Both the position numbers and the translations under genes were made by a program. 39,188 nt of DNA from a virus: positions 1 through 39,188 of IMG/VR virus record IMGVR_UViG_3300028800_000039. The stretch is one strand, 5' to 3'. This document shows positions 1-39,188 of the stretch, in pieces. How positions within the stretch are numbered: position 1 is the first letter of the stretch; every line of letters begins with the position of its first letter. The notes under the pieces were generated by a model, which saw only the letters and a list, made by a program, of their open reading frames with translations, had not been told where the DNA came from and made no database searches.

Positions 1-127
1 TCTGCGGGTTCTTCTATAGTTTTGCACATATCTTCGAGTCCATTTCTAAATCGCGACATGTAGTTGCCCAGATATTCGTCGCAGAAGTCTTTTTCCATGA
101 GTATTATTGACGTGTAGAACGTGGTGA
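1..127. repeat. Left copy of exact 127-bp terminal repeat (circular overlap)
   Basis: These 127 bases are identical to 39062-39188. A 127-bp exact end overlap is what a de Bruijn assembler leaves on a circular contig when k is 127, and a gene reads through the join without a break. The unique circle is therefore 39,061 bp. A physical terminal redundancy of the virion DNA would look the same, so packaging strategy cannot be read from this alone. Confidence 0.95.
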
Positions 128-173
128 CTTCTTTCTCTATTTGAGATGCTAACTTTTCTAGTTCCTCGAGCAT
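1..173 (-). CDS. 5' part of junction-spanning helical protein (112 aa in the circle)
   Basis: The true start is the ATG at 173-171, preceded by an AAAAGGA ribosome site and lying 14 nt after the stop of the helicase gene at 188. The frame runs leftward off base 1 and continues at 39061 to a stop at 38896, giving 112 residues that begin MLEELEKLASQIEKE. If the linear window is read alone, the gene seems to start at an internal Met (39159). Heptad-like hydrophobic spacing suggests a mostly helical, possibly coiled-coil protein. I do not recognise the family; its place in the recombination/replication operon is the only functional hint. Confidence 0.8.
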   Translation of the reverse strand, partial: MLEELEKLASQIEKEVTTFYTSIILMEKDFCDEYLGNYMSRFRNGLEDMCKTIEEPA

Positions 174-187
174 TGGTAATCCTTTTG

Positions 188-1654
188 TTAGACTTGCTCT
201 ACTTTCCAGGTATCTGCATTTTGGTATGAGCCACACCTTATAGCCCTGTAACCGCCCTCTATGCGCCTGTTGTTGGCTCTTAAGTATTGTCCAATCCTCT
301 TTAGGCAGATGTTCCCGTTTTTGAGTGGCGTATTAGAGATTTCTGAGAAGCATTCTAATATAGCATCGTTGCCTTCCAGCATGGCTTTGTTATAGACATC
401 TTTTATGCGGAATTCAAAAGAGCCCACGAGCTTCCACCAGGCATCTAATGTTCTAGATAATGTTACTCTCACGGGATCATCGTCTTCGAGTTGTTTTCTG
501 CTAGCACACGGATCAGCAGCCCCCGCCCACACTAGCGATGATCGTATCCAGTTGCTCCACTCTTCGAATCTTCCAAAGGGTTTAAAGGCTTGCTTGGGTC
601 TTCCTGCTTGATTGTAGGCGTGTAGTATTGTCAATGCACATCTAACCAGTCGGCTCCTGTTTTCGGGGATGTAAGTGTGCAGGTTTACTTCGAATACACG
701 TTCTTCAGGCTTTTGCACTTCGGCATCTAGACTGCTAAGAACCACACGAGTGCTGATGTCCCCCTGGAAAATTAGATTGTTGCCAGTGGCTATGAAAAGT
801 ATTGATGTGGGGTATATAGCTGTTTGTGTCTTACCAAGAACTCGGCCTTTGTAGGTGGTCTCTGTGAGTATAGAGCACAACGTCGAAGATCCAAAGGGTC
901 TCTCTATATTGTCGATACAGACGATCGGGTCGCCATCTTGGAGCACAGCTAACAGGCGTTTGGATTCTTCGCTTTCGTTTGTTGATTGGGAGATTACAGA
1001 GGTTTCTCGGCCCGTTACTATCAGAGAGACGACAGCCGCTAGCAAAGACTTGCCTGTGCCCATTTTAGGGGCTGTAAAAGCGTGTAACGGAGCTGTAGGT
1101 ATCGATCTACGCACCAAGCCAGTCAACACCGCAGAAAGGGCTACAGAGAGGCTAGGCTTGTCTCTAAATGGAAAGTCACTCACTAGACGGGATAGCTCTT
1201 CTAAAGCCTGTCTGGCATCGCCGTTTGCGTAGTCTGTTTCTGGCAGGTTAAAGTCATCGAACTCGGGGCCCAGGTGAAGATATAGGCCCGAATCTTCATC
1301 AAAGCCTTCGGTGGTCAGAAGCTTGCCGTTAGACTTTATGGTGGGCGCAGTGATAACACCGTATATATGTGGAAGTGGCCATTGGCCAAGAGAGAGATAA
1401 GACCTGCATAGAGATTCGGGGCAGTCGACATGGTGGATCTTGCTAGACCTATCTTTCCTGGTAAACTTGACCGTTTGTGACAGAAAGGTTGCTAAGTAAA
1501 TGCTGTCGACTTCTCTGAGGTAATAGAGGTCTGTGATGAGCCTTACCAGCCTGCTGTCTTTAACATAGAAGGTTCCGCACTTTAACAAGCAGCTAGTGAT
1601 TGCTGAAAAACTCTGCTCCAGAGCTCCAGGGACTAGGTTAATTGTTGTTGTCAT
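188..1654 (-). CDS. Phage helicase/primase-type ATPase
   Basis: 488 aa. Residues about 85-135 resemble the segment that precedes the ATPase core in phage and plasmid primase-helicases (GFDEDSGLYL). The P-loop core follows: Walker A TAPKMGTGKS at 194-203, Walker B PIVCIDNIE at 243-251, a sensor-like ILFIATGNN at 285-293 and an arginine (STRVV) near 303. No zinc finger, Toprim or AEP primase domain is visible, so it is more likely the helicase or loader part of a replication protein than a complete primase. It lies 13 nt after the YqaJ-type nuclease gene in the leftward operon. Role inferred: unwinding or initiation of phage DNA replication. Confidence 0.8.
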   Translation of the reverse strand: MTTTINLVPGALEQSFSAITSCLLKCGTFYVKDSRLVRLITDLYYLREVDSIYLATFLSQTVKFTRKDRSSKIHHVDCPESLCRSYLSLGQWPLPHIYGVITAPTIKSNGKLLTTEGFDEDSGLYLHLGPEFDDFNLPETDYANGDARQALEELSRLVSDFPFRDKPSLSVALSAVLTGLVRRSIPTAPLHAFTAPKMGTGKSLLAAVVSLIVTGRETSVISQSTNESEESKRLLAVLQDGDPIVCIDNIERPFGSSTLCSILTETTYKGRVLGKTQTAIYPTSILFIATGNNLIFQGDISTRVVLSSLDAEVQKPEERVFEVNLHTYIPENRSRLVRCALTILHAYNQAGRPKQAFKPFGRFEEWSNWIRSSLVWAGAADPCASRKQLEDDDPVRVTLSRTLDAWWKLVGSFEFRIKDVYNKAMLEGNDAILECFSEISNTPLKNGNICLKRIGQYLRANNRRIEGGYRAIRCGSYQNADTWKVEQV

Positions 1655-1667
1655 TCTTCTTCTGTGG

Positions 1668-2588
1668 TCATTTGTCTATCCATATACGTTTTTGAACTAT
1701 CGGAGCATCTCTGAAATCGTCTATCGACATGCCATTGTCTTCCAAGGCTTTTAGCACCACAGGATGTTCACAGATAGTCTTGTATCGGGCCGTAGATAAC
1801 TTTGTGTTAAAAGAATAATTTACACCCGAGCACCGAAAGGGAGTGTCTGCCCCTAGCTCTTTTAGTTCGTTCTTAATCTGTTCTGCCTCTTCTACTAGGG
1901 GCATTAGGTATCTTAGGCGTTTACATCTCTCTGCGCATTCTTTGTCGTTGCGTTCTATCGCGTCAACAGGAGAAGCTTCGGGAGGGATTCCGCCGATGAC
2001 ATGTGTTTGCCAGAAGGAGTTTATTTTTTCTATTATTTTTTGTTGTAGCTGTTGATCTGGAGATTCTTCGATGACCTTCCAGTCGATACCTTTCGGGCCA
2101 ATGCCATTAGAATAGATATAGAAAGCTTTCCAGGTTCGGCCCGTTCCGTTAGTGGGAAAGCAGGCTTCTGCTAGGAGTAGCTGTTGTTGTATTTGCAGTT
2201 GGTGAGCCCTAGGTATATACCTCATGTCCATGTATTTCTCGTAATCCCCGATGAACTTCATTTCCCAAAGACAGGCGTGTGCGGTGTTGATACCGTCTAG
2301 GGTGGCGCGTATGTAGGGCATTTGAGGGTGTTCTAGGCACATCTGCTCTTCTATGTCTATTTTGTACACTCGCCTCAATTCAGGGAACAGTAGGGCCTCT
2401 AGATCCTTTCCTTTGGCCATTCTGTGCGTCTCGAACTTCTTGTGTGTAGAGCCTCTGAGCTTTTTCCACAGGTCTAGCCTGCTTTCGAAAGGATTAGAGT
2501 CGAATAGCGTGGCTGCACTAGAGGCTCCGATGCCCTTAGATCTCCATGATAGCCAGTCTACTTCGTTGTTAAATTGCACAGAATGCAT
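1668..2588 (-). CDS. YqaJ-type viral exonuclease/recombinase nuclease
   Basis: 306 aa. The YqaJ/lambda-exonuclease fold is recognisable from its ordered motifs: WRSKGIGASSAATLF near 15-29, the AKGKDLEALL helix near 58-67 (E64), ATLDG with the metal-binding D98, WEMK with E109 and K111, and the glutamine-rich HQLQIQQQLL helix after 129. Family members resect double-stranded ends 5' to 3' and work with a single-strand annealing protein. Its start overlaps the end of the upstream gene (2569-3156) by 20 nt, which suggests coupled translation. C-terminal residues from about 200 are helical and not diagnostic. Confidence 0.88.
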   Translation of the reverse strand: MHSVQFNNEVDWLSWRSKGIGASSAATLFDSNPFESRLDLWKKLRGSTHKKFETHRMAKGKDLEALLFPELRRVYKIDIEEQMCLEHPQMPYIRATLDGINTAHACLWEMKFIGDYEKYMDMRYIPRAHQLQIQQQLLLAEACFPTNGTGRTWKAFYIYSNGIGPKGIDWKVIEESPDQQLQQKIIEKINSFWQTHVIGGIPPEASPVDAIERNDKECAERCKRLRYLMPLVEEAEQIKNELKELGADTPFRCSGVNYSFNTKLSTARYKTICEHPVVLKALEDNGMSIDDFRDAPIVQKRIWIDK

Positions 2589-3156
2589 CTTGTTTTAGGT
2601 ATATGTTATCGAGATTGAAGGGCATTATCTTCATTAGCTCTATACATTCTTCTGGAAGATCAGACCTGGCTACCTGTGTGGTGAAGTTTTTGTCCATGGT
2701 GGTTATGAGGTCAAAGGCATATCTGTTTTGTCCGTTGATTATGTTCTTTTGCACGCGACATGTGGCGAAGTCGTAGACATTTTCGGGCTGGAATTTCCTA
2801 TAGGTGGCTAAGATATCTTCGAATATAGCGCGTTGTTGGACGGTTATTATTTGCAGAACTTTCTTAGCTGGGAGGTAAGCGCAGAAAAACAGAAAAGGAG
2901 CAATGTTATCATCGTGGGGTTCTTTTAACTTAATGGCTTTAGATTTGTCTTCGGGTCGGAACACATGTTTTTCTTTTGTAACTTCGGCGCCTTCTGTGGC
3001 ACTAGATTTTTTCCAGAACTCATAGCCCATCTTGATTTCGCTGACGATTCTAAAGATTACCGAGGGTTCGTTCTTAAGAATTTTAGAGAATGTTGTCTCT
3101 GTTGAGAAGGCTGATTCTGCATAAGCTAAGGTTTGTTCTGAGATAATGTTGTGCAT
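2569..3156 (-). CDS. Probable single-strand DNA-binding or annealing partner
   Basis: 195 aa. I do not recognise it with certainty. The central stretch, APFLFFCAYLPAKKVLQI and on to CRVQKNIINGQNRYAFDLI, has the spacing seen in phage OB-fold single-strand-binding proteins, where a strand ending in a valine-rich segment is followed by an 'ITQ..I' helix and a ..Y.V strand. It is the first gene of the leftward operon and overlaps the YqaJ nuclease gene. That is the usual place for the nuclease's DNA-binding or annealing partner. No RecT/Redbeta signature is visible. Structure prediction would settle whether this is an OB fold. Confidence 0.4.
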   Translation of the reverse strand: MHNIISEQTLAYAESAFSTETTFSKILKNEPSVIFRIVSEIKMGYEFWKKSSATEGAEVTKEKHVFRPEDKSKAIKLKEPHDDNIAPFLFFCAYLPAKKVLQIITVQQRAIFEDILATYRKFQPENVYDFATCRVQKNIINGQNRYAFDLITTMDKNFTTQVARSDLPEECIELMKIMPFNLDNIYLKQDAFCAI

Positions 3157-3175
3157 CTAATACCTAATTTATGGG

Positions 3176-3205
3176 TGGACATCGTGATAGATTAACATAT
3201 ATAAT
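3176..3205 (+). promoter_or_regulatory. Sigma70-like promoter, rightward
   Basis: TGGACA at 3176-3181, an 18-nt spacer, then a perfect TATAAT at 3200-3205. It lies in the ~100-bp divergent gap and faces the 3259 gene. It overlaps a leftward promoter candidate, so the two directions may compete for polymerase. Confidence 0.5.
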
Positions 3206-3224
3206 AACGCTATATACAAAGCAA
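3196..3224 (-). promoter_or_regulatory. Candidate leftward early promoter
   Basis: On the minus strand, TTGCTT (3224-3219), a 17-nt spacer and TATATG (3201-3196). It would drive the recombination/replication operon that starts at 3156. It overlaps the -10 box of the rightward promoter, giving a back-to-back arrangement. Confidence 0.35.
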
Positions 3225-3258
3225 CAGCAAATACGGAGGATGCCAGGCTGCGCATACT

Positions 3259-3687
3259 ATGGTCTTTACTCGGCACTTGCATGAAAACATGGTCTTTAAT
3301 CTCTATCTACTGCATCTATGTGACGGTTTTCCTGCTGGTTCTTGGAGCATAAGGTGGCCTCGGGTCTTGTTAAGTAACGACGAGAAGTTTTCTTATGTGA
3401 CAGCCAAGTCTATAAGCAGCTATTTAGGAGCAGCCTTTGACCCGCAGTTGGTAGATCTAGCTAAGGCCGAGGGTTTGTCGGTTAGATATAAGCAGATGTT
3501 AGATCTATTAGAAGATCCCAAGACAGCCATAGCAAACCTAGCCGTTCTTAAATGTGTAAACGAGACCTTCTTCGGCGAACATGTAAACGAAAATCTGGAC
3601 GTGGGTATGCTCATGGCTCCAATAAGAAAGCTAGCACAAGAGGTATCGCAGAATGACGCAACAGATAGCACAGCTCACAATGGCTGA
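3259..3687 (+). CDS. Hypothetical protein, first rightward gene
   Basis: 142 aa, not recognised. It follows the predicted promoter at 3176-3205, and a GGAGG lies about 19 nt upstream. The sequence ATGGTCTTTA occurs both at the first codon and again at 3289, so the start could be residue 11. A copy of the GCTGCGCATAC repeat (3247-3257) lies directly before the start codon. The C-terminal half is helical (LVDLAKAEGLSVRYKQMLDL). Its 3' end overlaps the next gene by 35 nt. No membrane or catalytic motif is seen. Confidence 0.6.
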   Translation: MVFTRHLHENMVFNLYLLHLCDGFPAGSWSIRWPRVLLSNDEKFSYVTAKSISSYLGAAFDPQLVDLAKAEGLSVRYKQMLDLLEDPKTAIANLAVLKCVNETFFGEHVNENLDVGMLMAPIRKLAQEVSQNDATDSTAHNG

Positions 3688-3988
3688 TTTAGTCGACAGA
3701 ATATCCCAGTTCACTAGTGCTGTGCATACTGCTGCGCATACTACGGATCTAAAGACAGTCGTCAGAAAGATAGAGACTATAATCAGGACTTTTAAATTCG
3801 AAGCAGGCCTAGCTATCAGAAGGAGCAAGAAGACTCTCGACGGCCAATCTCTTCTCAAATACCAAATCAGCAACACGCGCCGCGCCAACAGGTTCTACAC
3901 AAAAAACCGTGACAGAATATTAGCAGAGCAGAAAGAACGAAGAATTTCAAAAATAGCAATCGAATCTATGGTAAAAAATGACAGCTAA
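3653..3988 (+). CDS. Small basic protein with Y-x-KNRDR motif
   Basis: 111 aa, function unknown. The C-terminal third reads RFYTKNRDRILAEQKERR, a Y-x-K-N-R-D-R pattern that recurs in two other small genes here (26331-26531 and 37390-37704). Residues AVHTAAHTTDL near the N-terminus are encoded by a copy of the short GCTGCGCATAC repeat (3731-3741), so the repeat has entered or grown within the coding frame. It overlaps both neighbours (35 nt and 11 nt), which supports one transcription unit. The charge pattern suggests nucleic-acid binding, but no named domain is visible. Confidence 0.6.
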   Translation: MTQQIAQLTMADLVDRISQFTSAVHTAAHTTDLKTVVRKIETIIRTFKFEAGLAIRRSKKTLDGQSLLKYQISNTRRANRFYTKNRDRILAEQKERRISKIAIESMVKNDS

Positions 3989-4595
3989 GATAAAAGGCTA
4001 CCAGCCAGTACAAGTGCCTGTGGGCAACGACTTAGGACGACAAGCCTTGCGTGATCAGATGCAGCAGTTAAGCCCGATAACCAACAAAGCTATTAACTCG
4101 CTCTCCCAGATGGCGCAATTCTCTGACAACGGCAATATGGAAGCCTATAAACAGAACCAGATGAATCGTTTTAACCAGGATATATTGCCTGGGATCATGC
4201 AGCGGTTTGGCGGTCAGAAAGGCTCTGGTCTAAATAACGCTCTAGCATCGGCCTCTCAGGGTCTAGGGCAGAACTTAGCAGCTAGACGTGAAGATATGCA
4301 ATCCTCAGCAATCTCTCAGCTTCTAGGGCTCAACGGTCAGCTTATGAATACTCAGGATTATCAGCACGGATTCTTACAAGAGCCTGAAGGAGGGTGGAGT
4401 AACTTTATGCGCAACGGTCTGCCCTCTATCGCTTCTATTGTATCGGATGTTATGCCCTCCAACTGGGCAGCTAAGATAGCCGAAGGCTTTGGGAGTGGAA
4501 GTCGTGGTTCTCGTGCCAACATGAGGCAACAGGATACCTCTATTAGAAAGATGGGCGGGGATTTCGGTTTGCCTGGTGGTGGTTATATATTCTAA
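3978..4595 (+). CDS. Probable internal virion/ejection protein
   Basis: 205 aa. It resembles a conserved protein of uncultured P22-like podoviruses: a Q-rich helical N-terminus (QALRDQMQQLSP), then the signature RFNQDILPGIMQRFGG, followed by SGLNNALASASQGLGQNLAARR (residues ~70-100, described here in parts), and a glycine-rich tail ending GGGYIF. Family members are encoded beside virion genes and are thought to travel in or on the particle; that role is inferred. It overlaps the preceding gene by 11 nt and converges on the leftward gene ending at 4604. Confidence 0.6.
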   Translation: MTAKIKGYQPVQVPVGNDLGRQALRDQMQQLSPITNKAINSLSQMAQFSDNGNMEAYKQNQMNRFNQDILPGIMQRFGGQKGSGLNNALASASQGLGQNLAARREDMQSSAISQLLGLNGQLMNTQDYQHGFLQEPEGGWSNFMRNGLPSIASIVSDVMPSNWAAKIAEGFGSGSRGSRANMRQQDTSIRKMGGDFGLPGGGYIF

Positions 4596-4603
4596 CACAA
4601 TAT

Positions 4604-5404
4604 TTAGAAAACAATGTTTGTACTGATGCTGTTAGAAAAAAATGGCTGAAGGGCGCGAATAACAAGCCATTCTTCTAAGTCACTTAAACTGTCCAGCCCC
4701 TGATAAAAAAATGCACCCACCTCTTTAACGCTCCTAATGGCCTTATTTTTTGGATCTATCGACACGATAAGCTGCCAATCTCCAATTAATACGTTAACAC
4801 CATCAGATCCATCATTTTCACCAATTAAAACTTCGCCTCTTTTGATTTTAAGTAGCAAGTGCTCTAAACATGCAAAAGGGGCATCAGGAGGATTTTTTTT
4901 GTCAGACAGTTTTTTGTCTATTTCTTCTGTTAACTTTTTGATCAAACCTGCGGCACAAGGAAGCCAGCCTAATCGTAGTCTAAAGTCTTGATCACCAACG
5001 CTCCAAGGAGTGCAGCTTTCGTTGCGGTAAAAAGATAGGATAGGTTTTAATCCTCCACAATACACTTTAACCCTGTTAATAGTTGTAAATTGTATTGTGA
5101 ACTTCGAAATGTCCGCATGGATAAGATATGATTCTTCCTGCGTTGGGGATGGACTATCGCTAAAAACTTTTTCAGCAAAATCTAAAATATCTTTACAGAA
5201 AAAGTAGCGTACTATATCTCGGCACACAAGATCGTAATGGCTATTGCCGTCATACACAATAACCCTGCCCACCTCCAAACCACCGTCTCCCTTAATGCAA
5301 TCGCAGTGTCCAGTCATCTGCTCAAAAGAAAACATAACTTTTACAGAGCCTATACGATCATGCTCGTACCCAGTGATGGTAAGATCAAATATCCTTGATG
5401 GCAT
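4604..5404 (-). CDS. Hypothetical AT-rich accessory protein
   Basis: The preferred start is ATG at 5404 with GGGGG just upstream (266 aa). A TTG at 5455 would add LLFVLFSCSVAQ, which looks like a short hydrophobic or lipoprotein-like leader, so secretion cannot be excluded. The product begins MPSRIFDLTITGYEHDRIG and has alternating beta-strand character. I recognise no family. Its codon use is visibly more AT-rich than that of the virion genes, which suggests recent acquisition. It lies downstream of a large inverted repeat (5486-5644) that would separate it transcriptionally from the recombinase operon. Confidence 0.6.
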   Translation of the reverse strand: MPSRIFDLTITGYEHDRIGSVKVMFSFEQMTGHCDCIKGDGGLEVGRVIVYDGNSHYDLVCRDIVRYFFCKDILDFAEKVFSDSPSPTQEESYLIHADISKFTIQFTTINRVKVYCGGLKPILSFYRNESCTPWSVGDQDFRLRLGWLPCAAGLIKKLTEEIDKKLSDKKNPPDAPFACLEHLLLKIKRGEVLIGENDGSDGVNVLIGDWQLIVSIDPKNKAIRSVKEVGAFFYQGLDSLSDLEEWLVIRALQPFFSNSISTNIVF

Positions 5405-5485
5405 CACGCCCCCTTTTTTTTGTGCTACACTACAACTAAATAGCACAAACAGCAATATTCTAGCTAAGGCGAAATAGGGGCTAAC

Positions 5486-5644
5486 AAAAAAGGAGAGATC
5501 TTGAGGGGCTTTGGTTAGTTCTGTTAGATATTCTTATACTCATTTCTAAAATGAAATATAAATAAATATAATGTGTCTGTGTGGCTGGGAGTAAGAAAAC
5601 ATCTAACACATCTAACCAAAGTCCCTCAAGATCCCTCTTTTTAC
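5486..5644. repeat. 45-bp imperfect inverted repeat around a 69-bp AT-rich segment
   Basis: The left arm (5486-5530) and the reverse complement of the right arm (5600-5644) share blocks GATCTTGAGGG, CTTTGGTTAG and TGTTAGAT with few mismatches. Outside each arm the sequence ends in a T-run when read outward, as in a bidirectional terminator. The interior (5531-5599) contains a perfect TATAAT (5567-5572). Possible readings are a two-way terminator, a short MITE-like element, or an invertible segment served by the nearby serine recombinase. Confidence 0.7.
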
Positions 5645-5931
5645 ATATCTGGGCCTTCGAAGACCTCATAGCAAATGTGGGCAAGATATCTAATGAATTC
5701 AGGCATGTACTGTTTGCCTCCAATAAGAACTGTCAACTCCTCATAAAGTTCCTCATAGCGTCCTTTCTTCCAGTGCTTCTTAAAACCGTCGGTTAAGAAA
5801 TAAGCCCGCACCACCATCTCAGCCGTGGACATAACATACTCCCACTTACGCTTGGTGGACATGGTGTTATATAGAGGAGACTCTTCAACTCTATCCAAAA
5901 GAAAATCATATAGACGGCTTATATATCCCAT
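5641..5931 (-). CDS. Hypothetical 96-aa protein
   Basis: Helical, moderately basic protein (MGYISRLYDFLLDRVEESPL) with no membrane segment or motif that I can name. Its stop lies at the edge of the right arm of the inverted repeat, so its transcript would read straight into that hairpin and probably stop there. It follows the serine recombinase gene by 73 nt in the same direction and may be the last gene of that operon. Confidence 0.55.
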   Translation of the reverse strand: MGYISRLYDFLLDRVEESPLYNTMSTKRKWEYVMSTAEMVVRAYFLTDGFKKHWKKGRYEELYEELTVLIGGKQYMPEFIRYLAHICYEVFEGPDM

Positions 5932-6004
5932 GGCTCCTCGGGCTTCGTGTAACGCTCCAAAACAAAATAGAACATTAATCCCACGAAAATAAATGTTACT
6001 AAGC

Positions 6005-6646
6005 TCATATTGCTACCTCGAATCCTGCTACGCTACCTGCTGCGGATCCTGCCCAGAACTCTTTATTTATCTCCAACAACCCCATCTCCTGCCTCTTAAT
6101 GGCCTTCTGTATAGCCGAGGCACTGACATCGAACTCTTCCCCTATCTTAGCAAAAGACATCCCATCAGCTCTCATCAACAAAATCGCCTCCATTTCAGCA
6201 GCAGTGATACTAGGCTTCCTCCCCTTGCACTTACCCGCTCTCCTGGCTATTGCTAACCCACCCTTAACGCGCTCAGAGATTATGTTCCTCTCTAGCTCAG
6301 CAAAGACCATCAATATCTGGAACATCGCATCTGTGTAAATGTTATTTCCAAACACAAGCCCGATGCTAGCTATCTCTAAAGAAGCCCCCTTAGATTTGAT
6401 GATGTTGGTGTTGGAGATAAAATCCCCTAAGCTGCGACCAAACCTATCTATGGTGTGAACGACAACGACATCACCCTCTTTAAGCGTTGCCAACATCTTC
6501 TCAAATACAGGACGTTGAACACCCTCCTTGCCAGAAAGCTTCTCACAATACATTACATCTACCTTGCCATAGGAGTTAATAGCCTCGACCTGACGCTCCA
6601 AATCCTGATCTTCAGTAGAAACCCTGGTATAACTAATACGACTCAT
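6005..6646 (-). CDS. Serine recombinase (Hin/Pin/resolvase family)
   Basis: 213 aa. The resolvase-type catalytic domain covers about 1-135: Y-T-R-V-S with nucleophile S10 and R8, then TIDRFGRSLGD with R68 and R71, and the long ELERNIISERVKGG helix. A Hin-like helix-turn-helix follows at about 155-186 (MRADGMSFAKIGEEFDVS). These enzymes cut and rejoin DNA at short crossover sites for inversion or resolution. The last residues, AGSAAGSVAG, are encoded by the 12-bp repeat family (6024-6052) and lengthen the normal C-terminus. It starts 1 nt after the previous gene. Likely substrates are the inverted repeat at 5486-5644 or phage multimers; both are inference. Confidence 0.92.
   Translation of the reverse strand: MSRISYTRVSTEDQDLERQVEAINSYGKVDVMYCEKLSGKEGVQRPVFEKMLATLKEGDVVVVHTIDRFGRSLGDFISNTNIIKSKGASLEIASIGLVFGNNIYTDAMFQILMVFAELERNIISERVKGGLAIARRAGKCKGRKPSITAAEMEAILLMRADGMSFAKIGEEFDVSASAIQKAIKRQEMGLLEINKEFWAGSAAGSVAGFEVAI
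6024..6052 (-). repeat. 12-bp repeat units inside the recombinase C-terminus
   Basis: Two 12-bp units (CTGCTACGCTAC and CTGCTGCGGATC on the plus strand). The 29 bases 6024-6052 are identical to 10825-10853 inside the speD gene, which is read from the opposite strand. In the recombinase they encode AGSAAGSVAG. Confidence 0.85.
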
Positions 6647-6647
6647 A

Positions 6648-6947
6648 TTAAACCCCTCCCGATAAATCTTGCCACTTTTTAAGACCAGCTAGCTTAAGAC
6701 AACCCTTAGAAATCATTAATAAACATCCAACAACCCTCTCCACGTCCGAAGTGATGCCCGATTTGAGCTTTATCAAGTCAACAACATCGCGAAACTCACT
6801 TGGATTCAAACCCGCATGCTGAGTACGACGCTTGTCATAGTAAAAGAATGTTGACAGATCCTCAGTGGTCGTAGCCAACCAGCACAATTGCTCCTTGCTG
6901 CTCTCTCTTATCAACGCCATCAACGGTTCGTAATTATTTCTAACCAC
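6648..6947 (-). CDS. Hypothetical 99-aa protein in recombinase operon
   Basis: Starts at GTG 6947 with AGGAG about 7 nt upstream, and overlaps the stop of the previous gene by 8 nt. The protein is helical, with ESSKEQLCWLATTTEDLS near the N-terminus and a hydrophobic helix ERVVGCLLMISKGCLKLAG. The family is not recognised. The tight spacing (1 nt to the recombinase start) suggests co-translation with the recombinase, so an accessory or regulatory role is possible. Confidence 0.6.
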   Translation of the reverse strand: MVRNNYEPLMALIRESSKEQLCWLATTTEDLSTFFYYDKRRTQHAGLNPSEFRDVVDLIKLKSGITSDVERVVGCLLMISKGCLKLAGLKKWQDLSGGV

Positions 6948-7188
6948 ACTTAACTCCTAATTTAATATCATCCATAACAAACATCACGAGAACACTCACG
7001 ACATCAGGATCTTCACGGTAGTCATCAATAAGACGCTCCACGTAATCCCAGCCATCACGCAAAAAGATACAGTCAAAGACATCAGCATAAGACAATTTAA
7101 CGCCTCGTCGTCGACCAAGCTCTCTCACGTCAGCAATGATATCATTAACGCCATCAACGATATATCGGTTGTTTCCTGAACAATGCAT
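6940..7188 (-). CDS. Hypothetical 82-aa protein, first gene of recombinase operon
   Basis: The frame is open further upstream, but ATG 7188 has a well-spaced AGGAG (TAGGAGTGCTC before ATG) and is the better start. The product, beginning MHCSGNNRYIVDG, is a small acidic helical protein with EDPDVVSVLVMFVMDD near the C-terminus. No family is recognised. A copy of the GTATGCGCAGC repeat (7220-7230) lies in the leader just upstream of the ribosome site. Confidence 0.6.
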   Translation of the reverse strand: MHCSGNNRYIVDGVNDIIADVRELGRRRGVKLSYADVFDCIFLRDGWDYVERLIDDYREDPDVVSVLVMFVMDDIKLGVKCG

Positions 7189-7219
7189 GAGCACTCCTAT
7201 ATATATATCTTTCACGAAA

Positions 7220-7230
7220 GTATGCGCAGC
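7220..7230 (+). repeat. GTATGCGCAGC repeat copy in intergenic leader
   Basis: Exact copy of the 11-bp core. Other exact copies lie at 8115-8125, 8239-8249, 8269-8279, 11246-11256 and 11652-11662, with reverse-complement copies at 3247-3257 and 3731-3741. Confidence 0.8.
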
Positions 7231-7309
7231 CACAGATGTACGATAACACACAGCATTATATTAGTCAACGCCGCGGCAAAGTATATCTGCGTATCGGCAA
7301 GAATAAATA

Positions 7310-7357
7310 TTCGGTTATGACTTCGGTTATGACTTCGGTTATGACTTCGGTTAGATG
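7310..7357 (+). repeat. Tandem 12-bp repeat TTCGGTTATGAC
   Basis: Three exact 12-bp copies at 7310-7321, 7322-7333 and 7334-7345, then a diverged fourth, TTCGGTTAGATG, that runs into TGTTAGAT. The diverged unit matches the GGTTAG..TGTTAGAT words found in the inverted repeat at 5486-5644 and near 25138-25164. Confidence 0.9.
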
Positions 7358-7890
7358 TGTTAGATGCAACCACGCTTTTAGCACCACGCCCAACGGGCAC
7401 CACGCCACGCACACCGCTACGCCTAGGGCGGAGGCCAGCGGCCCGAGAGGAGCGGCGAGGTTAGTCGCCGATGTTCGAGGGTCGCCTGTTGCCGTAGCCC
7501 GCACACACCACGCTCAGGGCATAATATCAAGAGCCAACGCCCCACAGCATGCCCAAGAGCCAACAACATAATGCCCTCACTTGATATTATCAGGCAATGC
7601 GCATCGTTATTCACCCACACATGTCTCTCAGGGCAACAGTCATCAATATGCCCTGACGTATACTCCTCGACCAACAACTGGATCATCACGACTTAGACAC
7701 CCGTCTATTTCAACGTTTAAACAAATCATTTGCTTGTTTTTTGCCATAAATTCGATATAAAGATTGCTTTTTTCAAAAGATTTGCTTGACGGGGGTACCT
7801 TGCTTTTCCCTATCGAGATCTATCAAATATATAGTTAGCTAAAAAAAAATGCATATACTAAGCTAGCTCTAACACCAACCAGCAGTTTCC

Positions 7891-8436
7891 ATGGGGGGCA
7901 CCGTGCTACTATATGTTCTACTGTCACTCGGTCTATTAATTATCATCCTTCAGATCTTCTTTCTGATCGACCTTAACAGGCTAAGAGGAGAATTTCAGGA
8001 TGCGCAGCAGTCAATAGAGGTTTCTACGCAAACTGTGTCGGATACTAGCTCTCAGGATGCGCAGCAGAGGCAGCAGGACGAACAGCTACGCAACCCGCTC
8101 TGTCACTTGCGCCAGTATGCGCAGCAACCTCGATCAGAAGAGGGCGTAGCATTTGGCGAGGCTATGCGCTGTCGCTATGATTTAGATAACCAACCCTTAT
8201 CTGGAGTTTTAACCGACGAGGATTTATTAGAAACGCTAGTATGCGCAGCGAGCGATATCCAGGCCACAGTATGCGCAGCGGGTTGCGTAGCGCCAGAAGA
8301 GCCCTCTGACATGTTAACACTAGACTCAAAACTGACCTTCGGCAGGCACATCGGCAAGAGGGTTGGTGACACTCCCCTTTCGTATCAAAAGTTCCTAAAA
8401 GGCCAAGGATATTTACCCAAAAACAGGAGTAACTGA
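7891..8436 (+). CDS. Membrane-anchored protein with DUF3820-like C-terminus
   Basis: 181 aa. Residues 4-26 (VLLYVLLSLGLLIIILQIFF) form one transmembrane helix with almost no cytoplasmic lead. Residues ~33-140 are low-complexity and carry short repeats in frame: DAQQ twice, LRNPL, YAQQP and VCAA twice, encoded by the GTATGCGCAGC and GCTACGCAACC repeats. Residues 148-172 (LTFGRHIGKRVGDTPLSYQK) resemble the small FG-x-x-x-G-K/R..P..Y..FL motif of DUF3820-type domains. The stop overlaps the next start as TGATG. Its plan (N-terminal membrane helix, repeat linker, small domain) matches that of the SpeD encoded two genes on. Function unknown. Confidence 0.7.
   Translation: MGGTVLLYVLLSLGLLIIILQIFFLIDLNRLRGEFQDAQQSIEVSTQTVSDTSSQDAQQRQQDEQLRNPLCHLRQYAQQPRSEEGVAFGEAMRCRYDLDNQPLSGVLTDEDLLETLVCAASDIQATVCAAGCVAPEEPSDMLTLDSKLTFGRHIGKRVGDTPLSYQKFLKGQGYLPKNRSN
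7999..8291 (+). repeat. Cluster of short repeats inside the 7891-8436 gene
   Basis: GATGCGCAGC at 7999-8008 and 8056-8065; GTATGCGCAGC at 8115-8125, 8239-8249 and 8269-8279; GCTACGCAACCCGCT at 8085-8099; and its inverse GGTTGCGTAGC at 8281-8291. The copies keep the reading frame open but are read in more than one frame (DAQQ, YAQQ, VCAA). Confidence 0.85.
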
Positions 8437-9050
8437 TGATTCCCGACATTCCATCTGAGCTAACTAAACGAGACATGGTCAATCTGGAGCGCGGAATCAG
8501 GTTTCACCTCGATGTATACCCTCCCCGCATGCAATACAGCTCTTTCCAAACTCTATTCGTCCTACTCCACGTTAGAGGCATTCCCCTAAAAATAGATGCT
8601 GTCCCCGACCAGGGGTTTGTCTTTACCATTGGGCCACATCCGAGCATTAAAGACATTTCGACATGCGCTATTGTTAACGCAGGAAACAGCTATAACGACT
8701 TCTATACGATCGCTGTCCTACACCACACGATAGGCGACGAGAATAGATATCTAATCACCGTGCAAACTGGAGTTTTAACCATAGAGTTAGTTAGCAGAAT
8801 GCTTCTAGAATATATGGTTCCCGACCTAAATACCCGCGAAGACATGCTTGTGTCGCAACTGTACGAAGACCCAGGTGGAACGGATAACCCGATAGCAGGA
8901 TACCGACTGCCTTCCCTAGAAGACTACCTGAACCTTATGCTCTCTGAAGTCAAACATCAGTCATTAGCGACAATTAGTGCCTACTGGGCAAACACCCAAA
9001 GCATCATTGGCCCGATAGTAGAGTTTATTAAGAAGGGTAACGCAGATTAA
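8436..9050 (+). CDS. Hypothetical 204-aa protein coupled to speD before IS insertion
   Basis: The ATG overlaps the previous stop (TGATG). The product is a soluble alpha/beta protein beginning MIPDIPSELTKRDMVNLERG, with alternating hydrophobic strands (FQTLFVLLHVRGIPLKI, YLITVQTGVLTIELV) and a helical C-terminus. I do not recognise a family. Its stop codon TAA is part of the 8-bp target-site duplication of the IS1595 element. With the element removed, the stop would overlap the speD start as TAATG. The gene was therefore probably co-translated with speD, which makes it a candidate functional partner. Confidence 0.7.
   Translation: MIPDIPSELTKRDMVNLERGIRFHLDVYPPRMQYSSFQTLFVLLHVRGIPLKIDAVPDQGFVFTIGPHPSIKDISTCAIVNAGNSYNDFYTIAVLHHTIGDENRYLITVQTGVLTIELVSRMLLEYMVPDLNTREDMLVSQLYEDPGGTDNPIAGYRLPSLEDYLNLMLSEVKHQSLATISAYWANTQSIIGPIVEFIKKGNAD
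9043..9050 (+). repeat. Left target-site duplication CAGATTAA
   Basis: The 8 bp CAGATTAA precede the left end of the IS element and recur immediately after its right end (10707-10714). Eight bp is the duplication length expected for the IS1595 family. Confidence 0.9.
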
Positions 9051-9063
9051 GGCAATTGACCCC

Positions 9064-9092
9064 TTGACATAAGTTGTGATTAGAGATAAGAT
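9064..9092 (+). promoter_or_regulatory. Sigma70-like promoter inside the IS left end
   Basis: Perfect TTGACA at 9064-9069, a 17-nt spacer and TAAGAT at 9087-9092. It begins inside the terminal inverted repeat and points at the passenger gene at 9140, so the element carries its own promoter for its cargo. Confidence 0.6.
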
Positions 9093-9139
9093 TTGTCTAA
9101 GAAATTTGTGTTAAAAATCTTAGCAAAAGAGGTCTTGTC

Positions 9140-9712
9140 GTGTCGTCCAGAAATCACATTGGCTATTGGGGAAAAGCTGCATTTTTTGCGTGGCTGGAAA
9201 ATTATGGGTATGCAGGGGCAGGAGCTTTTTTAATGATTGTTCTTTCGTATTTAACAGATGCTGCAAAGCAATATGCGCCGTTTTCTTATGGCATTGTTGG
9301 GTTGTTGGTTTTTGTTTTAATTCGCATATGCCTAAAAATAACATCAACAAGAAAACAAACAAGCGAGGATACTTATGTTAAATATCAGGTGAACCAAGGA
9401 GGGATTAATTTGTGTGACAAATCAAATATATGGGGAGAGCCAAGCGTCCAAGTTAACATGGTGCAGAATTCTCCTGCTGATTTGATGGTTTCTTTGCATG
9501 TTAATGGTCAGCCTAAACAGGCGATATTTTTTGTTGTATTTGATGTCCCAATAGAAGATCGTTGTCTTTTGTTGTCAGTTATTCCAAAAGAGAGCACATT
9601 ATGCCCAGTTAAAACATGTTCGTCCATTAACTCTCGTGTAGCCAATATAGTTCTTACAAATATTCCTCCTGATTGCTCTTTCGAAATTTGGTTCACAAAA
9701 AAATCGCAATGA
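9140..9712 (+). CDS. IS passenger: two-helix membrane protein
   Basis: 190 aa from GTG 9140, with AGAGG upstream. Two membrane helices at about 24-39 (YAGAGAFLMIVLSYLT) and 48-66 (FSYGIVGLLVFVLIRICLKI) are followed by a soluble beta-rich C-terminal domain (~75-190). No family is recognised. It lies wholly inside the IS1595 element, is driven by a promoter in the element's left end, and is AT-rich compared with the phage genes, so it arrived with the transposon. Roles such as a toxin-like, immunity or sensor protein are open; nothing in the sequence decides among them. Confidence 0.7.
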   Translation: MSSRNHIGYWGKAAFFAWLENYGYAGAGAFLMIVLSYLTDAAKQYAPFSYGIVGLLVFVLIRICLKITSTRKQTSEDTYVKYQVNQGGINLCDKSNIWGEPSVQVNMVQNSPADLMVSLHVNGQPKQAIFFVVFDVPIEDRCLLLSVIPKESTLCPVKTCSSINSRVANIVLTNIPPDCSFEIWFTKKSQ

Positions 9713-9876
9713 ACGATCAGTGCAACAAACATCCAAAGGCTGACAAAGAAGTATTTAACAGAACACTCGAAGCTATGGTCAAAAACAAGCCAGTAGCTCC
9801 TCCCACATCTTCTCAGGGTGATGGCGACGATTGTAACGGTAAGCAAATTCCCCCGCATACTTTGCAAGGTGCTTAG
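9709..9876 (+). CDS. IS passenger: small coupled 55-aa protein
   Basis: Its ATG overlaps the stop of the membrane-protein gene (ATGA at 9709-9712), so it is translationally coupled. The product, starting MNDQCNKHPKADKEVFNRT, has a short amphipathic helix (KEVFNRTLEAMVKNKPV) followed by a proline- and polar-rich tail. Its 3' end lies antisense over the last ~100 bp of the transposase gene, so the tail's sequence is constrained by the other strand. Function unknown; it may be a partner of the upstream protein. Confidence 0.5.
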   Translation: MNDQCNKHPKADKEVFNRTLEAMVKNKPVAPPTSSQGDGDDCNGKQIPPHTLQGA

Positions 9877-10642
9877 ACGAGACATGGACGTGGGTTCCTC
9901 TGATCGATAGTTTAAGTCTAGCCCAAAATCCCTCTAACGCATTGACATGCACTCCATTAGTTGCATATTCCCCTTTGCTGTGATTGACAGTCTTGTGGGC
10001 ATATCCATGTTCGCTGATGGTCGAATAAGAGCGTAGTTCGTCGCTGTGGATTGTGGTTCCTTCTGCAATGGTTTCCTTGATGATTGGCAGTAGGCAGACT
10101 CTTCTCACGCTTGCTACCACACGAGTCACAATATCACCACCTTGCTCCAGCATGCCAAATAAGATGGTTTTTCCTTCTGCTCCACGACCTCTCTTGCCTT
10201 TCTTTTTCCCACCTTCGTATGTCTCATCAGCTTGCACAGGTTTGTCAGGAGTCCCTAATGTTGGATTGCCATCAACTTTTGCCATATATTTGCGAATCTG
10301 TTGTCCTATCCTCCATGCACATTTGTAGGTGACTCCCAATTGCCTCTTTAATTCCATTGCAGGCACCCCATGACGACTTGTTGAGAACAGATATATCGCA
10401 TAGAACCAGAGAGTTAGTTTCGTGCGAGAGTCTTGGAAAGGAGTGCCAGCGCAGGGAAAAACATGCCATCCACATCGCTGACAGGCATAGGAACGCTCTG
10501 CCCTTACGCGATAGAACTTAGTGTCCTGCTCGCATTTTGGGCATTTACAGTTAAACCCAAAACGAACACGCATGATGTGATCCAAGCATGCATCGTCAGT
10601 GGGGAATTGCTCAAGAAATTGCTGTATGGTAATATTCTTCAA
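9779..10642 (-). CDS. IS1595-family (ISXO2-like) transposase
   Basis: 287 aa, intact. The N-terminal zinc ribbon uses C34, C37, C54 and C57 (CPKCEQD..., CQRCGWHVFP). Residues 61-120 carry the family-typical AGTPFQDSRTKLTLWFYAIY segment. The DDE-type catalytic residues are D139 (VQADETYEGG), D201 (TTIHSDELRSY) and E237 (NALEGFWARLK). It probably starts at TTG 10642 with AGAGGTG just upstream. The enzyme moves DNA bounded by the terminal repeats at 9051 and 10706 and makes 8-bp duplications. All key residues are present, so the element may still be active. Confidence 0.95.
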   Translation of the reverse strand: MKNITIQQFLEQFPTDDACLDHIMRVRFGFNCKCPKCEQDTKFYRVRAERSYACQRCGWHVFPCAGTPFQDSRTKLTLWFYAIYLFSTSRHGVPAMELKRQLGVTYKCAWRIGQQIRKYMAKVDGNPTLGTPDKPVQADETYEGGKKKGKRGRGAEGKTILFGMLEQGGDIVTRVVASVRRVCLLPIIKETIAEGTTIHSDELRSYSTISEHGYAHKTVNHSKGEYATNGVHVNALEGFWARLKLSIRGTHVHVSSKHLAKYAGEFAYRYNRRHHPEKMWEELLACF

Positions 10643-10706
10643 AAGGCACCTCTTATTAACATATAGAATAACACATATGTTAACTTAGCGCAATGGGTCA
10701 ATCACC

Positions 10707-10714
10707 CAGATTAA
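10707..10714 (+). repeat. Right target-site duplication CAGATTAA
   Basis: Copy of 9043-9050. Its last A is the A of the ATG start codon of the SpeD-family gene, so the insertion reconstituted that start codon. Confidence 0.9.
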
Positions 10715-11271
10715 TGACAAAACAGTCATCGTTGTTATGGGACTTATGGCTTACCTATCTGCTGGTCTTCGGTTTTGCAGCCGTGATCATATTCCATGCT
10801 ATCATCCTGCAAACTGCTACGCTACCTGCTACGCTACCTGCTGCGGATCCTGCTGTGCATCCGGCGAATACCACTGCGAATACCTGCTGCTACGCATCCT
10901 GCGAGTGTCTCCCCAAAGGAGTTCATTTTCAGGCTGATTTAGGTGGGTGTGACGCTGACTTGTTGTCTGACAAGCCATTCCTTCATCGCTTATGTATAGA
11001 AGCTTCTACAGCAGCTGGGGCCACTGTTCTGGAAAGCCTATCTTACAAATTTGGGCCTGCCAGTGAAAATGCTGGAGTTTCAATCCTTGTGCTTTTAAGC
11101 GAGTCTCACTGTAGCATGCACACTTATCCTGAAGAGGGCGTAGCTTTTGTGGATTTTTTTGGATGCGGCCCTAATGTTCAGGTAGATCAATTTTTTGCTG
11201 TCATTCGACGATCCTTGTCTGCACGATCCGCTTCTATACACATCAGTATGCGCAGCGTCAACGAGAAGTAG
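10714..11271 (+). CDS. speD: Membrane-anchored S-adenosylmethionine decarboxylase-family protein
   Basis: 185 aa from ATG 10714; an in-frame ATG at 10693 lies inside the IS end and is not native. Residues 11-32 are one transmembrane helix. Residues 33-66 are a linker partly made of 12-bp repeats (TLPATLPAADPAVHP). Residues 69-178 form the prokaryotic class 1B AdoMetDC domain. The self-cleavage site is LSESH (E130/S131, giving the pyruvoyl group), with proton donor H136 in SMHTYPE and C151 in FFGCG. The S-H-C spacing (+5, +20) equals that of Thermotoga SpeD. The expected reaction is AdoMet to decarboxylated AdoMet for spermidine synthesis. No speE or other polyamine gene is present. Some SpeD relatives have changed substrate to ornithine or arginine, so the substrate is inference. 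Confidence 0.9.
   Translation: MTKQSSLLWDLWLTYLLVFGFAAVIIFHAIILQTATLPATLPAADPAVHPANTTANTCCYASCECLPKGVHFQADLGGCDADLLSDKPFLHRLCIEASTAAGATVLESLSYKFGPASENAGVSILVLLSESHCSMHTYPEEGVAFVDFFGCGPNVQVDQFFAVIRRSLSARSASIHISMRSVNEK
10814..10861 (+). repeat. Four 12-bp repeat units encoding the SpeD linker
   Basis: CTGCTACGCTAC twice (10814-10825, 10826-10837), CTGCTGCGGATC (10838-10849) and CTGCTGTGCATC (10850-10861). They encode TLPATLPAADPAVHP between the membrane helix and the enzyme domain. A related unit, CTGCTACGCATC, lies just downstream near 10890. Confidence 0.9.
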
Positions 11272-11328
11272 GCCGTTCAAACTGAGACACTACCCCTCTA
11301 CGAGGAGGATACCGATTAATCTAATAAC

Positions 11329-12624
11329 ATGTTACAATCAGGCATGTTTATACTTCCTGCCAACAATCGTCCCACAGCACTAACCTCCGCCTTGCAGGGG
11401 ATATCCCAGTCCTATCGTTTAATCAAGCAGGGTGCTCAGGAGCGATTACAGCAACAGCAACAGTCTAGGGTGGCTCAGCTTCTAAAAAACGATCCAGAGG
11501 CGTTCAGAGACCCCAGAAACATCATTGAAGCCGTTCGATCAGGGGCCATGTCAGAGAAGGTAGGTGTTTCCCTGCTAGAAAATCTATCTAAAGAACAGGC
11601 CGCTAATGCCCCCTATGTGCCCGCTAATAGCCCCGTTGGCACAGCACCACAGTATGCGCAGCATAACACACCAGGCTACGACACCACACACTCCTACGAA
11701 GCTCGACCCAACGCAGACAGCTATAATCAGACAGGCAATGGCCCAACTAGCCCCCGTGATAGCATGGCAGCCAGACAGGGCACAGAGGTTTCCACCAAAA
11801 TGCCTATACAAGGCAACCCACTTGACCAATCAGAGAGCCAACCATCCCCCGAAGGACTACCCAACAGCGGTGCCATCTTCGAGCCCAAACTAGAGTTTAA
11901 ACCAGCACCAACAGTCGAAGACCTTCGAAGGAGCCGTGTCTCTAAAGTTCAGCACGAAATCAACGAAACGGCTCGAAAAGAGCATAACGAACGCGTCAAA
12001 CAACAAAAAGACCTTGAGCGTCACTACGAAACAGAAAACGCTCCCGTTCGTCAACAAGCGGCCAAGGCAATCGAAGACGGACAGAAGACATTAGCAGCAG
12101 GATTGCGACTACAAAAGATAAACGAGAAAGGCAACATCAAAGGAAAGCTCAACGCCCCTCTAAACGCAATTGCTGAGCACTTCAATATGGATGCCACAAC
12201 GTTCCTCAATGCTGACGAGCAGGAGTTCCAAAAAGAGATATCCAACCTTCTGCCCACATACCTCAGAAACAGCTACGCAGGCCGCATTCTTCTTGCAGAA
12301 GTCAACGAGCAGCGTAAAGGGCTAGTCCAGAACGTCAACAGCGCAGATGCCCGCAAAAGGCTTATTCAGTCAATTGTAGACCTCGGACGAAATGCCATCG
12401 AAGCTGGCCATGACTATGATCGCCTCGTCAAAAAATATGGCCGTGGTGACCCGTTGCTCGTCGAGCACATGATTCAAGCTTCCGAAGAGAGATTCCTCAA
12501 GCAAAACGGAAACAAGACGATTCATGTTCAGGGCTTCGACGGGGAAGAGCATTCCGTCAAGTATAAAGACCTAAAAGAGTTCGAGAGGGATCAGCTAGAA
12601 CTTCAACAGCTACTTTCTCAATGA
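11329..12624 (+). CDS. Probable internal virion or ejection protein
   Basis: 431 aa, or 426 if Met 6 is the start; an AGGAGG lies ~22 nt before the first ATG. The N-terminal ~60 residues are helical (SALQGISQSYRLIKQG). Residues ~90-190 are a disordered P/Q/N/S-rich linker that contains a GTATGCGCAGC copy (QYAQH, 11652-11662). Residues ~195-430 are strongly helical with long charged segments (ETARKEHNERVKQQKDLERH). A large helical, Q-rich protein coupled by ATGA to another such gene, between accessory genes and terminase, fits the DNA-ejection proteins of short-tailed phages. No enzymatic motif is visible. Confidence 0.5.
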   Translation: MLQSGMFILPANNRPTALTSALQGISQSYRLIKQGAQERLQQQQQSRVAQLLKNDPEAFRDPRNIIEAVRSGAMSEKVGVSLLENLSKEQAANAPYVPANSPVGTAPQYAQHNTPGYDTTHSYEARPNADSYNQTGNGPTSPRDSMAARQGTEVSTKMPIQGNPLDQSESQPSPEGLPNSGAIFEPKLEFKPAPTVEDLRRSRVSKVQHEINETARKEHNERVKQQKDLERHYETENAPVRQQAAKAIEDGQKTLAAGLRLQKINEKGNIKGKLNAPLNAIAEHFNMDATTFLNADEQEFQKEISNLLPTYLRNSYAGRILLAEVNEQRKGLVQNVNSADARKRLIQSIVDLGRNAIEAGHDYDRLVKKYGRGDPLLVEHMIQASEERFLKQNGNKTIHVQGFDGEEHSVKYKDLKEFERDQLELQQLLSQ

Positions 12625-14087
12625 GCGCGACCCGACAATACACCCCTGAACAGCTACAAAAGATCCAAGCCTTTAACGAAAAGTGGGGTAACAAATCCGC
12701 TACGCACACCGCTGCTACGCTATCTACGCAACCCGTTGGCACAGCCGCTACACCCGAAGAACAACCGCTACGCAACCCGTTGGCACAGCCGCTACGCAAC
12801 CCGCTTGACGAGCAGGCCGAAGTTCCAGAAGATGCCGAAATATCTCTCGACCCCCGAATCAAAGAACTTAGAGATAAATGGGCTAAGCACAAGACTACTG
12901 TCGATCGCAACTCAGCCACGCAATCCACAGAAAAAGGTGTTCTAGGCCACGCAAAAGATATCGCTACAGGATTTAGCAAAGGCGCGCATCGTGGGCTCAC
13001 ATATCTTGCTGGGGAAACAGCCGAACTTGGCTCCGCACACCTAGAAGAAGAAGAGCCCGAAGACAAGTTCCTCACAAAATTCGCAAAAACAGGCAAAGTC
13101 CCCGATCAAGACAAGTACGACCAGACAAAACTATCAACAAAAGAGCACCAAAAGAACATAGAGAATGCCATTGCCCCCGACTACTTCAACACTCGAGCAG
13201 AAGGGTATGGTGGTTACTTAGAGAATTATATAGAAAAAGCGATCCCTAATGCTGCAAAAAGAGCCGTATTCTCTGGCTTCAACCCTTACGTAATAGGCAC
13301 AGGACTCGTTGCTGACGCTGTAGATCAGGCTGGCTATCCTAAGATTGCTCTGGGAATAGACCTAGCAGGCCCCTCGGGATTCAAGGCAGCTACTAACAAG
13401 GCCTATGCTCTGGCCAAAGCCGCACGTCCTGCTGGAAAAGTAGTTAAAACAAGATCTTTACTAGAGCCCCTTGGAAAAGCCCTCGAAGACTCCTCAAACC
13501 TAAACAGTCGCGCTGCCTCTAAATTTCTTAAGGGGGAATTGCATCACAAGGCCGCTCTACTAACAAAAAAACAATCGCATTCTATAGAAGACGTCTTAGA
13601 CTTTTCCAAAGACATCAGCAAACTTGCCAACAAGGTCAAGACGATGTCAGGATTCTCAAAAGACGAAATAAACTCCATAAATAAAATCCTATTTGACCTT
13701 AGTCCTGGCCTCAAAGAAGCTGCCTATGCCGTTCCAGGAGCCCAGAAGTTCGCAGAATTAAACCGAGCTGCCGATCACGCCGCATCCGTAGTGTTTAATA
13801 ATCCTGGCATCACCAATCGACTAGCAAAGCATCTCAAGGAAAAACCATGGTGGGGTCTTGCTGCAGGACTAGGCATCATCCCAGGAGCATCGAAAGGAAT
13901 AGTCCCTGCCGCCGCTACTGCTGGAGCGATATCACTCAAAGACCTTGCTGGCCGAGTCATTAAAGACCCTATCCTTAGAAACCACTACTTCAGGGCAAAG
14001 TCAGCAGCAGCTCTCGAACTCTTTGACATCGTTGATGAAGAACTAAAGTATATAGACGACCATGTTGATAAAGAAAGCGATACTTAA
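12621..14087 (+). CDS. Probable internal virion/DNA-transfer protein
   Basis: 488 aa. The ATG overlaps the previous stop (ATGA). Residues ~25-70 are a repeat-built insert (QPLRNPLAQPLRNPLDE) encoded by tandem 12-bp units at about 12703-12810. The middle is helical and charged. Residues ~195-280 and 395-450 include glycine- and alanine-rich amphipathic or hydrophobic stretches (GFNPYVIGTGLVADAV; WWGLAAGLGIIPGASKG) that could insert into membranes. Pairing with the preceding gene suggests proteins ejected with the genome, by analogy with P22 gp16/gp20. No peptidoglycan hydrolase motif is seen. Confidence 0.5.
   Translation: MSATRQYTPEQLQKIQAFNEKWGNKSATHTAATLSTQPVGTAATPEEQPLRNPLAQPLRNPLDEQAEVPEDAEISLDPRIKELRDKWAKHKTTVDRNSATQSTEKGVLGHAKDIATGFSKGAHRGLTYLAGETAELGSAHLEEEEPEDKFLTKFAKTGKVPDQDKYDQTKLSTKEHQKNIENAIAPDYFNTRAEGYGGYLENYIEKAIPNAAKRAVFSGFNPYVIGTGLVADAVDQAGYPKIALGIDLAGPSGFKAATNKAYALAKAARPAGKVVKTRSLLEPLGKALEDSSNLNSRAASKFLKGELHHKAALLTKKQSHSIEDVLDFSKDISKLANKVKTMSGFSKDEINSINKILFDLSPGLKEAAYAVPGAQKFAELNRAADHAASVVFNNPGITNRLAKHLKEKPWWGLAAGLGIIPGASKGIVPAAATAGAISLKDLAGRVIKDPILRNHYFRAKSAAALELFDIVDEELKYIDDHVDKESDT
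12703..12810 (+). repeat. Array of 12-bp repeat units (GCTACGCAACC type)
   Basis: CCGCTACGCAAC, CCGTTGGCACAG and variants alternate. A 28-bp block at 12724-12751 recurs exactly at 12768-12795. In frame they encode PLRNPLAQPLRNPL. The same GCTACGCAACCCGCT word lies at 8085-8099. Confidence 0.88.
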
Positions 14088-14211
14088 CATTCTAATAGCC
14101 TACCTATACTACAATTCCCCAGAATCTAACAACTGTGTACACTTCAGAATAGACGCATACATTAGAGAAAACAAAACACTGTGGATATACGAAATAGGCT
14201 ATGACTTTTAA
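14062..14211 (+). CDS. Hypothetical 49-aa protein
   Basis: Begins inside the last 26 nt of the 12621-14087 gene in another frame. The product, starting MLIKKAILNILIAYLYYNS, has a short hydrophobic N-terminal helix and a polar C-terminal half ending KTLWIYEIGYDF. It could be a small membrane-associated protein. It overlaps the next small gene by 11 nt, which is typical of coupled phage micro-genes. Family not recognised. Confidence 0.45.
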   Translation: MLIKKAILNILIAYLYYNSPESNNCVHFRIDAYIRENKTLWIYEIGYDF

Positions 14212-14359
14212 AACACTAATCCCAATCCTCAAGACAGTTCACAAGATCCTGATTCGACTCTGTACATTAGTCTGGAGGATCACTTACACCCTAGAAGACA
14301 AGGCGAAAATTCCCATGCCAAAGCCTAAAGAAACCGATTCCGATCCTCTCGACTGGTAG
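14201..14359 (+). CDS. Hypothetical 52-aa protein
   Basis: Overlaps the 3' end of the 49-aa gene by 11 nt. The product, starting MTFKTLIPILKTVHKI, has a basic amphipathic N-terminal half and a charged, proline-containing tail ending SDPLDW. A hydrophobic face (ILIRLCTLVWRI) might bind membrane. Together with its neighbour it sits just before the bidirectional terminator, at the end of the rightward internal-virion operon. A holin-type role cannot be excluded, but nothing shows it. Confidence 0.45.
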   Translation: MTFKTLIPILKTVHKILIRLCTLVWRITYTLEDKAKIPMPKPKETDSDPLDW

Positions 14360-14363
14360 TGCC

Positions 14364-14576
14364 GTGTGTTTCTGCAAGCCAAACCTAGACTCTATCTTCG
14401 AAAAGTACAAAGACGTTAACGCTAAAGACAAATTCGCTCAAGAATGTCAAACTTGGCAGCAATGGTCAGAGCTAATAGACTTGATCGACTGGAAGAACTG
14501 TGAAGAGCCCTGGTTCTGTCCTGACGGCAAAGTCCTCAAACAGCTCATCGAACTAGAAACGTGGATAAACATTTGA
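14364..14576 (+). CDS. Hypothetical 70-aa acidic protein
   Basis: GTG start 4 nt after the previous stop. The acidic, tryptophan-rich product has three cysteines in its first and last thirds (MCFCKPNLDSIFEKY... WKNCEEPWFCPDG). A metal-binding role is possible but unsupported. It is the last rightward gene before the terminator at 14595-14708. Family not recognised. Confidence 0.5.
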   Translation: MCFCKPNLDSIFEKYKDVNAKDKFAQECQTWQQWSELIDLIDWKNCEEPWFCPDGKVLKQLIELETWINI

Positions 14577-14594
14577 AAACATTAGAGCAGCGTA

Positions 14595-14708
14595 AACCAC
14601 TCCCCTCTTCATCCACAAACCCAACACTTTAGTCCCCTCTCCCTATGCCGAGGCACTGACGTGGTGCTAACTGAAATCATGTTATGCAAACAGAAGAGGG
14701 GAGTGGTT
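14595..14708. terminator. Bidirectional terminator-like hairpin with an 82-nt loop
   Basis: AACCACTCCCCTCTTC (14595-14610) pairs perfectly with 14693-14708. The 16-bp stem lies between two converging genes and is followed on the plus strand by a TTTTT run at about 14714. The loop is unusually long (14611-14692), so the stem may instead enclose a small structured RNA. Confidence 0.6.
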
Positions 14709-15070
14709 CACTGTTTTTCAGGCGATGTGTTTTCTTGCACAGGCTGACCTTCTGCGTCGACCAAACCAGCCGCTTGCAATCTTTCCCGCTCTGCTTGTTG
14801 CTCTAGAAAATGTCTTCTGATATTAGAAAAAGCATGCTTGCCATACTCCCGAAGCTGAGCGTCTGTCTCCGCCGATGGCTTTGGCTCTGGCCTAACATTC
14901 TCTGGCTCCTTCTCTCCCTCCTTGACCTCGCCTTCCAGTCGCACATCATTAGTGATATTAACGCTGAACTTCACAGAAGCTGCCTCAAGATGTCTATTTA
15001 TATGTTCACAAGAGGAACACCCTAACATTGTTGCCGTGAGCACTATTGACGATAGCAGTTTGTTTTTCAT
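14708..15070 (-). CDS. Small lipoprotein, possible lysis (spanin-type) protein
   Basis: 120 aa. A signal peptide with basic MKNK, a hydrophobic core (LLSSIVLTATM) and a lipobox-like MLGC makes C18 the likely lipidated residue. The mature part is polar and rich in E, K and P, with a C-terminal helix (RRHFLEQQAERERLQAAG). Outer-membrane lipoprotein spanins have this general form, but no partner i-spanin was found. Its ATG overlaps the stop of the terminase gene (TAATG), so it is translated with TerL. As no endolysin or holin is recognised elsewhere, this is the only lysis candidate I can offer. Confidence 0.6.
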   Translation of the reverse strand: MKNKLLSSIVLTATMLGCSSCEHINRHLEAASVKFSVNITNDVRLEGEVKEGEKEPENVRPEPKPSAETDAQLREYGKHAFSNIRRHFLEQQAERERLQAAGLVDAEGQPVQENTSPEKQ

Positions 15071-16392
15071 TAGAAAAGAACCTTATAATTATTACTTTTA
15101 ATCTCGAAACTCTCTGGACAGTCCGTTAGGTGATTGTAACACAAATGCTTGGGCTTCCTCTCGCTCTTCAAGCCAATGGTGCTAACATAATATCGCAATG
15201 CGTCTACGGCATGATCCTTAACCTTTATAGGCTCTTCACTCTCTGTATATTGCGTATTATCTTTCCACGAATACGAATGTATCTCTTTAATTAGATTTTT
15301 GCATCTGCGCCGAATCTTAAGGTCTCCAGTGCCAAACAGATTGCCAACACTATATATCCCTTGCAGCACAGAACCTCGAACCCTATCTGGCCCCTGATTG
15401 TTGTTGGCTGCCATGACGTTTAGATGGACTCCGCGTCTCTTGGCCTCTTTACGAACCGTCAATATAAACGAAAACGCCGAGCGATCAACGACAACTTCCC
15501 CTATGTTTCTCTCTAAGCAAAAGTCCACACAGTCCAGAGCATTTTCCATCTCAGTCTTGTAATATCCCTCTGCCTTAGAATCAAAATAACGCTCCTCATC
15601 AACCCAAATGCGGGGCCAGCCAGCTAGATCTTGGGCTATAGAGAGGAATACACAGGGATTCTTGGTTCCAAAGTCAACAGCACAACTGTATTTAGGGCTT
15701 ATCGGCTTAGCATTCTCTATAACACAGCTATCATCAAAAGAGGGGAATACCAAGCCTTCACTTTTTGCCCATTCTCCAAGCACGAACCTCTTATACCAAA
15801 CGCCCGTATTAGAGGCCTTCAACGTCCTAATATAATCTTCAGGCAACGATGGATTGTCCTCCAACCTCATGATAAAATGCTTCAGCCCCACTTCTTCTGC
15901 TCTGTCGATGAAATCAGTCTTTAGCCAATGCATAGGGGAGTCAGGGTTCGTTGTGCACATCATGAACGCACCAGGCGGGCTTATACGCTGTATCAATGCT
16001 AAGAAGACCTCTTGTGGCATCTCAGAAACCTCGTCAACTATGCACCCTGAAAACGTGGCTCCTTTGATTTTGCTCTCACATCTAAGATCGCTAGCCCCTA
16101 TACAGTGAAACGTACGGCCGCAAACAAACACCTTGGGCTTGTCCCCCTGTCGATATATCACATTGTGATCACCGAACATCTGCCTAAAAGATCTTATAAC
16201 ATTCCGCTCAATTGTTGCCTGACTCACCCCGACAATACAAAAATCATCGTTCGGAATTCGCTCCATCATTATGGGCACACAAGCCGCAACGTTAGTCGTC
16301 TTTCCGCTACGAACAGAGCCGTCCCAAAGATAGATCTTATGGTTGCTCTCAAGAACATATCTTAAATTATCTATCTGAGCCTTAAATAACAT
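15070..16392 (-). CDS. terL: Terminase large subunit (packaging ATPase/nuclease)
   Basis: 440 aa. The ATPase domain shows Walker A GSVRSGKT (25-32), Walker B CIVDEVSE (117-124) and coupling motif CTTNP (146-150). The RNase H-like nuclease domain has D240 (CAVDFGTKNP), D303 (VVVDRSAF) and D397 (HAVDALRYY). These are the expected residues for cleaving and translocating DNA into proheads. It faces left, away from the capsid genes, and shares a divergent promoter region with the scaffold gene. No small terminase subunit was recognised next to it. Start ATG 16392. Confidence 0.95.
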   Translation of the reverse strand: MLFKAQIDNLRYVLESNHKIYLWDGSVRSGKTTNVAACVPIMMERIPNDDFCIVGVSQATIERNVIRSFRQMFGDHNVIYRQGDKPKVFVCGRTFHCIGASDLRCESKIKGATFSGCIVDEVSEMPQEVFLALIQRISPPGAFMMCTTNPDSPMHWLKTDFIDRAEEVGLKHFIMRLEDNPSLPEDYIRTLKASNTGVWYKRFVLGEWAKSEGLVFPSFDDSCVIENAKPISPKYSCAVDFGTKNPCVFLSIAQDLAGWPRIWVDEERYFDSKAEGYYKTEMENALDCVDFCLERNIGEVVVDRSAFSFILTVRKEAKRRGVHLNVMAANNNQGPDRVRGSVLQGIYSVGNLFGTGDLKIRRRCKNLIKEIHSYSWKDNTQYTESEEPIKVKDHAVDALRYYVSTIGLKSERKPKHLCYNHLTDCPESFEIKSNNYKVLF

Positions 16393-16433
16393 TTAATAAC
16401 GCTTAGTATTAGTTAATATAGATTCCGCTTCAA

Positions 16434-16448
16434 CATAATTGTATTATG
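16434..16448. promoter_or_regulatory. Palindromic operator candidate and -10 box between terL and scaffold
   Basis: CATAAT-TGT-ATTATG is a perfect inverted repeat with 6-bp arms in the 134-bp divergent gap. A perfect TATAAT for the rightward direction follows at 16457-16462. A leftward TTGAAG-N16-TAATAC set can also be drawn. A repressor or activator bound here could control packaging and capsid genes together. Confidence 0.4.
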
Positions 16449-16526
16449 CCCTTTAATATAATTAATGCGTAATAGTGGATTCGCACCCGCTAAACTTCGT
16501 ATCCTGACGTTAAAAGGAAGAACATC

Positions 16527-17231
16527 ATGACGACAAACGTTGACTTAGATTCTGCCCAAACACAGACCGACAAGGAGCTTAACTTCAATCGCTTGAGGGA
16601 AAAAGCTGATCGTCTGGAGAGGGAAAATCAGGAACTAGGGCTAGCACTAAAACAAAGAGCGCGCGCAACTCAGAACGATCTATCTGCCTCTTTACTTAAG
16701 GAAGCGGGCATTAATCACGATGAGCCATTTGTTGAAACCAGCAAGCTCCCCGAACTAATTGCAGCGGTTACCAGACATACAGAAGAGAAAACGCAACAGA
16801 TCGTATCGCAAGCTCTTAACGAATACCAAACCAAGAACATGTTTACCTACATGCAGGCAGAAACTGGTGGGCAATTCTCGAAAACCGTCACTGATGAAGC
16901 TCTAAAGAAACTACAAGAAGAAGAACCCGAGATCATGATCGCCATTTCTGCGCTTGAGAACGACCCAGCGGCTAAAGCCTCATTCTTGTACAAAAAATGC
17001 CTAAGAATAAAAGAACGGGAAGAGAGCGTAAAAAAAGCTAAAGATCGGATCGGCAGCTCTATGCGCATGCACAACGACTACCATCCTACCGCCGAAGCTG
17101 TCACCGATCAGATTGCAGCCCAAGAACTAGCTCTGCAAAATCTGGCTCCCCGAGGAACCAAAGAAAACATACAACAAATCAGAGAAATGATCGCAAAGAT
17201 GCCCAAAACAGGAATCTCTTTGTCTTATTAA
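16527..17231 (+). CDS. Capsid scaffolding protein
   Basis: 234 aa, highly charged and helical, lying directly before the major capsid gene, which is the standard place for a scaffold. Residues ~18-50 form a coiled coil (LREKADRLERENQELGLALK). Helical charged stretches continue to the C-terminus (QQIREMIAKMPKTG), which in scaffolds often binds coat protein. The ribosome site AAAAGGAAGA is strong, as expected for an abundant protein. No protease motif is seen, so it probably leaves or is degraded without self-cleavage. Confidence 0.8.
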   Translation: MTTNVDLDSAQTQTDKELNFNRLREKADRLERENQELGLALKQRARATQNDLSASLLKEAGINHDEPFVETSKLPELIAAVTRHTEEKTQQIVSQALNEYQTKNMFTYMQAETGGQFSKTVTDEALKKLQEEEPEIMIAISALENDPAAKASFLYKKCLRIKEREESVKKAKDRIGSSMRMHNDYHPTAEAVTDQIAAQELALQNLAPRGTKENIQQIREMIAKMPKTGISLSY

Positions 17232-17261
17232 GAAACTTAAACAGAAACCACGACAACGCAC

Positions 17262-18221
17262 ATGACAATTTCAACCAACACCCAGAACTATCCGATAAAT
17301 GTCTACCTAAGCTCAGTAGTTGAGGCTACTCCGACTCAGGACATGAACTTTTCCATGTTTGCCAGGCAACTAGACCTTCCAGAGCGAAGCGGAAACGTTA
17401 TATTGGTCACAAGATTTAATCAGCTTCCTCCCGCTATAGAACCAGTCCAGCCAGCTTCTCCGTCAGGCGACGTTGTAACGCTAACAAACACGATTCTTCC
17501 AACGGCTGTAAACTTATACTCTCAATCGATCTTTATCGACACCCGTTTTGTCCAACAGAATCAGCTTCCAATTCTTACAGAAGCCGCGGTTAGGCTAGCA
17601 GTGAGCATCAGGACTGGTCAAGACATCATGTACGGACTAGCACTACAGAACAATGCCTCTGCATACAACTGTCGTTACGGAACATCTTCTGACTCTCCGA
17701 CAGAGATTAGTGCCCCCGACTTGATGAACGTCTTTACCGTCCTAAAGATTGCTGCTTGTCCTTTTGCTATGCAAGGTAAAGAGGGATCTCTTCAGTTCAA
17801 TACGCAGCCAGTCCAGAACAGTTACTTTGCTCTAGCAAACCATCAGTTGATCCCATCGCTGACGAGTGTTGCAGGCTTTCAGCAAACCATGAGCTACCCT
17901 ATCCAAAACAACGAGCGTGGGCCTGCCGAATTTGGTTCTGCTCCTCCAGGATTCCGCTTCTGGACATCTGCCAACGTTCCCGTCGAGCTGAACGCTTCTG
18001 CGCAAGGAAATACAGTCCTGAATACATTCGTTGGTGGAGGTCTTCCCTACTGCGGTGTTTCTCTAGGGGGAAATGCTCTAGAAACTATCTACAGGCCTCC
18101 TGAGTATTCAAATGCGGCCGGATTACAAATTAGTATCTCTACTAAATCATATTTTGGAACTAGTGTAACACAAAATTTGTGGGTTATTAACATTAGATCA
18201 ACTTCTACTTTCGTAACGTAA
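17262..18221 (+). CDS. Major capsid protein (N4-gp56-like, HK97 fold)
   Basis: 319 aa. The N-terminal region follows the N4-gp56 family pattern: an extended start, then FSMFARQLDLPERSGNVIL (N-arm to E-loop), ILVTRFNQLPPAIEP, and a beta-strand/helix region with SIFIDTRFVQQNQLPILTEA. It sits immediately after the scaffold and before a probable decoration protein. Length and lack of a prodomain fit this family. Assignment is by pattern and position; a structure prediction should show the HK97 fold. Confidence 0.85.
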   Translation: MTISTNTQNYPINVYLSSVVEATPTQDMNFSMFARQLDLPERSGNVILVTRFNQLPPAIEPVQPASPSGDVVTLTNTILPTAVNLYSQSIFIDTRFVQQNQLPILTEAAVRLAVSIRTGQDIMYGLALQNNASAYNCRYGTSSDSPTEISAPDLMNVFTVLKIAACPFAMQGKEGSLQFNTQPVQNSYFALANHQLIPSLTSVAGFQQTMSYPIQNNERGPAEFGSAPPGFRFWTSANVPVELNASAQGNTVLNTFVGGGLPYCGVSLGGNALETIYRPPEYSNAAGLQISISTKSYFGTSVTQNLWVINIRSTSTFVT

Positions 18222-18255
18222 TTAAAGTATCAACACAAACTAAACAAGTAAAAAC

Positions 18256-19317
18256 ATGTCAATCCCTCCTACATCCTCGATCATGAACGGCATCGTGCAA
18301 CCACAAGGCGATACATTAATTATCACCACGACTGGAAGTCCTCTATCGATTCCTTTGACAGGCCCATACACGAGCATCAAGTTATATAACAACACGGCCT
18401 ACGGAACCTCTCCAGGAACACCAGCTATGATAGAAGCTTACTGGAACAACTATATGGCTCAAGGAACAGCACTCATCCTGGAGAACGTAAGTTCCACCGC
18501 AGCCGTTCAAAGCGTCGTAGCCACAAGTGGAGGTATTAGCTTATACAACCAAGCAGCTCCCCCGATCTTTCCTGTGCAAACAAATGGAACGACCATAACG
18601 GCCGCTAACCCTGCTGTGGCATCTATTCCGACTGCTAGTACCAACTTCTCTAATGGACAGACAGTTCGCCTGACCAATGTCGTGGGAGCCCCTCAGCTTA
18701 ATGGATTCTTGTTTACGATTTCTAACGTCACTGGCACTAGCTTCACGATTCCATATCTAGATGCATCGGGATTTGCTGCTGGAGCCACATCTTTTCACGC
18801 CCAGGTTGTGTATCCGCTATCGCAAATAACCTTCCCTGCGAATAACTTAATCACGAAGATAATAACAGGCCTGACCACAACGATACAGCTTGCAGTCACT
18901 CACAACTACTTTGTTGGTCTTGCTCCTGGTGGAGGTAGTGGACAGGTAGACTTGACAATTCCTGCTGAATATGGTGCCCAGGGCCTAAACAGACAAGAAT
19001 ATGGCAACCCCAATCCATGGACAATAACGGCCATAAACACTGTTCTTCCTAACTCGATAACCATCAACGCTAACAGTTCTGGCGTTCTGCCCTTTGCGTT
19101 CCCAACAGCGGCCGTTTGGTCTACTAACAAGCCAACCCCGCCTCAAACAACGCCCTTTGGACAGACCCCCTACAACTATCAAAATGCGTCGCTGTTCAAT
19201 CCCCAGTGGATTCTAGGACTAGGAGCTAACGTCTGCGGAACAGGTGCTGGAACAATCTCTGCTGAGTTGAAAGGAGCTGGCATTATCACCACCTATCCTC
19301 CTCAAATCCCTAGCTAA
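18256..19317 (+). CDS. Virion protein with FCCH-like module, possible capsid decoration
   Basis: 353 aa, rich in T, N, G and P, almost all beta. The segment around 130-160 (GQTVRLTNVVGAPQLNG followed by FTISNVTGTSFTI) matches the FCCH-type beta-barrel motif often found in phage structural proteins. A related module occurs in the tail hub (21609-24077). It directly follows the major capsid gene with a short gap, as decoration or stabilisation proteins usually do. A tail or fibre role is the alternative. Confidence 0.65.
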   Translation: MSIPPTSSIMNGIVQPQGDTLIITTTGSPLSIPLTGPYTSIKLYNNTAYGTSPGTPAMIEAYWNNYMAQGTALILENVSSTAAVQSVVATSGGISLYNQAAPPIFPVQTNGTTITAANPAVASIPTASTNFSNGQTVRLTNVVGAPQLNGFLFTISNVTGTSFTIPYLDASGFAAGATSFHAQVVYPLSQITFPANNLITKIITGLTTTIQLAVTHNYFVGLAPGGGSGQVDLTIPAEYGAQGLNRQEYGNPNPWTITAINTVLPNSITINANSSGVLPFAFPTAAVWSTNKPTPPQTTPFGQTPYNYQNASLFNPQWILGLGANVCGTGAGTISAELKGAGIITTYPPQIPS

Positions 19318-19336
19318 GCAACCACAAGGAAAAATT

Positions 19337-19942
19337 ATGTCAGAAATACATGAACTTGCTAAAGAAGCCAAGGCGCGGGCAAAAGAAATGGGGATAGTCA
19401 AGCCCTGCTCTCCAATAGAGGACTTTGTTCCTGATAGTCCCCAAGAAGAGCTTTACAAGCACAGAGACATTTTTGGGACATTCACAGAGATTTGCTCGAA
19501 GCCAGCCAAAAAGATCTTTCCCTATCAAACAGTGCCTCTACAACGTGGCAAGGTAAGAGATATGACGGAGTCTGACAGAAAAGAATTTGTTTGGCTTCAC
19601 GACTATGTCGAGTGCTATTTACACAGCAACGTTGCTCTTGCTCAAGAGGGGGCTTTTTCAGAATTAACCTTTTGCTACAACCCAACCATTTGGAGCAACA
19701 TGGAGTTTTGGCACATCCCACACTCAACAAAGATATCTGTTCCCCGACACGTCATTCTATGGATCAACAAGACCTGCACGCCCTGCGTATTAAGTTGCAA
19801 AGCCCTGACACCAGAGCAGATAGCAAGCAACATGCACCAAGAACACTATAGCGAATCAGGTAGGTATTTCAAGACAAAGGCTACTCGCCCTCAGTACTAC
19901 TTCACAGCAACACCCTCTCCTGTTGCTAGACTGGCTGGATAA
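19337..19942 (+). CDS. Hypothetical structural-module protein
   Basis: 201 aa. The N-terminus is a basic helix (HELAKEAKARAKEMG). The rest is mixed alpha/beta with seven cysteines and several His/Trp clusters (WSNMEFWHIPHSTKI; NKTCTPCVLSC). No family is recognised. It lies between the decoration-like protein and the adaptor, so a head-completion or assembly role is likely. A metal-binding fold is possible, but no regular zinc motif is clear. Ribosome site CAAGGA upstream of ATG 19337. Confidence 0.6.
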   Translation: MSEIHELAKEAKARAKEMGIVKPCSPIEDFVPDSPQEELYKHRDIFGTFTEICSKPAKKIFPYQTVPLQRGKVRDMTESDRKEFVWLHDYVECYLHSNVALAQEGAFSELTFCYNPTIWSNMEFWHIPHSTKISVPRHVILWINKTCTPCVLSCKALTPEQIASNMHQEHYSESGRYFKTKATRPQYYFTATPSPVARLAG

Positions 19943-19944
19943 CC

Positions 19945-20916
19945 ATGACCGCTACTGCAACTGTAGCACAGTTAATAGACGAAGTGCGTATCAACATAAA
20001 GGGGACTAACGCCTACCAGTACACCGACGACACGATCCTAAACTATATAAACATCTTTGTTACTCAGGACATGCCTCAGAACATTCAGATGTTAAGCTAT
20101 AAGACCTGGTATCGGTTTATCACCCTTGAAAATGTCGATAAGTATGTATTTCCACAGAACCAGTACACAGGCATCTTCGGCAACGTCTATGTCATTGGTA
20201 TCCCCGTCACCACCTATCAAGACCCTGACAGGTTCGCTTTAGACTGGGTGCTCAATAACTTCACGACAACAGCAGGGATGGGCTCTGGGGCTTCCACATA
20301 CTCCATAATGATCCCTTTCCCATCTGTTAGGGGTTACACAGACTTTCTAGGAACCGTATACCCTGGCTTGTATATTTCTGCCGCTAGTGATCAATACACA
20401 AACATGGTTGTCTCTGATAACGGATTAGGAATCCTCCTGAACAGTTCTTCTGAACCATGCGGGACAATTAATTATTTGACTGGAGCTGCAACGGTAACCT
20501 TCCCAAATCCTGTGCCCTCGGGAACGACTATCTATGCCAACACGCAAACCTATCAGAAGGGGCAGCCCAGTGCTTGTCTTTTTTACAACCAAACATTTAC
20601 CATGAGAACCGTTCCCGATAGATCTTATGTTGTCGGCGTTGGGGCTTATGTCAACCCCGTGGCTTATGCGAACACTTCTCAGCCTGTTATCATTAACAAT
20701 ATGTTTAAATATTTTGCCTATGGAACAGCCCGATACATGCTACTAGAACTTAAAGACCTTAGCCAACTCCAAATATTAGACGGCCTGTTCAAAGAGCAAG
20801 AACGCATGTTACTCAGGATTTCCACTAGGCAACGTTTTCAGTCCCGAAGCCCGACCATCTTTAATTCAGGATTCTCGGGGGCTGTCTTTGGCTCTCAGGT
20901 TCCCTACAGCAACTAG
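19945..20916 (+). CDS. Head-tail adaptor protein (P22 gp4-like)
   Basis: 323 aa. The N-terminus TVAQLIDEVRINIKGTNAYQ...YTDDTILNYINIFVTQDMP is the typical opening of podoviral adaptor proteins, in which a helical bundle binds the portal ring. Residues ~85-200 are a beta-rich insertion absent from the short P22 protein (166 aa), and the C-terminus returns to helices (MLLELKDLSQLQILDGLFKE). It is followed by hub-type genes, as in the P22 order gp4-gp10. Role inferred from pattern and position. Confidence 0.65.
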   Translation: MTATATVAQLIDEVRINIKGTNAYQYTDDTILNYINIFVTQDMPQNIQMLSYKTWYRFITLENVDKYVFPQNQYTGIFGNVYVIGIPVTTYQDPDRFALDWVLNNFTTTAGMGSGASTYSIMIPFPSVRGYTDFLGTVYPGLYISAASDQYTNMVVSDNGLGILLNSSSEPCGTINYLTGAATVTFPNPVPSGTTIYANTQTYQKGQPSACLFYNQTFTMRTVPDRSYVVGVGAYVNPVAYANTSQPVIINNMFKYFAYGTARYMLLELKDLSQLQILDGLFKEQERMLLRISTRQRFQSRSPTIFNSGFSGAVFGSQVPYSN

Positions 20917-20939
20917 CAGCAACTAGGACAACAACAATA

Positions 20940-21602
20940 ATGAGAGTCCACGCCACAGCTCCCCGATACCTTCAGCTCAGATCTACGTCCATACAACAAC
21001 TGATGGCTTCGTCAGCTTCAACGACCTGGAGTCCCAACACACCTGCCACTATCAACGAAGCACTCATAGTCTCTGCTCCGAAGATAAACACGAACTTTAA
21101 CACCATTGGAGACGGCTTCTCTCAAGAGCACAATGCCCTAGGGTCGACCACAGACGTAGGCCAGCACATTCAGAGCACCTACATTGTACAAGGAACAACA
21201 CCCGCTGCCGATCCTGTCAATGCGAGACTTTTCTCTGCTCTGGTTGCTACTATTCCTCAGTTATTCTTGCAATATCCCACTGCCGTTGCGGCTAATCCTA
21301 TCCAGTTGACCACTATAGCCGTTCCAAACAACACTTCGTCTGGCGGGGCTTCCATTACCGAGTTCAGCTTCTTGTTAAACTCACAGATAATAAAGATCGG
21401 AGCCATCTCCAACCCAAACAACGGTGCTAGCTTCCAAGTAACCTTTAACACGCCATTCCCGTCGGTAATATCCTTGTTTTCTTGTATGCCAGCGGGGACG
21501 GCTAATCCTGGGGCATATAATGTAACTGGAGTTACCGTCAACGGATTCAGGCTTAATACCGCTGGTCAAGGAGCCTATTGTTACATAGCAATCGGTCAAT
21601 AG
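20940..21602 (+). CDS. Tail-associated protein with gp53-like C-terminal domain
   Basis: 220 aa; a start at Met 22 (21003) is also possible. Residues ~22-100 resemble a short fibre attachment region (NTPATINEALIVSAPKINTN). The C-terminal ~80 residues follow the small beta domain seen at the ends of many tail fibres: FNTPFPSVISLFSCMPAG, then VNGFRLNTAGQGAYCYIAIG. Placed between adaptor and hub, it may be a short tail fibre or needle-like part. A 10-bp duplication (CAGCAACTAG, twice) lies between it and the preceding stop. Confidence 0.6.
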   Translation: MRVHATAPRYLQLRSTSIQQLMASSASTTWSPNTPATINEALIVSAPKINTNFNTIGDGFSQEHNALGSTTDVGQHIQSTYIVQGTTPAADPVNARLFSALVATIPQLFLQYPTAVAANPIQLTTIAVPNNTSSGGASITEFSFLLNSQIIKIGAISNPNNGASFQVTFNTPFPSVISLFSCMPAGTANPGAYNVTGVTVNGFRLNTAGQGAYCYIAIGQ

Positions 21603-21608
21603 GGATTT

Positions 21609-24077
21609 ATGCTACTCGAAGGATTCTCTAAGGGCGTCAACCAATATCTACCCGCATTTGCTATTCAAGACGACGAATTCGCCAATCTTATCAATGCCAC
21701 AACGCGTAGGGGAGTCGTCTCTAAGAAATTAGGCACATCAACACTAGGTCAACTAGAATTAGAATACGGCCCCGAAGATATCGGAACAACGACCATATCA
21801 GGCACCTTTTCAGCAACGATAACCGTCACGGCGACTCCTTTCTCAGCATTCTCCCCAGTGTCTCTCATGGTGACTGTAGGATCGACGATCTACACCGATA
21901 ATGGACTCGGATCAGTCGTTCTGGGTGACACGGTCTACGGTACCTTAAATTACGCCACAGGGGAGCTCACTCTCTTCAACGTCTCCCCAAGTACTACTGT
22001 ATCTGTTTCCATAGGATACTATCCAGGACTCCCCGTGATGGGCATAGGAACTTTCCAAAGTGCTACGTTCAACACCAACTTCTTCTTGCTCGTCTTCGAC
22101 ACTAGCTACGCATACACATTTAACTACACGACAAGATCTTTTTTTAACGCCTCTTATTATGCCATGAGTGCTGTGCCCCCCAATCCTGTTCAGTGGTTCG
22201 GAGCCGACTACCAGCAGTTCGACTTTGAAAATTATCAAGACGTGCTCTTTGTGACTAACGGCCAGTCTGCCATTAATGCTAAGTTTGTAACCAACATAAC
22301 CTCTATCGGCCCCAATCTCGTGACTGTATCCATCGTCAACAACGATCTAGTAGTAGGGGATCAGGTTTTCTTCTATGAGGTTGCGGGGATGACTGAGATA
22401 AACGGACTTGTAGGAACAGTGACAATAGCAGGAAATCCAACTTTCACCGCCACTCTATCGGGCCCAACAGTGACATTATCTGCCTACACATCCGGGGGCA
22501 TCTGTCAATACCTGACCTCAAGCGCAGCCAATCCAACGGCTAATGGCATAAGAATATATCTCGAGACACCCTCCTACTCAGGCTTTCAGAACTTTGCTCC
22601 CCCAATAATCCCTTCGGGCCTCGGACAGACCGTATATTACATCACGGGAGCCAAGTTGATCCTTCAGTACGGTAACAGACTTCTTATGTTAGGCACAACG
22701 CTAACTTCTGCTGCTGGGAATGTCATCCAAGAGACTAGCACGATAAGATACAGCCAAATAAACCAAGCTCTATACACGGAAGATCCCAGTGCCTGGTGGG
22801 AAACACCCATCGGAACAGGTGGATTCATCAATATTGCAGGCAACCAGGCAATAGTCTCAGCAGAAGTCTCTTACGGGCAGCTAATCCTAGGGATGTCTTT
22901 CTCGTACGTAAAAGTCGTTGCCACTAGCAGTTTCCTGCAGCCTTTTGTCAGCGATACAATCAGCAACGTCTATGGCTCTATATGCCCATTCTCATCAGTT
23001 CTGCTTGACAACGCGGTCTTAGGCATAAACACTGTTGGCATAACACTAGCAACCACCAACGACGTTCAGCGCATAGACGCAATGACCATTCCTGATGCGA
23101 CACAAAACATTTCCAGAGACAACAACGGACTGCTAAGGGTCTGCTGCATCAGAGATTATCTACAGCAGCTAATATACTTTACTTTCCCCGTAGACCCGCT
23201 CATCTACCCGTCCCAGACCATAGTCCTTAATCACATAGAGAATAACTGGAGCTTCTACCAAGAGACATTTACCTGCTACGGACAGTACCTAGAACAAAAA
23301 GACTCTTTAACATGGAACACTCAAGAGACCTGGGCAGCAGTTCCCTACTGGGGTGATTTGAGCGGTGCCACAGGGACAACACAAGTAGCAGGGGGAACAC
23401 CCACAGGAGCTGTCCTTCTCAAGGGAAATGCCACCTATAACCAGCCCTACATGATTATCCAGTCGGTGACCCCTGAGAGTTCCTACACAGCCCTTCAAAT
23501 CAACAACCACAACCTCCTGCAAGGCCAATATATATTTATAGAAAACTGCCTGGGGACGACCTCTTTAAATGGCATTAGCACCCTTGTCGTGCAGGTCATC
23601 GACAACAATAACATTCAGGTAGCGGCTCTAACAACAGGGGTTTATGGTGGACTAGGTGTCGCTGCGGTCACTGACAACTTTTTAATTCAGACAAAGCAGT
23701 TCAACCCCAACTGGCAAATAGGCCAAGGAGCCGAACTGTCAACACTACGACTTTTATTCGGCACAACACCCTTCGGTCAGATATCGGGATATGTATCTCA
23801 AGACTTCATCCCCTTTTCAACCGACAATACAATCGGCGATGCGGTAATCCTACAAAACATCATCGGCACATCACCAGACACCAACCTAGGTCTATCGGGA
23901 CTGCAATACCAACAAAGCTTCATATGGCATCGAATGCCAGTTCTTAATACAGGGCAGACGCTACAGCTATCGCTATTCCTGTCAGACACACAGATGCAGA
24001 CTACTAATTACTGCCAAAGCCCTGTGGTGTTAGCGGCACTCCTAATGAACATGACTGAGCGGGGACAGGTCATCTAA
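21609..24077 (+). CDS. Tail hub / DNA-stabilisation protein (P22 gp10-like)
   Basis: 822 aa. The opening GFSKGVNQYLPAFAIQDDEF...NLINATTRRGVVSKKLG is characteristic of podoviral hub proteins that plug the portal-adaptor channel. The body is beta-rich, as in the gp10 propeller-like hub. Two FCCH-like modules are inserted, near residues 235-300 (VSIVNNDLVVGDQVFFYEV) and 620-675 (LQINNHNLLQGQYIFIENC). It is longer than P22 gp10 (472 aa), mainly because of these insertions. It overlaps the leftward 24074 gene by 4 nt at the 3' ends. Confidence 0.78.
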   Translation: MLLEGFSKGVNQYLPAFAIQDDEFANLINATTRRGVVSKKLGTSTLGQLELEYGPEDIGTTTISGTFSATITVTATPFSAFSPVSLMVTVGSTIYTDNGLGSVVLGDTVYGTLNYATGELTLFNVSPSTTVSVSIGYYPGLPVMGIGTFQSATFNTNFFLLVFDTSYAYTFNYTTRSFFNASYYAMSAVPPNPVQWFGADYQQFDFENYQDVLFVTNGQSAINAKFVTNITSIGPNLVTVSIVNNDLVVGDQVFFYEVAGMTEINGLVGTVTIAGNPTFTATLSGPTVTLSAYTSGGICQYLTSSAANPTANGIRIYLETPSYSGFQNFAPPIIPSGLGQTVYYITGAKLILQYGNRLLMLGTTLTSAAGNVIQETSTIRYSQINQALYTEDPSAWWETPIGTGGFINIAGNQAIVSAEVSYGQLILGMSFSYVKVVATSSFLQPFVSDTISNVYGSICPFSSVLLDNAVLGINTVGITLATTNDVQRIDAMTIPDATQNISRDNNGLLRVCCIRDYLQQLIYFTFPVDPLIYPSQTIVLNHIENNWSFYQETFTCYGQYLEQKDSLTWNTQETWAAVPYWGDLSGATGTTQVAGGTPTGAVLLKGNATYNQPYMIIQSVTPESSYTALQINNHNLLQGQYIFIENCLGTTSLNGISTLVVQVIDNNNIQVAALTTGVYGGLGVAAVTDNFLIQTKQFNPNWQIGQGAELSTLRLLFGTTPFGQISGYVSQDFIPFSTDNTIGDAVILQNIIGTSPDTNLGLSGLQYQQSFIWHRMPVLNTGQTLQLSLFLSDTQMQTTNYCQSPVVLAALLMNMTERGQVI

Positions 24078-24334
24078 TAAGAAATGCTAGTTAGCGTTTT
24101 TCCCGAAAGACGAGTCTTCATCCTAAATAGACTTTTTTTGCACGAGACACACAGCATTTCATAGATATAATCACCAGGAAGATTTCCGTTTTCCAACCTC
24201 AACTCCCTAGCATCAACATAACCAACATGTGTCTCGGGATCATGCCTCTTGTAGCCAAAGGAACGCCACTCATCGGTTCCACAAGGGCAAGTTTTGCCTC
24301 GAAATAGCCCTGCATCGACTTGATGGTATTCCAT
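24074..24334 (-). CDS. Small zinc-ribbon protein A
   Basis: 86 aa. Paired cysteines C-P-C-G near 17-20 and C-V-S-C-K-K near 62-67 form a probable zinc ribbon. The stretch LPGDYIYEMLCVSC resembles LPGDRSVWILCRKC in the neighbouring gene, so the two are paralogues. AGAGGGAGA precedes ATG 24334. It lies at the end of a leftward unit led by the winged-helix gene. A transcription- or DNA-related role is plausible but not shown. Confidence 0.65.
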   Translation of the reverse strand: MEYHQVDAGLFRGKTCPCGTDEWRSFGYKRHDPETHVGYVDARELRLENGNLPGDYIYEMLCVSCKKSLFRMKTRLSGKTLTSISY

Positions 24335-24336
24335 AT

Positions 24337-24507
24337 CTAGTCTCCCTCTGCTAGAGTTGGAGTCGAAGTAACACGCTGTGATACCAAGTCGTTAAGCCCA
24401 CACTTTCTACACAGTATCCAAACAGACCTATCACCAGGAAGATGAAATGGTGGCTCTCCTTTCTCAAAGTCACAAGCTCCGCACCAGCTACAACGCGTTA
24501 TATCCAT
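24337..24507 (-). CDS. Small zinc-ribbon protein B
   Basis: The frame extends upstream to 24582, but ATG 24507 has an ideal AGGAG (ATAGGAGAAAAA before ATG) and removes a long overlap with the upstream gene, so 56 aa is preferred. The zinc-binding pattern is C-x2-C-x2-C near 6-12 and LC-R-K-C-G near 37-41. Paralogue of the protein encoded 2 nt downstream (shared LPGD..LC..C). It overlaps nothing and follows the winged-helix gene by 25 nt. Confidence 0.65.
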   Translation of the reverse strand: MDITRCSWCGACDFEKGEPPFHLPGDRSVWILCRKCGLNDLVSQRVTSTPTLAEGD

Positions 24508-24532
24508 TTTTTCTCCTATCTCGATGTGTTGG

Positions 24533-25750
24533 TTAAAAAAGATGCGCAAACCTATCTTCACAAACATATCCCTGTGAGGCAAGAACTTTATCGTGATTAA
24601 TTTCTGGCAACACGTCCTGTATGCATAGCTCTTGTCCTCCCATAGACCTAAGAAAGGAATTCAAAGCGTCAAGGTCTGATTCACTAGAGATCTTCTTCAA
24701 AGGCCTTTCTTCTGCAAGCATTGATGGCTGCTTCTTCCGCTTTTCATGCAGCCTGAGTTGCTCGCTAACATAGAGATTCTGTTTTTCAAGCGTTTCGTTA
24801 GCAGGCTTAACATCGTAGTACTTGAAGTTGGCCCAAGCAACAGGGTTTTTTATCGCTAATTTGCCAGACCCGATTAGCCTTGCGTTGGTGAGCACGTACT
24901 CGTCCCATAGAGATCTCCTCTCGGCAAGCGGAATTCGGGCCAGTCGGTAAAAGAACCAGTGGCGCAGCTCTTCTTTTTTGACGGCATCCCCGCGGAGAAC
25001 ACTATCTTCAATAGCCTTAACTTCTGCTGCTGAAGTAAACTTTGTTTTAACTAATGGAACTCTCGGTGGGCCAGTTCTGCCAGTTCCCCTGTTGGGTTTT
25101 GAAAGAGAGCTTTTCTGGCTAGAAACCTGGTCAGTTCCGTTAGTTCGGTTAGTTTTGTTAGATGTATAGGTGCTTCGCAAGCTCTCTTTCAAATTTCTTG
25201 TGGGGAAGAGGAGCTTCGAGGGTGACATCTTATGAGTCTTATATGGATTCTTATTACCTTCTATAATGCATTTCGCACTTTTCATCCGACGAAGTGTTTT
25301 TTCGTATTTTCCAGTCGTAGTGTAGCTCTTGGTGCGGTTTTGGAATTTGTCAAGGTCTCCAGGCGCTTTTGAGGGACGTTTTAGCTTGCATCGTCTTATC
25401 TGTGCTGCGGAATAGTGTCGTTTAGGCGCGAAGAATCCCGACTCAATATACCCCAGAAGTTCTAGTTTCTTGAGAGCCCTGTGCACATTGTCTTTGTTTG
25501 CGCTGGGAGTCTTGTGCTTTAGATAGGACACCATCGTCTTGAGCGTTTGGAAGGTGTAGACCTTAGGATGCGTGGCGTTTGTGTCCTTGACCGTGCCTGT
25601 TCCGTTTCGGATGTTGAGTTTCTTCCAAAACTTAAGATGCCTGTAGACAGTTAGATCAAGAGAAGAAAGTTTTTTTGAGCAAGCGTATTGTTTTTGCTTT
25701 TTTTTCTTCGGATAAATGTGATTTGGTGTTAGTCTGTTCATCGATGACAT
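24533..25750 (-). CDS. Basic winged-helix DNA-binding protein, possible replication initiator
   Basis: 405 aa, rich in Lys/Arg. Residues ~31-106 look like a winged helix: LTVYRHLKFWKK, then a recognition region ANKDNVHRALKKLELLGYIESG. Residues ~115-225 are a basic, disordered linker. Residues ~230-405 are helical and mixed. Four 41-bp direct repeats lie immediately upstream, and the first contains its own start codon. A wHTH protein next to iteron-like repeats suggests a Rep-type initiator or an autoregulated transcription factor. Translation would be coupled to three upstream micro-ORFs (TGATG). The TNKTNRTNGT residues come from GTTAG-type short repeats. Confidence 0.65.
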   Translation of the reverse strand: MSSMNRLTPNHIYPKKKKQKQYACSKKLSSLDLTVYRHLKFWKKLNIRNGTGTVKDTNATHPKVYTFQTLKTMVSYLKHKTPSANKDNVHRALKKLELLGYIESGFFAPKRHYSAAQIRRCKLKRPSKAPGDLDKFQNRTKSYTTTGKYEKTLRRMKSAKCIIEGNKNPYKTHKMSPSKLLFPTRNLKESLRSTYTSNKTNRTNGTDQVSSQKSSLSKPNRGTGRTGPPRVPLVKTKFTSAAEVKAIEDSVLRGDAVKKEELRHWFFYRLARIPLAERRSLWDEYVLTNARLIGSGKLAIKNPVAWANFKYYDVKPANETLEKQNLYVSEQLRLHEKRKKQPSMLAEERPLKKISSESDLDALNSFLRSMGGQELCIQDVLPEINHDKVLASQGYVCEDRFAHLF

Positions 25751-25791
25751 CAGGCGCCTTCCTTTTGGGCTTGACTGTTCATTGATGACAT
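25750..25791 (-). CDS. Micro-ORF 3 of a coupled chain (13 codons)
   Basis: ATG 25791, product MSSMNSQAQKEGA, stop TGA overlapping the ATG (25750) of the 405-aa winged-helix protein, which itself begins MSSMNR. The shared MSSMN start shows that the repeat unit is a copy of the gene's own translation-initiation region. Confidence 0.4.
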   Translation of the reverse strand: MSSMNSQAQKEGA

Positions 25792-25832
25792 CAGGTGCTT
25801 TCCTTTTGGGCTTGATTGTTCATTGATGACAT
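25791..25832 (-). CDS. Micro-ORF 2 of a coupled chain (13 codons)
   Basis: ATG 25832 overlaps the previous stop. The product is MSSMNNQAQKEST, with its stop overlapping the next ATG as TGATG. Same ribosome site and spacing as the neighbouring copies. Confidence 0.4.
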   Translation of the reverse strand: MSSMNNQAQKEST

Positions 25833-25870
25833 CAGGTGCTTTCCTTTTGGGCTTGACTGTTCATTGACAT
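25832..25870 (-). CDS. Micro-ORF 1 of a coupled chain (12 codons)
   Basis: ATG 25870, product MSMNSQAQKEST, stop TGA at 25834-25832 overlapping the next ATG as TGATG. It is preceded by AAAAGGAAGG. It arises from repeat copy 4 reading into copy 3. Whether it is translated is inference from the start, ribosome-site and stop/start spacing. Confidence 0.4.
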   Translation of the reverse strand: MSMNSQAQKEST

Positions 25871-25896
25871 CAGGGGCCTTCCTTTTGGGCTTGGAT

Positions 25897-26061
25897 GTGT
25901 TTGTATTGCTGCGTCAAGTCGCCCGCCGTCTGATAAACAACAAGAGATTTGACCAGCAAGTATTTTTACTACACTATAGAACAATACAACGTTTATCCTC
26001 AAGCTGTAAAAGGCCTGGGGATTTTTTATTTTTATAGGATTAAATACACAGCCTCGATACG
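25897..26061. other. Intergenic stretch between the 41-bp repeats and the omega-RNA element
   Basis: AT-rich, with no convincing gene on either strand. It must hold the promoter for the leftward winged-helix gene. GGCCTGGGGATTTTTTATTT (near 26010-26030) resembles a weak terminator tail on the plus strand, but no clear stem precedes it. Confidence 0.4.
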
Positions 26062-26313
26062 ATAAGTGCTGTGATTAAATGTCACTTATAGGCGGAGGGG
26101 CGACCCGTCAAAAGCCTGTGGAGCTTGACATAAGACTATGCTCTGCTGCCGTAGTATAGAGTTGGGATGTCGCAAGGCATCGCCGTAAAACTGAAGCGGC
26201 AACATAGCGTCGAGCTGTGAAGCAGGAACCCGTAGAAACGAGTTAGTGTTCGCTTAGGCGTGCACTATCCGTCGTATGGAATCCCCGTCTTTTAATGCGG
26301 GGAGGATGTCAAA
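26062..26313 (+). ncRNA. Orphan omega-RNA / right end of an IS200/IS605-type element, no tnpB
   Basis: The 3' half has the hallmarks of a TnpB guide-RNA scaffold and transposon right end: GTGAAGCAGGAACCC (a remnant of the usual TnpB VKQE tail codons), then GGAATCCCCGTC, a CCCCGT/GCGGGG hairpin (26283-26302) and GGGGAGGATGTCAA. Upstream are a GTCAAAAGC/GCTTGAC stem (26107-26129) and a 7-bp perfect hairpin ATAAGTG/CACTTAT (26062-26089) that could be the left-end hairpin. No tnpA or tnpB exists in the genome. The bases just after 26313 would be the guide. Limits are approximate. Confidence 0.7.
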
Positions 26314-26330
26314 TCTTCTAACTCTTTGTT

Positions 26331-26531
26331 TTAACCCAACTGAGCTTTTAACCTATCTCGCCTTTCTTTGGCTTCTCTGAGGCATCTTTCCCTGTTTCTG
26401 TCGTAATAACTTTCTTTCTCTTGCCTTCCGTAAAGAATCTCTTGAATCGTCTCTGGCCCAAGAACGATATTAATCGCCAACACTCTTTCTCTCATCTCGA
26501 AAAACCATTTTAAAGCTTCCTCATCAAACAT
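26331..26531 (-). CDS. Small basic protein with Y-x-RNRER motif
   Basis: 66 aa. The N-terminal half is helical and acidic (MFDEEALKWFFEMRERVLA). The C-terminal half reads YYDRNRERCLREAKERR, the same Y-x-[KR]-N-R-[DE]-R...E-A-[KR]-E-R pattern as in the genes at 3653 and 37390. AGGAG lies 5 nt before ATG 26531. The 3' end abuts the omega-RNA element, whose presumed guide segment would be antisense to it. The basic helix suggests nucleic-acid binding. Function unknown. Confidence 0.6.
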   Translation of the reverse strand: MFDEEALKWFFEMRERVLAINIVLGPETIQEILYGRQEKESYYDRNRERCLREAKERRDRLKAQLG

Positions 26532-26544
26532 AGAGCTCCTGCTA

Positions 26545-27090
26545 TTGGGGTTAAGTTACACTAAACATCTAACATCTGACGCATTAATTTGCAAAGACAT
26601 TCATCAAATGTTAACATGTATTATGACTTCACCATTTCTTCAACAAACACGATCATTCTCTGATATTAACGTTAGTAACTCGCCAGAGATCCTGTTGCGT
26701 GCTCTAAACAAGTTTAGCAATGACGTGGCCTCCGCTGTTAACTCTCGGACAATCGGGCTGCACTCCAATCAGGCCTCTATCACTGGTAACACCTTCAATG
26801 GCACTCAAACCAGTCGAATAATCCTGTATGCCCCGTCCCTGTTGATAGGCACCACGACAATCGCTAGCACCATACAGCCTTCGCCTAACCTGATCGTAAC
26901 ATCTATTTCTGGTATAGCCACTAACGGATCGATATCCATTCCCATTCCGTACATAAATGTGTCCAACCCAGCAGACAGCATAGGAATATTTTTCACTTTA
27001 TCAACAGCGGCCGTGTCCATACAAACCACAACTTCTAACTGGTCTTCGTATAAAGCCTTCATAACTCTGGAGTTTGGCTATGTCGTTTAA
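26545..27090 (+). CDS. Hypothetical virion protein upstream of portal
   Basis: Up to 181 aa; the conserved-looking part starts at Met 27 (MTSPFLQQTRSFSDINVS, ATG 26623), and no strong ribosome site marks either start. Residues ~27-75 are helical (PEILLRALNKFSNDVASAV). The remainder is a small beta domain (IIVTSISGIATNGSISIPI-type strands and FITLEFGYVV at the end), as in fibre-tip or receptor-binding domains. It overlaps the portal start by 11 nt. Probably a tail-associated or minor head protein. Confidence 0.6.
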   Translation: MGLSYTKHLTSDALICKDIHQMLTCIMTSPFLQQTRSFSDINVSNSPEILLRALNKFSNDVASAVNSRTIGLHSNQASITGNTFNGTQTSRIILYAPSLLIGTTTIASTIQPSPNLIVTSISGIATNGSISIPIPYINVSNPADSIGIFFTLSTAAVSIQTTTSNWSSYKAFITLEFGYVV

Positions 27091-29263
27091 CCCTCCAAGT
27101 CCTATAATCCAAGGCACAACTTCACTTCTGATAGGGGCTTACGGCAGCAGCGACGCTGTATCTATAATGAGCCGAATTCGCAATCAAGACATAGGTGTCA
27201 CACAGCAACGCTGGATAAGAGCTAGTGGCTCTCTCGCTATGTATTGCGGGGCAACCTCTTACATGCAGATGCAGGGCTCTGGTGGCTTTGTCTTTAATGC
27301 TCAAACAAACGCACAGAACGGCTACAGCTTTAACATCGTCAACTCTAAATGCAACGCCATCTCTGGTCGAGAGGTAAAAAACAGAAAGAGCATGACATGT
27401 ATTGCTAACTCACCCGCCTACGACAGAATTGCCACCGCCTACACCAAGATGTTGAGTTACGCAGATAACAGGTCTGGATTAAGCTCTAAGTTCTCTCGAG
27501 GCTTCCAACACGGAATGATCACTGGATTGGCCATAGGCGAGCTCTTCTTGAATCGTACAAAAGACTTCGTCAACGGAGAGATAGATATCGCTATCAACGA
27601 ATACAACGCCATAATCTACGACTACACTTGTCGAGACATCATCAACTTCACCGACTGCAAATATGTCTGGCTCCTCAAGTATCTCGACAAGCATGTGGCC
27701 ATGAAATATTACCCAGAAGCAGCAGATAAGATTGCCAACATGTCAACAGCTTCCTATAGCAATAGCATCTTCTCTTTCATGCCCGAAGCCCAGACCAACA
27801 GACAATTAGGTACCGTGGCTGTCAGCCGTTTTTGGCATCAAGTGCCCTACAACAAGAATGTATATATCAGCACTGAACCGTCCCCCATACAGGGAAAATC
27901 CTTTGAAGAGGGCCAGCTCCCTGAAGACATTCTCAACGACCCGAGATTAAAGTTTCAAGTTGTCACCATTCCCTCTACGCGCTGGCGGCTGTCTATAGTC
28001 GTCAATGAAGTTCTAGTGCAAGAATACGATAACTACCTCGGCATCGACGACTGCCCACTCATCTCCTTCATCTGGGACTATAACCCTGAAAATCCAGTGC
28101 CACAGTTTAGAGTTCGCGGATATCCCGATGCTATGTTCTCACAGCAGATGTTGGTCAATCACGCGATATTAAAGAATCACAACATATTAGAATCGTCCAT
28201 AAACTCGGGCCTTCAGTTCGAAGAAGACCAGCTTGTAGACGAAGATATGGCCTCACGAACAGGAGAAGCATTAAATATAGTCAGAAAACAGGGTTCCCCA
28301 GAAGTAGGGCAGCTTTCTCCAGTAACCATTCCCCAAAGCAACTTCATGCTCATCGACTACCTGATGCAATCGGCAGAAATGGCCTCGTCAGTCAAGCCAA
28401 TCGTTGACGGATCAGACAAGGGATCGACCTCTGGAATCATGGACATGTTGCGACAAGATGCTTCTGATGAACCACTCCAGAAATATTGGGCTAACACAGA
28501 CGAAACGAGACATCGCATGGCTATGTTAGAATCAAAGATCATCTCAGCCAACTGGTCAGCAGCAAAAGTGGCAGAGATCCTCAATGTGCCTGACTACAAG
28601 ACCTGCGAAGAGTTCCTTAGAATAGAGCCCACGGACTACCGATTCGTCATAGAAGATGCGGCCTACTCCACAGCTCAGAAGCGCAACCAGTTTGTAACCA
28701 CGTCCGAGATATGCGCGATGCTAGGGGTCAAATTGCCCATAGACTTAGGACTGAGACTTGCACCCATCACGGGCGTAGAAGAGCTTATAGAGGCCCTACA
28801 GAAAGAGCAGGAGTCAACCAGAGAAGCAGAGAGCCAGAAACTAGCCCTAGAGCTTGCACTTGTTGAAGCTGAAATCAAGAAGCTCAATGCTCAAGCCCTA
28901 GAGCAGATGAACCTAGCAAAATCTCACAATGCTCGAGCAGGGTCTTACGAAGGACTTGAACACGAGCGAAATGCAGAAGTTGCCAAGAACGAATCCACTG
29001 CTAATAAAAACAATACGGAGTCATTATTAAAGTTAGTTCCTCTCATAGAAAGATATGGAATCGATAAGGTTAAAGAGTTAATATTACTTTTGAACGAAGA
29101 CAACAGTTCTGCATCTAATCTAGACGAGATTGAGAAACTATATGGCCAAAATCGACCTTCCGTACAAGCCCCACTGGGATCCCAAGGAGACAATCCCCCA
29201 GGGAGTTTACAAGAGCAAACAGGGAACCAACAAATCTATGGGCCCAGGGCCGATGTACCCTGA
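27080..29263 (+). CDS. Portal protein (P22-like)
   Basis: 727 aa from ATG 27080 (GGAG 8 nt upstream); a TTG six bases earlier is less likely. Length equals that of the P22 portal (725 aa). The core is typical: helical entry (SPAYDRIATAYTKMLSYADN), clip/stem region with FEEDQLVDEDMASRTGEALN near 400, then SAEMASSVKPIVDGSDKGSTSGIMD. A long coiled, Gln/Glu/Ala-rich C-terminus (~590-665) would form the barrel helix of P22-like portals. It lies 11 kb from terL, an unusual separation. Confidence 0.88.
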   Translation: MSFNPPSPIIQGTTSLLIGAYGSSDAVSIMSRIRNQDIGVTQQRWIRASGSLAMYCGATSYMQMQGSGGFVFNAQTNAQNGYSFNIVNSKCNAISGREVKNRKSMTCIANSPAYDRIATAYTKMLSYADNRSGLSSKFSRGFQHGMITGLAIGELFLNRTKDFVNGEIDIAINEYNAIIYDYTCRDIINFTDCKYVWLLKYLDKHVAMKYYPEAADKIANMSTASYSNSIFSFMPEAQTNRQLGTVAVSRFWHQVPYNKNVYISTEPSPIQGKSFEEGQLPEDILNDPRLKFQVVTIPSTRWRLSIVVNEVLVQEYDNYLGIDDCPLISFIWDYNPENPVPQFRVRGYPDAMFSQQMLVNHAILKNHNILESSINSGLQFEEDQLVDEDMASRTGEALNIVRKQGSPEVGQLSPVTIPQSNFMLIDYLMQSAEMASSVKPIVDGSDKGSTSGIMDMLRQDASDEPLQKYWANTDETRHRMAMLESKIISANWSAAKVAEILNVPDYKTCEEFLRIEPTDYRFVIEDAAYSTAQKRNQFVTTSEICAMLGVKLPIDLGLRLAPITGVEELIEALQKEQESTREAESQKLALELALVEAEIKKLNAQALEQMNLAKSHNARAGSYEGLEHERNAEVAKNESTANKNNTESLLKLVPLIERYGIDKVKELILLLNEDNSSASNLDEIEKLYGQNRPSVQAPLGSQGDNPPGSLQEQTGNQQIYGPRADVP

Positions 29264-29333
29264 TCATCCCGCAGAAATCGACAAGCGTCAGGAAGAAGGT
29301 ATTCGAGACATCCAAAAAAGCAGAATGCGCTAG
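29142..29333 (+). CDS. Small protein overlapping the portal 3' end
   Basis: 63 aa from ATG 29142, in a different frame, overlapping the portal gene by 122 nt and ending 1 bp before the next start. The product, starting MAKIDLPYKPHWDPKETIP, has a normal, proline- and lysine-rich composition and a charged helix at the end (DKRQEEGIRDIQKSRMR). The unbroken frame and exact fit to the next gene support a real gene. The double-coding stretch corresponds to the portal's disordered C-terminal tail. Function unknown. Confidence 0.55.
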   Translation: MAKIDLPYKPHWDPKETIPQGVYKSKQGTNKSMGPGPMYPDHPAEIDKRQEEGIRDIQKSRMR

Positions 29334-29687
29334 ATGTCCGCTCCAGTTAATAGCGGCAAGGGAAATTACCCAGATCCGACAACGGCTGTTTATGTTCCAG
29401 CAATAGATGTTCCCTTCGGATCGATAACTGCATCATACACCACCTTTAAGACGCTTATAGCCACGAGTGCCATATTGGTGTTAAGTAACTACACGAACGA
29501 GATGGTTGACTACACCCTGTCTGGAGGCGTTTCAACCCAAGGACACTTATCTGCTGGCCAGGTTCTCGTGCTGAATATGAAGTCCAACAAAGTTCCAGGC
29601 AGTGGCTCTACATCTGTTGGATTCCAGGCTAATGCAGCTCTTCCAACCAGTGGGTTTTGCTCTGTCACATATATAGCTCCGCAATAG
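29334..29687 (+). CDS. Small beta-rich virion protein
   Basis: 117 aa, no charged helices, rich in S/T/V/G (VPFGSITASYTTFKTLIATS; YTLSGGVSTQGHLSAGQVLV). It looks like a compact beta-sandwich, for example a decoration, baseplate or fibre-base protein. It starts the rightward fibre cluster, immediately after the small overlapping gene. No named family. Confidence 0.55.
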   Translation: MSAPVNSGKGNYPDPTTAVYVPAIDVPFGSITASYTTFKTLIATSAILVLSNYTNEMVDYTLSGGVSTQGHLSAGQVLVLNMKSNKVPGSGSTSVGFQANAALPTSGFCSVTYIAPQ

Positions 29688-29694
29688 ACAAATA

Positions 29695-30282
29695 ATGACC
29701 TCTAACCTTGCGCTAACGTCTACAGCCCCCAACATATTCTCTGCCAACGCATTAACGTCATCTGGAACGACTGTTGCGACAGCTCCTCCTATTAACGGTG
29801 CGCTATACACGCAGAACATGGCCATTGGCCGTCTATGGGTAATCCCATCAACTCAGCAAGTGTACATGTATGTGGGCGACGGGCAATTCTTAAGCTTACA
29901 AGCTGGCGGCTCTGGCAATCAACCTCTAACCTGGGTAACCGTTGGGGCCTCTCAAAGCATGGCCTCTAATTATGGCTATCTAGTCTTTGGAGAAGCAGCC
30001 CCAATAACGTTAACGCTTCCAGTCACCAGTGTTGTGGGAGACAAGATAGTCGTCCTGGCTGTTGTCTATACTGCTGGCGGAAATCCTACATACCCTGGGT
30101 TCACTATCGCACAAAACTCAGGACAACAAATACTATCTTTGCCAACCCAATACACAACGATAGGTCAACCTGGAAGCATTTCAACAATCCTCCAGGGGGC
30201 ATCTCTAGAGCTTGTTTGCGTAACAGCAAATCTGACTTGGGACATCTTAAACGCCAATAACGGTAATTTCAACTTCACTTAA
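29695..30282 (+). CDS. Fibre-type protein with beta-helical tail domain
   Basis: 195 aa. The N-terminus (~1-75) carries an attachment-like region with an Arg-Leu-Trp-Val-Ile segment (GRLWVIPSTQQVYMYVGDG). Residues ~80-195 match a domain common in phage fibres: SQSMASNYGYLVFG, then ITLTLPVTSVVGDKIVV, NSGQQILSLP and a closing LELVCVTANLTWDIL. The same domain recurs in the next gene. Probably part of the tail fibre or adsorption apparatus. Confidence 0.6.
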   Translation: MTSNLALTSTAPNIFSANALTSSGTTVATAPPINGALYTQNMAIGRLWVIPSTQQVYMYVGDGQFLSLQAGGSGNQPLTWVTVGASQSMASNYGYLVFGEAAPITLTLPVTSVVGDKIVVLAVVYTAGGNPTYPGFTIAQNSGQQILSLPTQYTTIGQPGSISTILQGASLELVCVTANLTWDILNANNGNFNFT

Positions 30283-30297
30283 CAGGGAATTTCTCAA

Positions 30298-30777
30298 ATG
30301 ACAACGACCAACTCAATCGCCGCAGGAATCGGTACTATCTACAACAGCGGAACAGGCGCATTCACAGGCGTAGCTACAGGTGCAGCAGGATCTATCTGGA
30401 CATCTACAGGAGCTAATACAACGCCTTCATGGTTGCCCCCTGCCACACTAGCATTGCCCTATAACAACGTTACGTCGACTACTGCGACGATGATCATTAA
30501 CGAAGGGTACTCAGCAAATAACGCTGGTCTGGTAACACTGACAATGCCTACTACCGTCCCCTTTGGATCTATTAACCAATACGCTGCTTTCGGCGCAGGT
30601 GGATTCAAAGTTCAGTTGAACGCACTTCAGCAAATCTTTACCGTTGGAACAGCCTCTTCGGTAGCAGGGTCTTTCTCTTCAACGGCTCAATACCAATTTG
30701 CGTCAACAGTGTGCTTGGTTGCTAACTTGACATTCATCTTGACAAACTTGACTGGTGGATCGTTCACGCTAGCCTAA
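30298..30777 (+). CDS. Fibre protein, G-F-x-G family member 1
   Basis: 159 aa. The N-terminal module (IGTIYNSGTGAFTGVATGAA...GSIWTSTGANTTPSWLPP) is shared with the next three genes and probably docks to the virion. The C-terminal part is the fibre domain also seen in the preceding gene (GYSANNAGLVTLTMPT; VCLVANLTFILTNLTGGS). It is therefore a hybrid linking the two families of this cluster. Ribosome site ACAGGGAATTTC upstream. Confidence 0.6.
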   Translation: MTTTNSIAAGIGTIYNSGTGAFTGVATGAAGSIWTSTGANTTPSWLPPATLALPYNNVTSTTATMIINEGYSANNAGLVTLTMPTTVPFGSINQYAAFGAGGFKVQLNALQQIFTVGTASSVAGSFSSTAQYQFASTVCLVANLTFILTNLTGGSFTLA

Positions 30778-30796
30778 TATCTTATGAGATTGTTAA

Positions 30797-31762
30797 ATGG
30801 CGACGTCGTTTTCTACAGGGATTGGAACGGTAGCTCCTGGAGTGACCTATATGGACACCTCTGGGGCTTTCCATGGGATTGCTGCATCTGCTGCTAATGA
30901 AGTTCTCGTTAGCTCTGGTGCGGGCTCGTATGTGTTTCTTCCTGAACAGAACTTGCCGTCGCCATCTTACTCAACTGGTGCTTTACAAATCGCCCTGTTT
31001 AATCTCGGCGGTGCTGCTTTTCCGTCTCTAACAGTCACTCAAACTGGAAGTGCCACGAGCAACTATAGTGCCGCTGCCGAGGTGATGTCCTTTAATTTTG
31101 TTCCGCACAGCCCGACAAGTCAAATCCAAATCAACTATTCGTTTAGCATGCAGAACAGCCAGACTTTTGCATTTGCGAACATATATTTCTTTGGTGCACA
31201 AGGCGTTTTGACACCCTTTGCGTCAACTGGGGACACCAATTATCAGACAGGAAATACGGCGGGAAAGTGTCAAGCAAGTTTACATTTTCCAGATATAGCC
31301 TTTGTGGATGTTATTCCCGTGTCAATATGCATGTTTAAGAGCGGCATTGGCACCTGCACGGCTGGTAATCCCTCTGACTTCGTGATGGTAACGGAATTTG
31401 CGCAATCGACACCACTGCCTCCATACACAGTGACATTTAGCCTTTCTGGAGCAACCCCGACGCTGATAACCACCTTCAATGCTAGTGGATCTAGTGCCCC
31501 TCAATCGCTCTATATTAGCGGCAGCGTGCTGTTTGCTGACGTAGCCAATCTTATCAGTGTGACAATCCCTAACTTCCAGTTTCTCGTGCAGTATAACGGT
31601 GCCACAACAACCTGTACGGTTGGCCCATCGTCAGCAACCGCAGCAGCACCGTCCCTCCAGTATACTGTCGTGGGCAACGTTGTCTCGGTCTATGGGGTGG
31701 GAATTGCTGGCCAAAGCTTCACTGGCAGCTATAACTATACTTTCCTTCAGGGGGGTATATGA
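30797..31762 (+). CDS. Fibre/receptor-binding protein, G-F-x-G family member 2
   Basis: 321 aa. It has the shared N-terminal module (IGTVAPGVTYMDTSGAFHGI, then VLVSSGAGSYVF), a variable beta-rich middle, and a C-terminal motif VVSVYGVGIAGQSFTGSYNY that recurs in diverged form in members 3 and 4. Conserved ends around a variable middle suggest paralogous fibres with different receptor specificity. It is coupled to member 3 by ATGA. Confidence 0.65.
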   Translation: MATSFSTGIGTVAPGVTYMDTSGAFHGIAASAANEVLVSSGAGSYVFLPEQNLPSPSYSTGALQIALFNLGGAAFPSLTVTQTGSATSNYSAAAEVMSFNFVPHSPTSQIQINYSFSMQNSQTFAFANIYFFGAQGVLTPFASTGDTNYQTGNTAGKCQASLHFPDIAFVDVIPVSICMFKSGIGTCTAGNPSDFVMVTEFAQSTPLPPYTVTFSLSGATPTLITTFNASGSSAPQSLYISGSVLFADVANLISVTIPNFQFLVQYNGATTTCTVGPSSATAAAPSLQYTVVGNVVSVYGVGIAGQSFTGSYNYTFLQGGI

Positions 31763-32697
31763 CCTATTCAACCAATCTTGGAACAATGGTTCCTGGCGTT
31801 GTAGCGCAGAGATCCGCTGGAGGCTTTTATGGAATCCCTGCTACTTCATCTGGGCAAGGACTGATTAGCACGGGAGCTAACACCTATTCATGCACTGGCC
31901 CAATAGGAGCGTCGAGCAGCGGTTGCTTGGCTAATCTTGTCGTGGCAAACCCCCCGTCGACAGGTGTCACGCCGACCTATACGACAACGTACGCCTATAA
32001 CAGTGCTGCCCAATTTCTGGTTCTGACAGTCACTCCGACCTACACGACATCCACGTTCTATGCCCTTTTCTCTGCCACCATGAACATGGTTCCAACTACC
32101 GGAGGAATAATATTAACCGTCTCAGGGTTCCTTAACGCCACAGGTACGGCTATTGTCACAAACCAGGTTAATGATGGATCTGGCACCAACCAGTTCACCC
32201 AGCAGACGGGCGGATCATCTCTTGGCTTCCAAACGGGGGCACTAACACCCTTCACTGTAAACTTCTGCTTCTTTAAGAGCATGACAACCTCTTCTAGCAC
32301 GGGCCTTGCTGCTAACGATGGGTTCACGGTGCTCGAGATAAATAGTGGCGTTATAAACTCTATGCTGCCAGTTTTTTATTCTCCCAGCGCGACTCCAGTT
32401 CTTGTTGTGAAGATCCCCTCGACGACAATAAACACCTCTACTCAGGTAACAGGAACCATTTGGGCAGCCGACAATGCTAACGTTAACAGCAATGAGTTCG
32501 GGTATTCCTTCGTAATGCAACAGGGGTCATCATTAGGTGTCGCTCCTACAATTGCTAACGGGGCAGTCATCGTGAACGCTTTAAACGCATCAACGTCTTT
32601 GACTTTCACTCCAGCAGTTGGCGGTGTAAATATTTATTTTAACGGAATCAATGGATCAACGTTCATCGGCCAGGAATCCTATCAGGTGGTAACATGA
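31759..32697 (+). CDS. Fibre/receptor-binding protein, G-F-x-G family member 3
   Basis: 312 aa. N-terminal module LGTMVPGVVAQRSAGGFYGI ... GLISTGANTYSC; variable beta-rich centre; C-terminal IYFNGINGSTFIGQESYQ. The start overlaps the previous stop and the end overlaps the next start, both as ATGA, so members 2-4 are likely made in equal amounts. No enzymatic motif (such as a depolymerase) is visible. Confidence 0.65.
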   Translation: MTYSTNLGTMVPGVVAQRSAGGFYGIPATSSGQGLISTGANTYSCTGPIGASSSGCLANLVVANPPSTGVTPTYTTTYAYNSAAQFLVLTVTPTYTTSTFYALFSATMNMVPTTGGIILTVSGFLNATGTAIVTNQVNDGSGTNQFTQQTGGSSLGFQTGALTPFTVNFCFFKSMTTSSSTGLAANDGFTVLEINSGVINSMLPVFYSPSATPVLVVKIPSTTINTSTQVTGTIWAADNANVNSNEFGYSFVMQQGSSLGVAPTIANGAVIVNALNASTSLTFTPAVGGVNIYFNGINGSTFIGQESYQVVT

Positions 32698-33644
32698 CCC
32701 ATTCCAACGTAATTTCTCAGGTATCGGCAGGGACAACAGCCCTAAGCAACACTGGACATTTCTCTGGAGTAGCACCAACAGCTTCTGGCCAAATATTCCA
32801 GAGTACAGCTCCCAACGCTTTTGCTTACAACTCTTCTTATGTAGCATTAGGCCAAGGCGGTGTCATTCAATATAACCTATTCCAGGCATCAGCATTCGCA
32901 GGACAAGGGCTGAGCGTCACGCAGTCTGGTGGCACGACAACAAGCTACAATGGCTCTGCAAAAGTAAGTGCAGCTACAATAACGCCTCTATACGCGAACA
33001 GTACAATCTATTGTTTGTTTAATATGAGTGTTAACCTGACGCTGCCTGCTGTGACAACAAATGCTGTCGCCTTTTGCGGGTATCAGACCCCTTCTGGCCC
33101 TCCGATAATGAGCGCGTATGTTGGAGACTTTAACACCAGCTCTGGCCTTCTGTGTCAAGGTGCAGCGGCAGTACAGATAGCTAACAGCTGGCCTGCAACG
33201 ACGATAATGACTTTTTGTGCCTATAGAGGCCTGACCACAAACGTCCCCCTGTGCATATACGACAACGATTACATTGTCCTGATCGAGCAGTCGGCCTATC
33301 CCGTGTCTCCCACCAGCGTCGTGGTCTCTTCTGGGGCTGCTACACTGTGTCTAAGCTTTCCTGTGCCAGTTAATTCATCTATTAGCATTCAGGGGCAATT
33401 TACCGCCTTTAATACAGCCACAGACTCCAATGGAAACGGAGGGAGATTCTCTGTTGTGGGGGTTCGAGGAAGTGGGAATGTCTCTTTCTCTGGAGGCAAC
33501 TATTATTTGACAACCATCCTCACTTCAGCCGTCCCCCCCTATATGTATATCCTTGCCAACACAGCAACACAAGCGATAGAAATATATGGCGTGGGCATTA
33601 ACTCACAGACATTCTTATTCAACTTCATATTCACCACTAATTAA
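32694..33644 (+). CDS. Fibre/receptor-binding protein, G-F-x-G family member 4
   Basis: 316 aa. N-terminal module VSAGTTALSNTGHFSGVAPTAS ... in the same register as members 1-3 (quoted in part: GHFSGVAPTASGQIFQST); variable middle with several Cys (VAFCGYQTPSGPPI); C-terminal IEIYGVGINSQTFLFNF. The triplet of equal-length paralogues suggests tandem duplication followed by divergence of the central domain. Confidence 0.65.
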   Translation: MTHSNVISQVSAGTTALSNTGHFSGVAPTASGQIFQSTAPNAFAYNSSYVALGQGGVIQYNLFQASAFAGQGLSVTQSGGTTTSYNGSAKVSAATITPLYANSTIYCLFNMSVNLTLPAVTTNAVAFCGYQTPSGPPIMSAYVGDFNTSSGLLCQGAAAVQIANSWPATTIMTFCAYRGLTTNVPLCIYDNDYIVLIEQSAYPVSPTSVVVSSGAATLCLSFPVPVNSSISIQGQFTAFNTATDSNGNGGRFSVVGVRGSGNVSFSGGNYYLTTILTSAVPPYMYILANTATQAIEIYGVGINSQTFLFNFIFTTN

Positions 33645-33654
33645 CAGGATCGCC

Positions 33655-33861
33655 ATGCACAAACATATAGAAGCCATCAAAAAAGCAGTCCACATGATGG
33701 AAAAAGCGCACGACAAAGAGGGAAAACTACACAAGGCAGAAGGCAAAGCCATGCACAAAGTAGAGAGACACGCTGAAAAGCATCACGCCAAAGAACATCA
33801 CAAGGAGAAACACCATGCCAAAGAGCACCACCATGAAAAAAAACATAAAAAAGAGTATTAA
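33655..33861 (+). CDS. Histidine/lysine-rich small protein
   Basis: 68 aa from ATG 33655, with AGGA 6 nt upstream. After a short helix (MHKHIEAIKKAVHMMEKAHD) it is almost only H, K, E and A: HHAKEHHKEKHHAKEHHHEK. It is very basic near neutral pH and able to bind metal or nucleic acid. Its last 47 nt also encode the start of another basic gene in a different frame. It sits between fibre genes, so it is presumably made late; DNA condensation in the head or metal binding are guesses. Confidence 0.6.
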   Translation: MHKHIEAIKKAVHMMEKAHDKEGKLHKAEGKAMHKVERHAEKHHAKEHHKEKHHAKEHHHEKKHKKEY

Positions 33862-33961
33862 AAAGAACGTAAAAAAGAGCAAAGAAAATAGCCACATGCT
33901 CTCTCATGGAAAAGGGACAAGCAACGCCTCTAAAACCTTCACAACAGAAATGTATAACTAG
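33815..33961 (+). CDS. Nested lysine-rich 48-aa protein
   Basis: ATG 33815 has a perfect AAGGAG 7 nt upstream, although both lie inside the His/Lys-rich gene. The product, MPKSTTMKKNIKKSIKK..., is a Lys-rich helix followed by a polar tail ending FTTEMYN. The stop TAG shares its G with the GTG start of the next gene. It overlaps the previous gene by 47 nt. Like the C-terminal basic peptides of packaged phage proteins, it may bind DNA. Function unknown. Confidence 0.6.
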   Translation: MPKSTTMKKNIKKSIKKNVKKSKENSHMLSHGKGTSNASKTFTTEMYN

Positions 33962-34206
33962 TGACTGATGAAGAGCGAACCTTTATGAATGCGCTATCTC
34001 TAGAACTTTTTGGCAAGAGCAGAGACGACCTTGAATCAATGGGGCACGGTTTAATGGTCGACTCTCTGATTAGCCAAGGATTAGCTAGAGAGACAAATGT
34101 CTGGCAAGCACCAGGAGGATCAGCTGCGCAATCTGCACGAGTTATAAGCAATCTGTTCCATGTAACCCCAACAGTCACCTACAAGGAGAAGTATGCCTCT
34201 CAATAA
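33961..34206 (+). CDS. Hypothetical 81-aa protein in late cluster
   Basis: GTG start overlapping the previous stop by one base. Acidic N-terminal helix (TDEERTFMNALSLELFGK), then SRDDLESMGHGLMVDSLI, and an Ala/Gln/Ser-rich second half (WQAPGGSAAQSARVISN). No membrane segment. Its 3' end overlaps the next gene by 14 nt. No family recognised; location suggests a virion or assembly role. Confidence 0.6.
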   Translation: MTDEERTFMNALSLELFGKSRDDLESMGHGLMVDSLISQGLARETNVWQAPGGSAAQSARVISNLFHVTPTVTYKEKYASQ

Positions 34207-34342
34207 GTCCAAGAGCAAGAAGGCGTTTAAGGAAAACATAGAGACAGAGATCCATGCAGGGAAAACCCAGAAGCAGGCAGTTGCAATTGCATATGCCATG
34301 AAGATGAAAAAAGGGAAATCTAAGGGAAAGAGCGGAAAATAA
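34193..34342 (+). CDS. Small conserved phage protein (MPLNKSKSKKAF type)
   Basis: 49 aa. The pattern MPLNKSKSKKAFKENI...EIHAGKTQKQAVAIAYAMK is a well-known small basic protein in many podoviruses, usually beside tail or portal genes and of unknown function. AAGGAG lies 4 nt before ATG 34193. It overlaps the preceding gene by 14 nt. The C-terminus is a lysine/glycine/serine tail. Small size has probably kept it out of many annotations. Confidence 0.75.
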   Translation: MPLNKSKSKKAFKENIETEIHAGKTQKQAVAIAYAMKMKKGKSKGKSGK

Positions 34343-34371
34343 TAAGTTTATGCGGAAAATAATAAGTTTAT
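34332..34371 (+). repeat. 20-bp tandem duplication at a gene boundary
   Basis: The 20 bp starting GCGGAAAATAATAAG occur at 34332-34351 and again at 34352-34371. They span the stop codon of the 49-aa gene and the start of the next gene. A recent duplication that changes the spacing between the two genes. Confidence 0.9.
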
Positions 34372-34840
34372 GACGGCATTGGTTAATTCTATTGGATTTA
34401 GTGGCGGCTACACAGTAATCCCAGAGTCTGGGGGCCTTTCTCAATATCGTCTCAACACGGGATACACTTACACGTCTGGCAGCCCTCTGACCTGGGACAC
34501 CCTCGTGCTTACCGACCCATCCATAACCTATAGCGCAGGGACGTTTACTGCTGCCTCCACAGGTACGTATCTGATCAAGATGTTTGCTCTCGTGACCCTT
34601 GGATCCCATTCGGTGCAGTCTGTTATAACGTCGAGCAGCATGACTCCGACACTCGCCATGGGCATAATAGGGCCTGGAGCTAGCTTCCCAACATCAAATG
34701 CCTACCTGTGCCCCTTTATTGTCGACCTTTACCTGTTCCCAGGGAATACATTTTCCTTTTCTCTAACCATACTTGGCGGAGGCACAATACCCGTCCTAGG
34801 ATCTGCCAATAATCTAAATAGCATCAGGTTCATAGGGTGA
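34370..34840 (+). CDS. C1q/TNF-like tail protein 1
   Basis: 156 aa. The core follows the C1q-like jelly-roll pattern shared by the next four genes: PLTWDTLVL, ITYSAGTFTAASTGTYLIK, then hydrophobic strands and a final aromatic/Phe-containing strand (NLNSIRFIG). In phages and other viruses such trimeric beta-sandwich domains serve as fibre tips. Starts within the 20-bp duplication. Role as a receptor-binding or capsid-surface protein is inferred. Confidence 0.6.
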   Translation: MTALVNSIGFSGGYTVIPESGGLSQYRLNTGYTYTSGSPLTWDTLVLTDPSITYSAGTFTAASTGTYLIKMFALVTLGSHSVQSVITSSSMTPTLAMGIIGPGASFPTSNAYLCPFIVDLYLFPGNTFSFSLTILGGGTIPVLGSANNLNSIRFIG

Positions 34841-34847
34841 AAACAAG

Positions 34848-35303
34848 ATGACAGCAATAGGCACCGATACAATAGCCAGTTTAACGACCTCCTACACGTA
34901 CAGCAGCGGTAACCCTGTAATTTTTAACACTGTCTCCTACCCAGGACTGATTGCTTCTGGCACCCCAGCATGCTCCTATAACACCACTAACGGCTTGTTT
35001 ACCATCAATGTAAAAGGCGTTTACACTGTCAATGTATACGTGACCACCAATGCGGGAAATTCTGCCACCATCGGGCTTCAGGGATCACTAAGTATAAACG
35101 GGGTCAATAAGGTTCAGGGGTCAACACAAAGCGGCCTGGTAGGCCCTAATGGGGCTCCTAATTTCTGTGGTGTCTGGTGCACAATCGACGATCAGTTTAA
35201 CATCGGTGACGTGATCTTTTTCGACATAATCCTAGCAGGCATTTCCACAACCACATTTATTGCTGGCACCGTCTACTGTAACATGGGAGTGACCCTGCTA
35301 TGA
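34848..35303 (+). CDS. C1q/TNF-like tail protein 2
   Basis: 151 aa. Same pattern: NPVIFNTVSYPGL, then CSYNTTNGLFTINVKGVYTV, and strands ending FIAGTVYCNMGVTLL. It is 7 nt after the previous gene and overlaps the next by ATGA, so the five genes behave as one unit. No extra N-terminal anchoring domain is present, which suggests that these small proteins assemble on a common base rather than as long fibres. Confidence 0.6.
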   Translation: MTAIGTDTIASLTTSYTYSSGNPVIFNTVSYPGLIASGTPACSYNTTNGLFTINVKGVYTVNVYVTTNAGNSATIGLQGSLSINGVNKVQGSTQSGLVGPNGAPNFCGVWCTIDDQFNIGDVIFFDIILAGISTTTFIAGTVYCNMGVTLL

Positions 35304-36175
35304 CCGCGCAGACAATGGTATACCTATCAACATCAAGGACTCTGCCTGCTTCTGGTGGGCTTCAGTACGACACTATTGCCAGCTCTTGTCCACAGATAAG
35401 CTACTCGACATCTGGCGCGACATTTGGCACCTGGACAGCCAACTCGTATGGTCGCTACATAATCAAAGCCTATTCCTCGTTACCCATAAGCTCAACCGTT
35501 AACTATGAGATGGGCCTCTATGTGAACGGAACCGAGGTAGTTCAACAGGGATTTAACGGAAAAAACACCAGCACCTATTACAACGGCAACACCATAAGCA
35601 CATGGGTATTCGGCAGCCAGGTATTAAATCCAGGGACTACCTTTTATCCCAACCTGAATGGAGCTAGCCTTCTTGTTAACGGATCACCCTCACAGTTTAG
35701 CACCTTTGCCACTTGCACATATGTCCCTCTAAACATAAGCGGTGGGTGCATAAACACGTGGCCAGCCTATACAACTAGCATCACCGCCCTAACGGTGCCC
35801 ATATCTTCTTCTGCTCCAATACCCTGGCCTGCTGGTGCTGCGGTTCCCTATTTGTCGTACAATGCATCCACGTACCAATTTACAGCACTGGTGACTGGCC
35901 TCTACGAGATCATGGCCAACGTGACGTTAACGGGATTTACCAGCAACATAGGATGCTCAATTATTCTGTTTGTCAACGGCACGCAAACGCATCAGTCGTC
36001 CTTCTGGAACTACGGGGCCGCTCTAAGTGGGTATATGACATTCCCCATAAACAAGCCCATTAGGCTAATCGCGGGACAGACGTTTTATGTGGGCTTTGCT
36101 CCAGGTTCTCCAGTTACCATCAGCGGTCTCCAGGGATACTCGTACTTCCACTGCCTCTGCACTCAGGAGGGATAG
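35300..36175 (+). CDS. C1q/TNF-like tail protein 3, two fused modules
   Basis: 291 aa, about twice the size of its neighbours. Module one is near 20-145 (LQYDTIASSCPQISYSTSGA ... YGRYIIKAYS). Module two is near 155-291 (APIPWPAGAAVPYLSYNAST ... VTGLYEIMANV). It therefore looks like a fusion or internal duplication of the single-module type. Both modules keep the G-x-Y strand signature. Presumed virion surface or fibre protein. Confidence 0.6.
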   Translation: MTAQTMVYLSTSRTLPASGGLQYDTIASSCPQISYSTSGATFGTWTANSYGRYIIKAYSSLPISSTVNYEMGLYVNGTEVVQQGFNGKNTSTYYNGNTISTWVFGSQVLNPGTTFYPNLNGASLLVNGSPSQFSTFATCTYVPLNISGGCINTWPAYTTSITALTVPISSSAPIPWPAGAAVPYLSYNASTYQFTALVTGLYEIMANVTLTGFTSNIGCSIILFVNGTQTHQSSFWNYGAALSGYMTFPINKPIRLIAGQTFYVGFAPGSPVTISGLQGYSYFHCLCTQEG

Positions 36176-36177
36176 CC

Positions 36178-36669
36178 TTGACAACTTATATAGCCACAAG
36201 CCCAGGTATTGTAGGAACAGCTCTAAACGTAGCAGGGTCGGCACTCCTATTCGAGAAGAATATAACCGTCTCGTCGATCAATTGGTCTACGCCCTACACA
36301 TATTCTTGGGACACTATACTCCAACAATCGCCCTTCGTGATCCATAATTCACAAACGGGGATATTCACGCTTAACAATGTTGGCACCTATGTCTGCCGAT
36401 TAAATGTATCGTTCCTAATAAACACAGCTTTGGGAGGATTAATGGCCAACGTGGAGATTAATGGTCAGACCTGGGTGACCCCTATGAATATGGTCGTGGG
36501 CAACAGCTATCAAGGCATTTACCTCTACTGGCCACTAAACTTTATGATAAACAACACTGTCGCTGGGACGACCATGGCGGTTCAGGTATCCAACACCAAC
36601 GGTGGGGCGACCTTCGGCATTGGTGGGTTCAGCAACAATAGCTATTCTTCTATAAACTTTTACGGGTGA
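36178..36669 (+). CDS. C1q/TNF-like tail protein 4
   Basis: 163 aa from TTG 36178, 2 nt after the previous stop, with AGGAGG upstream. Pattern: YSWDTILQQSPFVIHNSQTG, IFTLNNVGTYVCRLNV, and a closing strand NNSYSSINFYG. Most similar by eye to the next gene (WDTIQNASPYISYNTTTG), which suggests a recent pair. No other domains. Confidence 0.6.
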   Translation: MTTYIATSPGIVGTALNVAGSALLFEKNITVSSINWSTPYTYSWDTILQQSPFVIHNSQTGIFTLNNVGTYVCRLNVSFLINTALGGLMANVEINGQTWVTPMNMVVGNSYQGIYLYWPLNFMINNTVAGTTMAVQVSNTNGGATFGIGGFSNNSYSSINFYG

Positions 36670-36673
36670 TGAC

Positions 36674-37219
36674 GTGAGTGCAACAATAGTCGGTACAATA
36701 GCTGGGGCACCACAGGTTGGATCGTCTGGCAATTATTATTTCTCCATGTATCGGGCTAACAGCGGCACAGCTACTTTCGCTGGAGCTTCGCCCTTAACAT
36801 ACACCTACGTCTGGGACACAATACAGAACGCGTCGCCCTATATCAGCTACAATACCACTACAGGGCTCATAACCTTTGTGACCGCTGGAAGATACTTGAT
36901 TTCTCTCGGATTCCTTCTTTATAACATGACCAACAGTGGATCGACGGCTGTAACTGCCTATTCGAAGCTGATCATTAACGGGGCGAATTCCTCGTCACAG
37001 TTTAGTGGAAGTGCCGCTACCTCACCACAAAGCTCGGCTTACCCTGGAGTCATGCAATTGAATATGGAGGCAGAGTTTATCTTGGCGGCTGGGAACACAA
37101 TGTATGCAGCCTACACCACCTATAGCGGCATCCCGCTTACCTACAATATTACGAACGGGCTCCTAGGAGGGCTCGGATCAGGCAGTCTCAGCACGATCAT
37201 CTACAAGGGATTGTATTAA
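36674..37219 (+). CDS. C1q/TNF-like tail protein 5
   Basis: 181 aa from GTG 36674. Pattern: YVWDTIQNASPYISYNTTTG, LITFVTAGRYLISLGF, and a final strand STIIYKGLY. It has a slightly longer N-terminus than gene 4. Last rightward structural gene; the following convergent gap carries GTGTAC palindromes. Presumed fibre or surface protein. Confidence 0.6.
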   Translation: MSATIVGTIAGAPQVGSSGNYYFSMYRANSGTATFAGASPLTYTYVWDTIQNASPYISYNTTTGLITFVTAGRYLISLGFLLYNMTNSGSTAVTAYSKLIINGANSSSQFSGSAATSPQSSAYPGVMQLNMEAEFILAAGNTMYAAYTTYSGIPLTYNITNGLLGGLGSGSLSTIIYKGLY

Positions 37220-37285
37220 TTCTTGTGCACTTCGCCAACATGTCCACACGAAAGAGGCATTTCTTGTGCGATTTGTATACACTCT

Positions 37286-37313
37286 AGTGTACTATATCCT
37301 CCTAGAGTACACT
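37286..37313. promoter_or_regulatory. Hairpin of GTGTAC-type palindromes between convergent genes
   Basis: AGTGTACTATA (37286-37296) and TAGAGTACACT (37303-37313) are inverted around a 6-nt loop with one mismatch. Further half-sites lie nearby (GTATACACT at about 37275, TAGTGTACAC at about 37325), and CTGGGC/GCCCAG arms lie at 37315-37352. It may end both transcripts or bind a regulator. Confidence 0.45.
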
Positions 37314-37389
37314 GCTGGGCGTTTTAGTGTACACAAAGCTTTGGATGCCCAGTGATTTTCTTCAATGCACTGCCCTATTTTTTGTTGAC

Positions 37390-37704
37390 CTACTCACACA
37401 AAGAACGCCGTCTTTTTCGCAGCTCGGCCCTCTTCTTGTTGATGTGATCTTTGTTTTTTTGCCAGTATGTTTTAACTCGCCTACTAATTCTTTCTTTTTG
37501 CTCGGCAGTCAGATAAGCTTTTGTTTTGTGATAACGCTCTCTAGCCTCCTGGCAAAACCTATCTCTGTTCTTCTGATACCATGCCTTTTTCCAGGCCTTT
37601 TTGTCGAGATTTTTCCGTTCAAGCTCCTCGTCAGCTAGCTGTTGTGCAAGAGCCTCCTTCTTAGCCTTAATGATGTCCTGCATCCGATCAAAGGTGCTTT
37701 TCAA
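37390..37704 (-). CDS. Basic coiled-coil protein with Y-x-KNRDR motifs
   Basis: 104 aa from TTG 37704, which overlaps the previous stop (TTGA); ATG 37683 is an alternative. Long charged helices carry two copies of the motif: AWYQKNRDRFCQEARERYHK and TYWQKNKDHINKKRAELRK. The same pattern occurs in the genes at 3653 and 26331. Very basic, so nucleic-acid binding is likely. Last gene of the leftward early operon. Confidence 0.65.
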   Translation of the reverse strand: MKSTFDRMQDIIKAKKEALAQQLADEELERKNLDKKAWKKAWYQKNRDRFCQEARERYHKTKAYLTAEQKERISRRVKTYWQKNKDHINKKRAELRKRRRSLCE

Positions 37705-37967
37705 TCGTTATTCCTATTACGATCTTCCTCAATCTTTTTTGTTATGGGATGGCCTTGCGGCAAGTCTATACTCCAAACATTCGCGTTTTGGTGATCCACA
37801 GATTTAATTGTCACTGGTGGAATATAGATGTCTGGAAAACAAGCTGCGTACCCAATTGGGCGGTAGGTAATATGTATATCTTCTATGGGGGTTACAGCTA
37901 GTCGCTCTTTAAAGGATTCATCTTCTAGGTTGTCTATGATAAACTGTCGCATCTCTTCTGTTGTCAT
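37701..37967 (-). CDS. Hypothetical 88-aa protein of early operon
   Basis: ATG 37967. Acidic N-terminal helix (TTEEMRQFIIDNLEDESFKE), then a beta-rich middle (IHITYRPIGYAACFPDIYIP) and a charged tail. No family recognised. Translationally coupled to the basic gene downstream; 79 nt of non-coding sequence separate it from the 62-aa gene upstream. Confidence 0.55.
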   Translation of the reverse strand: MTTEEMRQFIIDNLEDESFKERLAVTPIEDIHITYRPIGYAACFPDIYIPPVTIKSVDHQNANVWSIDLPQGHPITKKIEEDRNRNND

Positions 37968-38046
37968 CAGTCCCCAACTACTTAGGCTTATCCTTAAAGT
38001 CTTTTGCCCTTAACTTAAACCTGTGCCCTATCCCCCCATCTGTTTA

Positions 38047-38235
38047 CTAGTCCCCTATCAGCTTTTGTCTTGATAAGAATTCTTTTATGTTTACAACCTC
38101 GTTGGGGTATTTCTCCCTAAACTTATAGATCCTTTCCATGTGTAGGGGGGAGATCTCTTTGTGCCCATCAGCATGAAAGATAATGTCGACATACCCTATA
38201 CACCTGAGCCATCGACAGACTGTTTTACATTCCAT
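38047..38235 (-). CDS. Hypothetical 62-aa protein of early operon
   Basis: ATG 38235, 2 nt after the RusA-like gene, with AAGGA upstream. The product, MECKTVCRWLRCIGYVDII..., then ISPLHMERIYKFREKYPNEV, is a small alpha/beta protein with three cysteines early on. No known motif. Probably co-transcribed with the resolvase. Confidence 0.55.
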   Translation of the reverse strand: MECKTVCRWLRCIGYVDIIFHADGHKEISPLHMERIYKFREKYPNEVVNIKEFLSRQKLIGD

Positions 38236-38237
38236 AG

Positions 38238-38654
38238 TTAGTCCTTTAGATCACTTGGCCATAGAGTTTCATCAAAATCCCATGTTTGATATACTACCCT
38301 GAACTTCCATTCCGAGCTAGTCCCCTGTTTGGCAATTAGCAATTCTTTAGTTAGCTGAGCGTCATCATCATAGACTATCCCAGATGCGGCATCTTCTATA
38401 GTCTTTAGCATGTTGGATAGATCTGGCTTGCTGGTTACCTTTATATGCCGAGGGAAGAGCACATAAAACTCTAAGCTCACTTGTGATCCCAGTGGAATAG
38501 GACTGCCCTTGTAGGCGTTTTTTAAAGCATCACGCATGTAGCTCTTGAACTTGTAGTTGCTGTTAAAGATCCTATTTCCTCCGCCCGACTTAGAGACAAT
38601 GTTGAGGTCATAAGGGACTGGCAGCGTGCACATGTCTATGACGACTCTTACCAT
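38238..38654 (-). CDS. rusA: RusA-like Holliday-junction resolvase
   Basis: 138 aa from ATG 38654. The longer frame to 38765 would overlap the upstream gene by more than 100 nt, whereas ATG 38654 overlaps its TAA stop by only 7 nt. The RusA signature is clear: N-terminal VDMCTLP-type strand with N18/K22, then KPDLSNMLKTIEDAASGIVY with D78, N81, K84 and D88, and YDDDAQ with D96-D98. RusA proteins cut four-way junctions symmetrically and, in phages, help resolve replication or recombination intermediates before packaging. It complements the YqaJ nuclease in this operon. Confidence 0.85.
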   Translation of the reverse strand: MVRVVIDMCTLPVPYDLNIVSKSGGGNRIFNSNYKFKSYMRDALKNAYKGSPIPLGSQVSLEFYVLFPRHIKVTSKPDLSNMLKTIEDAASGIVYDDDAQLTKELLIAKQGTSSEWKFRVVYQTWDFDETLWPSDLKD

Positions 38655-38878
38655 ATGGATACTAATCTTATTATTTTTAGTGAGTGAGGTTCTATATCCA
38701 CGCAGAAGTCTGGCCAGTCGTCTTCTTGGTCTTCTATTCTCATGTTTTCTGGGAGTCTTATGCACACACTCCAGGAATCTTCTCCCGTTTTAAGCGGAAA
38801 GACTAATTTTTTGGTTTTCATCGGGTTCCACGGAAATAGATACAGGAGTCTGTCAGAGTCGCGCATTAAGAACTTCAA
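38648..38878 (-). CDS. Hypothetical 76-aa protein upstream of RusA
   Basis: TTG 38878 with AGAGGA about 8 nt upstream; ATG 38866 is an alternative. The product reads MRDSDRLLYLFPWNPMKTKK, then a beta segment (WSVCIRLPENMRIEDQEDDW) and an end at SIW. Its stop overlaps the RusA start (ATGGTAA), a typical coupled pair. No family recognised. Confidence 0.6.
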   Translation of the reverse strand: MKFLMRDSDRLLYLFPWNPMKTKKLVFPLKTGEDSWSVCIRLPENMRIEDQEDDWPDFCVDIEPHSLKIIRLVSIW

Positions 38879-38895
38879 GGGGTGTTTCCTCTGCG

Positions 38896-39188
38896 TTAAA
38901 GAGTTTCCATCAAATAATGCACGAAGTTTTTTCGGCAGAATCTTATAAAAACGAAATGCAAGAAGTCGTTCATGGTTTTACAGACGTAGTTTTCGTCAGC
39001 GATGATAGCATCAACCGTTTGGACAAAACCTCTGATAATCGTGTGCATAATCTTAACTTCTTCTGCGGGTTCTTCTATAGTTTTGCACATATCTTCGAGT
39101 CCATTTCTAAATCGCGACATGTAGTTGCCCAGATATTCGTCGCAGAAGTCTTTTTCCATGAGTATTATTGACGTGTAGAACGTGGTGA
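38896..39188 (-). CDS. 3' part of junction-spanning helical protein
   Basis: This is the remainder of the gene that starts at 173 on the other side of the circular join; the last 127 bases of the window repeat its beginning. The protein is acidic and helix-rich (for example GLEDMCKTIEEPAEEVK) with no signal peptide, membrane segment or motif that I can name. It lies between the helicase/primase-type ATPase and a 76-aa gene upstream of the RusA-like resolvase, all in the same direction, so it is probably expressed early with DNA-metabolism genes. Function unknown. Confidence 0.8.
   Translation of the reverse strand, partial: TTFYTSIILMEKDFCDEYLGNYMSRFRNGLEDMCKTIEEPAEEVKIMHTIIRGFVQTVDAIIADENYVCKTMNDFLHFVFIRFCRKNFVHYLMETL
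39062..39188. repeat. Right copy of exact 127-bp terminal repeat
   Basis: Identical to positions 1-127. Genes and sites here should be counted once. The small leftward gene that begins at 173 continues through this join and ends at 38896. Confidence 0.95.

What the first reader, a model, noticed from the sequence alone, without database searches (positions are those of the whole stretch)
25750..25896. Chain of three stop/start-coupled micro-ORFs made by repeating a gene's own translation start
Four 41-bp repeats precede the winged-helix gene. Because 41 is not a multiple of 3, each copy's ATG opens a 12-13 codon frame that ends in TGA overlapping the next copy's ATG (TGATG). The last stop overlaps the real start. 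The peptides begin MSMN or MSSMN, as does the gene (MSSMNR). Ribosomes would have to terminate and restart four times to reach the gene. Copy number could set expression, as a repeat-tuned translational attenuator, while the near-palindrome TGATGACATCA in each copy may bind the protein itself. I know of no described example of exactly this design.
Basis: seen in the sequence. Interest (0 to 1): 0.82.

Follow-up and report, generated by a model that had tools for sequence, protein, structure and literature searches.

The report
Tandemly duplicated gene start, micro-ORFs
In this phage, the short stretch that tells ribosomes where to start an unknown gene has been copied four times in a row, which makes three tiny stop/start-linked reading frames before the gene; the same arrangement is known from mycobacterial MIRU repeats and has arisen separately in other microbes, so it is real and instructive but not a new kind of switch.

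Summary
On the minus strand, four copies of a 41-bp unit (spacing 38, 41, 41) precede a 405-aa ORF. Each copy carries an ATG. The first three open 12-, 13- and 13-codon frames, each ending in a TGA that overlaps the next ATG (TGATG); the last overlaps the gene's start.

Every copy, including the one at the gene, has its own AAGGA Shine-Dalgarno 8 nt before its ATG. Ribosomes can therefore start directly at the gene and need not restart three or four times. The near-palindrome is intact in only two copies. 'Winged helix' is not supported by any search.

A design survey found the same self-derived array before other genes: an Acidimicrobiia permease, a Methanobrevibacter FecCD gene and a phage zinc-ribbon gene. 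It also found one before nusA in a Mycobacterium, where the unit is a dispersed MIRU-like repeat. MIRUs are a described system of repeated micro-ORFs coupled by stop/start overlap. Relatives of three analogues mostly lack the array, so these are recent duplications.

Best reading: a tandem duplication of the gene's own start region, tolerated because each junction is translationally coupled. It works like serial bicistronic leaders; nothing here shows attenuation or repeat-tuned control.

The parts
25734..25893 (-). tandem array, 4 copies of a 41-bp unit (one copy 38 bp)
25832..25870 (-). micro-ORF 1, MSMNSQAQKEST*, stop TGA overlaps next ATG
25791..25832 (-). micro-ORF 2, MSSMNNQAQKEST*, stop TGA overlaps next ATG
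25750..25791 (-). micro-ORF 3, MSSMNSQAQKEGA*, stop TGA overlaps the gene's ATG
24533..25750 (-). 405-aa ORF of unknown function (orphan), start ATG inside the last repeat copy
   Evidence: no relatives
25759..25763 (-). Shine-Dalgarno AAGGA of the gene itself, 8 nt before ATG 25750
25800..25804 (-). Shine-Dalgarno AAGGA of micro-ORF 3
25841..25845 (-). Shine-Dalgarno AAGGA of micro-ORF 2
25879..25883 (-). Shine-Dalgarno AAGGA of micro-ORF 1
25871..25963 (-). open 31-codon frame (no ATG) ending ...QAQKEGP in front of the first TGATG; possible relic of the upstream partner of the duplicated junction, or chance
25973..26002 (-). weak sigma-70-like promoter candidate upstream of the array; as many sites found as expected by chance

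Best explanation
A local tandem duplication copied the gene's own translation-initiation region (Shine-Dalgarno plus TGATG start plus about 5 codons) three extra times. Because the unit is 2 mod 3 long and the start sits in TGATG, each extra start opens a micro-ORF that ends exactly on the next start. Ribosomes can load at any of the four Shine-Dalgarno sequences. Those that load upstream terminate at TGATG and restart at the next ATG, helped by the Shine-Dalgarno inside the micro-ORF, while others load directly at the gene. The array thus works like several bicistronic leader cistrons in series, the arrangement that lets MIRU repeats sit at gene starts with little harm. Its effect on expression is most likely neutral to mildly positive. 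Shown: the anatomy, the Shine-Dalgarno sequences, the frames, and the recurrence in unrelated genomes. Inferred: that the micro-ORFs are translated and coupled, and the direction and size of any effect.
For: Copies, frames and overlaps. Own AAGGA at the gene start. Independent arrays of the same anatomy: L017 Acidimicrobiia permease (MTEADSSKEGA*, MSEADSSKEGV*, then MSEAALVG...), L069 Methanobrevibacter FecCD, L012 phage zinc ribbon, L085 Mycobacterium nusA. In the permease relatives most have one start with no array, L286 (= L017) has three start copies, and L292 has two with the overlap changed to TAGTG so that both stop and start survive; among the nusA relatives only L256 (= L085) and L268 show arrays, and among the FecCD relatives only L316 (= L069). 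The L085 unit is dispersed in its genome with 53-bp tandem spacing, as MIRUs are. A review describes MIRUs as inserting at start codons so that their ORF is coupled to the gene, with minimal effect on expression (PMC12548453).
Against: No expression data and no relatives of this phage gene, so neither translation of the micro-ORFs nor coupling is shown. The excess of periods that are 2 mod 3 among gene-start duplications in my hand-picked survey is not significant (5 of 10, P = 0.21). Intactness of all four copies is expected by chance in about 10-27% of random-substitution simulations, so selection for coupling is unproven. In one MIRU locus the repeat region also carries promoter activity (PMC4213456), so a transcriptional role is not excluded.
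Confidence: 0.62

Rival explanations
1. Repeat-tuned translational attenuator: ribosomes must terminate and restart along the chain, so copy number sets expression.
For: Stop/start overlaps at every junction; tandem repeats can change copy number; MIRU copies differ between strains at senX3-regX3 (PMC4213456).
Against: The gene has its own well-spaced Shine-Dalgarno, one of the stronger ones in the window; no strong inhibitory structure is predicted, and opening energies are similar for all four starts (6.6-8.4 kcal/mol); coupling can saturate with upstream translation (PMC12548453).
Confidence: 0.12
2. DNA element: the repeats are binding sites (operator or iterons) for the protein of the gene, and the micro-ORFs are incidental.
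For: Repeats sit directly before the gene; TGATGTCATCA-like matches are enriched in the window, but almost entirely because of the array itself.
Against: The near-palindrome is intact in only 2 of 4 copies, while Shine-Dalgarno, ATG, TGA and frame are intact in all; 38- and 41-bp spacings do not keep a constant helical phase; no DNA-binding family is detected; no second operator array elsewhere in the window.
Confidence: 0.12
3. Purely neutral slippage: a chance tandem duplication whose frame gives coupled micro-ORFs about one time in three, with no translational or regulatory consequence.
For: In related genomes of the analogues such arrays are sporadic; frame classes in the survey are compatible with chance.
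Against: All starts keep good Shine-Dalgarno sequences, so some initiation at them is hard to avoid; the TAGTG overlap in L292 keeps both stop and start.
Confidence: 0.14

Closest known systems
Mycobacterial interspersed repetitive units (MIRU; prototype senX3-regX3, Supply et al. 1997, cited in PMC12548453)
   Same: Units that can be tandem, each with a short ORF whose stop overlaps the next start, placed at a gene's start codon, with copy number that varies. The published unit lengths 77 and 53 bp (PMC4213456) are both 2 mod 3, as here.
   Different: MIRUs are a dispersed sequence family (56 and 44 matches in two genomes) and couple by the -4 overlap (ATGA); the window unit occurs at one place only, is derived from the gene's own start, and couples by -1 (TGATG).
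Bicistronic design leaders (short coupled leader cistron, expression biotechnology; PMC5995908, and the review cited in PMC12548453)
   Same: A short leader ORF stop/start-coupled to the target gene; from general knowledge the leader also embeds the second Shine-Dalgarno, as here.
   Different: Engineered and with one leader; here natural, with three in series and repeats of the gene's own start.
Termination-reinitiation coupling at -1 (TGATG) gene overlaps
   Same: Same junction and same expected mechanism.
   Different: Ordinarily one junction between two full genes; here three extra junctions made by duplication.
Leader-peptide attenuators (erm, cat, trp; from general knowledge)
   Same: Short ORFs before a gene.
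   Different: No stall motif or alternative hairpins were seen; leader folding is at chance level; the peptides differ mainly by amino-acid-changing substitutions.

Membership tests
MIRU | short ORF in each unit with stop overlapping the next start | tested here: met
   (overlap is TGATG, not ATGA)
MIRU | interspersed: many copies at different loci of the genome | tested here: not met
   4 matches, all in the array; only the 39-kb phage record can be searched
MIRU | sequence relationship to mycobacterial MIRUs | not tested
   no direct alignment was made; the window unit and the L085 unit share no evident sequence beyond Shine-Dalgarno and TGATG when read side by side
MIRU | copy-number variation between strains | not testable with these tools
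   no relative of this locus found
Stop/start-coupled leader cistron (bicistronic-design type) | leader stop overlaps gene start | tested here: met
Stop/start-coupled leader cistron (bicistronic-design type) | Shine-Dalgarno for the gene inside the leader ORF | tested here: met
   AAGGA lies inside each upstream micro-ORF, 8 nt before the next ATG
Stop/start-coupled leader cistron (bicistronic-design type) | leader translation raises or secures gene translation | not testable with these tools
   needs reporter or ribosome profiling
Attenuating leader peptide | translation-dependent alternative RNA structures or stalling | tested here: inconclusive
   fold z = -1.28, no strong structure; stalling not testable
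Iteron or operator array of a DNA-binding protein | conserved binding core in every copy | tested here: not met
   palindromic core exact in 2 of 4 copies
Winged-helix protein | profile or fold match | tested here: inconclusive
   no match; low-confidence models and no PDB match with E below 0.001

The most novel reading that the evidence does not exclude
Self-derived tandem start arrays with a period of 2 mod 3 are a recurrent, selected way for phages and microbes to set or buffer translation: the duplication multiplies ribosome entry sites while coupling passes ribosomes on, and copy number adjusts output without touching the promoter or the protein.
Probability: 0.12. Interest if true: 0.7.

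Novelty: new variant of a known kind. Interest (0 to 1): 0.36.

Why it matters
It is a clean natural example of several translational couplings in series, built from a gene's own start. With the four analogues found here it gives a testable set for whether coupling buffers insertions and duplications at gene starts, as proposed for MIRUs, or tunes expression. It also suggests that unannotated tandem repeats at prokaryotic gene starts should be checked for a period of 2 mod 3.

Tried and rejected
Relatives of the 405-aa protein: none in viral contigs, genome contigs, phages, Pfam, PHROGs, NCBIfam or PDB, and none in the five distant-phage records. The repeat sequence itself: none elsewhere. Portal relatives: none in viral contigs. 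Structure prediction: too poor to use. A three-copy design pattern in viral contigs: no hit. L088 (Bacteroidaceae, four 44-bp copies) looked like the same design, but its last start lies at the 3' end of a glutamate-dehydrogenase-like gene on the other strand and opens only 25 codons, so I dropped it. The Lachnospiraceae/Hungatella 56-60-bp repeats in the survey open only short frames and were not counted. Frame-class enrichment (5:2:3) was tested and is not significant.

Full report
What is there. The window is a 39,188-bp IMG/VR virus record with a P22-type portal and a terminase. On the minus strand, between structural genes on the plus strand, lies a 405-aa ORF (24533-25750) preceded by four copies of a 41-bp unit. 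Read 5' to 3' the unit is CAAGCCCAAAAGGAA(A/G)GC(A/C/G)CCTGATGTCATC(A/G)ATGAACAG(T/A), with spacing 38, 41, 41; the first copy lacks three bases. The ATGs at 25870, 25832 and 25791 open frames of 12, 13 and 13 codons, and each stop is the TGA of TGATG shared with the next start; the last is shared with the gene's ATG. This can only happen when the period is 2 mod 3. The array is far beyond chance.

Each copy includes AAGGA 8 nt before its ATG. The gene therefore has its own ribosome-binding site, with predicted anti-SD pairing among the stronger ones in the window. The leader does not fold unusually well (z = -1.28), and opening energies are similar for all four starts. Serial restarting is possible but not obligatory. 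The near-palindrome TGATGTCATCA is exact in only two copies, whereas Shine-Dalgarno, start, stop and frame are intact in all four. That is more in keeping with translation than with a DNA-binding site, although random substitutions would leave everything intact in 10-27% of simulations, so it is not strong evidence. The protein has no detectable relatives, and 'winged helix' could not be confirmed.

Where it comes from. I scanned viral and prokaryotic genome contigs for two AAGGA-7-TGATG starts 33-61 bp apart and checked frames and repeat identity. The same anatomy, micro-ORFs that copy the gene's own N-terminus and end on the next start, stands before four genes that give Pfam matches: a permease in an Acidimicrobiia genome (35 bp, two micro-ORFs), FecCD in Methanobrevibacter (59 bp, one), nusA in a Mycobacterium (53 bp, at least one plus a related 28-codon frame) and a zinc-ribbon protein in another phage contig (44 bp, two; this match is below Pfam's own cut-off). 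Relatives show that arrays are sporadic. Most permease relatives have a single start; L286 (= L017) has three copies, and L292 has two, with TGATG changed to TAGTG so that stop and start both survive. Among FecCD relatives only L316 (= L069) has it. Among nusA relatives only L256 (= L085) and L268 show arrays. These are recent duplications at gene-start junctions.

Known kind. The Mycobacterium unit occurs 56 times in that genome and 44 times in a relative, often with 53-bp tandem spacing. That is the pattern of MIRUs, whose published unit lengths of 77 and 53 bp are also 2 mod 3 (PMC4213456). A 2025 review describes MIRUs as repeats that insert at start codons so that their ORF is coupled to the gene, probably with minimal impact on expression, citing Supply et al. 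1997 (PMC12548453). The same review notes that short coupled leader ORFs are used in biotechnology and that coupling can saturate. The window array is not a MIRU (single place, self-derived, -1 instead of -4 overlap) but works on the same principle.

Mechanism. Most likely the array is a tolerated duplication of the gene's start region that acts like serial bicistronic leaders: ribosomes enter at any of four sites and are passed on by TGATG coupling, with little or mildly positive effect on the gene. Attenuation, copy-number tuning and self-binding by the protein remain possible but have no positive evidence. Selection for the coupled frame could not be shown: gene-start duplications in the survey, chosen by hand, split 5:2:3 by period 2, 1, 0 mod 3 (P = 0.21). 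Because the gene starts inside the last copy, a promoter between array and gene is impossible unless the real start is further in; promoter-like sites upstream are no more frequent than chance.

Limits. One uncultivated virus record, no relatives of the locus, no expression data, host unknown, and near-identical short repeats may be miscounted in assembly.

Noticed in passing
window 26045-26320, + strand: Structured stretch (fold z = -3.96) resembling the 3' end of IS200/IS605 tnpB elements (omega-RNA and right end): ends GAATCCCCGTCTTTTAATGCGGGGAGGATGTCAA, matches the 3' end of a transposase gene next to an IS200/IS605 tnpA in an Arsenophonus plasmid, weak Rfam HgcC match (E 0.0099), and a short frame VKQEPVETS* like a TnpB C-terminus. 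No TnpB domain is found in the window, so it may be a relic, a non-autonomous element or an orphan guide RNA.
   Followed up: partly
window 9779-10642, - strand: IS1595-family transposase, 49% identical to one on a Sulfitobacter plasmid.
   Followed up: partly
window 3653-3988 (+), 26331-26531 (-), 37390-37704 (-): Three small basic ORFs share a Y..KNRDR / NRERCL..AKER-like motif, seen by eye in the translations; possibly a small repeated family.
   Followed up: no
window 24074-24582, - strand: Two small ORFs with CxxC pairs (zinc-ribbon-like) follow the 405-aa gene on the same strand; no family match.
   Followed up: partly
L268 upstream of position 1500 (Mycobacterium nusA): Several MIRU-like copies with 53-54-bp spacing directly before nusA; the last joins the gene by an ATGA overlap.
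   Followed up: partly
L292 around position 1497: Permease start reached through a micro-ORF whose overlap is TAGTG instead of TGATG, keeping both stop and start.
   Followed up: partly
L061 minus strand, positions 6454-6510 of the reverse complement (Jiangella): An 18-codon micro-ORF sits between an rpsL-like C-terminus and an RpsG-like N-terminus with TGATG overlaps on both sides; not a clear repeat. Gene names from reading the sequence.
   Followed up: no
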